Virus record (IMG/VR): IMGVR_UViG_3300047319_000460
Location: 1-33,754 of that record
Origin: a virus
Reading direction: 5' to 3' (one strand)
DNA length: 33,754 bases
Each line of letters begins with the position of its first letter. Position 1 is the first letter of the stretch. Positions 1-33,754 of this stretch are shown here, piece by piece. A program made the position numbers and the translations under genes. Below the pieces are notes generated by a model, which worked only from the letters and a program-made list of their open reading frames with translations, was not told where the DNA came from and ran no database searches.

Positions 1-294
1 ATGCTCAAGGACATCCCTTACGAGGAATCGAAAGGGATGTCCGCTGAGCAAATCATCTCGCTTTATCAGTTTGACCACGGAATTCTTCATGCAACCGAAC
101 CCATTGATGAGCCTTGGAATTTAACGCCAAGGCTGATCCATGAGCATCGGCAGAAATCCAAGAAAGACACGGCCATTGTTGCTAAGTCCAGAAGGATAGA
201 GAAGAAATGGTCAGAGTTCACTGCCAAGCTGCATTCCAAACCGGCACCAAAATCTAAAAAATATCGATGGCCGAAGCGGAAATTTGGTTGTTAA
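1..294 (+). CDS. HNH-like small phage protein (5' end uncertain)
   Basis: This 97-residue protein may be cut at its start, because the window begins exactly on an ATG and the frame could continue upstream. A second in-frame Met lies at residue 13. The central part has an Asp-His pair (FDHG, about residue 24), then EPWNLTPRLIHEHR and a KKDTAIVAKSRR stretch. That order of DH, N and H resembles a reduced HNH nuclease core, as found in small proteins of rhizobial phages. The tail is very basic (KPAPKSKKYRWPKRK), which suits nucleic-acid binding. Nuclease activity is inferred only; a non-catalytic DNA-binding relative is equally possible. It is followed by a 67-base gap that contains an inverted repeat (CCGGTG at 305-310 with CACCGG at 322-327). 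Confidence 0.55.
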   Translation: MLKDIPYEESKGMSAEQIISLYQFDHGILHATEPIDEPWNLTPRLIHEHRQKSKKDTAIVAKSRRIEKKWSEFTAKLHSKPAPKSKKYRWPKRKFGC

Positions 295-361
295 TTTCTA
301 CCAGCCGGTGATCCGCCCCAGCACCGGATGGTCATCCTATCGGGGACTCAGAGGAGTAAAT

Positions 362-1132
362 ATGAGAAAACTTTTAATGGCGGGGACAATGCTAGCTGCC
401 CTGTCCCTACCAGCCCAGGCCGATGTCATTCTCGGTGGCCAGACCTGGACCGGCGCAGGCAGCGAGACCATCAACTTGGTGACCGGCGCAGTCGGCAATC
501 AGCCAAACGATGCGCCTTGTCTGGTCTGCGGCGCTAACCAGCCGCAGCAGCCCGCTGGCTTTGGCTACAACGACTACAGCAATGGCGGCAACATCACCTC
601 GATCACCGCCTTCAGCGATCAGGGCAACGGCGGTCGCAATACGCTGCTTGACAACACGTTTAACAACACTTCGACCGGCGGCTACCAGATCGGCGACGGC
701 TCGTTGTTCAAGGCATTCCTGCTGGCGCACGGCGACACCAACGCCAACCTCGCCTTCAACATCGGCGTTGATGTCAATGACACCAACCAGCCACAGACCC
801 TGAACAGTTTCTTTTTTCTGGATCTGACCACGCACACAGTGCTGGCGGCGTATCTGTGTACCGTAAGCTGCACCGTGCCGTCGCTCAGCAACGGCACCGG
901 CTTTCCCGACTACACGTTGACTGGGTTCTCTCTCAACGGTGTCAACCCAGGTGACGAGATCATCTTTGCTGCCCGCATGACCGGGCTGAACGATGGCCCC
1001 GACAGCTTCTTCCTTGAACCAGCCGCCGCCGTCCCGGCCCCGTTGGCCGGTGCTGGCATCCCAGGCTTGATTGCAGCCTGTGGCATGTTGATTGGTTTCG
1101 CCAAGCGTCGGCGTAAGCAGTTAGCGGCCTAA
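362..1132 (+). CDS. Exported protein with PEP-CTERM-like C-terminal anchor (first of two)
   Basis: The start at 362 is chosen over the longer frame from 284 because AGAGGAG lies just upstream and the protein then opens with a clear signal peptide (MRKLLMAGTMLAALSLPAQA, cleavage likely after AQA). The 256-residue product has a Gly/Asn/Thr-rich extracellular body with a Cys pair at CLVC and another at CTVSC. It ends with a three-part tail: VPAPLAGAGIPG, a hydrophobic helix (LIAACGMLIGF) and a basic RRRKQ cluster. That is the layout of PEP-CTERM-type sorting signals, although the motif is VPAP rather than VPEP. The same tail ends the protein at 3318-4010. The role is unknown; a host-surface-altering lysogenic conversion (moron) protein is a plausible inference. 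No exosortase gene is in the window. Confidence 0.75.
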   Translation: MRKLLMAGTMLAALSLPAQADVILGGQTWTGAGSETINLVTGAVGNQPNDAPCLVCGANQPQQPAGFGYNDYSNGGNITSITAFSDQGNGGRNTLLDNTFNNTSTGGYQIGDGSLFKAFLLAHGDTNANLAFNIGVDVNDTNQPQTLNSFFFLDLTTHTVLAAYLCTVSCTVPSLSNGTGFPDYTLTGFSLNGVNPGDEIIFAARMTGLNDGPDSFFLEPAAAVPAPLAGAGIPGLIAACGMLIGFAKRRRKQLAA

Positions 1133-1138
1133 GCAATA

Positions 1139-1177
1139 GGCCGGGGTGTAAAAACCCCGGCCACTTCATGCAAGTGG
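1139..1177 (+). terminator. Terminator-like double hairpin after the exported-protein gene
   Basis: A perfect 9-bp stem (GGCCGGGGT with ACCCCGGCC) closes a 6-base loop at 1139-1162. A second 6-bp stem, CCACTT with AAGTGG (1161-1177), shares bases CC 1161-1162, so the two stems compete. No T-run follows, so efficient intrinsic termination is not assured. It could instead protect the upstream mRNA or attenuate read-through to the gene at 1191. Confidence 0.55.
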
Positions 1178-1190
1178 ATGAGATAAGAAT

Positions 1191-1409
1191 ATGAACGAAT
1201 TCAAACTCTATCGCCGCAAGCAGATCGCTGAGCTAAGGCCCTGGCAGAAGGGTGACGACATGACCGGCGTCAACGTGTCCGTTGTCGATAGATTGGCTGG
1301 ATCTCCCGTGGAAGGGGATATGATCGCCAGGAATCCAAAAAACCACGACGATAAGTGGCTGATCGCAAAGAAGTATTTCGATGACAACTTCGAACCCATG
1401 GAGAACTGA
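1191..1409 (+). CDS. Conserved small phage protein (YRRKQIAELRPW type)
   Basis: This 72-residue acidic protein contains YRRKQIAELRPW, then GDDMTGVNVS and GDMIARNPKNHDDKWLIAKKYFDDNF. The combination of an ELRPW-like segment, a G-M-I-A-R-N-P-K-N-H segment and a W-A-K-F-D-NF ending matches a very common family of small phage and prophage proteins of unknown function. The ATG at 1191 follows the double hairpin, with GAGATAAG just upstream. It leads a group of tightly spaced small genes that runs to 2496. Confidence 0.75.
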   Translation: MNEFKLYRRKQIAELRPWQKGDDMTGVNVSVVDRLAGSPVEGDMIARNPKNHDDKWLIAKKYFDDNFEPMEN

Positions 1410-1412
1410 GTG

Positions 1413-1763
1413 ATGGAAAAGATTGAAGAACTCAAGACCGATGAGCTTATCAAGAACGTCGAGGCGGCAGTCACCGAGCTAGTGACTCGCGTCAACAATG
1501 ACGTAACGCCGGATCGTGTCGCTCATGCCATTGCCGTGCATACCAAGGCCATCATCAGCCGTACTACAACCGATAGCCGCTCGAAATTGCATAGCCTGTT
1601 CGAGGCCCTGACCAAGATGGACGGCTATCTAGCCGACAACGAAGAGCGTCTCCACGCTGAGATTGATCGTCATGTTCATATCTCCAATGGAGCCTTCCAG
1701 GCGGCTGTAACCCTGAACAAAACACTCGATGAGTGGCACCATCAAATCGAGTTCAAGGGATGA
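1413..1763 (+). CDS. Hypothetical phage protein, helical
   Basis: I place the start at the ATG at 1413. A GTG directly before it (1410) is also possible. The 116-residue protein is predicted by eye to be largely helical and acidic (MEKIEELKTDELIKNVEAAV), with a middle region VAHAIAVHTKAIISRTTTD and a His-rich segment (EIDRHVHISNG). It starts four bases after the stop of the previous gene, and its own stop overlaps the start of the next (ATGA), so the three are probably translated together. I do not recognise the family and see no membrane segment or catalytic motif. Confidence 0.6.
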   Translation: MEKIEELKTDELIKNVEAAVTELVTRVNNDVTPDRVAHAIAVHTKAIISRTTTDSRSKLHSLFEALTKMDGYLADNEERLHAEIDRHVHISNGAFQAAVTLNKTLDEWHHQIEFKG

Positions 1764-2068
1764 TCATCAAGATCTTCTGGTTCCTGTTCGTACTCATTCT
1801 GGTGAGCCTCATAACTCTCATTTTGAGGCTGCCAGCAGGAGCTGGAGGTGAGATCGGCGGCTGGGGCGTCTGTGTCCCTAGCAAGGATGACGATTGCCGG
1901 GGCGGATTTTTTGTCAGTAGTCCGACGCAATGCTCGTGGATGCAAGGCATCGTCTGCGAGCAATTTGAAAAAGACCAAAGAGCATTATGCTACGGGATCC
2001 ATAATCCGAACGGATGCATTGATAGTGTTAGAGGTAGTCACTTTAATCGACCCATCAAGCATTATTGA
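1760..2068 (+). CDS. Small membrane-anchored or exported Cys-rich protein
   Basis: The start at 1760 overlaps the previous stop (ATGA). From here the 102-residue protein begins MIIKIFWFLFVLILVSLITLIL, a signal anchor or uncleaved signal peptide. The mature part holds six cysteines: CVPSKDDDC, QCSWMQGIVC, LCYG and GCID. This suggests a disulphide-bonded domain outside the cytoplasm. The function is unknown. Its place between accessory genes and its export signal fit a phage moron that acts at the cell envelope, for example in superinfection exclusion, but this is inference from topology only. Confidence 0.6.
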   Translation: MIIKIFWFLFVLILVSLITLILRLPAGAGGEIGGWGVCVPSKDDDCRGGFFVSSPTQCSWMQGIVCEQFEKDQRALCYGIHNPNGCIDSVRGSHFNRPIKHY

Positions 2069-2077
2069 GGAGAGAGC

Positions 2078-2257
2078 ATGGGACCGGGCTACAACGATCT
2101 TCCACCGGATTGGGTCTGGGACTTCTTCCATTGGCTAATCATTGCTGCGGGCTTTGCACCATTCGTATTGGCAGGATGTTTGGTTGCGCTGGCATTCCTT
2201 CTGGACTGCGCTGATCGTCGCCCGCGTTGTCCATCATGTGGACAGCCGTGGCACTAA
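2078..2257 (+). CDS. 59-residue membrane protein with C-terminal zinc-ribbon-like motif
   Basis: This short gene has a strong ribosome-binding site (TTGAGGAGAGAGC before ATG). The product starts MGPGYNDLPPDWVWDFFH, continues with a hydrophobic span (LIIAAGFAPFVLAGCLVALAFLL, about residues 20-42) and ends in RRPRCPSCGQPWH. The CPSC plus a final His look like one half of a zinc-binding knuckle on the cytoplasmic side. Its stop TAA overlaps the ATG of the next gene (TAATG), which supports real translation. The function is unknown. Confidence 0.6.
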   Translation: MGPGYNDLPPDWVWDFFHWLIIAAGFAPFVLAGCLVALAFLLDCADRRPRCPSCGQPWH

Positions 2258-2496
2258 TGGATCCGTATTACGATTTCAGGTTGCTACACAGCACTCCGAA
2301 GGAGAGACAAGTGTCTGATTATCAACGCGCGTCGAAAGTGAGACAGATGGCCAAGACCTACGACAAGAAATGCTGGGACTTAGCGGTTCATTTCCTGTCC
2401 GATGAGCCAGAACTAGACAGCCCCGCTAATTGTAACGAGTTGGCGGGGGCCATCCAAGAAGCAATCGAGTTGTGGTTTCATGACCGACATCGTTGA
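2257..2496 (+). CDS. Conserved small phage protein (Cys-Trp-Asp-Leu-Ala type)
   Basis: The start at 2257 is preferred because it overlaps the preceding stop (TAATG). An internal Met (MAKTYDKKCWDLA, codon 29) is the alternative. The 79-residue protein has the core KCWDLAVHFLSDEPEL, then LAGAIQEAIELWF, a pattern I associate with small uncharacterised phage proteins. It is helical and acidic, with no membrane segment. Its 3' end contains the out-of-frame copy of the MTDIVERL leader described at 2480, so part of this C-terminus (FHDRHR) is encoded by repeat DNA. Confidence 0.6.
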   Translation: MDPYYDFRLLHSTPKERQVSDYQRASKVRQMAKTYDKKCWDLAVHFLSDEPELDSPANCNELAGAIQEAIELWFHDRHR

Positions 2497-2522
2497 GCGG
2501 CTGACATCGTTGAACGGCTGCG
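2480..2522 (+). pseudogene. Decayed MTDIVERL gene start with 17-base tandem duplication
   Basis: The DNA begins with the same leader that opens the four intact MTDIVERL genes (2827, 3054, 5118, 5294). Here the segment GACATCGTTGAGCGGCT is followed at once by a second copy, GACATCGTTGAACGGCT, so the frame is broken. The resulting reading frame stops after 16 codons (MTDIVERLTSLNGCAP). It looks like the stub left by duplication and slippage within the repeated family. It overlaps the end of the gene at 2257 in another frame. Confidence 0.55.
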
Positions 2523-2526
2523 CTCC

Positions 2527-2808
2527 ATGAACACTGATGCAGAAGAGACGGCGCACGATATAGAGCCCGTGGAACCTGAGCAGACAGAACCGCCAGTCGA
2601 GTGGTGGGCGCGACGTGCGTATTATCCGGGCCGCTCAGCGGGAGCCGCTATGCGTGACCTTATCAGCGATATAGGCTCGAATGGCCGGTATCCTCGCCTC
2701 CACGCGCTACTAAATGATCTGATGGATGACTTCAATCGTCGGGGCAACGATAACGCGCAAACGGTGGACTTGCTGCGCGACATCGTTAAAGCAATCCCGA
2801 AACACTAG
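2527..2808 (+). CDS. Hypothetical acidic phage protein
   Basis: This 93-residue protein starts with an acidic tail (MNTDAEETAHDIEPVEPEQTE), followed by EWWARRAYYPGRSAGAAMRD and a helical C-terminal half (LHALLNDLMDDFNRRG, LLRDIVKAIPKH). The ribosome-binding site is weak (only CTGCGCTCC before the ATG). It follows the decayed MTDIVERL copy directly, so it may once have been the distal part of a fused reading frame. I do not recognise the family. Confidence 0.5.
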   Translation: MNTDAEETAHDIEPVEPEQTEPPVEWWARRAYYPGRSAGAAMRDLISDIGSNGRYPRLHALLNDLMDDFNRRGNDNAQTVDLLRDIVKAIPKH

Positions 2809-2826
2809 CCCGCACTAGGAGAAGCC

Positions 2827-3057
2827 ATGACCGACATCGTTGAGCGGCTGCGCGATGGTTCATTCTCGGTTGACCTGTGTCGTGAGGCCGCCGACGAAAT
2901 CGAGCGGCTGCAAAAGGGTATCCAAGATTATCTGAACGGCGACTATGGCCCAGCCGTGAGTAAGGGCGACAAGTGTCCACACGGTGCCTTCGGTTATGAG
3001 GCCTGCGAGACCTGCATCGATGATTATTTTCGCAAGCTGCTTGGTATCAAGACATGA
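2827..3057 (+). CDS. MTDIVERL-family small protein 1 (with Cys motif)
   Basis: The start has a good ribosome-binding site (TAGGAGAAGCC). The 76-residue protein has the family halves MTDIVERLR and EAADEIERLQ, about 20 residues apart, which look like two amphipathic helices. It then has an added tail, CPHGAFGYEACETCIDDYF, with three Cys and one His that could bind zinc. Similar small proteins are common in phages of Alphaproteobacteria; their role is not known to me. Its stop overlaps the next start (ATGA), and the next gene is a paralog. Confidence 0.7.
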   Translation: MTDIVERLRDGSFSVDLCREAADEIERLQKGIQDYLNGDYGPAVSKGDKCPHGAFGYEACETCIDDYFRKLLGIKT

Positions 3058-3317
3058 CCGACATCGTTGAGCGGCTGCGTTATCAGCATACTAAAGTTGA
3101 TGTGGCCGGGTATTGGCTTGACGCCAATACGGCGCGGCCAATTATGCATGAAGCCGCCGACGAGATTGAGCGGCTGCGGAAGCTTGCCAAGGAACAGGGC
3201 CAGGAGATTGCGATTACTCGCGAGCAAGATGAGCGGCTACGCTCTGCGCTACTGGGACACGCTAGAGAAATGGCTAGAGTCGCCCTTACTGACAGCAGTT
3301 CAACAATGGAGAAATGA
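3054..3317 (+). CDS. MTDIVERL-family small protein 2
   Basis: This 87-residue paralog of the preceding gene overlaps it by four bases. It has MTDIVERLR, a 24-residue insert (including VAGYWLDANTARPIM), then HEAADEIERLRKLAKEQGQE and a long charged helix with a third ERLR copy (QDERLRSALLGHAREMARVA). Coiled-coil oligomerisation is likely. The stop TGA is directly followed by the ATG of the PEP-CTERM-like gene at 3318, so the two are probably expressed together. Confidence 0.7.
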   Translation: MTDIVERLRYQHTKVDVAGYWLDANTARPIMHEAADEIERLRKLAKEQGQEIAITREQDERLRSALLGHAREMARVALTDSSSTMEK

Positions 3318-4010
3318 ATGAAAGCAAAGCTACTGGGTGCTGCCGCATTGATATGTCTTGTTACATCAGCATCTGCCGATATAGTTACCCTCACATTCAC
3401 CGGAACGGTTGCGCCTTACACTTGGGATGGCAGCCACTACACCTCAAATCCATTGATCGACAATGGCACCTTTGGCACTCCAGGCCAGAATCTGTTTGGC
3501 GATTCCTACAGTCAGGTATGGACGGTCAATACATTCGCAGGGAGATACGATCTTGTCTCTTTGGCTCTTCTGACAATCAACAATACGACCGTCACCATCA
3601 GCAGCGGCAATAACTACAATGCTATAGGTGGAGGACATGGATTGATCGATAAATCCATTGCTGTGCCCTTTGATTACTTTAGCATCGATACGACCGTCTC
3701 ACCCGGCAATGTAGCCATGGGTGGGCTCATCTATACCTTCAATGGAAATGGTCCTGGGGATCTTAATGCTCCTGGGACTCATACCTACAACATGCTGCCT
3801 GGTAATCTCATCAATACCGTCAACACTGGCGGGTATTTCAGCTATGGCGGAGTCTCTGGTTATCTTCATCCCGATACACTTGTCATCACCAATGACAGCG
3901 TTGCTGTCCCAGGTCCGATTGTAGGAAGCGGCTTGCCAGGATTGCTCCTGGGGCTGTTGGCTTGGTGGGGGCTGGCTAGGCCTTCGGTGCGTCAACGTCT
4001 TGCGGCATAG
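3318..4010 (+). CDS. Exported protein with PEP-CTERM-like C-terminal anchor (second of two)
   Basis: This 230-residue protein opens with a signal peptide (MKAKLLGAAALICLVTSASA). Its body is rich in Thr, Asn and Gly with beta-strand character (DIVTLTFTGTVAPYTWDG, TVTISSGNNYNAIGGG). It ends VPGPIVGSGLPG, a hydrophobic helix (LLLGLLAWWGLA) and RPSVRQRLAA. The tail repeats that of the gene at 362, although the bodies are not alike. The body resembles PEP-CTERM exported proteins found in environmental bacteria. The last 35 bases overlap the convergent lysozyme gene. Display on the host surface is inferred. Confidence 0.75.
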   Translation: MKAKLLGAAALICLVTSASADIVTLTFTGTVAPYTWDGSHYTSNPLIDNGTFGTPGQNLFGDSYSQVWTVNTFAGRYDLVSLALLTINNTTVTISSGNNYNAIGGGHGLIDKSIAVPFDYFSIDTTVSPGNVAMGGLIYTFNGNGPGDLNAPGTHTYNMLPGNLINTVNTGGYFSYGGVSGYLHPDTLVITNDSVAVPGPIVGSGLPGLLLGLLAWWGLARPSVRQRLAA

Positions 4011-4533
4011 CATCACCAAGCGGCTGGATAACGTCTGCTCGTCCATCATAATTATTGTCGGCAATATTCTGAAACAACAAACTCTCGCTTGCTCTACGAC
4101 GCACCAGTCCTGGTAACACCTTGCCGCCGCCACGATTCCATTTGTGGAATTCCAAGGCAGCACCGTCGAAATCCTTGGCATTGACCTTCTTCAGCAGAGT
4201 CGAGCTTGCCAGGGCCCCTGAGCCACAGTTGTAGGTGAAACTTGTCAGTGCATCGAACTGCCACTGGGTTAGCTGCACCTTGACTGAACGTCTAACGTCG
4301 CCTTCGAATTTCTTCATGTCGACCAGGAATGCTGCATCGCACTGACGTTGTGACCAGACCATTCCTGGTTTGATCTTGTGCCCATTTTCGGTCGTTGTTC
4401 CCCACCCGATAGTCCAGACATGGGCTGGGCATAGGTAGGATTCGAAGCGGTCAGGGCCACAAGGATGCAGACAGGACTCGAAATGCTTGACGAGATTTGC
4501 TCCAGCCTTTGATAGCGACAGTTCCTCGTTCAT
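3976..4533 (-). CDS. Endolysin, phage-type lysozyme (GH24, muramidase)
   Basis: The 185-residue product cleaves peptidoglycan between MurNAc and GlcNAc to release progeny. It shows the GH24 pattern: a helix ending in the catalytic Glu (NLVKHFES, Glu19), then WTIGWGTT (residues 40-47) for the catalytic loop, then QFDALTSFTYNCGSGAL and GLVRRRASESLLF in the C-terminal lobe. The extra Cys residues near Glu19 (Cys21, Cys25, Cys35) are unusual. No signal peptide or SAR helix is visible, so it should need a holin. It starts 2 bases after the holin-candidate stop, and its 3' end overlaps the convergent exported-protein gene by 35 bases. Confidence 0.92.
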   Translation of the reverse strand: MNEELSLSKAGANLVKHFESCLHPCGPDRFESYLCPAHVWTIGWGTTTENGHKIKPGMVWSQRQCDAAFLVDMKKFEGDVRRSVKVQLTQWQFDALTSFTYNCGSGALASSTLLKKVNAKDFDGAALEFHKWNRGGGKVLPGLVRRRASESLLFQNIADNNYDGRADVIQPLGDAMPQDVDAPKA

Positions 4534-4535
4534 GG

Positions 4536-4829
4536 CTACCTCGCTGGTGAAATATGAAGTTCCTTTGTCATGATGCTGATGACGTTATCCAACCGTTGCT
4601 TGTTGTCCTTGGTGGTCGATTCCAGCACTGTCAGGCGGTTGTTGATATCGCCTAGATGCGGCGAGCCACGCACCTCCAGGGTGTTCACGCGTGTTTCAAG
4701 CCTAACCATGTAAGACAGGCCATAAGCCGCACCGGTTGACAGCGCAATGGCTTGGGCGATCAGGAAATAGACCAGAGTCGAGTTCTCTTTGATCCATGAC
4801 TGGGCCATCGTCATCATGGTATCGAACAT
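4536..4829 (-). CDS. Holin candidate: one membrane helix plus coiled coil
   Basis: This 97-residue protein has a short N-terminus, a hydrophobic span (LVYFLIAQAIALSTGAAYGLSYMV, about residues 19-42) and then a heptad-like tail (LETRVNTLEV, INNRLTVLESTTKDNKQRLDNV). One transmembrane segment with a cytoplasmic or periplasmic coiled coil, placed directly upstream of the endolysin on the same strand, fits a holin or a related lysis-timing protein. No spanin lipoprotein is apparent beside it. The family assignment is inferred from position and topology; several Met codons near the start are possible. Confidence 0.6.
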   Translation of the reverse strand: MFDTMMTMAQSWIKENSTLVYFLIAQAIALSTGAAYGLSYMVRLETRVNTLEVRGSPHLGDINNRLTVLESTTKDNKQRLDNVISIMTKELHISPAR

Positions 4830-4851
4830 AGCACAAAGCTAAGAAGGAAAC

Positions 4852-5121
4852 ATGATTGAAACGTACATTCTTGAGAATAGGACCCCGGTTCGTGTAGATA
4901 TGGACACTTGGGGGGAATGGCTTCATGACGCTAACCGGATCTTGGCTAAAACCGATATTGGCAAGGTCCAGGTCAGCACAGTTTTTGTCGGAGTGAACCA
5001 AGTTTTCTTTGAGACAATGATCTTCGGTGGCAAATACAATGGATACCAGAGGCGATGCTCGACCTGGGACGAGGCTGAGATAGAACATGCCGAGGCAGTT
5101 GCTATGGTGAGGGGATCATGA
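4852..5121 (+). CDS. Conserved phage protein (VSTVFVGVNQ / FETMIFGG type)
   Basis: This 89-residue protein carries GEWLHDANRILAKTDIGKVQVSTVFVGVNQVFFETMIFGGKYNG and STWDEAEIEHAEAV. The block VSTVFxGxNxxFFETMxFGG followed by a TWDEAExxH block is one of the most common motifs in small uncharacterised phage proteins. The ribosome-binding site is AGAAGGAA. The gene diverges from the holin candidate with only 22 bases between them, so any promoter must lie inside a coding region. Its stop overlaps the start of the next gene (ATGA). Confidence 0.75.
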   Translation: MIETYILENRTPVRVDMDTWGEWLHDANRILAKTDIGKVQVSTVFVGVNQVFFETMIFGGKYNGYQRRCSTWDEAEIEHAEAVAMVRGS

Positions 5122-5297
5122 CCGACATCGTTGAACGGCTGCGCAAGCTTGCAACTACAGCTAACGGAGTTCCGATCTTTGCCGACGCCGCCGACGTTAT
5201 CGAGCGACTGCGGGCCGATCTCGCACAGCGTGACCACGAGCTTTCGTCGATCTTGCTGCAAATTGAAGCTGATCTTTCAAGCGTGGATAAGACATGA
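5118..5297 (+). CDS. MTDIVERL-family small protein 3 (59 residues)
   Basis: This short gene starts within the previous stop (ATGA) and ends within the next start (ATGA). The product has MTDIVERLRKLATTANG, then ADAADVIERLRADLAQRDHEL and a final helix. It keeps the two family helices with the shortest linker of the group. Both flanking overlaps and the conserved leader DNA, with one base change (GAACGG rather than GAGCGG), support it as a real gene. Confidence 0.7.
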   Translation: MTDIVERLRKLATTANGVPIFADAADVIERLRADLAQRDHELSSILLQIEADLSSVDKT

Positions 5298-5506
5298 CCG
5301 ACATCGTTGAGCGGCTTGCATGGCTTTGGAATTATTGGGATCGAGCTATAACAGAACCAAAAACTACAGTCATTCCCGAAGCCATTACCGAGATCGAGCG
5401 GCTACGATCCGCACTCATAGCCATCATAGACAACTATGATGACCTTAATGTTCCGAGGATAGAAGTCATCGAGGATGCAAGAAATCTCCTCGATGTTAGC
5501 CATTGA
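5294..5506 (+). CDS. MTDIVERL-family small protein 4
   Basis: This 70-residue protein starts MTDIVERLAWLWNYWDRA, has a Trp-rich linker and then PEAITEIERLRSALIAII and an acidic C-terminal helix (IEVIEDARNLLDVSH). It is the most diverged intact member: the second helix reads EAITEIERLR instead of EAADEIERLR. It overlaps the preceding paralog by four bases and overlaps the convergent gene at 5496 by 11 bases. Confidence 0.7.
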   Translation: MTDIVERLAWLWNYWDRAITEPKTTVIPEAITEIERLRSALIAIIDNYDDLNVPRIEVIEDARNLLDVSH

Positions 5507-5861
5507 TAGCCGTCGATATACGACCGAGAAGAAGAGTCTTCAGACTTTGAGTTACTGCTGTTTTTCCTACAGGAGGACAGTCATAATTTATCCAGAGATC
5601 TATTGCGTTGTAGACATCAGAATCAATAACCGGGCTTGAGCCAAGGGCTGCCACCCGGTCGACCAAGCTGCTTTCGAGCTGATCGGCGATCTGCTTTCGT
5701 CCGGCGATAGGACAATCGTAATTGAGCCAAAGCTCTACAGCCAGGAATACGTCAGACCTTTTAATCCGGACTTTAGTTTCCGGAGCGTCACTTGTGCTTG
5801 CTTGGTTTCTTGTGAGTGGGTTTAGCTGCTTTGGCTTTTGGCTTTGATCGTTTGATTGCAT
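5496..5861 (-). CDS. Protein with two WINYDCP-AGK repeats
   Basis: I start at the ATG at 5861 (121 residues); a TTG at 5906 would add 15 residues. The protein carries two copies of a roughly 33-residue unit: AVELWLNYDCPIAGRKQIADQLESSLVDRVAAL, read in two parts, and AIDLWINYDCPPVGKTAVTQSL ending LLLGRISTAI. The key conserved residues are W, N, DCP, G and K, then a Leu/Val helix ending in R. A third copy lies in the neighbouring upstream gene. The reading frames of the two genes overlap by 74 bases. I know no named domain for this unit, and the function is unknown. Confidence 0.65.
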   Translation of the reverse strand: MQSNDQSQKPKQLNPLTRNQASTSDAPETKVRIKRSDVFLAVELWLNYDCPIAGRKQIADQLESSLVDRVAALGSSPVIDSDVYNAIDLWINYDCPPVGKTAVTQSLKTLLLGRISTAING

Positions 5862-6246
5862 GATTGGTCTTAGACTCCATACCTCGTTTAGGTGTGGGCT
5901 TGGCAATGGGAAGATCCGGGGGCTTCACGATGGGCCTCTCCGGTGGTTTCTCCGGGGGTTTGATCAGATCTGGCGGTTTAGGTTGTATCAGATCCGGAGG
6001 CTTCGGTGGCTCTGGCTTCTCAATCGGCGGTTCAGGTTTCTTGATGGGAAAAATATCGTTGTCTGGGACGTTCCCTGGCTTGATGGCCATGATCCTATCG
6101 ACCAGACAAGTCACCAGAGCGTCGTGAATTGCATCCTTACCGGCCAGCGGGCAATCAGTGTTGATCCAATCGTGGACGGTCTCAGTCACCACTTCCCGGT
6201 CCAGTGGGCTATGTTCTCCTGCTGGAGGCTTGGCCTTGTCATACAT
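5788..6246 (-). CDS. Protein with one DCPLAGK repeat and a Pro/Lys-rich tail
   Basis: The ribosome-binding site is clear (GAGGAG seven bases before ATG). Residues 20-55 carry one copy of the repeat (VHDWINTDCPLAGKDAIHDA, then LVTCLVDRIMAI). The rest is a low-complexity tail, first of Pro-Lys-Pro-Glu units (KPEPPIEKPEPPKPPDLI) and then very basic (KRSKPKAKAAKPTHKKPSKHK). The tail resembles an extended, charged linker or a nucleic-acid-binding tail. The 3' end overlaps the next gene, which carries two more repeats in another frame. The pair could be a split three-repeat protein. Confidence 0.65.
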   Translation of the reverse strand: MYDKAKPPAGEHSPLDREVVTETVHDWINTDCPLAGKDAIHDALVTCLVDRIMAIKPGNVPDNDIFPIKKPEPPIEKPEPPKPPDLIQPKPPDLIKPPEKPPERPIVKPPDLPIAKPTPKRGMESKTNHAIKRSKPKAKAAKPTHKKPSKHK

Positions 6247-6321
6247 GGAATAACTCCTCAGCAGTTCCGGCAGATGTCGGGTGGCCTGGGCGGATATGGC
6301 GGTAATGGCGGCACCGAGCTT

Positions 6322-6540
6322 TCATCGGACCGAGGGAAAGTGAAAGCTGCCGCCTCCTACCAGCACTGATAGCAGTGCAATCAATGCAAGCAGCAAGACG
6401 ATCACCCAGACGCCCTTTTTGACTTGCTCCGGGATTGCAGTAACGAAGCTCTCAATGACCCATATTGCCAGATAGATGATGCCACACAGAACAATCAGGC
6501 CTATTAGAAACCAAAGCACTGAAATTGCCATCGCAACCAT
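6322..6540 (-). CDS. Small membrane protein with two transmembrane helices
   Basis: The start is set by a near-perfect AGGAGG five bases before the ATG. The 72-residue product has two hydrophobic spans (ISVLWFLIGLIVLCGIIYLA and VWVIVLLLALIALLSVLVGG) joined by an amphipathic loop (IWVIESFVTAIPEQVKKG). The hairpin topology and size would suit a second holin or an antiholin, but similar small phage membrane proteins occur far from lysis genes. Its location beside regulatory and replication genes leaves the role open. Confidence 0.65.
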   Translation of the reverse strand: MVAMAISVLWFLIGLIVLCGIIYLAIWVIESFVTAIPEQVKKGVWVIVLLLALIALLSVLVGGGSFHFPSVR

Positions 6541-6585
6541 GTTGGCCTCCTATGTGTCACTCATAACACAGTGGCTGCCTAAAAG

Positions 6586-6777
6586 TTACCGTCTTTTCTT
6601 CCAGTAGCCGATCTTGCCTTCGATGGCCTTCCGGGTCCGGCCAAGAGCCTTGGCGATCTCCTCGTCGCTCTGCTTGAAGAACCGCATAAGGACCGCCCTG
6701 GCCTCCTCCTCCTGGGTCCAGAGCCGACCCCGGCGCTTACCCCAGGTCTCGGCGCGGAAAACCTTGGTGGTCGTCAT
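6586..6777 (-). CDS. Small HTH protein (Myb/SANT or GcrA-like helix-turn-helix)
   Basis: I use the ATG at 6777, which overlaps the upstream stop (ATGA), giving 63 residues rather than the longer frame from 6816. The sequence RLWTQEEEARAVLMRFFKQSDEEIAKALGRTRKAIEGKIGYWKKRR has the W-t-x-E-E start, a DEEIAxxLGRT turn and a basic recognition helix. This is a compact tri-helical DNA-binding domain. Translational coupling to the replication-type gene upstream suggests a regulator or DNA-binding accessory factor. No target can be read from the sequence. Confidence 0.7.
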   Translation of the reverse strand: MTTTKVFRAETWGKRRGRLWTQEEEARAVLMRFFKQSDEEIAKALGRTRKAIEGKIGYWKKRR

Positions 6778-7187
6778 GGGTGCGATTCCACGGGTGGCCA
6801 GGAGGATGGGAACCACCAGCCGAAATTAACGCATGGCGACCCCTTCCCCGTTGTCCTGCGGAGGTACTCCTGCCAAGCGGTCCAGTTCGGTGTCTCCTCG
6901 CTGATGAAGATCTGGGTCACGCCATCCCTGGCGGCCTGGGTGGGCTCATACTGATAGTCCAGCCAGCGTTTGTTTCTGAGCCAGCGCTGGGCTTGCATGA
7001 TGAACGGGGTGTTGTGGTTTGCAGTCTCGGAGGCCGCGTATTTTTTTGCAGCCTCGATGAGATCCTTAGGCGGAATTCCTGACTTCACTGCCTTCTCGAA
7101 TAGAACCTTTGCCGGTTGCTTGGCTTTGTCACCTTTGCGTGGAGGGTAGGAATTCCAGAAAAGCTCAAAATCGTCTATTTCAGGCAT
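6774..7187 (-). CDS. Stand-alone domain like the C-terminus of phage replication initiators
   Basis: The 137-residue protein has DDFELFWNSYPPRKGDKAKQ near its N-terminus and PFIMQAQRWLRNKRWLDY in the middle. The motif FxxFWxxYPxRKGK, later combined with PxxWLxxxRWxD, is typical of the C-terminal part of phage replication or helicase-loader-like proteins (the lambda O-like or DnaT/PriA-loader-associated group). The usual N-terminal winged-helix domain is absent. The start overlaps the stop region of the 63-residue gene upstream by 13 bases. The inferred role is helicase loading or origin recognition, together with its neighbours. Confidence 0.7.
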   Translation of the reverse strand: MPEIDDFELFWNSYPPRKGDKAKQPAKVLFEKAVKSGIPPKDLIEAAKKYAASETANHNTPFIMQAQRWLRNKRWLDYQYEPTQAARDGVTQIFISEETPNWTAWQEYLRRTTGKGSPCVNFGWWFPSSWPPVESHP

Positions 7188-7366
7188 TTTTTAGCTCTCT
7201 CACTAAGCGTTGCCATCCACCTCTGTTCTGCAAGCCTCGCTCTTGCATCGAGGCCATCTCGCGGAGCATCCCTGATCACTCTCCCATTACTCAACACCGC
7301 TCCTGGTGTATATTTTTCCTCAGATTCTTTGAATTTTCGGGCTTTATTCCAATCTATTTTCGACAT
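7175..7366 (-). CDS. Small conserved phage protein (YTPGAVLSNGRVIRDAPRDG)
   Basis: This 63-residue protein has a good ribosome-binding site (GAGGAGATACAGAGA). It is basic and contains EKYTPGAVLSNGRVIRDAPR then DGLDARARLAEQRW and ends in a Lys-rich helix. The first block resembles small proteins next to replication genes in alphaproteobacterial phages. It is the first gene of the leftward group 6586-7366, so its promoter should lie in the non-coding stretch to its right. The function is unknown. Confidence 0.6.
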   Translation of the reverse strand: MSKIDWNKARKFKESEEKYTPGAVLSNGRVIRDAPRDGLDARARLAEQRWMATLSERAKKCLK

Positions 7367-7373
7367 TCTCTGT

Positions 7374-7733
7374 ATCTCCTCAAAAAGTCATACTTTCCCC
7401 TTTCCTTCCCTTGATACCGATGCAGCTCCCTTGGTGTGGAGCAGCTCAGAGGGAAGTAACCTTCAAGGGTTTAATCCGCGCGCTAAATGGGGACAACGCG
7501 CATGGCCACGCAGCCACTTTCCCAGCGGAGGGGGATTACGCCTACGATTGGCTTCTATGGGGCGGGACCACCGGGCGACACCCAACAGCTCAACCGTAAA
7601 TCGACCAATGCTTTCTGTGGAAAGCACAGGATTTTCCGAGTGAGCGGTGTTTTTGGGGTTGCCGGGGGCTAAAGAGATGGGTAAGTAAGGCCCATCGGTT
7701 TGGGTGCTCCAACATTCCAAGTACACCGATCAC
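7374..7733 (+). other. Structured non-coding stretch; candidate rightward small RNA
   Basis: I see no credible gene here. The stretch holds several inverted repeats: GCTTTC-TGTG-GAAAGC (7610-7625), CTGTG-GAAAG-CACAG overlapping it, and GATGGG with CCCATC about 7677-7696. It ends in a strong rightward terminator (7735-7773). Every flanking gene is leftward, so a rightward transcript ending there would be non-coding. It could also hold the leftward promoter for the gene at 7366 or a replication origin. One site, CTTTCCACA on the minus strand near 7620, resembles a DnaA box at 7 of 9 positions. Confidence 0.3.
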
Positions 7734-7734
7734 G

Positions 7735-7773
7735 CCCCCCGGAGGTCTCCACCTCGCGGGGGGTCTTTCTTTT
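7735..7773 (+). terminator. Strong intrinsic terminator, rightward
   Basis: CCCCCC (7735-7740) pairs with GGGGGG (7758-7763), and inside it GAGGT (7742-7746) pairs with ACCTC (7751-7755) around a CTCC loop. G7741 can also pair with C7757, leaving G7756 bulged. The run TCTTTCTTTT (7764-7773) follows on the plus strand. The minus strand has no T-run after the stem, so it works for rightward transcription only. Between it and the RusA stop lies a 7-bp hairpin (CCTACTA with TAGTAGG, 7831-7848). Confidence 0.8.
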
Positions 7774-7840
7774 GTAGGCTTGTCCTATTCCTTCGTCAAT
7801 GCGCTGCCAGAAGCATATTCGAGTCCTCGACCTACTACAT

Positions 7841-8227
7841 CTAGTAGGTACCCTCCAATTCCATCGGACTTACGATCATTCTGGCCCCGTGAGGGGCATC
7901 TGCGGAGCTGCCCCAGACGACATGAAGATCGAGGCACAGACAGTCGTTTCGGACGATCCTCGCCATTTGCAGGAAGTCGGATGACACCTTCTCGTAGTTG
8001 CCGACATCCCTGATCAGCTTGTCAGGGGCATGCAAGATCAGTTTGAGCGAATAATGCTCTGGGATGGATCTGACCGGCATGGAGCTTCGCTGGAGCAGCC
8101 AGTGGCCATTGGCGTTGGTGAGCCAGGAGATGTACTCCTTGGTCCGGTAGACCCTCTTGCCACTACCCCTCCAAATAGAATTGACGCTCGGAGGGAATGG
8201 AAGATCGATAGTGATGGAGTCTTTCAA
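7841..8227 (-). CDS. rusA: RusA-family Holliday junction resolvase
   Basis: The 128-residue length is normal for RusA. The N-terminus ITIDLPFPPSVNSIW is the family signature. The metal-binding set is present as RDVGNYEKVSSD (Asp74, Asn77, Asp84) and RNDCLCLDL (Asp95). The enzyme would cut four-way junctions and so resolve recombination intermediates before packaging. The gene is last in the leftward GcrA/DnaA-like group, and its start lies 65 bases inside the upstream gene. A hairpin (7831-7848) spans its stop codon but lacks a T-run. Confidence 0.88.
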   Translation of the reverse strand: MKDSITIDLPFPPSVNSIWRGSGKRVYRTKEYISWLTNANGHWLLQRSSMPVRSIPEHYSLKLILHAPDKLIRDVGNYEKVSSDFLQMARIVRNDCLCLDLHVVWGSSADAPHGARMIVSPMELEGTY

Positions 8228-8717
8228 GGTACGTCTCCAGCATCTTGACCTCGGCTGCTACCTGGGCATTGCCAGCAATGATTGCTTTGATGCGGTTCCT
8301 GGCATGAAGGATCGAAGTATGGTCCTTGTTCAGGTTCCTGCCTATGGCGGAGAGCGAGGGCTTCTTGGACAGCTTGATGGCAAGGTGAACCACGACAAAG
8401 CGGGCAAAACCAGTGTGGGTCCGCCTGCTTGGACCCCTGATGGCCTCTATCGAGACTCCATAGTGCGTCGAGACGGCCTCTAGAATATCATCAAAGATCA
8501 GGCACTTCCTGGAAGGCGCGAACTGATAGCGCTTTCTGGGTGGCTCCGGAAGCATCTCAAGCATCTTCTTGATCGGTGGATCCGGATTGGGCTCGTCACC
8601 ACGATGCGAGCTGGATTTCTTGGTTAGGTCAATACCAGTGTCATGAACCGCATTCGGCGGGTGTCTGAGCCGGTCCCTGATCTGCTTGGCATTCTCGGTG
8701 ATCTCCTTGATCGTCAT
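8163..8717 (-). CDS. Stand-alone DnaA domain IV protein (phage DnaA-like DNA binder)
   Basis: The start at 8717 overlaps the upstream stop (ATGA), giving 184 residues. Residues 74-160 match DnaA domain IV: FDDILEAVSTHYGVSIEAIRG, a RFVVVHLAIKL helix and the signature GRNLNKDHTSILHAR (residues 126-140), which in DnaA reads GGRDHTTVLHA and binds the DnaA box. The AAA+ ATPase domain is absent. The N-terminal 70 residues are charged and probably flexible. It could mark the phage origin, compete with host DnaA for boxes, or regulate genes. Related short proteins exist in some phages of Alphaproteobacteria. Confidence 0.85.
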   Translation of the reverse strand: MTIKEITENAKQIRDRLRHPPNAVHDTGIDLTKKSSSHRGDEPNPDPPIKKMLEMLPEPPRKRYQFAPSRKCLIFDDILEAVSTHYGVSIEAIRGPSRRTHTGFARFVVVHLAIKLSKKPSLSAIGRNLNKDHTSILHARNRIKAIIAGNAQVAAEVKMLETYLERLHHYRSSIPSERQFYLEG

Positions 8718-9139
8718 CGGCGGCTCCCGGTGTAATAGATGCCCAGATGGTGGGGGCAGAACGACTGATTGGCCGCCTTGGGCTTGGGACAGAACCAAAC
8801 CAGGATTCCGTTGGGATCCCGCCCTTGGACCGACCGGCAGGTGGTGGAATCGGCCTCCAGGAATGGGATGCCATCCTTGGGCCTGGGTTTCGGGGCTGGC
8901 TTTGGCTTGGGCTTGACCATGACCATGGCCCTGACCTTCTCCCGCTTGAAGTGACTTGGATTTTTTCGCTTCTTTCGCTCCGGCAGGTGCAGCCTATGCA
9001 CCTTACCAATAATGGAGTTCTTAGTCGAACCGGGGATCTCCTCGGAAATCCGTGAGGCGGAATACCCGTCCGCCCACATCGTCTTAACTTTCTCGACTTT
9101 ATCAGCGGTCCAGAACCGCCATTCACCGGTACCAGTCAT
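8714..9139 (-). CDS. GcrA-like cell-cycle regulator encoded by phage
   Basis: Residues 7-52 match the GcrA DNA-binding domain (WTADKVEKVKTMWADGYSAS, then RISEEIPGSTKNSIIGKVHRLHL). A Lys/Pro linker follows (KPKPKPAPKPRPK). Residues 91-136 match the C-terminal domain that binds sigma-70 domain 2 (a CRSVQGRDPNG block, then FCPKPKAANQSFCPHHLGIY, with its paired Cys residues). GcrA in Caulobacter and relatives activates promoters carrying methylated GANTC sites. Both domains are present at 141 residues, somewhat shorter than typical host GcrA. The phage copy could redirect host RNA polymerase to phage promoters, or mimic the host protein. Its start overlaps the upstream Cro-like gene by 17 bases. 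Confidence 0.88.
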   Translation of the reverse strand: MTGTGEWRFWTADKVEKVKTMWADGYSASRISEEIPGSTKNSIIGKVHRLHLPERKKRKNPSHFKREKVRAMVMVKPKPKPAPKPRPKDGIPFLEADSTTCRSVQGRDPNGILVWFCPKPKAANQSFCPHHLGIYYTGSRR

Positions 9140-9308
9140 GAGGCTTCACTTTTCCTTTTGTGAGTTTCTGAATCTTCAGCATGGCGGCAGGACGTGGAAT
9201 CCTGATCCGTTGCCGCCACTTGGCCACGGTGGCGAAGGGATAGCCTGACGTTTTGGCAAACTGCGCTGTGCTGATCCCGCGTATTATCAGAAATGTTTCA
9301 AGTGTCAT
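9123..9308 (-). CDS. Cro/YdaS-like helix-turn-helix regulator
   Basis: I use the ATG at 9308, which has AGGAAGTCC before it, giving 61 residues. The sequence TLETFLIIRGISTAQFAKTS, then GYPFATVAKWRQRIRIPRP and MLKIQKLTKGKVKPHDWY, has the layout of small Cro-like proteins: helix-turn-helix, a KW-R-RIP segment and the I-x-x-L-T-x-G-x-V-x-P-x-D-W-Y ending. It is the first gene of the leftward group and faces the rightward operon across a 77-base region with inverted repeats, the usual arrangement of an early switch. Confidence 0.8.
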   Translation of the reverse strand: MTLETFLIIRGISTAQFAKTSGYPFATVAKWRQRIRIPRPAAMLKIQKLTKGKVKPHDWYR

Positions 9309-9320
9309 GGACTTCCTGGT

Positions 9321-9364
9321 AGCCCATTCCGGGCTTGACTGCAACACCCAATTTGGGATATGAA
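9321..9364 (+). promoter_or_regulatory. Rightward promoter with operator-like inverted repeats
   Basis: TTGACT (9335-9340) and TATGAA (9359-9364) are 18 bases apart and could serve as -35 and -10 boxes for the operon starting at 9386. Between them lies CCCAA-T-TTGGG (9347-9357). Just upstream is AGCCC-ATTCC-GGGCT (9321-9335). The two inverted repeats would be natural binding sites for the divergently encoded Cro-like protein, and one would block the promoter. The -10 match is weak (4 of 6). Found by eye only. Confidence 0.45.
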
Positions 9365-9385
9365 CAATTCAACAACGGAGACCAC

Positions 9386-9640
9386 ATGAAACGACCGCGA
9401 CTGATCAAGCAGGCTTTTAAGATCGAGAGCGACGTTCCTACACCACCTCCTGGCTTGGCCAGTTGGCTTAGTTGGCCGTTTGCTAACATGAAGGTTGGTG
9501 ACAGTTTCCTGGTTGGCGAAGATATGAGGTTGACCGCTCGTTGCCGAGGCGCTGCTTCTTACTTCTGCCGTCGCAATGAAGGCACCAAATTCTCAATCCG
9601 CAAGACCCCTGAAGGCTTTCGTTGCTGGAGGGTTAAGTGA
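9386..9640 (+). CDS. Small basic phage protein (KVGDSF...KFSIRKT type)
   Basis: The start at 9386 has ACGGAGACCAC before it and is preferred over the longer frame from 9335, which would run through the promoter. The 84-residue protein contains WPFANMKVGDSFLVGEDMRL, then FCRRNEGTKFSIRKTPEGFR and CWRVK. Proteins with a P-F-x-x-M-x-x-G-D-S-F block followed by a K-F-x-x-R-x-x-x-x-G-x-R-x-W-R-V ending are frequent in early regions of phages. They have no known function to my knowledge. It is the first gene of the rightward operon. Confidence 0.65.
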   Translation: MKRPRLIKQAFKIESDVPTPPPGLASWLSWPFANMKVGDSFLVGEDMRLTARCRGAASYFCRRNEGTKFSIRKTPEGFRCWRVK

Positions 9641-9888
9641 AACATCAAACATTGACGGAATGGGATCGGCTTGTTGCACCGTATCTCTCGGTCATCGGCA
9701 TTCGTGCCAAGCACATTCAGAGTGACGCAAAACAGATTGTCAGTTGGGTCACTATGATGCCTGTAGCTCCTGACTTTCCAACAGAAGCTATCGGTCAACT
9801 TGAGCAAGCTCAGAAGGAGGTACAAGAAGCTGCTGATGCAATAAGAAAAGCACTGAGAAACTATGCTGAGAAAGAGAAAGTAACTTAA
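9637..9888 (+). CDS. Hypothetical helical phage protein (GTG start)
   Basis: The start codon is a GTG that overlaps the previous stop (GTGA), so translation is probably coupled. The 83-residue protein begins MKHQTLTEWDRLVAPYLSVIG and ends in a long Glu/Gln/Ala helix (AIGQLEQAQKEVQEAADAIR) likely to form a coiled coil. I do not recognise a family. Its place between the promoter-proximal gene and the 205-residue gene suggests a role in the early operon. Confidence 0.6.
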   Translation: MKHQTLTEWDRLVAPYLSVIGIRAKHIQSDAKQIVSWVTMMPVAPDFPTEAIGQLEQAQKEVQEAADAIRKALRNYAEKEKVT

Positions 9889-9907
9889 CAACGGAGATTG
9901 AAGTCTT

Positions 9908-10525
9908 ATGGCTAAACAAGGCACAGCTAAGGTTATTGTTATCAAGGAGCCGACCAATGGCGGCGAGGAGCCGATTTCCTTCAGCGAGCCATACTCGGTA
10001 GAGGTGACCATCGAGGGAGCAGCGGATCTGATCTTCCATCGCTGGAATGCCGAAGAGGTTGATGCAAAAGGCGCAGCAGCCAAGAACTCCAAGGCGAAGA
10101 AAACCGACAACGTCGAGAGCTATGTCTACCGTAATGAGGAAGGCTACATCTGCCTTCCTGGTTTGTATCTTCGCGGCTCGATCATCAACGCTGCAAAATT
10201 CCGGCAGGATCCACGCTCGCCACGAAAGAGTGCGATGGATCTCTACAAGGCCGGTATCGTCGCAACCACACACCTTGCCAGCATGGGTACCAAGGAGTGG
10301 GATTACCTCGATAAGTGCCGGGTCACTGTCCAACGTCAGGGCATCAACAGAGTCCGTCCAGCCTTCAGGGCTGGCTGGAAGGCGACTATCGAGCTGATGG
10401 TTTTGTTGCCGGAATATATTGATCGAAATATTTTGCGAGAAACTATTGAAAGTGCTGGTAGATTAGTGGGAATCGGTGATCATCGACCAACATTTGGCCG
10501 ATTTGGCATCGTTAATTACGAGTAA
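9908..10525 (+). CDS. Conserved phage protein, possibly RAMP/Cas7-like in fold
   Basis: The 205-residue protein has YSVEVTIEGAADLIFHRW, a variable loop rich in Lys/Ala, EEGYICLPGLYLRGSIINAA, then RPAFRAGWKATIELMVLLPE and the C-terminal AGRLVGIGDHRPTFGRFGIV. The last part is a Gly-rich loop of the G-x-G-x(n)-G-R-F type, and the first is a beta strand with a mid-protein P-x-x-x-L-R-G-S-I-x-x-A helix. I know this pattern from uncharacterised phage proteins. The order resembles ferredoxin-like RAMP proteins such as Cas7, which bind single-stranded nucleic acid; this is a hypothesis only. It sits directly before the hairpin and the GGNNN array. Confidence 0.6.
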   Translation: MAKQGTAKVIVIKEPTNGGEEPISFSEPYSVEVTIEGAADLIFHRWNAEEVDAKGAAAKNSKAKKTDNVESYVYRNEEGYICLPGLYLRGSIINAAKFRQDPRSPRKSAMDLYKAGIVATTHLASMGTKEWDYLDKCRVTVQRQGINRVRPAFRAGWKATIELMVLLPEYIDRNILRETIESAGRLVGIGDHRPTFGRFGIVNYE

Positions 10526-10538
10526 TCTCAATGCTTTA

Positions 10539-10570
10539 CCTAGACCGTTCCAGAAATGGAGCGGTCTAGG
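10539..10570 (+). other. 14-bp RNA hairpin with GAAA tetraloop
   Basis: CCTAGACCGTTCCA (10539-10552) pairs with TGGAGCGGTCTAGG (10557-10570) around GAAA. Thirteen pairs are Watson-Crick and one is G-U in RNA, so the stem is complete only as plus-strand RNA. GAAA is a stable GNRA loop. No T-run follows, so it is not a standard terminator. It lies 13 bases after the stop at 10525 and 10 bases before the GGNNN array. It may stabilise, process or punctuate the transcript. Confidence 0.75.
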
Positions 10571-10580
10571 TTAAGGCTCT

Positions 10581-11212
10581 GGCATGTTCTGGCGCGGTAG
10601 GGTTAGGACTGGCTTGTTTTGGCAAGGTTGGGCATGGCATGGCGACATCGGGCAAGGTGCGGCGCGGCAAGGCATGGCGGGGTTAGGTAGGGCATGGCGA
10701 TATTTGGTTCGGCAAGGCAAGGCTGGGATTGGCTTGGTGAGGTGCGGATTGGTGAGGCATGGCGATCTTTGGAAGGGTGCGGCATGGCGATATCTGGCAA
10801 GGCTTGGCTAGGTAAGGCATGGCGAGGTTGGGCGAGGCATGTCTGCATAGGGCTAGGTTGGGTAGGGACAGGCGAGGTGTGGTGAGGTGTGGCTTGGCCT
10901 CGGGCAGGGCGTGGTCTGGCGTGGTCTGGGATGGTTAGGTGCGGTGAGGCACGGCTAGGTCTGGCGATCTGTGGCGAGGAGCGGCATGGCTGGGTGAGGT
11001 CAGGTCAGGCGTGGAATGGTTGGGTGAGGCGACATCTGGCAAGGTAGGGCAAGGCCGGGTCGGGTGCGGTGTGGCAAGGCATGGCGATCTGGGGCGAGGC
11101 ATGGCTGGGTGAGGTGTGGTCCGGCCAGGAGAGGCATGGCGCGGCGATACAGGGTGCGGAATGGAGAGGCCCGGTTGGGCGGGGCTAGGCATGGCATGGC
11201 ATGGTGAGGTCC
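10581..11212 (+). repeat. Degenerate pentamer array, GGNNN repeated about 126 times
   Basis: GG recurs every five bases on the plus strand for about 630 bases, while the other three positions vary (often CAT, CGA, TGA, TTG, CAA, TAG). The phase is kept throughout, apart from one two-base slip at 10901-10902. A few pentamers lack GG. Eight of these follow GGCGA, at 10646, 10701, 10766, 10791, 10968, 11033, 11088 and 11148, and read CATCG, TATTT, TCTTT, TATCT, TCTGT, CATCT, TCTGG and TACAG. A period of five is incompatible with ordinary coding, and stops occur in the forward frames. It ends six bases before the next ATG, and its last GAGG acts as the ribosome-binding site. Confidence 0.95.
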
Positions 11213-11217
11213 AATAA

Positions 11218-11955
11218 ATGAACGATGCAGCTATCGGGCATAATTCTCCACCAGGAATGATCGAAATTACTGATCAAACGATGAAAGATATTTCTGCTTG
11301 GATGGCAGAAAATCCAGTTATCAATAGTGAATCTTCTAAAGAAGCCAAGCTTTTCCTCGATAGAGGAAAATTAGCTATCCAGGATATGGAAGATGAGCGC
11401 AAAAAAAGAGTTGGACCACTTAATGACGAAGTCAAAGAAATCAACAATTCATACCGACCAGTCGCCGCAAGAATTTCTAAAGTCGTTGATACGCTATCGG
11501 ATCGACTCACGGCTTTTATTAAAGAAGAAAGACGCATTAGAGAAGAAGCAAATCGAGTTGCTGCTGGACTTGCTAGAGAAGCCGAGATCAAAGCGCGTGA
11601 AGCTGAGCGTCTCGAACGTGAAGCAATTGAGTCAGCTAATCACGGAGAACTTGGAGTTGATGTTGCGGCTCATGTCGCAGATGCCGATATTGCCTTCCGT
11701 GACTTCGAGAAATCCCAAAGAGCAGCAGCCCTCACGGAGAAAGAAACCCACGTCAAAATTACCGGCGGCTTCTCACGAGCGGTCAGCCTCAAGACCAAAG
11801 AAACGCTCGTTGTCGTTGACGCACAAGCCGCACTCCAAGAAATGGGAGCCAACGACGAAATCAAGGAAGCCATCCTGAAGCTGGCACGAGAGTATCGCCG
11901 TGCAACCGGAGACCTTCCTCCTGGAGTCGAAGCGTCATACAGGGAAGAAATATGA
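11218..11955 (+). CDS. Coiled-coil phage protein after the array
   Basis: The 245-residue protein begins MNDAAIGHNSPPGMIEITDQ, an opening I associate with alphaproteobacterial phage proteins. It has a long charged coiled coil (about residues 60-150: DRLTAFIKEERRIREEANRV, then AREAEIKAREAERLEREAIE) and a C-terminal globular part (VSLKTKETLVVVDAQAALQ, then EAILKLAREYRRATGDLPPG). The ribosome-binding GAGG is contributed by the last pentamers of the array, eight bases from the ATG. Codon use is more A-rich than its neighbours. The stop overlaps the next start (ATGA). In similar phages such proteins sit beside recombination and single-strand-binding genes; the role is inferred only. Confidence 0.7.
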   Translation: MNDAAIGHNSPPGMIEITDQTMKDISAWMAENPVINSESSKEAKLFLDRGKLAIQDMEDERKKRVGPLNDEVKEINNSYRPVAARISKVVDTLSDRLTAFIKEERRIREEANRVAAGLAREAEIKAREAERLEREAIESANHGELGVDVAAHVADADIAFRDFEKSQRAAALTEKETHVKITGGFSRAVSLKTKETLVVVDAQAALQEMGANDEIKEAILKLAREYRRATGDLPPGVEASYREEI

Positions 11956-12257
11956 AACTAACGGTAGTCGATAAATCAGTCGATGACTTACGCGACAAGA
12001 CTCCGCCTGGAATGGCCTTCTGGGCTGGAACAGGGCCGAAGAGGACAACCTGTCGTGAGTGCGAGCATTACGAATTCAATGGCTACAAGAGCAATCGGGG
12101 CACTCATCGAGGAGGTACACTGAAGAACGGTAAGTGTGAGAAATACGCGACCATGATGGAGAAGGATGGATCTAAAATTCCGTTCGACACGCCATCATGC
12201 AAATACTTCAGCCTGAATAAAGCAGTCCCGCCAATCGTTAATCCAAGGAAAGACTAA
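11952..12257 (+). CDS. Small Cys-rich, probably zinc-binding phage protein
   Basis: The 101-residue protein has TCRECEHYEFNGYKSN, later KNGKCEKYATMM and DTPSCKYFSLN. The four Cys plus one His (C-x2-C-x-H ... C ... C) are spaced as in small zinc-binding phage proteins. It overlaps both neighbours (ATGA at the start, TAATG at the end), so it belongs to the five-gene block 11218-13379. It has no catalytic motif; a DNA- or protein-binding accessory role is likely. Confidence 0.65.
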   Translation: MKLTVVDKSVDDLRDKTPPGMAFWAGTGPKRTTCRECEHYEFNGYKSNRGTHRGGTLKNGKCEKYATMMEKDGSKIPFDTPSCKYFSLNKAVPPIVNPRKD

Positions 12258-12802
12258 TGGAACAGACAGTCATCACCGTTGCTGGCATTACGCCTCCGGC
12301 CCCTGGCAAGAAACAGGGCAAGATCATCGATACCAATGGAGGCTCATGGAATGTCTGGGGCGACAAGCTCCAGAACTACCGCATGGGGGTTTCCTATGAA
12401 ATTCAGTACGAAATCAAAGAGTTCAACAATCATAACTTTAATCTCATCAGCACCGCCAATCCAACGAACTCATTATCGCAGCAGTCGACACTGCCATTGC
12501 AGCGGCCACCTAACGCACAATACGTTCCTAATCAGCCAGGGCATCAGACCATGCCAAGCCAAGCGCCACAGGCTTGGCCCGGTCCTACACCAAAGGTGCA
12601 ACTGACAGTCAAGGACGAGATGATCTTCGTCTGCGGCATCATGAACAATTCAATGGCTAATGCCAACGTCAATCCTGTCGAGCTTACCCTCGTTGAGATG
12701 ATTGCCATGGTCAACAAGGCCAAGCAGGCTTGGCGAAACACGTTCGGAAAGTTTCAACAAGCCGACGATATGAACGATGAGTTACCGGATCTTGCTCAAT
12801 GA
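12257..12802 (+). CDS. Possible OB-fold single-strand DNA-binding protein
   Basis: The 181-residue protein opens with a beta-rich domain (VITVAGITPPAPGKKQGKII, DTNGGSWNVWGDKLQNY, VSYEIQYEIKEFNNHNFNLI) whose strand pattern and aromatic residues suit an OB fold. A Pro/Gln-rich linker follows (residues about 75-115), then a helical C-terminal domain (VKDEMIFVCGIMNNSMANAN, ELTLVEMIAMVNKAKQAW) and an acidic end (ADDMNDELPDLAQ). An N-terminal OB fold, flexible linker and acidic tip is the classical layout of single-strand-binding proteins. I infer that role from architecture, not from sequence identity. Confidence 0.5.
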   Translation: MEQTVITVAGITPPAPGKKQGKIIDTNGGSWNVWGDKLQNYRMGVSYEIQYEIKEFNNHNFNLISTANPTNSLSQQSTLPLQRPPNAQYVPNQPGHQTMPSQAPQAWPGPTPKVQLTVKDEMIFVCGIMNNSMANANVNPVELTLVEMIAMVNKAKQAWRNTFGKFQQADDMNDELPDLAQ

Positions 12803-13116
12803 GCAATGAGTTTTCATTCAGCGACGAGTGTCTGAAGGCCAACGAGGAGTGGGTGGATAAGGAGTATGCCGCCCAGCTCCTTGAGGACACCAAGACGCTT
12901 GTCATGGCACAGCGTCAGGCTGCGCTTGGCGAAATGGCTGTCAACAAGGCAGAGCAAACCATCAAGGCCTCTCCTGGCTGGTGGGACTATGTCGTATCCA
13001 TTGTCGATGCCAGGAGAGATGCCAACCTAGCCAAAGTCAGAGCGGAGCATAAAAAAATGCGGTTCTATGAGAATCAGTCCAGAGAAGCTAACGTCAGAGC
13101 GGAGATGAAACTCTAA
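12799..13116 (+). CDS. Hypothetical phage protein, helical
   Basis: The 105-residue protein begins in the previous stop (ATGA) and ends in the next start (TAATG). It is mostly helical and charged (ECLKANEEWVDKEYAAQLLE, then RQAALGEMAVNKAEQTIKAS), with a Trp-rich turn (PGWWDYVVSI) and a final basic helix (AEHKKMRFYENQSREANVRA). The tight coupling to both neighbours supports expression. I do not recognise the family. Confidence 0.65.
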   Translation: MSNEFSFSDECLKANEEWVDKEYAAQLLEDTKTLVMAQRQAALGEMAVNKAEQTIKASPGWWDYVVSIVDARRDANLAKVRAEHKKMRFYENQSREANVRAEMKL

Positions 13117-13379
13117 TGAAGTGTCCATACTGCGGATCCAGGATGGAAGGTCCTGGACCGGACGAGGTCTTATCGCCAAAGCGCAGGGCAATCTACAATT
13201 TCATCGCCGATGCCGGACTCAAGGGTGTTTCCAGAAAGGAAGCCTTCGCCAAGCTATTCCCGGGATCCAAGGCGGAGGCATCGCTGCGGACTGCGATCCA
13301 CGGCATCAACAAGGACATTGAGCCGAACAAGATCGTTTCCAATCACGGCATCATACGCTTGCTTGGAGTCGAGCATTAG
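13116..13379 (+). CDS. Zinc-ribbon plus winged-helix-like small protein
   Basis: The 87-residue protein begins MKCPYCGSRM, a single zinc knuckle. It continues with a helix-turn-helix-like part: LSPKRRAIYNFIADAGLKGV, SRKEAFAKLFPGS, LRTAIHGINKDIEPNKIVSN and a final beta hairpin (GIIRLLGVEH). This resembles a winged-helix DNA-binding domain. It is the last gene of the rightward operon. Its stop overlaps the convergent stop at 13376 by four bases, so no room exists for a separate terminator between the two long operons. Confidence 0.65.
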   Translation: MKCPYCGSRMEGPGPDEVLSPKRRAIYNFIADAGLKGVSRKEAFAKLFPGSKAEASLRTAIHGINKDIEPNKIVSNHGIIRLLGVEH

Positions 13380-16300
13380 GGGTGGTTCAGCAGCCGGTAG
13401 AAACGCTCTTTCTCTTCTTCGGTTGCCGAGGCATTAAAGTTTGCCTCTTTCCGCTTGGTTAGACGCGCCGATGGATTGAGCGTGGTCTTGATGTAGTAAG
13501 TCTGGAGCCCCTTAGGCACTCCAATCTCCGTCATCTTGTCCACGGCACCATCGATATTGCCCCTCTGGATCTGCTTGCGGATCTCCGGAAGTGCCTGAGA
13601 TAGTTTGTATTTCTGACGTTCCTCGAACTTGTAAAGCTCGCCCATGGCAGGGCCGCCAGGGGCCCCCTTGGAGAACGTCAGACCCATCAGAGGGCCAAAC
13701 AGCTTAAGCAGGTTGGTCTTGGTCTCACCCTCGCCTCTGGCCAGTTCTCCCATGGATTCGAACTGAGAAACCGGCACCTGGGCCGACATGAAGGCCGTGG
13801 CGATGTTGCCAGCATTCTGCACCATTTCCGTGGTGGAATGCGGATCTGGATTGTAGAGCTTGCGGCCAAAGCCGATGTCGTTTGAGGCCAGTTGCCATGC
13901 CGGTCTGACCATAGTGCCAAGCTTGCGCTTCACCATGTCGAATGGCGATGTAGACCAGCCAAGGACTTCTTCACCGATCTTGCCGGTCGGGTTCCGCATA
14001 TAGATGGCGGAGCCATCCTGCTGATAGCCGACCAGGACACGATCCTTCTTGCCCGGTTCGTTCTCCGATGTGGACGTAAGACTCTCGACGGAGTCAAACG
14101 GATGAGCCAGAACCTCGAACGGATGCTCCTTGGTCTTCTTCAACAGGGCTGCAATCCTATCGACATAGCCCATGCCGATCTCGCCAAGGGACTTATCGCC
14201 GCGTAACCTGTCAGAAATATCCTGAAGCAAAGAGTTACCGGCATACATAAGGCCAAGATCGAGAGCGACGGTCATCGTTGCCTTGCGCTTGGCATAGCTC
14301 CGGATCTTCTTCAGGGCTTCTGGACCGGCGTCTCTGCCGATCTGAGCCTGAACATCCCTCGGCAGACCGACAAACATATCCTTCATGGCACCGATGTTGC
14401 CAAGCGTGAAGGTCCTGGAGAACAGGGCCAGATTGGCGAACTTCCTGGCATTCTCAGACATCGACTCCGCTGGCAAGGCACCGGCATAGCGGTTAGCTAG
14501 GTGCGCCGCAGCACGGCCAGCGGTCTGCTCGTCATGCCCCTTGGCAATCAGGCTCTCCCTGAAGTTCGTGTAGAGACCCATCTGAAGGCGGGCGACCTGA
14601 TCCCACAGCAGGGTGTTGTGCCAGAAGTCGCCAAGGGTCTCGATCCTGCGCCTGACTGTATTGCCAGCCGCCTTGCTGAACAGGTCGGGAATTGCCGCCA
14701 GGGTCTCACCGGTCCAGGATTTGCGTGGTCCCAAGGTTGGCGCTTCCATCATCGAGGTGATGTCTTGCCTGCCAGCGCGGCCTCCAATCGGAACAAGGCC
14801 ATTCCTGACGGCATCCTGCATGAGCGGGATGTTCTTCAGAGCCCGGTCGCCATCGAAATAGATCCTGAAGGTCAGAACCTTACCCGGCATCGCCGGTAAG
14901 GCACGGCCCCACTCCACCGCGTTATGGATCAGCGGCGAGTACATGATGACCGACATGGTCTTGGCCTTGAGATTCATCAGGCCATTGTAGATTTGCCCCT
15001 GATCCTTGGCTAAGACCGACCGCAGCGGACCCTCGAAATCGGACCTGACATAGAGCGGCTTCTTCTCGAAGACGACGTTGCCGTTCTCGTCCTTGACCGC
15101 AGAGAGTCTGCCGGTTGCCGGATCAGGAGCAAGCTTGGGCTTCCAGGTCGTGAAGGCGGGATGATCGACGGTGAACCACTTGTAGGGACTGTCGGATGGC
15201 ACCGCCCCCTCGTGAACGGTTTCCTCGCCGGTCCTGGCACCAGCCTCCTTGATCTTGTTGATCAGAGTCCGGCCCGCCACGGCATCTCTCAGGCGGGCTG
15301 AAGCCAATGGCAGGGCACGGATATTCCTGGCAAGCTCGGCATCCTCGCCCAGGATCTTCTTGCCAGCCGCTTCGGTTTCCTCGGCAAACAGGTATTTTCT
15401 GCGCTTAGTGCTTGGCGAGGTGGTCCTGAGATTAGTGCCGATCTTCGTTAAGGAATTGGGTGGTGCATCGGTGCCACTGGAGACCTTGGGGCGGGGCGTG
15501 GGAGGGCCTTCAGAGCCGGAGGCAACCCGCAGAAACTCTCTCGGGGCATAGTATTTCCGGCCCTCGCCACTGACGATCCCGGCGTCGACGGCAGCATCCC
15601 AGGACTGACGAGACTCTGCCTGAAGTCCCTCCATAGCCGATCTTTCGGCAGGGGTAAGCTGAGCCAGCCCCCGGCCTTCGGCATGTTGCTGTGCAACAAA
15701 GTCGGCATTGCCCATCTCCTGGATGACGCTTTCCTCGTCGCCAGCCTCCCACATCCGCTTTTGCTGCTCTTCGGTGAAGTTCTTCTTGATGATCGTATCG
15801 ACTCTGGCCCACTGCCAGCGCGATGACCGCTTGCTGTCGGCAAAGTCCCTGGCAATGGCTCTGGCTTCGTTGGAGCCGCTCCTGGCCGCCATCGGCGTCA
15901 GCTTCATCTGGGCGTCGTTGACGATGTCGCCCAGAGAGCCATCCATCCATTGCTTGAGCTTGGCCACCACCGGACTGCGTGGTCCTGCAAGGATCTGGGT
16001 GTATTCGGCATTCTGATCCCGCATCAAGCGGGCTTGTTCCGCATAGTGGGCTCTGGTTTCTTCCGGATGCCATGGATCGTTAGCGTTAGCCTCAAGGCGA
16101 GGCAGCATGCCATCGTTCATCTCCACGACATTCCGCATCTGCTCGGCATTGAGGCCGGTTGGTGAGACCCGGTTATCGGCCAGGACCCCCTTGGCCAGCT
16201 TGTGCCCTGCCGCCGGAATGGCAGTGCCAACCACACCTTGGGCATAGGCTTGGCCGAGATCCTCGGTGACAGGCTTGCCTTCTATGACATTGGTTGCGGC

Positions 16301-16981
16301 TTTGGCACCCACCGAGACTCCAGGCTGGACAGCCACGGACTGAAACAGCAGATGCTTGAGCGGCTCCAGGGCCTTGGATCCCAAGCCAAACAGGCCCCAG
16401 CCTAGGCCAGAAGCAGCGCTAGAAACCCCGGTCTTTTGCAAAGCCCTGGTCCAGGCCCCCTCCTTGTCGCCAGGATGAGCCTTAAGCTCCTCGGCGTAGG
16501 CAGGGCCGATGGTCTTGGCGGCTTCGGCCAAGGCAGCGCCACCCATGCCGCCCATGATAGCTCCACCCGGCACCGGGGTCAGGGCTCCAGCGCCAGCACC
16601 AAGCAACCCACCGGCAATAACCGGGGCTCCTTCGGCAAACTGATAGGCCAGTTTTGGAGCAAGCTTGGCCTGTGGCGACAGCACATCGCTCCATTTCAAT
16701 GGAGCGGCTGCTGGACTGGGCTTCTCGGCCTCCGGAGTAACACCGGCCACCATCCCGGCACCCTGTCCCAGGCCGGTAAAGGCATGACCAAGACCTTGGG
16801 CTCCCGCCTCCAGAATTCCTGGCATGATGGGTTCCGGCTCTGGCGTAGCTGGAGCCTCTGGGGCTGGAGTCTTATCGAACTGATCGAAGATATTCTTAGA
16901 CTGCGCGGCACCGGTAGGTGCTGCTGCCACAGGTGCGGGCTGAGGTGCTGGCGAATCGAACTGGTCGAAGACGTTGGCCAT
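13376..16981 (-). CDS. Very large internal/ejection-type virion protein (1201 residues)
   Basis: The N-terminus carries two FDQFD motifs (NVFDQFD at 3-9 and NIFDQFD at 29-35) in a Pro/Ala-rich region, then a Gly/Ala-rich hydrophobic segment (residues about 120-160, GGLLGAGAGALTPVPGGAIM). The centre is charged and helical, and a conserved-looking block lies near residues 670-780 (MYSPLIHNAVEWGRALP, WHNTLLWDQVARLQMGLY). The last gene of a podovirus-like structural operon with this size and composition is usually an internal virion or DNA-ejection protein. The central part resembles large polyvalent phage proteins. I cannot name a domain with certainty. The start overlaps the upstream stop (TAATG). 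Confidence 0.65.
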   Translation of the reverse strand: MANVFDQFDSPAPQPAPVAAAPTGAAQSKNIFDQFDKTPAPEAPATPEPEPIMPGILEAGAQGLGHAFTGLGQGAGMVAGVTPEAEKPSPAAAPLKWSDVLSPQAKLAPKLAYQFAEGAPVIAGGLLGAGAGALTPVPGGAIMGGMGGAALAEAAKTIGPAYAEELKAHPGDKEGAWTRALQKTGVSSAASGLGWGLFGLGSKALEPLKHLLFQSVAVQPGVSVGAKAATNVIEGKPVTEDLGQAYAQGVVGTAIPAAGHKLAKGVLADNRVSPTGLNAEQMRNVVEMNDGMLPRLEANANDPWHPEETRAHYAEQARLMRDQNAEYTQILAGPRSPVVAKLKQWMDGSLGDIVNDAQMKLTPMAARSGSNEARAIARDFADSKRSSRWQWARVDTIIKKNFTEEQQKRMWEAGDEESVIQEMGNADFVAQQHAEGRGLAQLTPAERSAMEGLQAESRQSWDAAVDAGIVSGEGRKYYAPREFLRVASGSEGPPTPRPKVSSGTDAPPNSLTKIGTNLRTTSPSTKRRKYLFAEETEAAGKKILGEDAELARNIRALPLASARLRDAVAGRTLINKIKEAGARTGEETVHEGAVPSDSPYKWFTVDHPAFTTWKPKLAPDPATGRLSAVKDENGNVVFEKKPLYVRSDFEGPLRSVLAKDQGQIYNGLMNLKAKTMSVIMYSPLIHNAVEWGRALPAMPGKVLTFRIYFDGDRALKNIPLMQDAVRNGLVPIGGRAGRQDITSMMEAPTLGPRKSWTGETLAAIPDLFSKAAGNTVRRRIETLGDFWHNTLLWDQVARLQMGLYTNFRESLIAKGHDEQTAGRAAAHLANRYAGALPAESMSENARKFANLALFSRTFTLGNIGAMKDMFVGLPRDVQAQIGRDAGPEALKKIRSYAKRKATMTVALDLGLMYAGNSLLQDISDRLRGDKSLGEIGMGYVDRIAALLKKTKEHPFEVLAHPFDSVESLTSTSENEPGKKDRVLVGYQQDGSAIYMRNPTGKIGEEVLGWSTSPFDMVKRKLGTMVRPAWQLASNDIGFGRKLYNPDPHSTTEMVQNAGNIATAFMSAQVPVSQFESMGELARGEGETKTNLLKLFGPLMGLTFSKGAPGGPAMGELYKFEERQKYKLSQALPEIRKQIQRGNIDGAVDKMTEIGVPKGLQTYYIKTTLNPSARLTKRKEANFNASATEEEKERFYRLLNHP

Positions 16982-19707
16982 TACTCACCAAGCAGCTTGG
17001 CCGCCCATCCTGGGTATTTTGCCTCGAACTGAGCCCTTATGGCTGGGTTATCCTTGTTGTTTTTGAGAAACTCAAGGGCTCCGTCTGGAGGCGGCGCTAC
17101 ACCACGCTGACGTTGCGCTTCAACGAACGAAGTGGCTTCCTGCACTCGCCTGTTGACCTCCGCAATTTTCTTGTCTCTTGGAATAGTCGGATCGTTGTTA
17201 ACCGCATTCTGGATAGACACGATGCTGCTCGGAGGCAGGCCGCCCTGGCTGGATGCGCGGCCCAGCAATCGGCCAGTCTTTACTGGTTCACCAGTTGCAG
17301 GATCGGTAATGACTCCGGTCTTGGTATTGGCGCGACCAACCTTTACCTCGTTAGTTACTGGGTCGGTGTAGTTCAGAAACTGATACTTGCCCTGATCAAG
17401 AAGACGACTCTGGTAAGCCTCCATCCTCGCTTCGTGCGGAGTCGTGCGAGTGTATTTGTTCAGTTCACCCTGGGCATGACGGAATAGCTCTTCCGCCTTC
17501 TGGTTGATCTGCTGCTCGCTGCGAAGCTCGCCACGCTGCTTGTCGAGATAGGCAACACCGGACTCGGCACCCTCAGCCAAGCCAGCAACACCGGGCTTGG
17601 TGCTTTGCGCCATCTTCAAACCGGCCTGAACCAATGCCATCCATGGCGACCGCGTTGCTCGCTGGCCAAAGTCACGGCTCAAGGCATCCGGATAGGGCTG
17701 GGCACTTCTTGGCATACTGAAATCGCTGAGCTTCATATCGGAATTGAGTCCAGCCAATCGGCTGCGATTGGGATAGCCGCCAGTGCGGTCTGCGCCGCTG
17801 GCCACCTGAACGTCGGGCTGAGATGGGGCCGGAGGCGGAGCCGTTCTCGGGGTTGTATCCGTGGATACAGGACCCCGTGCTGGAGAGCCTAACGCGGCCT
17901 GATTGTATGGCCCCTTGAGAGCTGAAGTATCGAACGGTCCTGGAGCATTAGCGGCCTCTTCCCTTCTCAGCGGATCACGGAGAAGACCAGCCTGACGCAG
18001 TATCTCGGCTTGGTCACCAACCGGCGCGTTTGCCGGTGAAGGCGTGGCTTGGGCTGCTCCAGCCGTTGCCGGAGCCGCAGTATGCGGAAACATCGTCACA
18101 TCGCCCTTGTAGTCAGCTTGGCCGCGATTGAATGGCCACATGCCAAGGTTCGGGGCTTCGCGCTCTATAGGACGGCTGTAATCTGGCTCTGCTGGGGCAG
18201 CGGCATCTATCGGATTGAAGTCATCAGGCGAGTATTCCTCTACGTCCACGCCGCCGTCTGTGGCATAGCCATGAGGAGCCTTGCCGCCTCGCTTCATCAT
18301 AAGGAGCGGCAGCACGGCTGATGCCATCTTCGCCATGTCGCCCATGCCGCTTGAGCTTGATCCTCCGCTACTAGTGGGAGGGTTCAGATTGAGATTGTTA
18401 TGAGACTGGCCTGACGTGTCTTGCATCGGGATGTACGGAATAGGGCTCAATCCCTCAGTCTCACCGCCTCCGGCAAAACCCATACCAGCATCATAGGGAC
18501 TGACAGCGCCACCACCGGCAACCGTACCGCCTCGTTTGAGGAGAAACGGTATGACGGCGGAGGCCATCTTTGCTATATCGCCAATGCCGCCGGAGGAGCT
18601 AGACCCACCGCTCTGGCTCGGCGGATTCAGGTTGAGATTGTTGTGCGATTGCCCCGATGTCATGTGCAGCGGGATGCGGGGGATGGGATTCAGATCCCCG
18701 TAAGGCGACAGTGATGGTTCTTCATCGTCACTCCCACCGCTGGCATAATGAACAGGACCACCGGATCGGTAATAGGTCGGACCAAATCCGGCTTCGTTTG
18801 CAGGGCCGGTATACATCGAGGCATTAGGGCTGTTTGGTGTGCTGGTCGAACCGCCACTGCCGTCAAAGGCACCGGCTGCACCGGCAATACCAGCCCCGGC
18901 GACACCTAGACCGGTAATCTGATTAAACAGGCTGGGTTGGGCTGGTGTTGTGGACGTGTTTCCAACACCCGTTGTGGTGCCACCCATGGCACCGGCCAGA
19001 CCTCCGGTAATGCCAGCCAGGAACTGAGCTTGCTGATAGGGATAGGCGATCTGAGCCAGGATCTGCTGATACGGGCTCATCAGCTCGGCTTGGGTCTGCT
19101 GCTGTTGCTGAGTGCCAACCATGCCCAGGGCGTTGGTGGCTTGCAGATTGCCGGTTTGCAGGTTCTGCCAGCCTTGAGCGGATTGAAGAGCCTGCTGCTT
19201 GGCTTGCTGAGCCGCCGACAGCGCTTGTCCATAGAAGCCGGATCGGGCCTGGGCCAGGATATCGCCTTGTGTCTTGTCTAGGTTGCCGCTGACCAAGCCA
19301 AGACGATCAGCACCGACACCACCGGCCATGGCGGTGGACTGCCCCATGGTCTGAACCCGCTGCGGATCGAAGATGTACTTCTTGATGTCGGCTTCGGTCT
19401 GATCCGCATACGGATTCATATTCTGGTTGATGTCGTCCTGCGTAATCGGAGCCTGTGCCGTCTGGAGATTGGCTCCGGCGGTGTTATTCAGGCTGCCCTG
19501 CATGCCCAGGATCTGATTGAACGATTGAGTCTGGAATGGATTGAAGCCAGCGACCGGCGCTGCTGGCATCTGGAACGGCTGCTGCGCCGCCCCCTGCGCC
19601 ATATTGAGGGCTTGAGTGCCAGCGGCTCCTATCTGCGGGGCTGGCGTATAGGTCTGCGTTTGGTTAGTAGCGGTAACTTGTGGCTTGGGTTGACAAAGAC
19701 CGCCCAT
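16981..19707 (-). CDS. Large Gly/Gln-rich virion protein with internal duplication (908 residues)
   Basis: The N-terminal 300 residues are rich in Gln, Ala and Asn (MGGLCQPKPQVTATNQTQTY, QQAKQQALQSAQGWQ). Residues about 336-394 and 417-476 are two copies of one segment; each has SGQSHNNLNLNPP, then GGSSSSG, DMAKMASAV (or DIAKMASAV) and a KRGG ending. A Pro-rich part follows, then a helical C-terminal part (EELFRHAQGELNKYTR). RGG and YASGG-type spacers are common in internal proteins of podovirus-like phages. The placement between GNAT and the 1201-residue gene supports an ejection-protein role. The function is inferred from context. Confidence 0.6.
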   Translation of the reverse strand: MGGLCQPKPQVTATNQTQTYTPAPQIGAAGTQALNMAQGAAQQPFQMPAAPVAGFNPFQTQSFNQILGMQGSLNNTAGANLQTAQAPITQDDINQNMNPYADQTEADIKKYIFDPQRVQTMGQSTAMAGGVGADRLGLVSGNLDKTQGDILAQARSGFYGQALSAAQQAKQQALQSAQGWQNLQTGNLQATNALGMVGTQQQQQTQAELMSPYQQILAQIAYPYQQAQFLAGITGGLAGAMGGTTTGVGNTSTTPAQPSLFNQITGLGVAGAGIAGAAGAFDGSGGSTSTPNSPNASMYTGPANEAGFGPTYYRSGGPVHYASGGSDDEEPSLSPYGDLNPIPRIPLHMTSGQSHNNLNLNPPSQSGGSSSSGGIGDIAKMASAVIPFLLKRGGTVAGGGAVSPYDAGMGFAGGGETEGLSPIPYIPMQDTSGQSHNNLNLNPPTSSGGSSSSGMGDMAKMASAVLPLLMMKRGGKAPHGYATDGGVDVEEYSPDDFNPIDAAAPAEPDYSRPIEREAPNLGMWPFNRGQADYKGDVTMFPHTAAPATAGAAQATPSPANAPVGDQAEILRQAGLLRDPLRREEAANAPGPFDTSALKGPYNQAALGSPARGPVSTDTTPRTAPPPAPSQPDVQVASGADRTGGYPNRSRLAGLNSDMKLSDFSMPRSAQPYPDALSRDFGQRATRSPWMALVQAGLKMAQSTKPGVAGLAEGAESGVAYLDKQRGELRSEQQINQKAEELFRHAQGELNKYTRTTPHEARMEAYQSRLLDQGKYQFLNYTDPVTNEVKVGRANTKTGVITDPATGEPVKTGRLLGRASSQGGLPPSSIVSIQNAVNNDPTIPRDKKIAEVNRRVQEATSFVEAQRQRGVAPPPDGALEFLKNNKDNPAIRAQFEAKYPGWAAKLLGE

Positions 19708-19716
19708 TTGATGCCC

Positions 19717-20226
19717 TTAATGAGCCGTTCGCGACAGGCTCGATCCGGCTGTTAACGAGCCGGGATAATAGAGGAATAGCTCGCCTATTTTTGGGAACAT
19801 GCGGCGGAACAGCCTGCACTTGGCTTCGGTTCTGTGATTGGTAACCACCGCAGACATTAAGGGCATCCCGATGATATCGGCTTGGGTCTTCATCCAGCCG
19901 GTGAGTGTCTTGGCGTGGCCGGTCGTTCGGTATTCCGGATCGACAAACACCAGGAAATCCGTCAGGTGCTTGTCGTAAGTGTACCACAGATCAGAGATAC
20001 AGAGGCCGCAGATAGCCTCCAGGCCCCCTTCCCTGCCGATCACACCGATGATGCCTCTGAGGCCGGGGTCGTCCTCAGGGATTGCATCCGGATTGAGGAA
20101 TCTGGTCAGCATCCAGTGCAGCTTGTCCGGAGCCAGGGAGAACTGATCGTTCTCATTGTGGGCTTGCAGGAACAGCCTGAGGCACTCCTGGTAGTCACGC
20201 ATGGTGGCGGCACGGACAATTTCCAT
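19717..20226 (-). CDS. GNAT-family N-acetyltransferase in the virion operon
   Basis: The 169-residue protein has the GNAT layout: an N-terminal strand-helix (MEIVRAATMRDYQECLRLF), a central strand pair (LEAICGLCISDLWYTYDKHL) and motif A, FLVFVDPEYRTTGHAKTLTG, with the acetyl-CoA pyrophosphate loop in a slightly altered form (RTTGHA in place of RGxGxG/A). Phage acetyltransferases are often found between tail and ejection genes, and some modify host proteins. The target is unknown. It starts one base after the stop of the 1234-residue gene. Confidence 0.8.
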   Translation of the reverse strand: MEIVRAATMRDYQECLRLFLQAHNENDQFSLAPDKLHWMLTRFLNPDAIPEDDPGLRGIIGVIGREGGLEAICGLCISDLWYTYDKHLTDFLVFVDPEYRTTGHAKTLTGWMKTQADIIGMPLMSAVVTNHRTEAKCRLFRRMFPKIGELFLYYPGSLTAGSSLSRTAH

Positions 20227-20227
20227 A

Positions 20228-23200
20228 TCATTTCTTCGGTGGTTTTAGCTTCTTCAGGGTTTCGATGTGCTTCTTGCGGGTATGAATCACGAACCGATCC
20301 AGCACCTTGTGACCGGCCTCAAGATCGCCATGACCGACCTCCCTGACTTGGTCAGGATGAATGACGTATTCTCCGCCAGCCGCAATGATTGGAATATCGC
20401 CCTGTTCTGACTCTGCCGCGCCACCTTCCTGGAAGGTCCTACGCAGACCGACAGAAGCACCCCAGTCCTCTGGCTTCCGACGCAGCGGTATGTCGTTGGA
20501 AAACGTATGAGCTTTGCCCGTCACCTCTAAATCACTGGTGAGTGGATAGCTGCCGGTAACCTCGTGCTTGGTGATGCTCGGGAAGTCTTGGGTTCTATAG
20601 TCGAGCTTCGGCTGGCCACCATCGGCAAATTTGCCCATGCGTATTGGTCGTATCATCTGAAGACGAGGCATCCTGGGCGGCCTTGGACTCTTCGGTAGTT
20701 TGCCAGAAAGCTGCGCGGTTGATTGAGGGCTATAGGGTCCGGTCTTGAACATCGTCCCCAGGATTTTCTCTCCGGCCATGGTGTTGCCTTGGCCTAGAGC
20801 CGATGGGATGTCGGCTGGCAGGATGTAGGACCCAGGAGGAACACTCATCGGTAGCTTGTCGGTTCTGCCGGGGACCGCCGACCTGATCATCCCTGGCGGA
20901 TGCGGCGGATGGTAGTAGTAATTCTTGCTGGGGTTGGAGTAGCCACCCCTGGCCAGATTAGGAACACCACCACGATTCATTTTATCGTTCTCCTTTTGAG
21001 GATTCCCATAAACGAAAGTGCCGCCACCAGCCACGCCAGCAACACCGGCTAGAGTGTTTCTGAGGTGCAGCTTGGTTGGATCGAACTTTGCCATGGCTTG
21101 GCGCAAAGCGCTGGTCTTCAGAAAGATATACTGAGTATGAAGGCCATATTTGCTGCTGCCCATATCCCTCATATTGTGAGCGGCAATCATATCAGCGCCT
21201 TGGCGGTGGCCAGCCTCGATGAGAGATTCCATTTGCTTCGGACTATAACGGTTCATGCCGGACCACTGCTTCCAATCCACCTCCATCGGCTTTAATGCTC
21301 TGGCGACATAACTTGTGACATTGTGTCCGTAGTTCTCGGCTACCAAGCCCGGAATAGTAGAAGAGAAAAACCCTCTTTCCTGCTGAACGGTCTTATGGGT
21401 AAACGGATCTTCCAGAGTGTCGGGAATGGGATAATGAGATCCGTGATGAACCGAAAGGTATGGGTTGAAACCAAGCTTCTTGATTTCGCTCTTTGATTTA
21501 TGAACTAAATTCAGCGGCTTGATGTCTTGTTCTGGCGGCTTCCATTCGGCCCAGTTCTTGATCGGCTTGACCAGTTGTTTGAATCGATTGTCAATCTTGA
21601 ATGGAGTGGCTTGCTGGAACCACTTATCTGAGTCGTGTCCGCCAATAAGAGGCTCAGGCGGGTCAATCGCAGAATCAAGCTTGGCCTCGTACTCTGCTAC
21701 GTCCTTTTCATATTGGGTCTTTGGCTTGGCCTTCACTGTTGGCGTGGCAGTCCATGGGTTATCAGCTCTGATAAATTCATCGACGGCCTTACGGGTTTCT
21801 GCTGGCAATCCCTTGAACATTTCCTCAGCGGCTGCGGGATCGTTCAGATTCTTGAGATACTCATGAATCTCCTGAGGCGATCCTTCAAGTGGATTGAGTG
21901 ACTCAGGCGCAGCTTCATGCGGCTTGGATTCAAGCAAGTCTGCATATCTATCGATGTTAGCGTTGAATGCCTTGTCCTTTAGGAGGTGCGGAGGAATGGC
22001 GAACTTGTCTGTCTTGGTCGAGAAATAGTTATAGTCCAGCGGAAATTTTCCATCCTTGCCGCTGCCCTTAGCTACCGAATTAAACGGCGAGTATTCCAGC
22101 TTGTTCTTCAGCGCCTTGATGGCGAATCCAACCTTGGGCTGGATCGATGGCGGTAGATTACGAAACACCGCCTCCGCAGCTTGCGGATTTACATGCTCGG
22201 CAATCTGCCACAGGTGAAGAGCGGCATCCCAGTGATTAGCACCATACGGACCTTTGCTCAGAGACTTGCCAATAAGCTGGAGGTTTTCCTTGTTGAGTGT
22301 CGCATCGGAAATCATGTTCGTCATCTTGGGGCCGATAGCCTGAGCAAACGACATCTCATGGAGCTTATCCAGTGGAGTCTTCTCTGGCTCGACAAAGTCA
22401 GGATGGACTGGAGGAGGAATCTCGTTGGCAAACTTGTTGTAGTCCTCTTCCGTAAATGGAACCTGCTGATACGGGTCGCGAACCTGATCCATATGTGGCT
22501 CCTGAGTCGGTTCATAACTCTCAGGAATTTTTGCTTCCGATTTAGCCTCTGGCTTAACGCCGTAATGCTGCTCGATGTTGTATTTGCGCTGGAGCAGCGT
22601 GGACATCAGCTTGAACTTGTCCATCTTGTTGCCAGGACCGTACATCTCGACAAGTCTGGCAATGTCTTTGCCATCGACATTGGCGATCTTCTGAGCCCCG
22701 ATCATTTCAGACTGGTGTTCTATGTCGCCAAACACCTGAGCCGACAGATGGCTGTAGCTGGGATCGGCCATCGTGTTGAGTTCATCGACCTCGGGAGTAA
22801 ACTTGGCTTTCTTGCTTCCGGTGCCTTTGTATAGAAGGCCGCCACCGGTATCGATGACGTGAGCCGTGCCGGACGGATCGACCATGATGTTGCCGAGAGG
22901 ATTCTCTGGACCGGTGCCGACAGTATCATGGTTGGCGAGCAGAGCATGAATCGGATAATTCTCGTGCAACCCATTTATGTCTTTGTATTCTCTTTCGCTG
23001 TTACTAAGTTGAACACCCTCGATCTTCCTGCTGGCAATTCCTGGCTTGCCATTAACGGTCGTCAGGCGAACATCGGCCACCGGAACATTGAACAGCTTGT
23101 AAAGTTCAGCCGTCAGCTTCTCATTCTTGGCTTGTTCGATGCTTGGTGCCTGCTTGACGTACCATTCAGTGCCAGTGGCCGGATCAAGCTTGAATCCTCC

Positions 23201-23932
23201 CGGCATCGTTCCCTTTGATGAGGAGATTGTCTCGAACTTGGAAGTGTCGAGGAGTCCTTCCTTAGGGATGCTCCGGCCAAACCTGGAGGCGACCCCCATG
23301 ACGCCAGCAACAGCCGTGGAAAGCATATGACCACCAGGAAGCGATCCAAGAGTCGCATTGAATGTTCCCATGGCCCCATGCTTGGCGGCTTCTCCAATCT
23401 TGCCTTCCTCAAGAGCCTGCTTGGTCCTGACAGTGTCTTCCATGGCGGCTTGCTCGCCGGAGCCAGGAGCCAGCATCGAACCAAACGATCCAATCTTATT
23501 CAGCGCTTCATCAAATCCCGGCCCTGCATAGCGATGCACAGCCTCTTTGGCCTTGGTATAGAGGTCGTGGACGGCACCATAGGACTTGTCTTCCGGTCGG
23601 CCAAAACCCAGGAATGGAGAATCGCCAGGATCGACATTCTCCACCCCTAATGGACCCTGGATCTGGAATGGAGGGCGAGTTGGCTTGTTGAAAGGATTGG
23701 GATCCTTGGGCGTAAAGGCATCAGCTACCGTATCTGTATCCCAGGCTTCCGGTGCCGGTAGAACATCACCACCATCGGCATACTTCTTGGCCGCCCGCAA
23801 AGCGGATCTGCCTTTGTCGGCAGCGTTGAATTCCTTGGCCACGGATACCGATGGGCCACCACCTCCAGGCTTCTTCCAGCCATGGGCGACGGCAGCCATC
23901 AATCTAGCCTGCGCTGGTGATACGGATGGCAT
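20228..23932 (-). CDS. Multi-domain virion-region protein with kinase-like and ADP-ribosyltransferase-like parts (1234 residues)
   Basis: Residues 1-40 (PAQARLMAAVAHGWKK, SVAKEFNAAD) form a short motif found at the start of many phage structural proteins. Residues about 228-470 resemble a protein-kinase-like fold: a Gly-rich turn (KGTMPGG), YVKQ with Lys260, NEKLTAELY with Glu271, a NHDTVG...GNIMVD loop (Asp336, Asn348) and VIDTGGG (Asp361). Residues about 815-925 resemble an ADP-ribosyltransferase: VHHGSHYPI, RGFFSSTIPGLVAENYG and a late GHRQGADMIAAHNMRD block. The C-terminus has motifs widespread in phage virion proteins (SVPPGSYILPADI and IIAAGGEYVIHPDQV). It may be carried in the virion and injected. 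Enzyme activity is inferred. Confidence 0.6.
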   Translation of the reverse strand: MPSVSPAQARLMAAVAHGWKKPGGGGPSVSVAKEFNAADKGRSALRAAKKYADGGDVLPAPEAWDTDTVADAFTPKDPNPFNKPTRPPFQIQGPLGVENVDPGDSPFLGFGRPEDKSYGAVHDLYTKAKEAVHRYAGPGFDEALNKIGSFGSMLAPGSGEQAAMEDTVRTKQALEEGKIGEAAKHGAMGTFNATLGSLPGGHMLSTAVAGVMGVASRFGRSIPKEGLLDTSKFETISSSKGTMPGGFKLDPATGTEWYVKQAPSIEQAKNEKLTAELYKLFNVPVADVRLTTVNGKPGIASRKIEGVQLSNSEREYKDINGLHENYPIHALLANHDTVGTGPENPLGNIMVDPSGTAHVIDTGGGLLYKGTGSKKAKFTPEVDELNTMADPSYSHLSAQVFGDIEHQSEMIGAQKIANVDGKDIARLVEMYGPGNKMDKFKLMSTLLQRKYNIEQHYGVKPEAKSEAKIPESYEPTQEPHMDQVRDPYQQVPFTEEDYNKFANEIPPPVHPDFVEPEKTPLDKLHEMSFAQAIGPKMTNMISDATLNKENLQLIGKSLSKGPYGANHWDAALHLWQIAEHVNPQAAEAVFRNLPPSIQPKVGFAIKALKNKLEYSPFNSVAKGSGKDGKFPLDYNYFSTKTDKFAIPPHLLKDKAFNANIDRYADLLESKPHEAAPESLNPLEGSPQEIHEYLKNLNDPAAAEEMFKGLPAETRKAVDEFIRADNPWTATPTVKAKPKTQYEKDVAEYEAKLDSAIDPPEPLIGGHDSDKWFQQATPFKIDNRFKQLVKPIKNWAEWKPPEQDIKPLNLVHKSKSEIKKLGFNPYLSVHHGSHYPIPDTLEDPFTHKTVQQERGFFSSTIPGLVAENYGHNVTSYVARALKPMEVDWKQWSGMNRYSPKQMESLIEAGHRQGADMIAAHNMRDMGSSKYGLHTQYIFLKTSALRQAMAKFDPTKLHLRNTLAGVAGVAGGGTFVYGNPQKENDKMNRGGVPNLARGGYSNPSKNYYYHPPHPPGMIRSAVPGRTDKLPMSVPPGSYILPADIPSALGQGNTMAGEKILGTMFKTGPYSPQSTAQLSGKLPKSPRPPRMPRLQMIRPIRMGKFADGGQPKLDYRTQDFPSITKHEVTGSYPLTSDLEVTGKAHTFSNDIPLRRKPEDWGASVGLRRTFQEGGAAESEQGDIPIIAAGGEYVIHPDQVREVGHGDLEAGHKVLDRFVIHTRKKHIETLKKLKPPKK

Positions 23933-24882
23933 CAGGCTGACCTTATAAAGGTTAAGCCTTGGGTCATGCTAGGAGGCTGAAGACTAAACGGAACATTGCC
24001 TCCAAGCTGGCCAGGGCGAAGGCCGGTGCCTTGATAACTGGTGTCATAATTTGCTTCATCAGTCACAAAGCCGCCGCCACCACCACCAGCACCAGCCGCA
24101 TACACGCCATGCGGAACAGTAACAAGGAGATGGGTGTGGCTCGGATCATAAACCGAGAGTTCGGGTACTTCACCATTTACGATGTAATGGTAGTAAATAC
24201 CGCCACCAGCGAAAATGGTATTGCCATCTATGGTATAGGGTCCAACAAATGTATTAAGCGGAAGTCGGCCCGTGCCTCCGTCCATGGAATATCTTGCACG
24301 GCCTCTACAGTCCGGTAGAGTTCCACCTATTATTCCAGCAAGAATAGGATATTGAGTCGTGTTGAATGCACTTCCATCGCAATAAAGATACGGAAGCTGA
24401 ACGGTACACGCCGATACCCATGTTGGATATCCACCAGTAGCATGATCCATATAACTGCCAACAGGAGGCAGATTCCTGTATCTAAAATGAGTGCCATCCG
24501 TAACGCAGTCGAATGCATTTCCCGGTATGGCACCAATCGCTCTGGAACCGGCAACTGTAGTTTTCAAAGTAACCGAGTATGCGCTTGACCCGGCACAGTT
24601 GTTAAAGATTGTGTAAGATCCGGTTATCGATGCCGGTGGTGATCCTACCTGGGGGAAAGTTATCGATACGCTTGCCGTAAGAGTGCCGGTAAAGATTATC
24701 CAAGCGCATTGCATCTGCGCTTGAGATAACGACACCGAAGCAGCAGAAAGCGCAATGGAAACGCTTTGACCAAGCGCTGCATCCACCACGCTCCAATTGG
24801 CATTGGTGGGCTCATCCCAGTTGCCAACGTAACTACTGGGGGCGACCTCAGTAAGATTTTTTGCTAGTGTAAAAGTGACCAT
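23932..24882 (-). CDS. Tail-collar-domain fibre protein, copy 2
   Basis: This 316-residue protein is a close paralog of the next one upstream. It has an N-terminal attachment region (MVTFTLAKNLTEVAPSSYVG, NWDEPTNANWSVVD), a beta-rich middle, and a phage tail-collar block (LYCDGSAFNTTQYPILAGII, then GTLPDCRGRARYSMDGG). The distal end is Gly-rich (GAGGGGGGFVTDEANY) and closes SMTQGLTFIRSA. Tail-collar proteins form host-binding fibre or spike tips. Its stop overlaps the start of the 1234-residue gene (TGATG). Confidence 0.82.
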   Translation of the reverse strand: MVTFTLAKNLTEVAPSSYVGNWDEPTNANWSVVDAALGQSVSIALSAASVSLSQAQMQCAWIIFTGTLTASVSITFPQVGSPPASITGSYTIFNNCAGSSAYSVTLKTTVAGSRAIGAIPGNAFDCVTDGTHFRYRNLPPVGSYMDHATGGYPTWVSACTVQLPYLYCDGSAFNTTQYPILAGIIGGTLPDCRGRARYSMDGGTGRLPLNTFVGPYTIDGNTIFAGGGIYYHYIVNGEVPELSVYDPSHTHLLVTVPHGVYAAGAGGGGGGFVTDEANYDTSYQGTGLRPGQLGGNVPFSLQPPSMTQGLTFIRSA

Positions 24883-24890
24883 GATTCCCT

Positions 24891-25841
24891 CTAGGCCGAC
24901 CGTATGAAGGTTAAGCCTTGGGTCATACCGGGTGATTGGAGACCAAACGGAACGGCAGATGCAAAGATCTGACCAACTCTGACGCCGGTATATGAGGCGG
25001 TAGTAGTATAATTTATTTCATCCGTCACAAATCCGCCGCCGCCGCCACCTCGACCGATATAATACGCGGTATGCGGAACAGTATTGACCGTATGAGCGTG
25101 GGTTGGATCGTAAACTGAAAGCTCAGGAACTTCGCTGTTTGCTATGTAATGGTAATAAAGACCACCACCGGCAAACAGGGTATTGCCGTCCAGGCTGTTA
25201 GGTACACTGCCATTAAGTGGCAGCCGTCCGGTTCCTCCATCCATTGAAAATCTTGCGCGACCTCTACAGTCAGGCAAAGTTGTTCCTATCATTCCTGCCA
25301 GGATAGGATATTGACCCGCTGAAAATCCGGATCCATCGCAATAAAGATACGGTAACTGAACATTGCATGCGAGTACCCATGGTGGGTATGAGTTAGAGGC
25401 AAAATCCATATAAGTGCCGATAGTAGGTAGATTTTTATATCTGAAATTAGCTCCATCGGTGATGCAGTCGAATGCATTTCCTGGTATGCAACCGATCACT
25501 CGGCCAGCCGGATTTGTCGACTTCAAGGTAACCGTATAGACGCTGGAGCCAGCGCAGTTGTTAAAAACCGTATAAGAACCGGTTATCGGCGCTAGAGGCG
25601 AGCCAACTTGCGGAAACGTGATTGCTACGTTTGCCGTAAGTGTTCCGGTAAATTGTATGTAAGAGCATTGCATCTGCGCTTGAGAAAGAATCACCGGAGA
25701 GGCGGCAAGAGCAATTGAAACATTCTGGCCAAGCGCCGCATCCACCACGTTCCAGTTAGAGTTGGTAGGAATATCCCAGGTGCCGACGTAGCTGCTGTTA
25801 GCAACCTGATAGAGACCCTTTGCTGTTGTGAATGTGACCAT
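24891..25841 (-). CDS. Tail-collar-domain fibre protein, copy 1
   Basis: This protein is also 316 residues, with the same domain order as the copy at 23932: N-terminal MVTFTTAKGLYQVANSSYVG, collar block LYCDGSGFSAGQYPILAGMI then TTLPDCRGRARFSMDGG, a Gly-rich distal loop and the ending MTQGLTFIRSA. Both genes are preceded by the same leader (CTAGAGGGAATC), so the duplication included the ribosome-binding site. The middle and distal parts differ most (for example AYYIGRGG against VYAAGAGG), as expected for receptor-contact regions. Confidence 0.82.
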   Translation of the reverse strand: MVTFTTAKGLYQVANSSYVGTWDIPTNSNWNVVDAALGQNVSIALAASPVILSQAQMQCSYIQFTGTLTANVAITFPQVGSPLAPITGSYTVFNNCAGSSVYTVTLKSTNPAGRVIGCIPGNAFDCITDGANFRYKNLPTIGTYMDFASNSYPPWVLACNVQLPYLYCDGSGFSAGQYPILAGMIGTTLPDCRGRARFSMDGGTGRLPLNGSVPNSLDGNTLFAGGGLYYHYIANSEVPELSVYDPTHAHTVNTVPHTAYYIGRGGGGGGFVTDEINYTTTASYTGVRVGQIFASAVPFGLQSPGMTQGLTFIRSA

Positions 25842-25850
25842 TGATTCCCT

Positions 25851-26078
25851 CTAGGGTCTGTACCACGGTATGTATCCAGCAGCACCAGAGCTTGTGGTAA
25901 CTGCAATGAATCCAGCAGCTTGTGAAGAAGTAAAAGCGATGCTCGAATTCGCCGTGCTAATTGCTGACGATACTAATGTGCCCTGCTGAAGGAATGTAGT
26001 ACCAAGCCTGTTGTTCAGACCTTGGATGGCAGCTACACCATTCTGAAGCGCGGCAAGAATGTCACCGATGCCAGCCAT
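25851..26078 (-). CDS. Small tail-associated protein
   Basis: The 75-residue protein starts MAGIGDILAALQNGVAAIQG and ends FTSSQAAGFIAVTTSSGAAG YIPWYRP. The first half is a helix and the second half is Ser/Thr-rich beta. Small proteins with this layout lie just before tail-fibre genes in rhizobial-type phages; I infer a fibre-attachment or tail-tip role. Its ATG overlaps the stop of the hub-like gene upstream (TAATG), giving tight translational coupling. Confidence 0.6.
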   Translation of the reverse strand: MAGIGDILAALQNGVAAIQGLNNRLGTTFLQQGTLVSSAISTANSSIAFTSSQAAGFIAVTTSSGAAGYIPWYRP

Positions 26079-28099
26079 TAGCGTCTCCCTGCCAGAGCAA
26101 AGCGATATCTGATTCGACCAAGCCGCCAGAATGACTGACTGTTGCTGTGGATCGTAATCGACATCAGCCTGCCGCGAAGTCTCGGCGAGATATATTCAGT
26201 CGATTCAGTTACCGTAAACGGCCCGTAAGCGGTTGGCGCGTCACCTGGATAATTGGCGGAATAGAAGGTTATATCGACCGAGGCATTCTTGCTGCCATCG
26301 AGCAGACCCCAGATGAAGTCTGGCAAGACATAATCAACGAATGCCAGATCATTGCCTTCGGTGATCGAGAACCAGCCGGTCTGGAATGCTGTCGAGCTGA
26401 CGCCAGACTGGACCGTTCCAACCTCATGCTGGACTATTGTGCCTAAGGTATCGGCGGCAATCGGATTACCAAGAACAGAGATATCCACCCAGGCCGTCCT
26501 GGGCATCAAACCGTAATCCCACGACTTGGTGAGGATGTTGTACTTTACATAGGAGTCATTCTCTGTCGCATTAGATGATGGGAAAAACCAAGTGATCTCA
26601 TTGAACGATGAATTCGGGGCACAGCGAATCTTGTAGGTATTGGTAGGGTTCAGGTTCTGGAATATGTAGTCCCAGACAGTGCAGGGCACGACCTCGACGC
26701 CACTGGCGCTGATGGTAAAGAAGTTGCTGGAGCCGCACCAAAAGACGCTACCGGCAATAACACCGGCAGCATGCTGTCCAATAAGTCCGCAGCCAGTGCC
26801 GACCTTGGTGAAGTTGAAGATGACGGTGCCGCCGACATACTGCATGATCCAGGCATCGATATCGGTCCAGATCACCCCATAGTTTGGAGCCTGGAGGCCA
26901 CCCATGATGATAGATCCACCGGAGAATTTAAATCGTCCGGCAGCAGTCGCATTGGATATTGTCCAGTTGGTATAATCCAGGGCATCGGACCAGCAGACGA
27001 TTAGATTGTCCTGAACTCCGGAGGATTGCACCGATCTCCAGGCCACCAGGATCTGTTGTGGCTGAGAGATGAAGATGCCGCCATTAAAGAACGGCGCTGT
27101 TGCTACAACCTGAGCGGTGAAGAATCCACTTTCCGGCGAGTAGGCGTAGATTGCTCCATCGGTGGGACATGCCAGAAGCGTTGCACCCCAGTTATCCTGG
27201 CTCCAATCCAGGGCCATGATCGGAGTGCCGGTGGCTCCGGCAAAGGTGATTCCCGTTCCACCAAATCCACCGCTGCTAAAGCCGCCAATACCGAATCCAG
27301 CGCCGGTCGTTTGCACACCTTGGGTAATGTAATACTGAAACTGAGCAAGCCCGCCATTCATCGTGGAGGTAAGTGTGGTGCTGGCGAGTGTATTATCGAC
27401 AATCGTATATTGAGTGCTATCGATGACACTGGCGATGCTGTAGTGACCAACAATGAGATTGCTGCCTATTGTGGTCGGCGCTAAGAATTGCTGCTGGATT
27501 CCAGAGATAGCCAGATATCCATTGTTAGGAGACGTAACGACAATCGTTGGCGAGCCGGACGAGACCGTGAATGTCGGTAATATTCCACTCGACCCGATAG
27601 TGGCTGTCGATGCGATACTAGAGAAAATTTCATATCGGCCAGTGCTTAGAACTGTCTGTATCTTATACGAGCCATTCAGATATAGACCGGCGATAGAAAT
27701 CGGAGTGTTGAAGTAGACAGAATTATATGGTGCCGGACCACTGTTCGGATCGTTGATGCGAACGACACAACTGCCAAGAGTAACGCTGACATCAACCGAT
27801 GGATTGGTAATCAATATCTGCGGGGTGATGTCTGTCATAGCCCCGGCGCTGCTGGCGACGATCAGGTTCTGAGTCGCGGCAATGCCGAGATGCTTGACTC
27901 CGGCAACGTCCTGCCAGGGATGCAAGTCGCGCACTGTAGATGGAATCAGTGTCGGTATATACTGTTGCCATCCGCCAAGCGTTTCGATCAGGTCGTTCCT
28001 GAACCGGATCAACTGAGAGACGGAAATTCCGGCCTCATTCAACGAAAGAGTCCGCTCCACATCGACGGTAGGTCGAAGTGTGACTGAGGCCATTGGCAT
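26078..28099 (-). CDS. Tail hub-like structural protein (P22 gp10 / tubular-B type)
   Basis: The 673-residue protein has an N-terminal segment (LIRFRNDLIETLGGWQQYIP, then VRDLHPWQDVAGVKHLGIA) found in a family of podovirus tail proteins. The rest is beta-rich with Trp-containing repeats (MALDWSQDNWGATLLACPTD, VIWTDIDAWIMQYVGG), suggesting a propeller or beta-sandwich body. The protein would form part of the tail tube or hub between adaptor and fibres. It follows the adaptor gene, as expected. The specific name is inferred from order and from the N-terminal motif. Confidence 0.65.
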   Translation of the reverse strand: MPMASVTLRPTVDVERTLSLNEAGISVSQLIRFRNDLIETLGGWQQYIPTLIPSTVRDLHPWQDVAGVKHLGIAATQNLIVASSAGAMTDITPQILITNPSVDVSVTLGSCVVRINDPNSGPAPYNSVYFNTPISIAGLYLNGSYKIQTVLSTGRYEIFSSIASTATIGSSGILPTFTVSSGSPTIVVTSPNNGYLAISGIQQQFLAPTTIGSNLIVGHYSIASVIDSTQYTIVDNTLASTTLTSTMNGGLAQFQYYITQGVQTTGAGFGIGGFSSGGFGGTGITFAGATGTPIMALDWSQDNWGATLLACPTDGAIYAYSPESGFFTAQVVATAPFFNGGIFISQPQQILVAWRSVQSSGVQDNLIVCWSDALDYTNWTISNATAAGRFKFSGGSIIMGGLQAPNYGVIWTDIDAWIMQYVGGTVIFNFTKVGTGCGLIGQHAAGVIAGSVFWCGSSNFFTISASGVEVVPCTVWDYIFQNLNPTNTYKIRCAPNSSFNEITWFFPSSNATENDSYVKYNILTKSWDYGLMPRTAWVDISVLGNPIAADTLGTIVQHEVGTVQSGVSSTAFQTGWFSITEGNDLAFVDYVLPDFIWGLLDGSKNASVDITFYSANYPGDAPTAYGPFTVTESTEYISPRLRGRLMSITIHSNSQSFWRLGRIRYRFALAGRR

Positions 28100-28102
28100 G
28101 AA

Positions 28103-28816
28103 TCAGGTCCTCTTCCCAGCCAGAGGTGCCGGGGCCTGAGAAGTCCAGCCATCGGACTCCCACTTGGCTCTGGACTGCTCCATTGCTGCGGAGGCAAACA
28201 GAGTCTTGTATTGGGTCTCCCAGGAAGTGGCTCCTTGCGGATTGTCAGACTGGCCGCCGAAGTCACGCATATAGCCAAAGCCAAACACCATCGATGCAGC
28301 GATAAAAAGATCCGGGCAATACTGGGTCAGGAAGGTGCTTGAGTTCGAGGTACTCAGGCTGGTTGGCCGTTGCAGACCGACAACCTCGGTTGCATAGGCC
28401 GCATCCGGTACAGGACCCAACAAGACCGTTGTCGGCGACCTGACTGCAAACATGGTCGGCACCCCTGTCACAGTCCGGTTTGATGGCCACAGAGTGGTTA
28501 TCACCTCTGGCGCAACCGGCATCAGTGAGCTTCTGGAACCATTAGATGAGGTCGTCCCCAGTGGGGTGATGATGCTGAGGCTGTCGATGGTGATGAAGTT
28601 GCCCAGTGAGGTTGGCGGGATGAAGTTTCTATCGCCAGAGGATGTCAGGGCGGTTGTATCCGTGACCTGGGCATAGAGCGGGTCCAGCTCCCGGTAGATC
28701 CTGTTCTCGGCATAGTCGATCATCCCCGGCAGCATGGTCTGGAAGTTGGCATCCGTGGAGCCGATGACCATCAGGTTGGCGACCTGATCGACATATGAGG
28801 TATAGTTCAGGCTCAA
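28103..28816 (-). CDS. Head-to-tail adaptor-like protein (TTG start)
   Basis: The start codon is a TTG that overlaps the upstream stop (TTGA). It is fixed by GGAGG six bases before it. The 237-residue protein has MSLNYTSYVDQVANLMVIGS and MLPGMIDYAENRIYRELD, the mark of phage adaptor proteins (gp4-like, tubular-A-like). It ends in a helical part (FGYMRDFGGQSDNPQGATSW, then FASAAMEQSRAKWESDGW). It would connect the portal to the tail. The confidence in the family is good; the exact T7 or P22 equivalent is not certain. Confidence 0.72.
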   Translation of the reverse strand: MSLNYTSYVDQVANLMVIGSTDANFQTMLPGMIDYAENRIYRELDPLYAQVTDTTALTSSGDRNFIPPTSLGNFITIDSLSIITPLGTTSSNGSRSSLMPVAPEVITTLWPSNRTVTGVPTMFAVRSPTTVLLGPVPDAAYATEVVGLQRPTSLSTSNSSTFLTQYCPDLFIAASMVFGFGYMRDFGGQSDNPQGATSWETQYKTLFASAAMEQSRAKWESDGWTSQAPAPLAGKRT

Positions 28817-29616
28817 GACGAACCTCCCGTGGCTATCTCACCGACCTGAGCCACATTAAAGGATACCTGAGCCACTGTAACGGGGCTCAATCCATCGCCA
28901 AGAAACGCAGCTCGATGGAATTGACTGTATCCGGCGACACAGTTGCCGGTGATGACCTCGCCTGTCAGGCCCGCTGTCGTTCCGCTCGAAATGGTTGTCC
29001 AGGTCTCAAACACGGGAGACATGCTGGGCGAGGCCTGGATCAGATAATCTGTCTGGTTGTTGCCAAGGAACGACCGGTCTGACGGTGCAGTAAGCGTAAA
29101 GCTGGTCAGGGAATGACGAAGAACTGGAGGCAGCAGGCTCGATGGGGCACTTAACAGAGCCGCGTTGGCTCCGCTCCAGTTGATGCCAACGTAGTTGTTG
29201 TAGCTGGAATTGGAGACGGCATTGGCGGCAGACCGCCACCATGGCTTGGTAGGGTTGCCGTCGAAGGCTGCATTCAGACCGCCGCCGCCCAGGAGATTGC
29301 CAAACCGGCCTCCAATGGTCTGGGATATCGGGCTATAGCCAAGAGCCGACATCGGGTTGTCGGCGTCGACGTAGTTCTCCGGTCGGGCATTCATGATGGG
29401 GACCGGATCCATCGGCAGGATGATGACCCGGAGTTGCTCTTGCGGGACATCCAGGCAGCTTGGGCAGACCAGAATTCTGACGTTCTGGAGCTTGACCCCT
29501 CGCCACTGGTGCTGCCAGCTCAGGTCGGTGTGGTTATAGAGCCCACCACATCTGTCACAGACGGCAAGAGCCCTTGGGTAGATGGCACTGATATTGGCCT
29601 TGCCATGCGGTCTCAT
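28813..29616 (-). CDS. Virion protein with N-terminal zinc-binding CxxC pair
   Basis: The 267-residue protein has an N-terminal module with CDRCGGLYNHTDLSWQHQW and RILVCPSCLDVPQEQ, two Cys pairs that should bind zinc. It then has VIILPMDPVPIMNARPENY and a beta-rich, Ser/Gly-rich C-terminal part. I associate this module with proteins that lie between adaptor genes in alphaproteobacterial podovirus-like phages. It has ATGA overlap with its upstream neighbour and a coupled TTG start for the adaptor behind it. A structural role is inferred. Confidence 0.6.
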   Translation of the reverse strand: MRPHGKANISAIYPRALAVCDRCGGLYNHTDLSWQHQWRGVKLQNVRILVCPSCLDVPQEQLRVIILPMDPVPIMNARPENYVDADNPMSALGYSPISQTIGGRFGNLLGGGGLNAAFDGNPTKPWWRSAANAVSNSSYNNYVGINWSGANAALLSAPSSLLPPVLRHSLTSFTLTAPSDRSFLGNNQTDYLIQASPSMSPVFETWTTISSGTTAGLTGEVITGNCVAGYSQFHRAAFLGDGLSPVTVAQVSFNVAQVGEIATGGSS

Positions 29617-30320
29617 CGGACAAAGTACCCACCCAGGCCTGGGGTTATGTTGAGAGCGACGTTCTCGACATTCTGCGTTGCAGCAATAGTCCAGGCCTCG
29701 TCGGCATCCATTTTCCTGACCTGTTCAAGCTGAGGCTGGTAGATCCTGGCCAGACGATGGGCCAATCCAGCCACCAAGGCATCTAGCCATAGGTATGGGA
29801 TCTCGACATTGACCCCATCCGGCAAGGTCGCATCCTGAATCTGGCGGACACAGTAATAGTAGATGGTGTACGGACCACCGCCATCAGGGGTCAGGTAGAA
29901 GGTGATGGTCGGCGAGATCAGCCGGTTGAACCAGTAGGTCGTCGGCGGCCCCTGAGACTCCTTGTTGGCAATCGCCGCATACTCGGTCTGGCTCAAGGGC
30001 CAGATCAGCCGGTCGATCTTGTTGGTCCCGGATCCCGTGCTGAGATAGGCATTGGTGATCATCACGGTCTCGACCGGGAGAGAGTAGGTTGCTATCCCCT
30101 GAGTGATCGGCAGAGCCTGTAAATCAACCGTCCAGAGGTTGGGCTGCATGTTGCTCATTCGAGCCAGCAGCAGGTTCAGCTCCATGACCGCCGTTTGAAG
30201 GTGGGTAACCAGTATCTCGGTCGGTCGGATCGCAATCCGCTGGTAGGCATTTAGGATGATTTCGCCGCTGGACGGGGCGAAGTTATAAGTCCCTGAGAAC
30301 ACCTGCTGGGGGGTAAACAT
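29613..30320 (-). CDS. Adaptor- or tail-tube-like structural protein
   Basis: I start at 30320 because it overlaps the upstream stop (TGATG); a longer frame to 30437 exists. The 235-residue protein begins MFTPQQVFSGTYNFAPSSGE and has ILNAYQRIAIRPTEILVTHL, MELNLLLARMSNMQPNLWTV and DLQALPITQGIATYSLPVET. This pattern of a helix-rich N-terminus with NLW-x-VDL and a Pro-Val turn is typical of a family of phage head-tail joining or tail-completion proteins. The C-terminus contains LWLDALVAGLAHRLARIYQP. It works with the adaptor at 28103. Confidence 0.65.
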   Translation of the reverse strand: MFTPQQVFSGTYNFAPSSGEIILNAYQRIAIRPTEILVTHLQTAVMELNLLLARMSNMQPNLWTVDLQALPITQGIATYSLPVETVMITNAYLSTGSGTNKIDRLIWPLSQTEYAAIANKESQGPPTTYWFNRLISPTITFYLTPDGGGPYTIYYYCVRQIQDATLPDGVNVEIPYLWLDALVAGLAHRLARIYQPQLEQVRKMDADEAWTIAATQNVENVALNITPGLGGYFVR

Positions 30321-30634
30321 CAGTAGGTACTGACCCTCTGTATGATTCGAAGCTGCCCGGTAGCTCCTACCGACGAACCAAGAGCAGTGCTGACCACCCA
30401 GGTAGCCAGTCCCAGATTGGCCGATGCGGAAGGCCAAGTGCCGGTGAAGAATTCATTGACAACTGAAAGACTGACAGGATCAGAAGCAGAAGCAAATGAT
30501 GTATTGATGTAGTTAACAACCATGCTTGCGCTGGACGGAACAGTAGTAGCGCCGCGAGAATCAAGAAACTCAATAACAAAGTTAGCTGAATTACCCTGCT
30601 CTATATTGACCGGACCACTATTGAAGACCGTCAT
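30320..30634 (-). CDS. Small beta-sandwich virion protein
   Basis: The 104-residue protein contains IEQGNSANFVIEFLDSRGAT, ASMVVNYINTSFASASDPVS and a run of alternating hydrophobic residues, giving an all-beta, Ig-like appearance. There are no Cys residues and no signal peptide. It is coupled to both neighbours: ATGA at its own start and TGATG at its end. It probably decorates the tail or the capsid, or helps assembly. Confidence 0.55.
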   Translation of the reverse strand: MTVFNSGPVNIEQGNSANFVIEFLDSRGATTVPSSASMVVNYINTSFASASDPVSLSVVNEFFTGTWPSASANLGLATWVVSTALGSSVGATGQLRIIQRVSTY

Positions 30635-31089
30635 TTGATTTCTCTAAGAGATGTTGGGCTATTAGGGACTCCAACCTCAACAACGGATACTATAGGTGGT
30701 CCTGCTACTGGTGTGGCAGTATACACATTGAGGAAGATGTTGGCGATATCGTTGTTGATTTCAGTGGCATGCATGACAGCGGTGACGTTCGGGGTCGCCA
30801 GAAGCCGGGGCGGAGCTTCGAAGTAATGCTGAAGGCTGGCTCTGAGTCCTGGCTTCAACCGGACGGGATCGCGCAGAGGAGCCCACCAGCCGATGTAACT
30901 GGTGACCGGCTGAAGCCAGAACGTATCAATGGCAAAGAACTGCTGAAGGTAGGGCTTGAGTCCTGGCTTGATCCGAACCGGCTCAGACCATGCATAATGC
31001 CATAGGCTCTCATTCTGATTAGGGAAAAGAGCATACCCAGCAGGAGGTGGTTCAGCCTTGATCTGATACTGGATGGTGTCGAAGGGCAT
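30631..31089 (-). CDS. WSEP-family small virion protein, longest copy
   Basis: The 152-residue protein contains WSEPVRIKPGLKPYLQQFFA and then a second half-repeat LRDPVRLKPGLRASLQHYFE. It is followed by TPNVTAVMHATEINNDIANI and FLNVYTATPV. The same layout recurs in the gene at 32426 and in the partial gene at the right edge. The internal duplication of the PVRxKPGL unit is unique to this copy. The function is unknown; a fibre-attachment or assembly role is suggested by its place beside adhesin-like genes. Confidence 0.6.
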   Translation of the reverse strand: MPFDTIQYQIKAEPPPAGYALFPNQNESLWHYAWSEPVRIKPGLKPYLQQFFAIDTFWLQPVTSYIGWWAPLRDPVRLKPGLRASLQHYFEAPPRLLATPNVTAVMHATEINNDIANIFLNVYTATPVAGPPIVSVVEVGVPNSPTSLREIK

Positions 31090-31090
31090 C

Positions 31091-32422
31091 CTAGTATCCG
31101 ATCATCCTTTTGGATTTGATCGGAACACTCTTTAACTCATGCCCAAACCAAGCCGGGACTATGGGAACATAGGAGATAACGATCAGAGCTTGGCCACCAT
31201 TGCCGCCAGCCGATAGAGGCGGAAGCCGAACACCACCACCTCCTCCTCCGCCGTAAATACCGCCAGCCCCACCAGGATAAACGTGGACACCGCTAAAAAA
31301 ATCTAGACCACCACCGCCACCCCCACCGCCGCTTCCATGTGAAGAATCCCACTCAGTACCGTTACCGCCGTTACCACCCGGAGATGAAAGGCCTCCTGTA
31401 TTAGTATAAGAGCCGCCGCCACCGCCAGATCCATTCGCTCCGTTTTGAGCAGCCGTTCCGGAAATATCGCCGCCAGCGCCACCAGCGGTTCCAGTTGGAC
31501 CTGTCCCGCCATTGCCTCCTGGACTGACAGGGAGGCCTGCGCTATCAACACCAGCCGTAGAACTGCCGCCATCGGCACCACCCCCGCCGCCAGCACCACC
31601 GCCTAGATTGCCTGGATTGCTACCTCCGTTTTTCCCGACCCCAGCAGGACCAGCAGCACCTCCTCCTCCGCCACCGTTTGATGGCGATGAACCTCCGGTG
31701 AATCCACCGTTACCACCAGCAAAAAAAGAAAAGCCAGTCGATCCGGTTGTCGATCCAACACCACCAGTTCCGGTGATCAGACCGCCAGTGCCACTGATCG
31801 ATCCAACTGACGATGCAGCTAAGGTTGCTCCGTTATACCAACAGTTTCCTGGTGATCCGCCGTTGGTATCTCCTGGGCCACCAGTCCCGCCAGCCTCTAA
31901 ATGAAATGTAACACTAGCTCCTGGAGTTAAAGTAACATTCGTTGCCAGAGAATAACCGCCAGCACCACCGCCACCTCCTCCCCGGATATTGGCGGAACTA
32001 CCCCCCGCGCCACCCCCGCCAGAAGCCACTACCTCGATAAAATTGAAAGAATTATTCCAGTCTCCAGGAACGAACCCAGTTTGATTAGAGGCGGAAGTAG
32101 TAGTCAGAAAAGTAGTGACAGTTAACTCATAACTTACATCCGGAAGCGGTTCCCAGAATGGCGTCGGCAGTCTCCAGAGTTCGTGTTCATAGATCAGGCT
32201 TCCTGTCGCCATGGCAAACAGGAATTCATCGGCATCTTCCCGGTCATCGAACCAGCCGCGCCATGCAATGGCTCCATCGTTCAAGTAGGCCGTCAGTCTG
32301 AAGCGAGTAACATTATCTGGATTGATTTTGTTGAACCGCTGAGACTTCTGCTGCCATTCGCAACGCCTCTGCGGCATCAGAATCTTCCCCCTGGGGAGAT
32401 CCTTTTCTGGGAGGATGATCAT
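31091..32422 (-). CDS. Glycine-rich adhesin-like tail protein
   Basis: The 443-residue protein has a normal-composition N-terminal domain (residues 1-105: MPQRRCEWQQKSQRFNKINP, FRLTAYLNDGAIAWRGWFDD, EHELWRLPTPFWEPLPDV). The rest is extremely Gly-rich, with repeated GGGGGG and GG-T-GG motifs in a Gly/Ser/Thr/Asn context, ending in LPPLSAGGNGGQALIVISYV. Such domains form packed polyglycine helices in phage host-binding tips (for example the gp38 adhesins of T-even-like phages). A receptor-binding role is therefore likely. The short C-terminal basic tail (HELKSVPIKSKRMIGY) is distinct. Confidence 0.7.
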   Translation of the reverse strand: MIILPEKDLPRGKILMPQRRCEWQQKSQRFNKINPDNVTRFRLTAYLNDGAIAWRGWFDDREDADEFLFAMATGSLIYEHELWRLPTPFWEPLPDVSYELTVTTFLTTTSASNQTGFVPGDWNNSFNFIEVVASGGGGAGGSSANIRGGGGGGAGGYSLATNVTLTPGASVTFHLEAGGTGGPGDTNGGSPGNCWYNGATLAASSVGSISGTGGLITGTGGVGSTTGSTGFSFFAGGNGGFTGGSSPSNGGGGGGAAGPAGVGKNGGSNPGNLGGGAGGGGGADGGSSTAGVDSAGLPVSPGGNGGTGPTGTAGGAGGDISGTAAQNGANGSGGGGGSYTNTGGLSSPGGNGGNGTEWDSSHGSGGGGGGGGLDFFSGVHVYPGGAGGIYGGGGGGGVRLPPLSAGGNGGQALIVISYVPIVPAWFGHELKSVPIKSKRMIGY

Positions 32423-32425
32423 CGT

Positions 32426-32761
32426 TCATTCCTCGATTATCGATGTATTGGCTCCAGAAAGAGATATCTCCGGCACCGGCTTTGGAACGTAAACATTGAT
32501 GAAGGCTGACATCTTGTCGTTGTAGTTGTCTGTATCCACAGCAGACATCCTCGCGGTGACGTTCGGGTGAGGCAGATACCGAGACGGTGCAAAGAAATAT
32601 GGCTGCTCACAGGCCCTGAGCGACCGCTTAAAGGTTAGCCGTATTGGCTCAGACCAGGGCCGGTGCCAAGCACTTTCGAAACGAGTCACAGACAACAGAG
32701 CCTGTATAGACGGCGGCGGCTCGGTCTTTCCTTGATACTGGAAGAGCGGGATGTGGCGCAT
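32426..32761 (-). CDS. WSEP-family small virion protein, middle copy
   Basis: The 111-residue protein has PWSEPIRLTFKRSLRACEQP, a YFFAPSRYLPHPNVTARMSA block and then VDTDNYNDKMSAFINVYVPK. It matches the 152-residue protein at 30631 in the core W-S-E-P-(V/I)-R, P-N-V-T-A and N-V-Y positions, but has a single PVR unit. It starts directly after the stop of the LamG-like gene. The gene at 31091 separates it from its paralog. The function is unknown. Confidence 0.6.
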   Translation of the reverse strand: MRHIPLFQYQGKTEPPPSIQALLSVTRFESAWHRPWSEPIRLTFKRSLRACEQPYFFAPSRYLPHPNVTARMSAVDTDNYNDKMSAFINVYVPKPVPEISLSGANTSIIEE

Positions 32762-33541
32762 TTAATATTCCGCCACTCTATGTTTGATATTTAGAACAGG
32801 AAAATCCTTAGTGTTGTCTTCGTTATCAAATCCAATGTAAGCATTATACGGCGCTGTTGGTGGAATGAAATTGGCAGTCCAACGAGCAACACCTTTGCTG
32901 ATACGAAGCTCATCAATGTTTCCTGTATAAAACCATGTAGATGTAATAATAGATCCAATTTCAAGTGTTCCTATGATATCAGGAAACGAATAACCAGCCG
33001 AAAGTGTTAACTGACTTATATTTATTCCACCTCTATATAGCGTCAGAACATCACCGTTGCGAACAATTGCAACGTGCTGCCAAACATTAAGTGTAATTGC
33101 GCTATTCGGACCACCAACAAAATTACTACCACCAGCACCGTTATTAACGAATTGATGAAACGCCAAAGTTTGAGCGTTACCGGTTGTATCAGAAAGAAAT
33201 AATCGCCATTCATTTACGGTATCCGCTGAACTGTGAACGACGATAGCTGCACCATTTGTTCCGGTACCAAACGCGGTAGGTCTGATCCAACAATCTATGG
33301 TAAAGTTTCCGCTACCAAATTCCCAATCAGCGTTGTCTGGATAAGTTAAACCAGCAGTAGCGCCGTCAAACAATGCGGATGCTCCACCAAATACGCTCTG
33401 TGCGGTTGATACTTGTGCTGGAGCAATAACCGTAGCAGCACCCTTATTAGTGTTGGCGCTAGTGCTATCGGTAAAACTTGTAGATCCGTTCGCTCCATCG
33501 AAGTGCATCAACAGCCTTGCAAAACCGTCATTTCCGGGCAT
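32762..33541 (-). CDS. LamG/concanavalin-like lectin domain virion protein
   Basis: The 259-residue protein opens MPGNDGFARLLMHFDGANGS and carries FGGASALFDGATAGLTYPDN, WEFGSGNFTIDCWIRPTAFG, WQHVAIVRNGDVLTLYRGG and NIDELRISKGVARWTANFIP. These are the marks of LamG-type (concanavalin A-like) jelly-roll domains, which bind sugars or form virion decorations. Most of the protein is this one domain. Together with the Gly-rich and tail-collar proteins it gives the phage several candidate host-recognition proteins. Confidence 0.8.
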   Translation of the reverse strand: MPGNDGFARLLMHFDGANGSTSFTDSTSANTNKGAATVIAPAQVSTAQSVFGGASALFDGATAGLTYPDNADWEFGSGNFTIDCWIRPTAFGTGTNGAAIVVHSSADTVNEWRLFLSDTTGNAQTLAFHQFVNNGAGGSNFVGGPNSAITLNVWQHVAIVRNGDVLTLYRGGINISQLTLSAGYSFPDIIGTLEIGSIITSTWFYTGNIDELRISKGVARWTANFIPPTAPYNAYIGFDNEDNTKDFPVLNIKHRVAEY

Positions 33542-33550
33542 GGTGCTTCC

Positions 33551-33754
33551 TCAGGTCTCATGAATGGACGATAGGTTCTGCGCTGGAACCGGGATCTCCT
33601 TGATCGAGACAAGGCACCGGACCGGAACACCGTAGGTCTTGATCAGGCCGGAGAATACGTCGCCATTGGTTTCCGTAGCAGCCAGAGTGACGTTGACGTG
33701 AGCCGGGACAAACTCAAACGGGTAGACAACGATGCTGCTGGAGACCTCATAGGC
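33551..33754 (-). CDS. WSEP-family small virion protein, partial (runs off right edge)
   Basis: Only the last 67 residues lie in the window. The fragment begins AYEVSSSIVVYPFEFVPAHV and continues NVTLAATETNGDVFSGLIKT, then YGVPVRCLVSIKEIPVPA, ending in SSIHET. The block HVNVTLAATETNGD matches PNVTAVMHATEINND of the 30631 copy, so it is the third member of this family. Its start lies beyond the window, where the head genes are expected. Confidence 0.65.
   Translation of the reverse strand, partial: AYEVSSSIVVYPFEFVPAHVNVTLAATETNGDVFSGLIKTYGVPVRCLVSIKEIPVPAQNLSSIHET

Follow-up and report, generated by a model that had tools for sequence, protein, structure and literature searches.

The viral DNA analysed here (the window, 33,754 nucleotides, positions 1 to 33,754 of the IMG/VR record IMGVR_UViG_3300047319_000460) carries a 632-base array of GGYNN pentamers at 10581-11212 that is very probably a VIPR guide array, with the gene directly upstream of it as its vipr gene. 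VIPR is described in a 2026 preprint (PMC13142463) as a CRISPR-like weapon of phages against rival phages, in which a RAMP-type protein, Vipr, and RNAs that alternate GGY with NN bind double-stranded DNA, and where the guides skip one target base between successive NN pairs. According to that text, Vipr is a RAMP homologue of about 20 kD with an RRM core, the guides hold 9-16 repeats, YNNGG repeats adjoin the Vipr gene, and the systems, which are mostly hosted by viruses or proviruses, typically come with a vap accessory gene. The architecture of the arrays differs among types: in type II each guide is followed by a structured 3' tail that does not vary, mention is made of staggered arrays whose guides overlap, and in some arrays hammerhead ribozymes are interspersed. 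Its authors propose that VIPR is older than CRISPR (PMC13142463). The discovery is only months old, the preprint is the literature we found on it, and the locus in the window arrives independently, from raw sequence. That the element bearing the array is a virus is indicated by its IMG/VR record, by virion structural gene families and by a portal of the SU10 type that the longer record G001 encodes.

The original prediction for this stretch was about 126 pentamers with a single slip of two bases at 10901-10902, and phasing from position 10581 gives precisely this, 64 pentamers, CG and another 62. The accompanying statement that GG recurs every five bases was a slight overstatement, since GG starts 114 of the 126 units and is lacking in 12. 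Pairs of GG at a spacing of five bases number 105. In 1000 shuffles of the array that preserve its dinucleotides they average 31.0 (sd 4.6) and never exceed 45. Sequence of the same composition does thus not give the period, in a comparison that had been set beforehand, and the proposed selection on the GG spacing, as opposed to recent slippage, is borne out. The longest perfect run of GG units is 13, against 8 in the 1000 shuffles and 5 on both strands of the remaining window. Of the 114 GG units, 103 have a pyrimidine (C or T) as their third base, while the fourth and fifth positions have one in only 88 of 228 cases (Fisher p 1.2e-21), and because of this the rule of the array is not GG-NNN but GGY-NN, which is the rule of VIPR guides. 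The NN pair is free; all 16 possible pairs are present, the 114 GG units comprise 35 distinct pentamers, the longest exact repeat inside the array is 18 bases, and Tandem Repeats Finder, run at its default score, misses the array. The description of a varied tract that is no simple repeat was in this respect right, but it missed that the third base is constrained as well.

The array is found again in IMG/VR sequences that evidently come from the same virus. One of them (L129) is identical over 12,615 bases and another (L131) has 1 mismatch in 6,197 bases, both with the array included, and a third (L130), with 1 mismatch in 4,358 bases, extends no further than 92 bases into the array. This recurrence speaks against an assembly accident; the samples are possibly related and constitute weak evidence on the rate of change. 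IMG samples with this virus are 3300046724, 3300046837 and 3300047471. A coding repeat was rejected, as the period of 5 is not a multiple of 3, and the minus-strand reading frames of 81 and 85 aa within the array are taken as chance.

Table 1. Features of the vipr-array locus in the window, and arrays of relatives with matches in other loci
Feature	Position	Strand	Remark
vipr gene, RAMP-type protein (Vipr homologue), 205 aa	9908..10525	+	directly upstream of array
Strong leader hairpin in the interval between vipr and array	10533..10577	+	fold of 10526-10590
GGYNN guide array, first half	10581..10900	+	64 pentamers, 56 with GG
Two-base phase slip (CG)	10901..10902	+	
GGYNN guide array, second half	10903..11212	+	62 pentamers, 58 with GG
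Putative guide segment 1	10591..10645	+	non-GG GTTTT within; end GGCAT GGCAT GGCGA, then CATCG
Putative guide segment 2	10651..10700	+	10 units; end GGCAT GGCGA, then TATTT
Putative guide segment 3	10706..10765	+	12 units; end GGCAT GGCGA, then TCTTT
Putative short segment 4	10771..10790	+	4 units; end GGCAT GGCGA, then TATCT
Putative guide segment 5	10796..10840	+	9 units; end GGCAT, then GTCTG CATAG
Putative guide segment 6	10851..10900	+	10 units; ends at the phase slip
Putative guide segment 7	10903..10967	+	13 units; end GGCGA, then TCTGT
Putative guide segment 8	10973..11032	+	12 units; end GGCGA, then CATCT
Putative guide segment 9	11038..11087	+	10 units; end GGCAT GGCGA, then TCTGG
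Putative guide segment 10	11093..11147	+	11 units; end GGCAT GGCGC GGCGA, then TACAG
Putative guide segment 11	11153..11212	+	12 units; end GGCAT GGCAT GGCAT GGTGA GGTCC
Next gene, 245 aa, phrog_10477 'exonuclease'	11218..11955	+	
Target-matching arrays of relatives	L126:6517-6601, L206:5996-6110, L196:6037-6141	+	guide matches in other VIPR loci

The reading frame of the vipr gene is open over its full length, and its product matches phrog_4652 (E 3e-17). In PDB, the window Vipr by itself finds the Vipr of phage SUSP1 (36pp_D) at E 1.9e-5, a profile of its close relatives (A2) at E 1.8e-11, and a profile of the family (A1, 42 homologues) at E 1.4e-42. The last-mentioned match, annotated 'SUSP1 Vipr protein', is the sole one in PDB at E < 0.1 for the family profile, being one entry with six such chains. 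The identity between the two proteins themselves is limited, 36% over 73 aa. Near its C-terminus the window Vipr has the glycine-rich motif AGRLVGIGDHRPTFGRF, which is conserved in the family. An AlphaFold model of the protein (pLDDT 89.0, pTM 0.80) was compared with known structures, and the best 50 of 732 Foldseek matches were all CRISPR effector entries, chiefly type III-A Csm and type VII complexes, with 6ifl_F at the top (E 1.9e-6); the best match by VIA-align was 8yhe_F (Z 11.6, rmsd 4.2, 159 residues aligned). Judged by these best matches, the predicted fold is of the CRISPR Csm3/Cas7 type. The SUSP1 Vipr structure 36pp was absent among the fold-search matches listed, from a structure library that extends up to 8 April 2026. 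Pfam has no family for the window Vipr and neither NCBIfam nor PADLOC gave a match for it; among the 42 family members these two collections gave weak matches to Cmr6 or Csm3, for 1 member per family.

A DNA-pattern scan of IMG/VR for (GGNNN)x14 found at least 120 stretches, in line with the earlier impression that similar tracts occur in other phages. By an iterated profile search, seeded with the window protein and four phage homologues, a Vipr homologue was detected at 86 of the 120 stretches listed, and in 85 of these 86 an array block lies on the vipr strand; in the last one (L076) the array block is only on the opposite strand. Half of the 34 listed matches without a detectable Vipr (17) have the array at most 800 bases from the end of the sequence, and several others are plain microsatellites. 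A search that started from the protein instead found 33 loci in bacterial genomes (L190-L222) encoding Viprs of the window's clade, and 31 of these have a same-strand array of at least 8 GG units no more than 1.5 kb upstream or 2.5 kb downstream, while no opposite-strand array was found within these distances of any of the 33. When phase and flanking genes were checked for conservation, the flanking vipr gene proved to be conserved. The genomes with the loci L190-L222 are in many cases Phycisphaerales MAGs; others belong to Thermomonas flagellata and to Stenomitos rutilans, the latter with two loci on one contig. Some long arrays had no Vipr in the available sequence, namely L060:3096-3440 and 4089-4313 (+; 69 and 45 GGNNN units), L014:8659-8858 (-; 40 units) and L055:2631-2845 (+; 43 units), and these are candidates for orphan arrays, satellites or arrays with more distant Viprs.

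Between the vipr gene and the array, the 65 bases at 10526-10590 fold at -35.1 kcal/mol (z -6.7), a value that none of 200 shuffles equals, and we infer that this leader hairpin has a role at the 5' end of a guide transcript or in its processing. Inside the array the non-GG pentamers are patterned, as 8 of the 12 come directly after GGCGA (permutation p 0.0003), 5 of them after the full GGCAT GGCGA, and a unit with AT stands at most two units ahead of 7 of the 11 non-GG units that can be scored (p 0.018). Because of this pattern we propose that the array holds about eleven guide segments, mostly of 9-13 units and with GGCAT-GGCGA ends; the short segment 4 is perhaps a remnant, or a piece of a neighbouring segment. 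In 372 blocks of other Vipr loci, AT is found at the second unit from the block end in 74 of 321 GG units compared with 297 of 4162 in the interior, and AA at the third unit from the end in 85 of 326, but at the very last unit AT is present in only 23 of the 372 blocks; as a mark of the guide end AT is not clean. Nor is a non-GG unit in itself sufficient to end a guide, because such units are present inside the target-matched guides of L126 and L206, described below.

No folded tail was seen in the array, of which three stretches were folded, one of them the 3' end, and all behave as shuffles. Because the architecture of VIPR varies between types, we read the folded tail as a trait of some types and not of VIPR as such. 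There are no hammerhead ribozymes between the guides, where the gaps are too small, no non-GG gap within the array being longer than 10 bases, and Rfam at its gathering score finds no family in the window. A scan of 9800-11400 gave no sigma-70-like promoter, and terminator-like sites there number 4 against 0.9 expected, one of which, a weak one at 10586-10609, lies in the first units of the array.

The one-base-skip code was tested with 4626 eight-unit pieces from 434 array blocks, matched against both strands of 158 loci with the arrays masked; earlier samples of the same test comprised 260 and 1400 pieces. Left out of the target statistics were L001-L008 (the window itself), L129-L131 (the same virus), L136-L189 (obtained from the window's seeds or its own virus) and, in the nine-unit tests, also L223-L262, and in both tests pieces with fewer than five different NN pairs. 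Perfect eight-unit matches at skips 0, 1, 2 and 3 amount to 3, 34, 4 and 0, from 3, 6, 3 and 0 distinct blocks, and the excess at skip 1 stems from three guides (L126, L206 and L196). With nine units there are matches for two arrays at skip 1, making 13 array-locus pairs, and none at skips 0, 2 and 3. Thirteen pairs were reached in 0 of 200 shuffles, but the 12 loci matched by the L126 guide are homologous to one another, and their pairs do not count as independent; by distinct arrays, the 2 that match compare with a shuffled mean of 0.27, and 26 of 1000 shuffles reach 2. The single matches of L200 to L103, L055 to L050 and L066 to L089 lie close to chance level, as do those at skips 0 and 2, and none of them was used as evidence.

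The target sites of the three guides are three different ones, all in one gene, which encodes a ResIII/Helicase_C helicase. The guide of L126, a locus whose Vipr is 62% identical to that of the window over 192 aa, fits the NVNVLTTGF codons of 12 loci at all 18 specified bases, whereas in its own locus it does best at NIGVLTTGF, with 15 of 18. The base that this guide skips is the wobble base, which differs among the targets shown. In the same manner the L206 guide fits the codons of TGGGKTPVI in L065 at 18 of 18 bases but its own copy, TGSGKTPLI, at 15 of 18, and the L196 guide fits the codons of KDLGYAVT, on the other strand, at 16 of 16 bases in five loci but reaches at best 12 of 16 in its own locus. 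All three matched guides stop at or just ahead of a GGCAT unit. We give no p value for the shared gene, the GGCAT end or the poorer self match, because they were noticed after the search. The helicase gene is present in 18 of 50 loci of the clade, compared with 1 of 73 other Vipr loci, some loci being short, but in the record of the window's virus no homologue of it was found.

For the guides of the window itself, ten-unit pieces were compared with about 1.2 Mb of loci at skips 0-3, and there was no excess over two shuffles except for the array itself at skip 3. Six exact eight-unit seeds, from six of the about eleven segments, matched 6, 44, 4, 16, 11 and 6 stretches in IMG/VR; one of these seeds includes a possible punctuation unit. 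Among the matches listed (at most 12 per seed in one check) none convincingly extends past the seed, and no gene common to the matches was seen for five of the seeds, with 17 of 44 matches covered for the seed that had 44. One decoded segment resembled a phage terminase motif, but this likeness was dropped when the genes of the seed matches were compared. Ten decoded segments were also compared with the 75.5 kb record of the virus itself; for nine of them at least one of four shuffles does as well or better, and the tenth exceeds its best shuffle by a single base (15 against 14 of 20).

The gene that follows the array possibly encodes a VIPR accessory. Its 245 aa product has no similarity to the SUSP1 gene adjoining vipr, and phmmer gave 0 matches for it at E 1e-4 among the reading frames of 157 other loci. 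The same search with ten other reading frames around the array found no recognisable vap gene; the frame at 12799-13116 has a homologue (in L090) and the remaining nine have none at E 1e-4. Further away in the window, at 19717-20226 (-), there is a match to an acetyltransferase PHROG amid large reading frames, some of which match virion proteins. A longer record of the same virus has genes of the sugar-biosynthesis type (L255:9036-12915, -); one product combines cytidylyltransferase and class-III aminotransferase domains, another is a Polysacc_synt_2 protein and a third is a GFO/IDH/MocA oxidoreductase.

By analogy with the systems of SUSP1 and P. fulva, the plus strand of the locus would be transcribed with the hairpin ahead of the guides. 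Vipr proteins would then align on the RNA, about one per GGYNN, each gripping GGY and leaving the two N bases exposed, and successive NN pairs would read the double-stranded DNA of a rival phage as NN-x-NN-x, where the skipped base is often the wobble base of a codon. The bound complex of Vipr and RNA would, again by analogy, repress the target gene. The array would supply about eleven guide segments for this, most of them of 9-13 units and separated by the patterned non-GG pentamers. Taking all parts together, one can picture a VIPR system without tails but with punctuation, in which about eleven guides share one precursor and its one leader hairpin, and a guide end is marked by GGCAT-GGCGA with a non-GG pentamer in place of a folded tail. 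The guides of the clade would be directed against codon-conserved motifs (Walker A, KDLGYAVT and NVNVLTTGF) in the helicase gene that adjoins VIPR loci of rivals, and as the bearer's own helicase differs there, the wobble-skipping code would reach many rivals and spare self. We put this joint picture forward tentatively and lean somewhat against it as a whole; the punctuation part is graded lower because non-GG units occur within the matched guides of L126 and L206.

The runs of GG with three-base loops are formally compatible also with two-layer G-quadruplexes on the G-rich strand and i-motifs on the opposite one, which would regulate replication or transcription. Quadruplex loops do however not require a five-base phase across 126 units, nor a pyrimidine after GG, and structures of this kind, which were part of the original prediction, fail to foresee that the arrays accompany a Vipr gene on one strand and that the NN bases of relatives match genes of other loci with a gap of one base; we find them extremely unlikely as the explanation. 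Nor do we give more than minimal credence to a scaffold or recombination zone made of the double-stranded DNA, with Chi-like sites or loading sites for a recombinase or a partition protein. It would suit the adjoining gene with its match to a PHROG annotated as exonuclease, and the location of the array in what appears to be an early region, but the search of other loci gave no homologue of that gene, strand and adjacency of the arrays track vipr, the NN bases are free as in the published guide RNAs, and a Chi-like zone, as once suggested, predicts neither GGY, nor a nearby Vipr gene on the same strand, nor the gapped matches. The thought of a scaffold for an oligomeric protein that contacts five nucleotides per subunit was on the other hand close to the published mechanism, apart from the scaffold being RNA.

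Another reading is a decayed or silent VIPR array, homologous in its anatomy but no longer making functional guides. The 12 units without GG, the segment of four units and the phase slip would fit with decay, and so would the lack of tail structure in the stretches folded and of targets found for the window's guides. The phase is nevertheless held over 632 bases with most units intact, the units without GG are patterned after GGCGA, the vipr frame is open throughout, and a relative in the same clade (L017) has GG in 135 of 143 units with no tail seen inside its array, and we judge decay to be improbable.

A VIPR locus of this kind makes several matters accessible to experiment. In the clade with long arrays the guide ends are apparently not set by tails of the SUSP1 type, and the cutting or reading of a long repeat precursor can be tested. 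The guides of the clade, which match the helicase gene of other VIPR loci and their own copies more poorly, give a testable picture of warfare between phages and, through the poorer self match, of a way in which self could escape in the absence of a PAM.

The best-known comparison is the Escherichia phage SUSP1 with its type II VIPR (KT454805, PMC13142463), which likewise is phage-borne. Its RAMP-type Vipr, also of about 200 aa, is encoded next to GGY/NN arrays and on the strand of these. We identified its vipr gene by sequence match and layout; it belongs to a two-gene unit flanked by GGY blocks, with one block upstream and two downstream found by program and a third downstream by eye, a layout that agrees with that in the preprint. 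SUSP1 also has, like the window, an inverted repeat ahead of a guide, which was seen by eye in its sequence. The preprint describes four separate guides, a structured tail and a vap1 gene in SUSP1 (PMC13142463), in contrast to the near-continuous array of 126 units in the window, with one leader hairpin and no tail structure in the stretches that were folded. The closest relatives are found within the clade, where Viprs of IMG/VR loci (L017, L065, L034, L097, L126 and others) and of Phage DSL-LC04 (L132) are 52-62% identical to that of the window, and those of Phycisphaerae genomes (L195-L198, L200, L202-L207) 58-61% identical. Their arrays are on the vipr strand, as in the window, and are long: the longest block has 17-143 units in 16 IMG/VR loci of the clade, whereas in 70 other Vipr loci its median length is 18 units and it never exceeds 60 (Mann-Whitney p 5e-7). 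L010 and DSL-LC04 belong to the same clade but keep, unlike the window, separate guide blocks with other sequence in between, and because of these two the continuous and the separate state both occur in one clade.

With class 1 CRISPR-Cas the window shares the predicted Cas7/Csm3 fold of its Vipr, but no cas families were found among two sets of ten proteins scanned around the array. The arrays are also built differently, with identical repeats and spacers in CRISPR but pentamer units in the window, where Tandem Repeats Finder reported no CRISPR repeats, and a CRISPR guide is contiguous whereas a VIPR guide, by the mechanism published in the preprint (PMC13142463), is gapped. The locus in the window is a further VIPR system, and its continuous, apparently tail-less arrangement may be a variant of the known ones.
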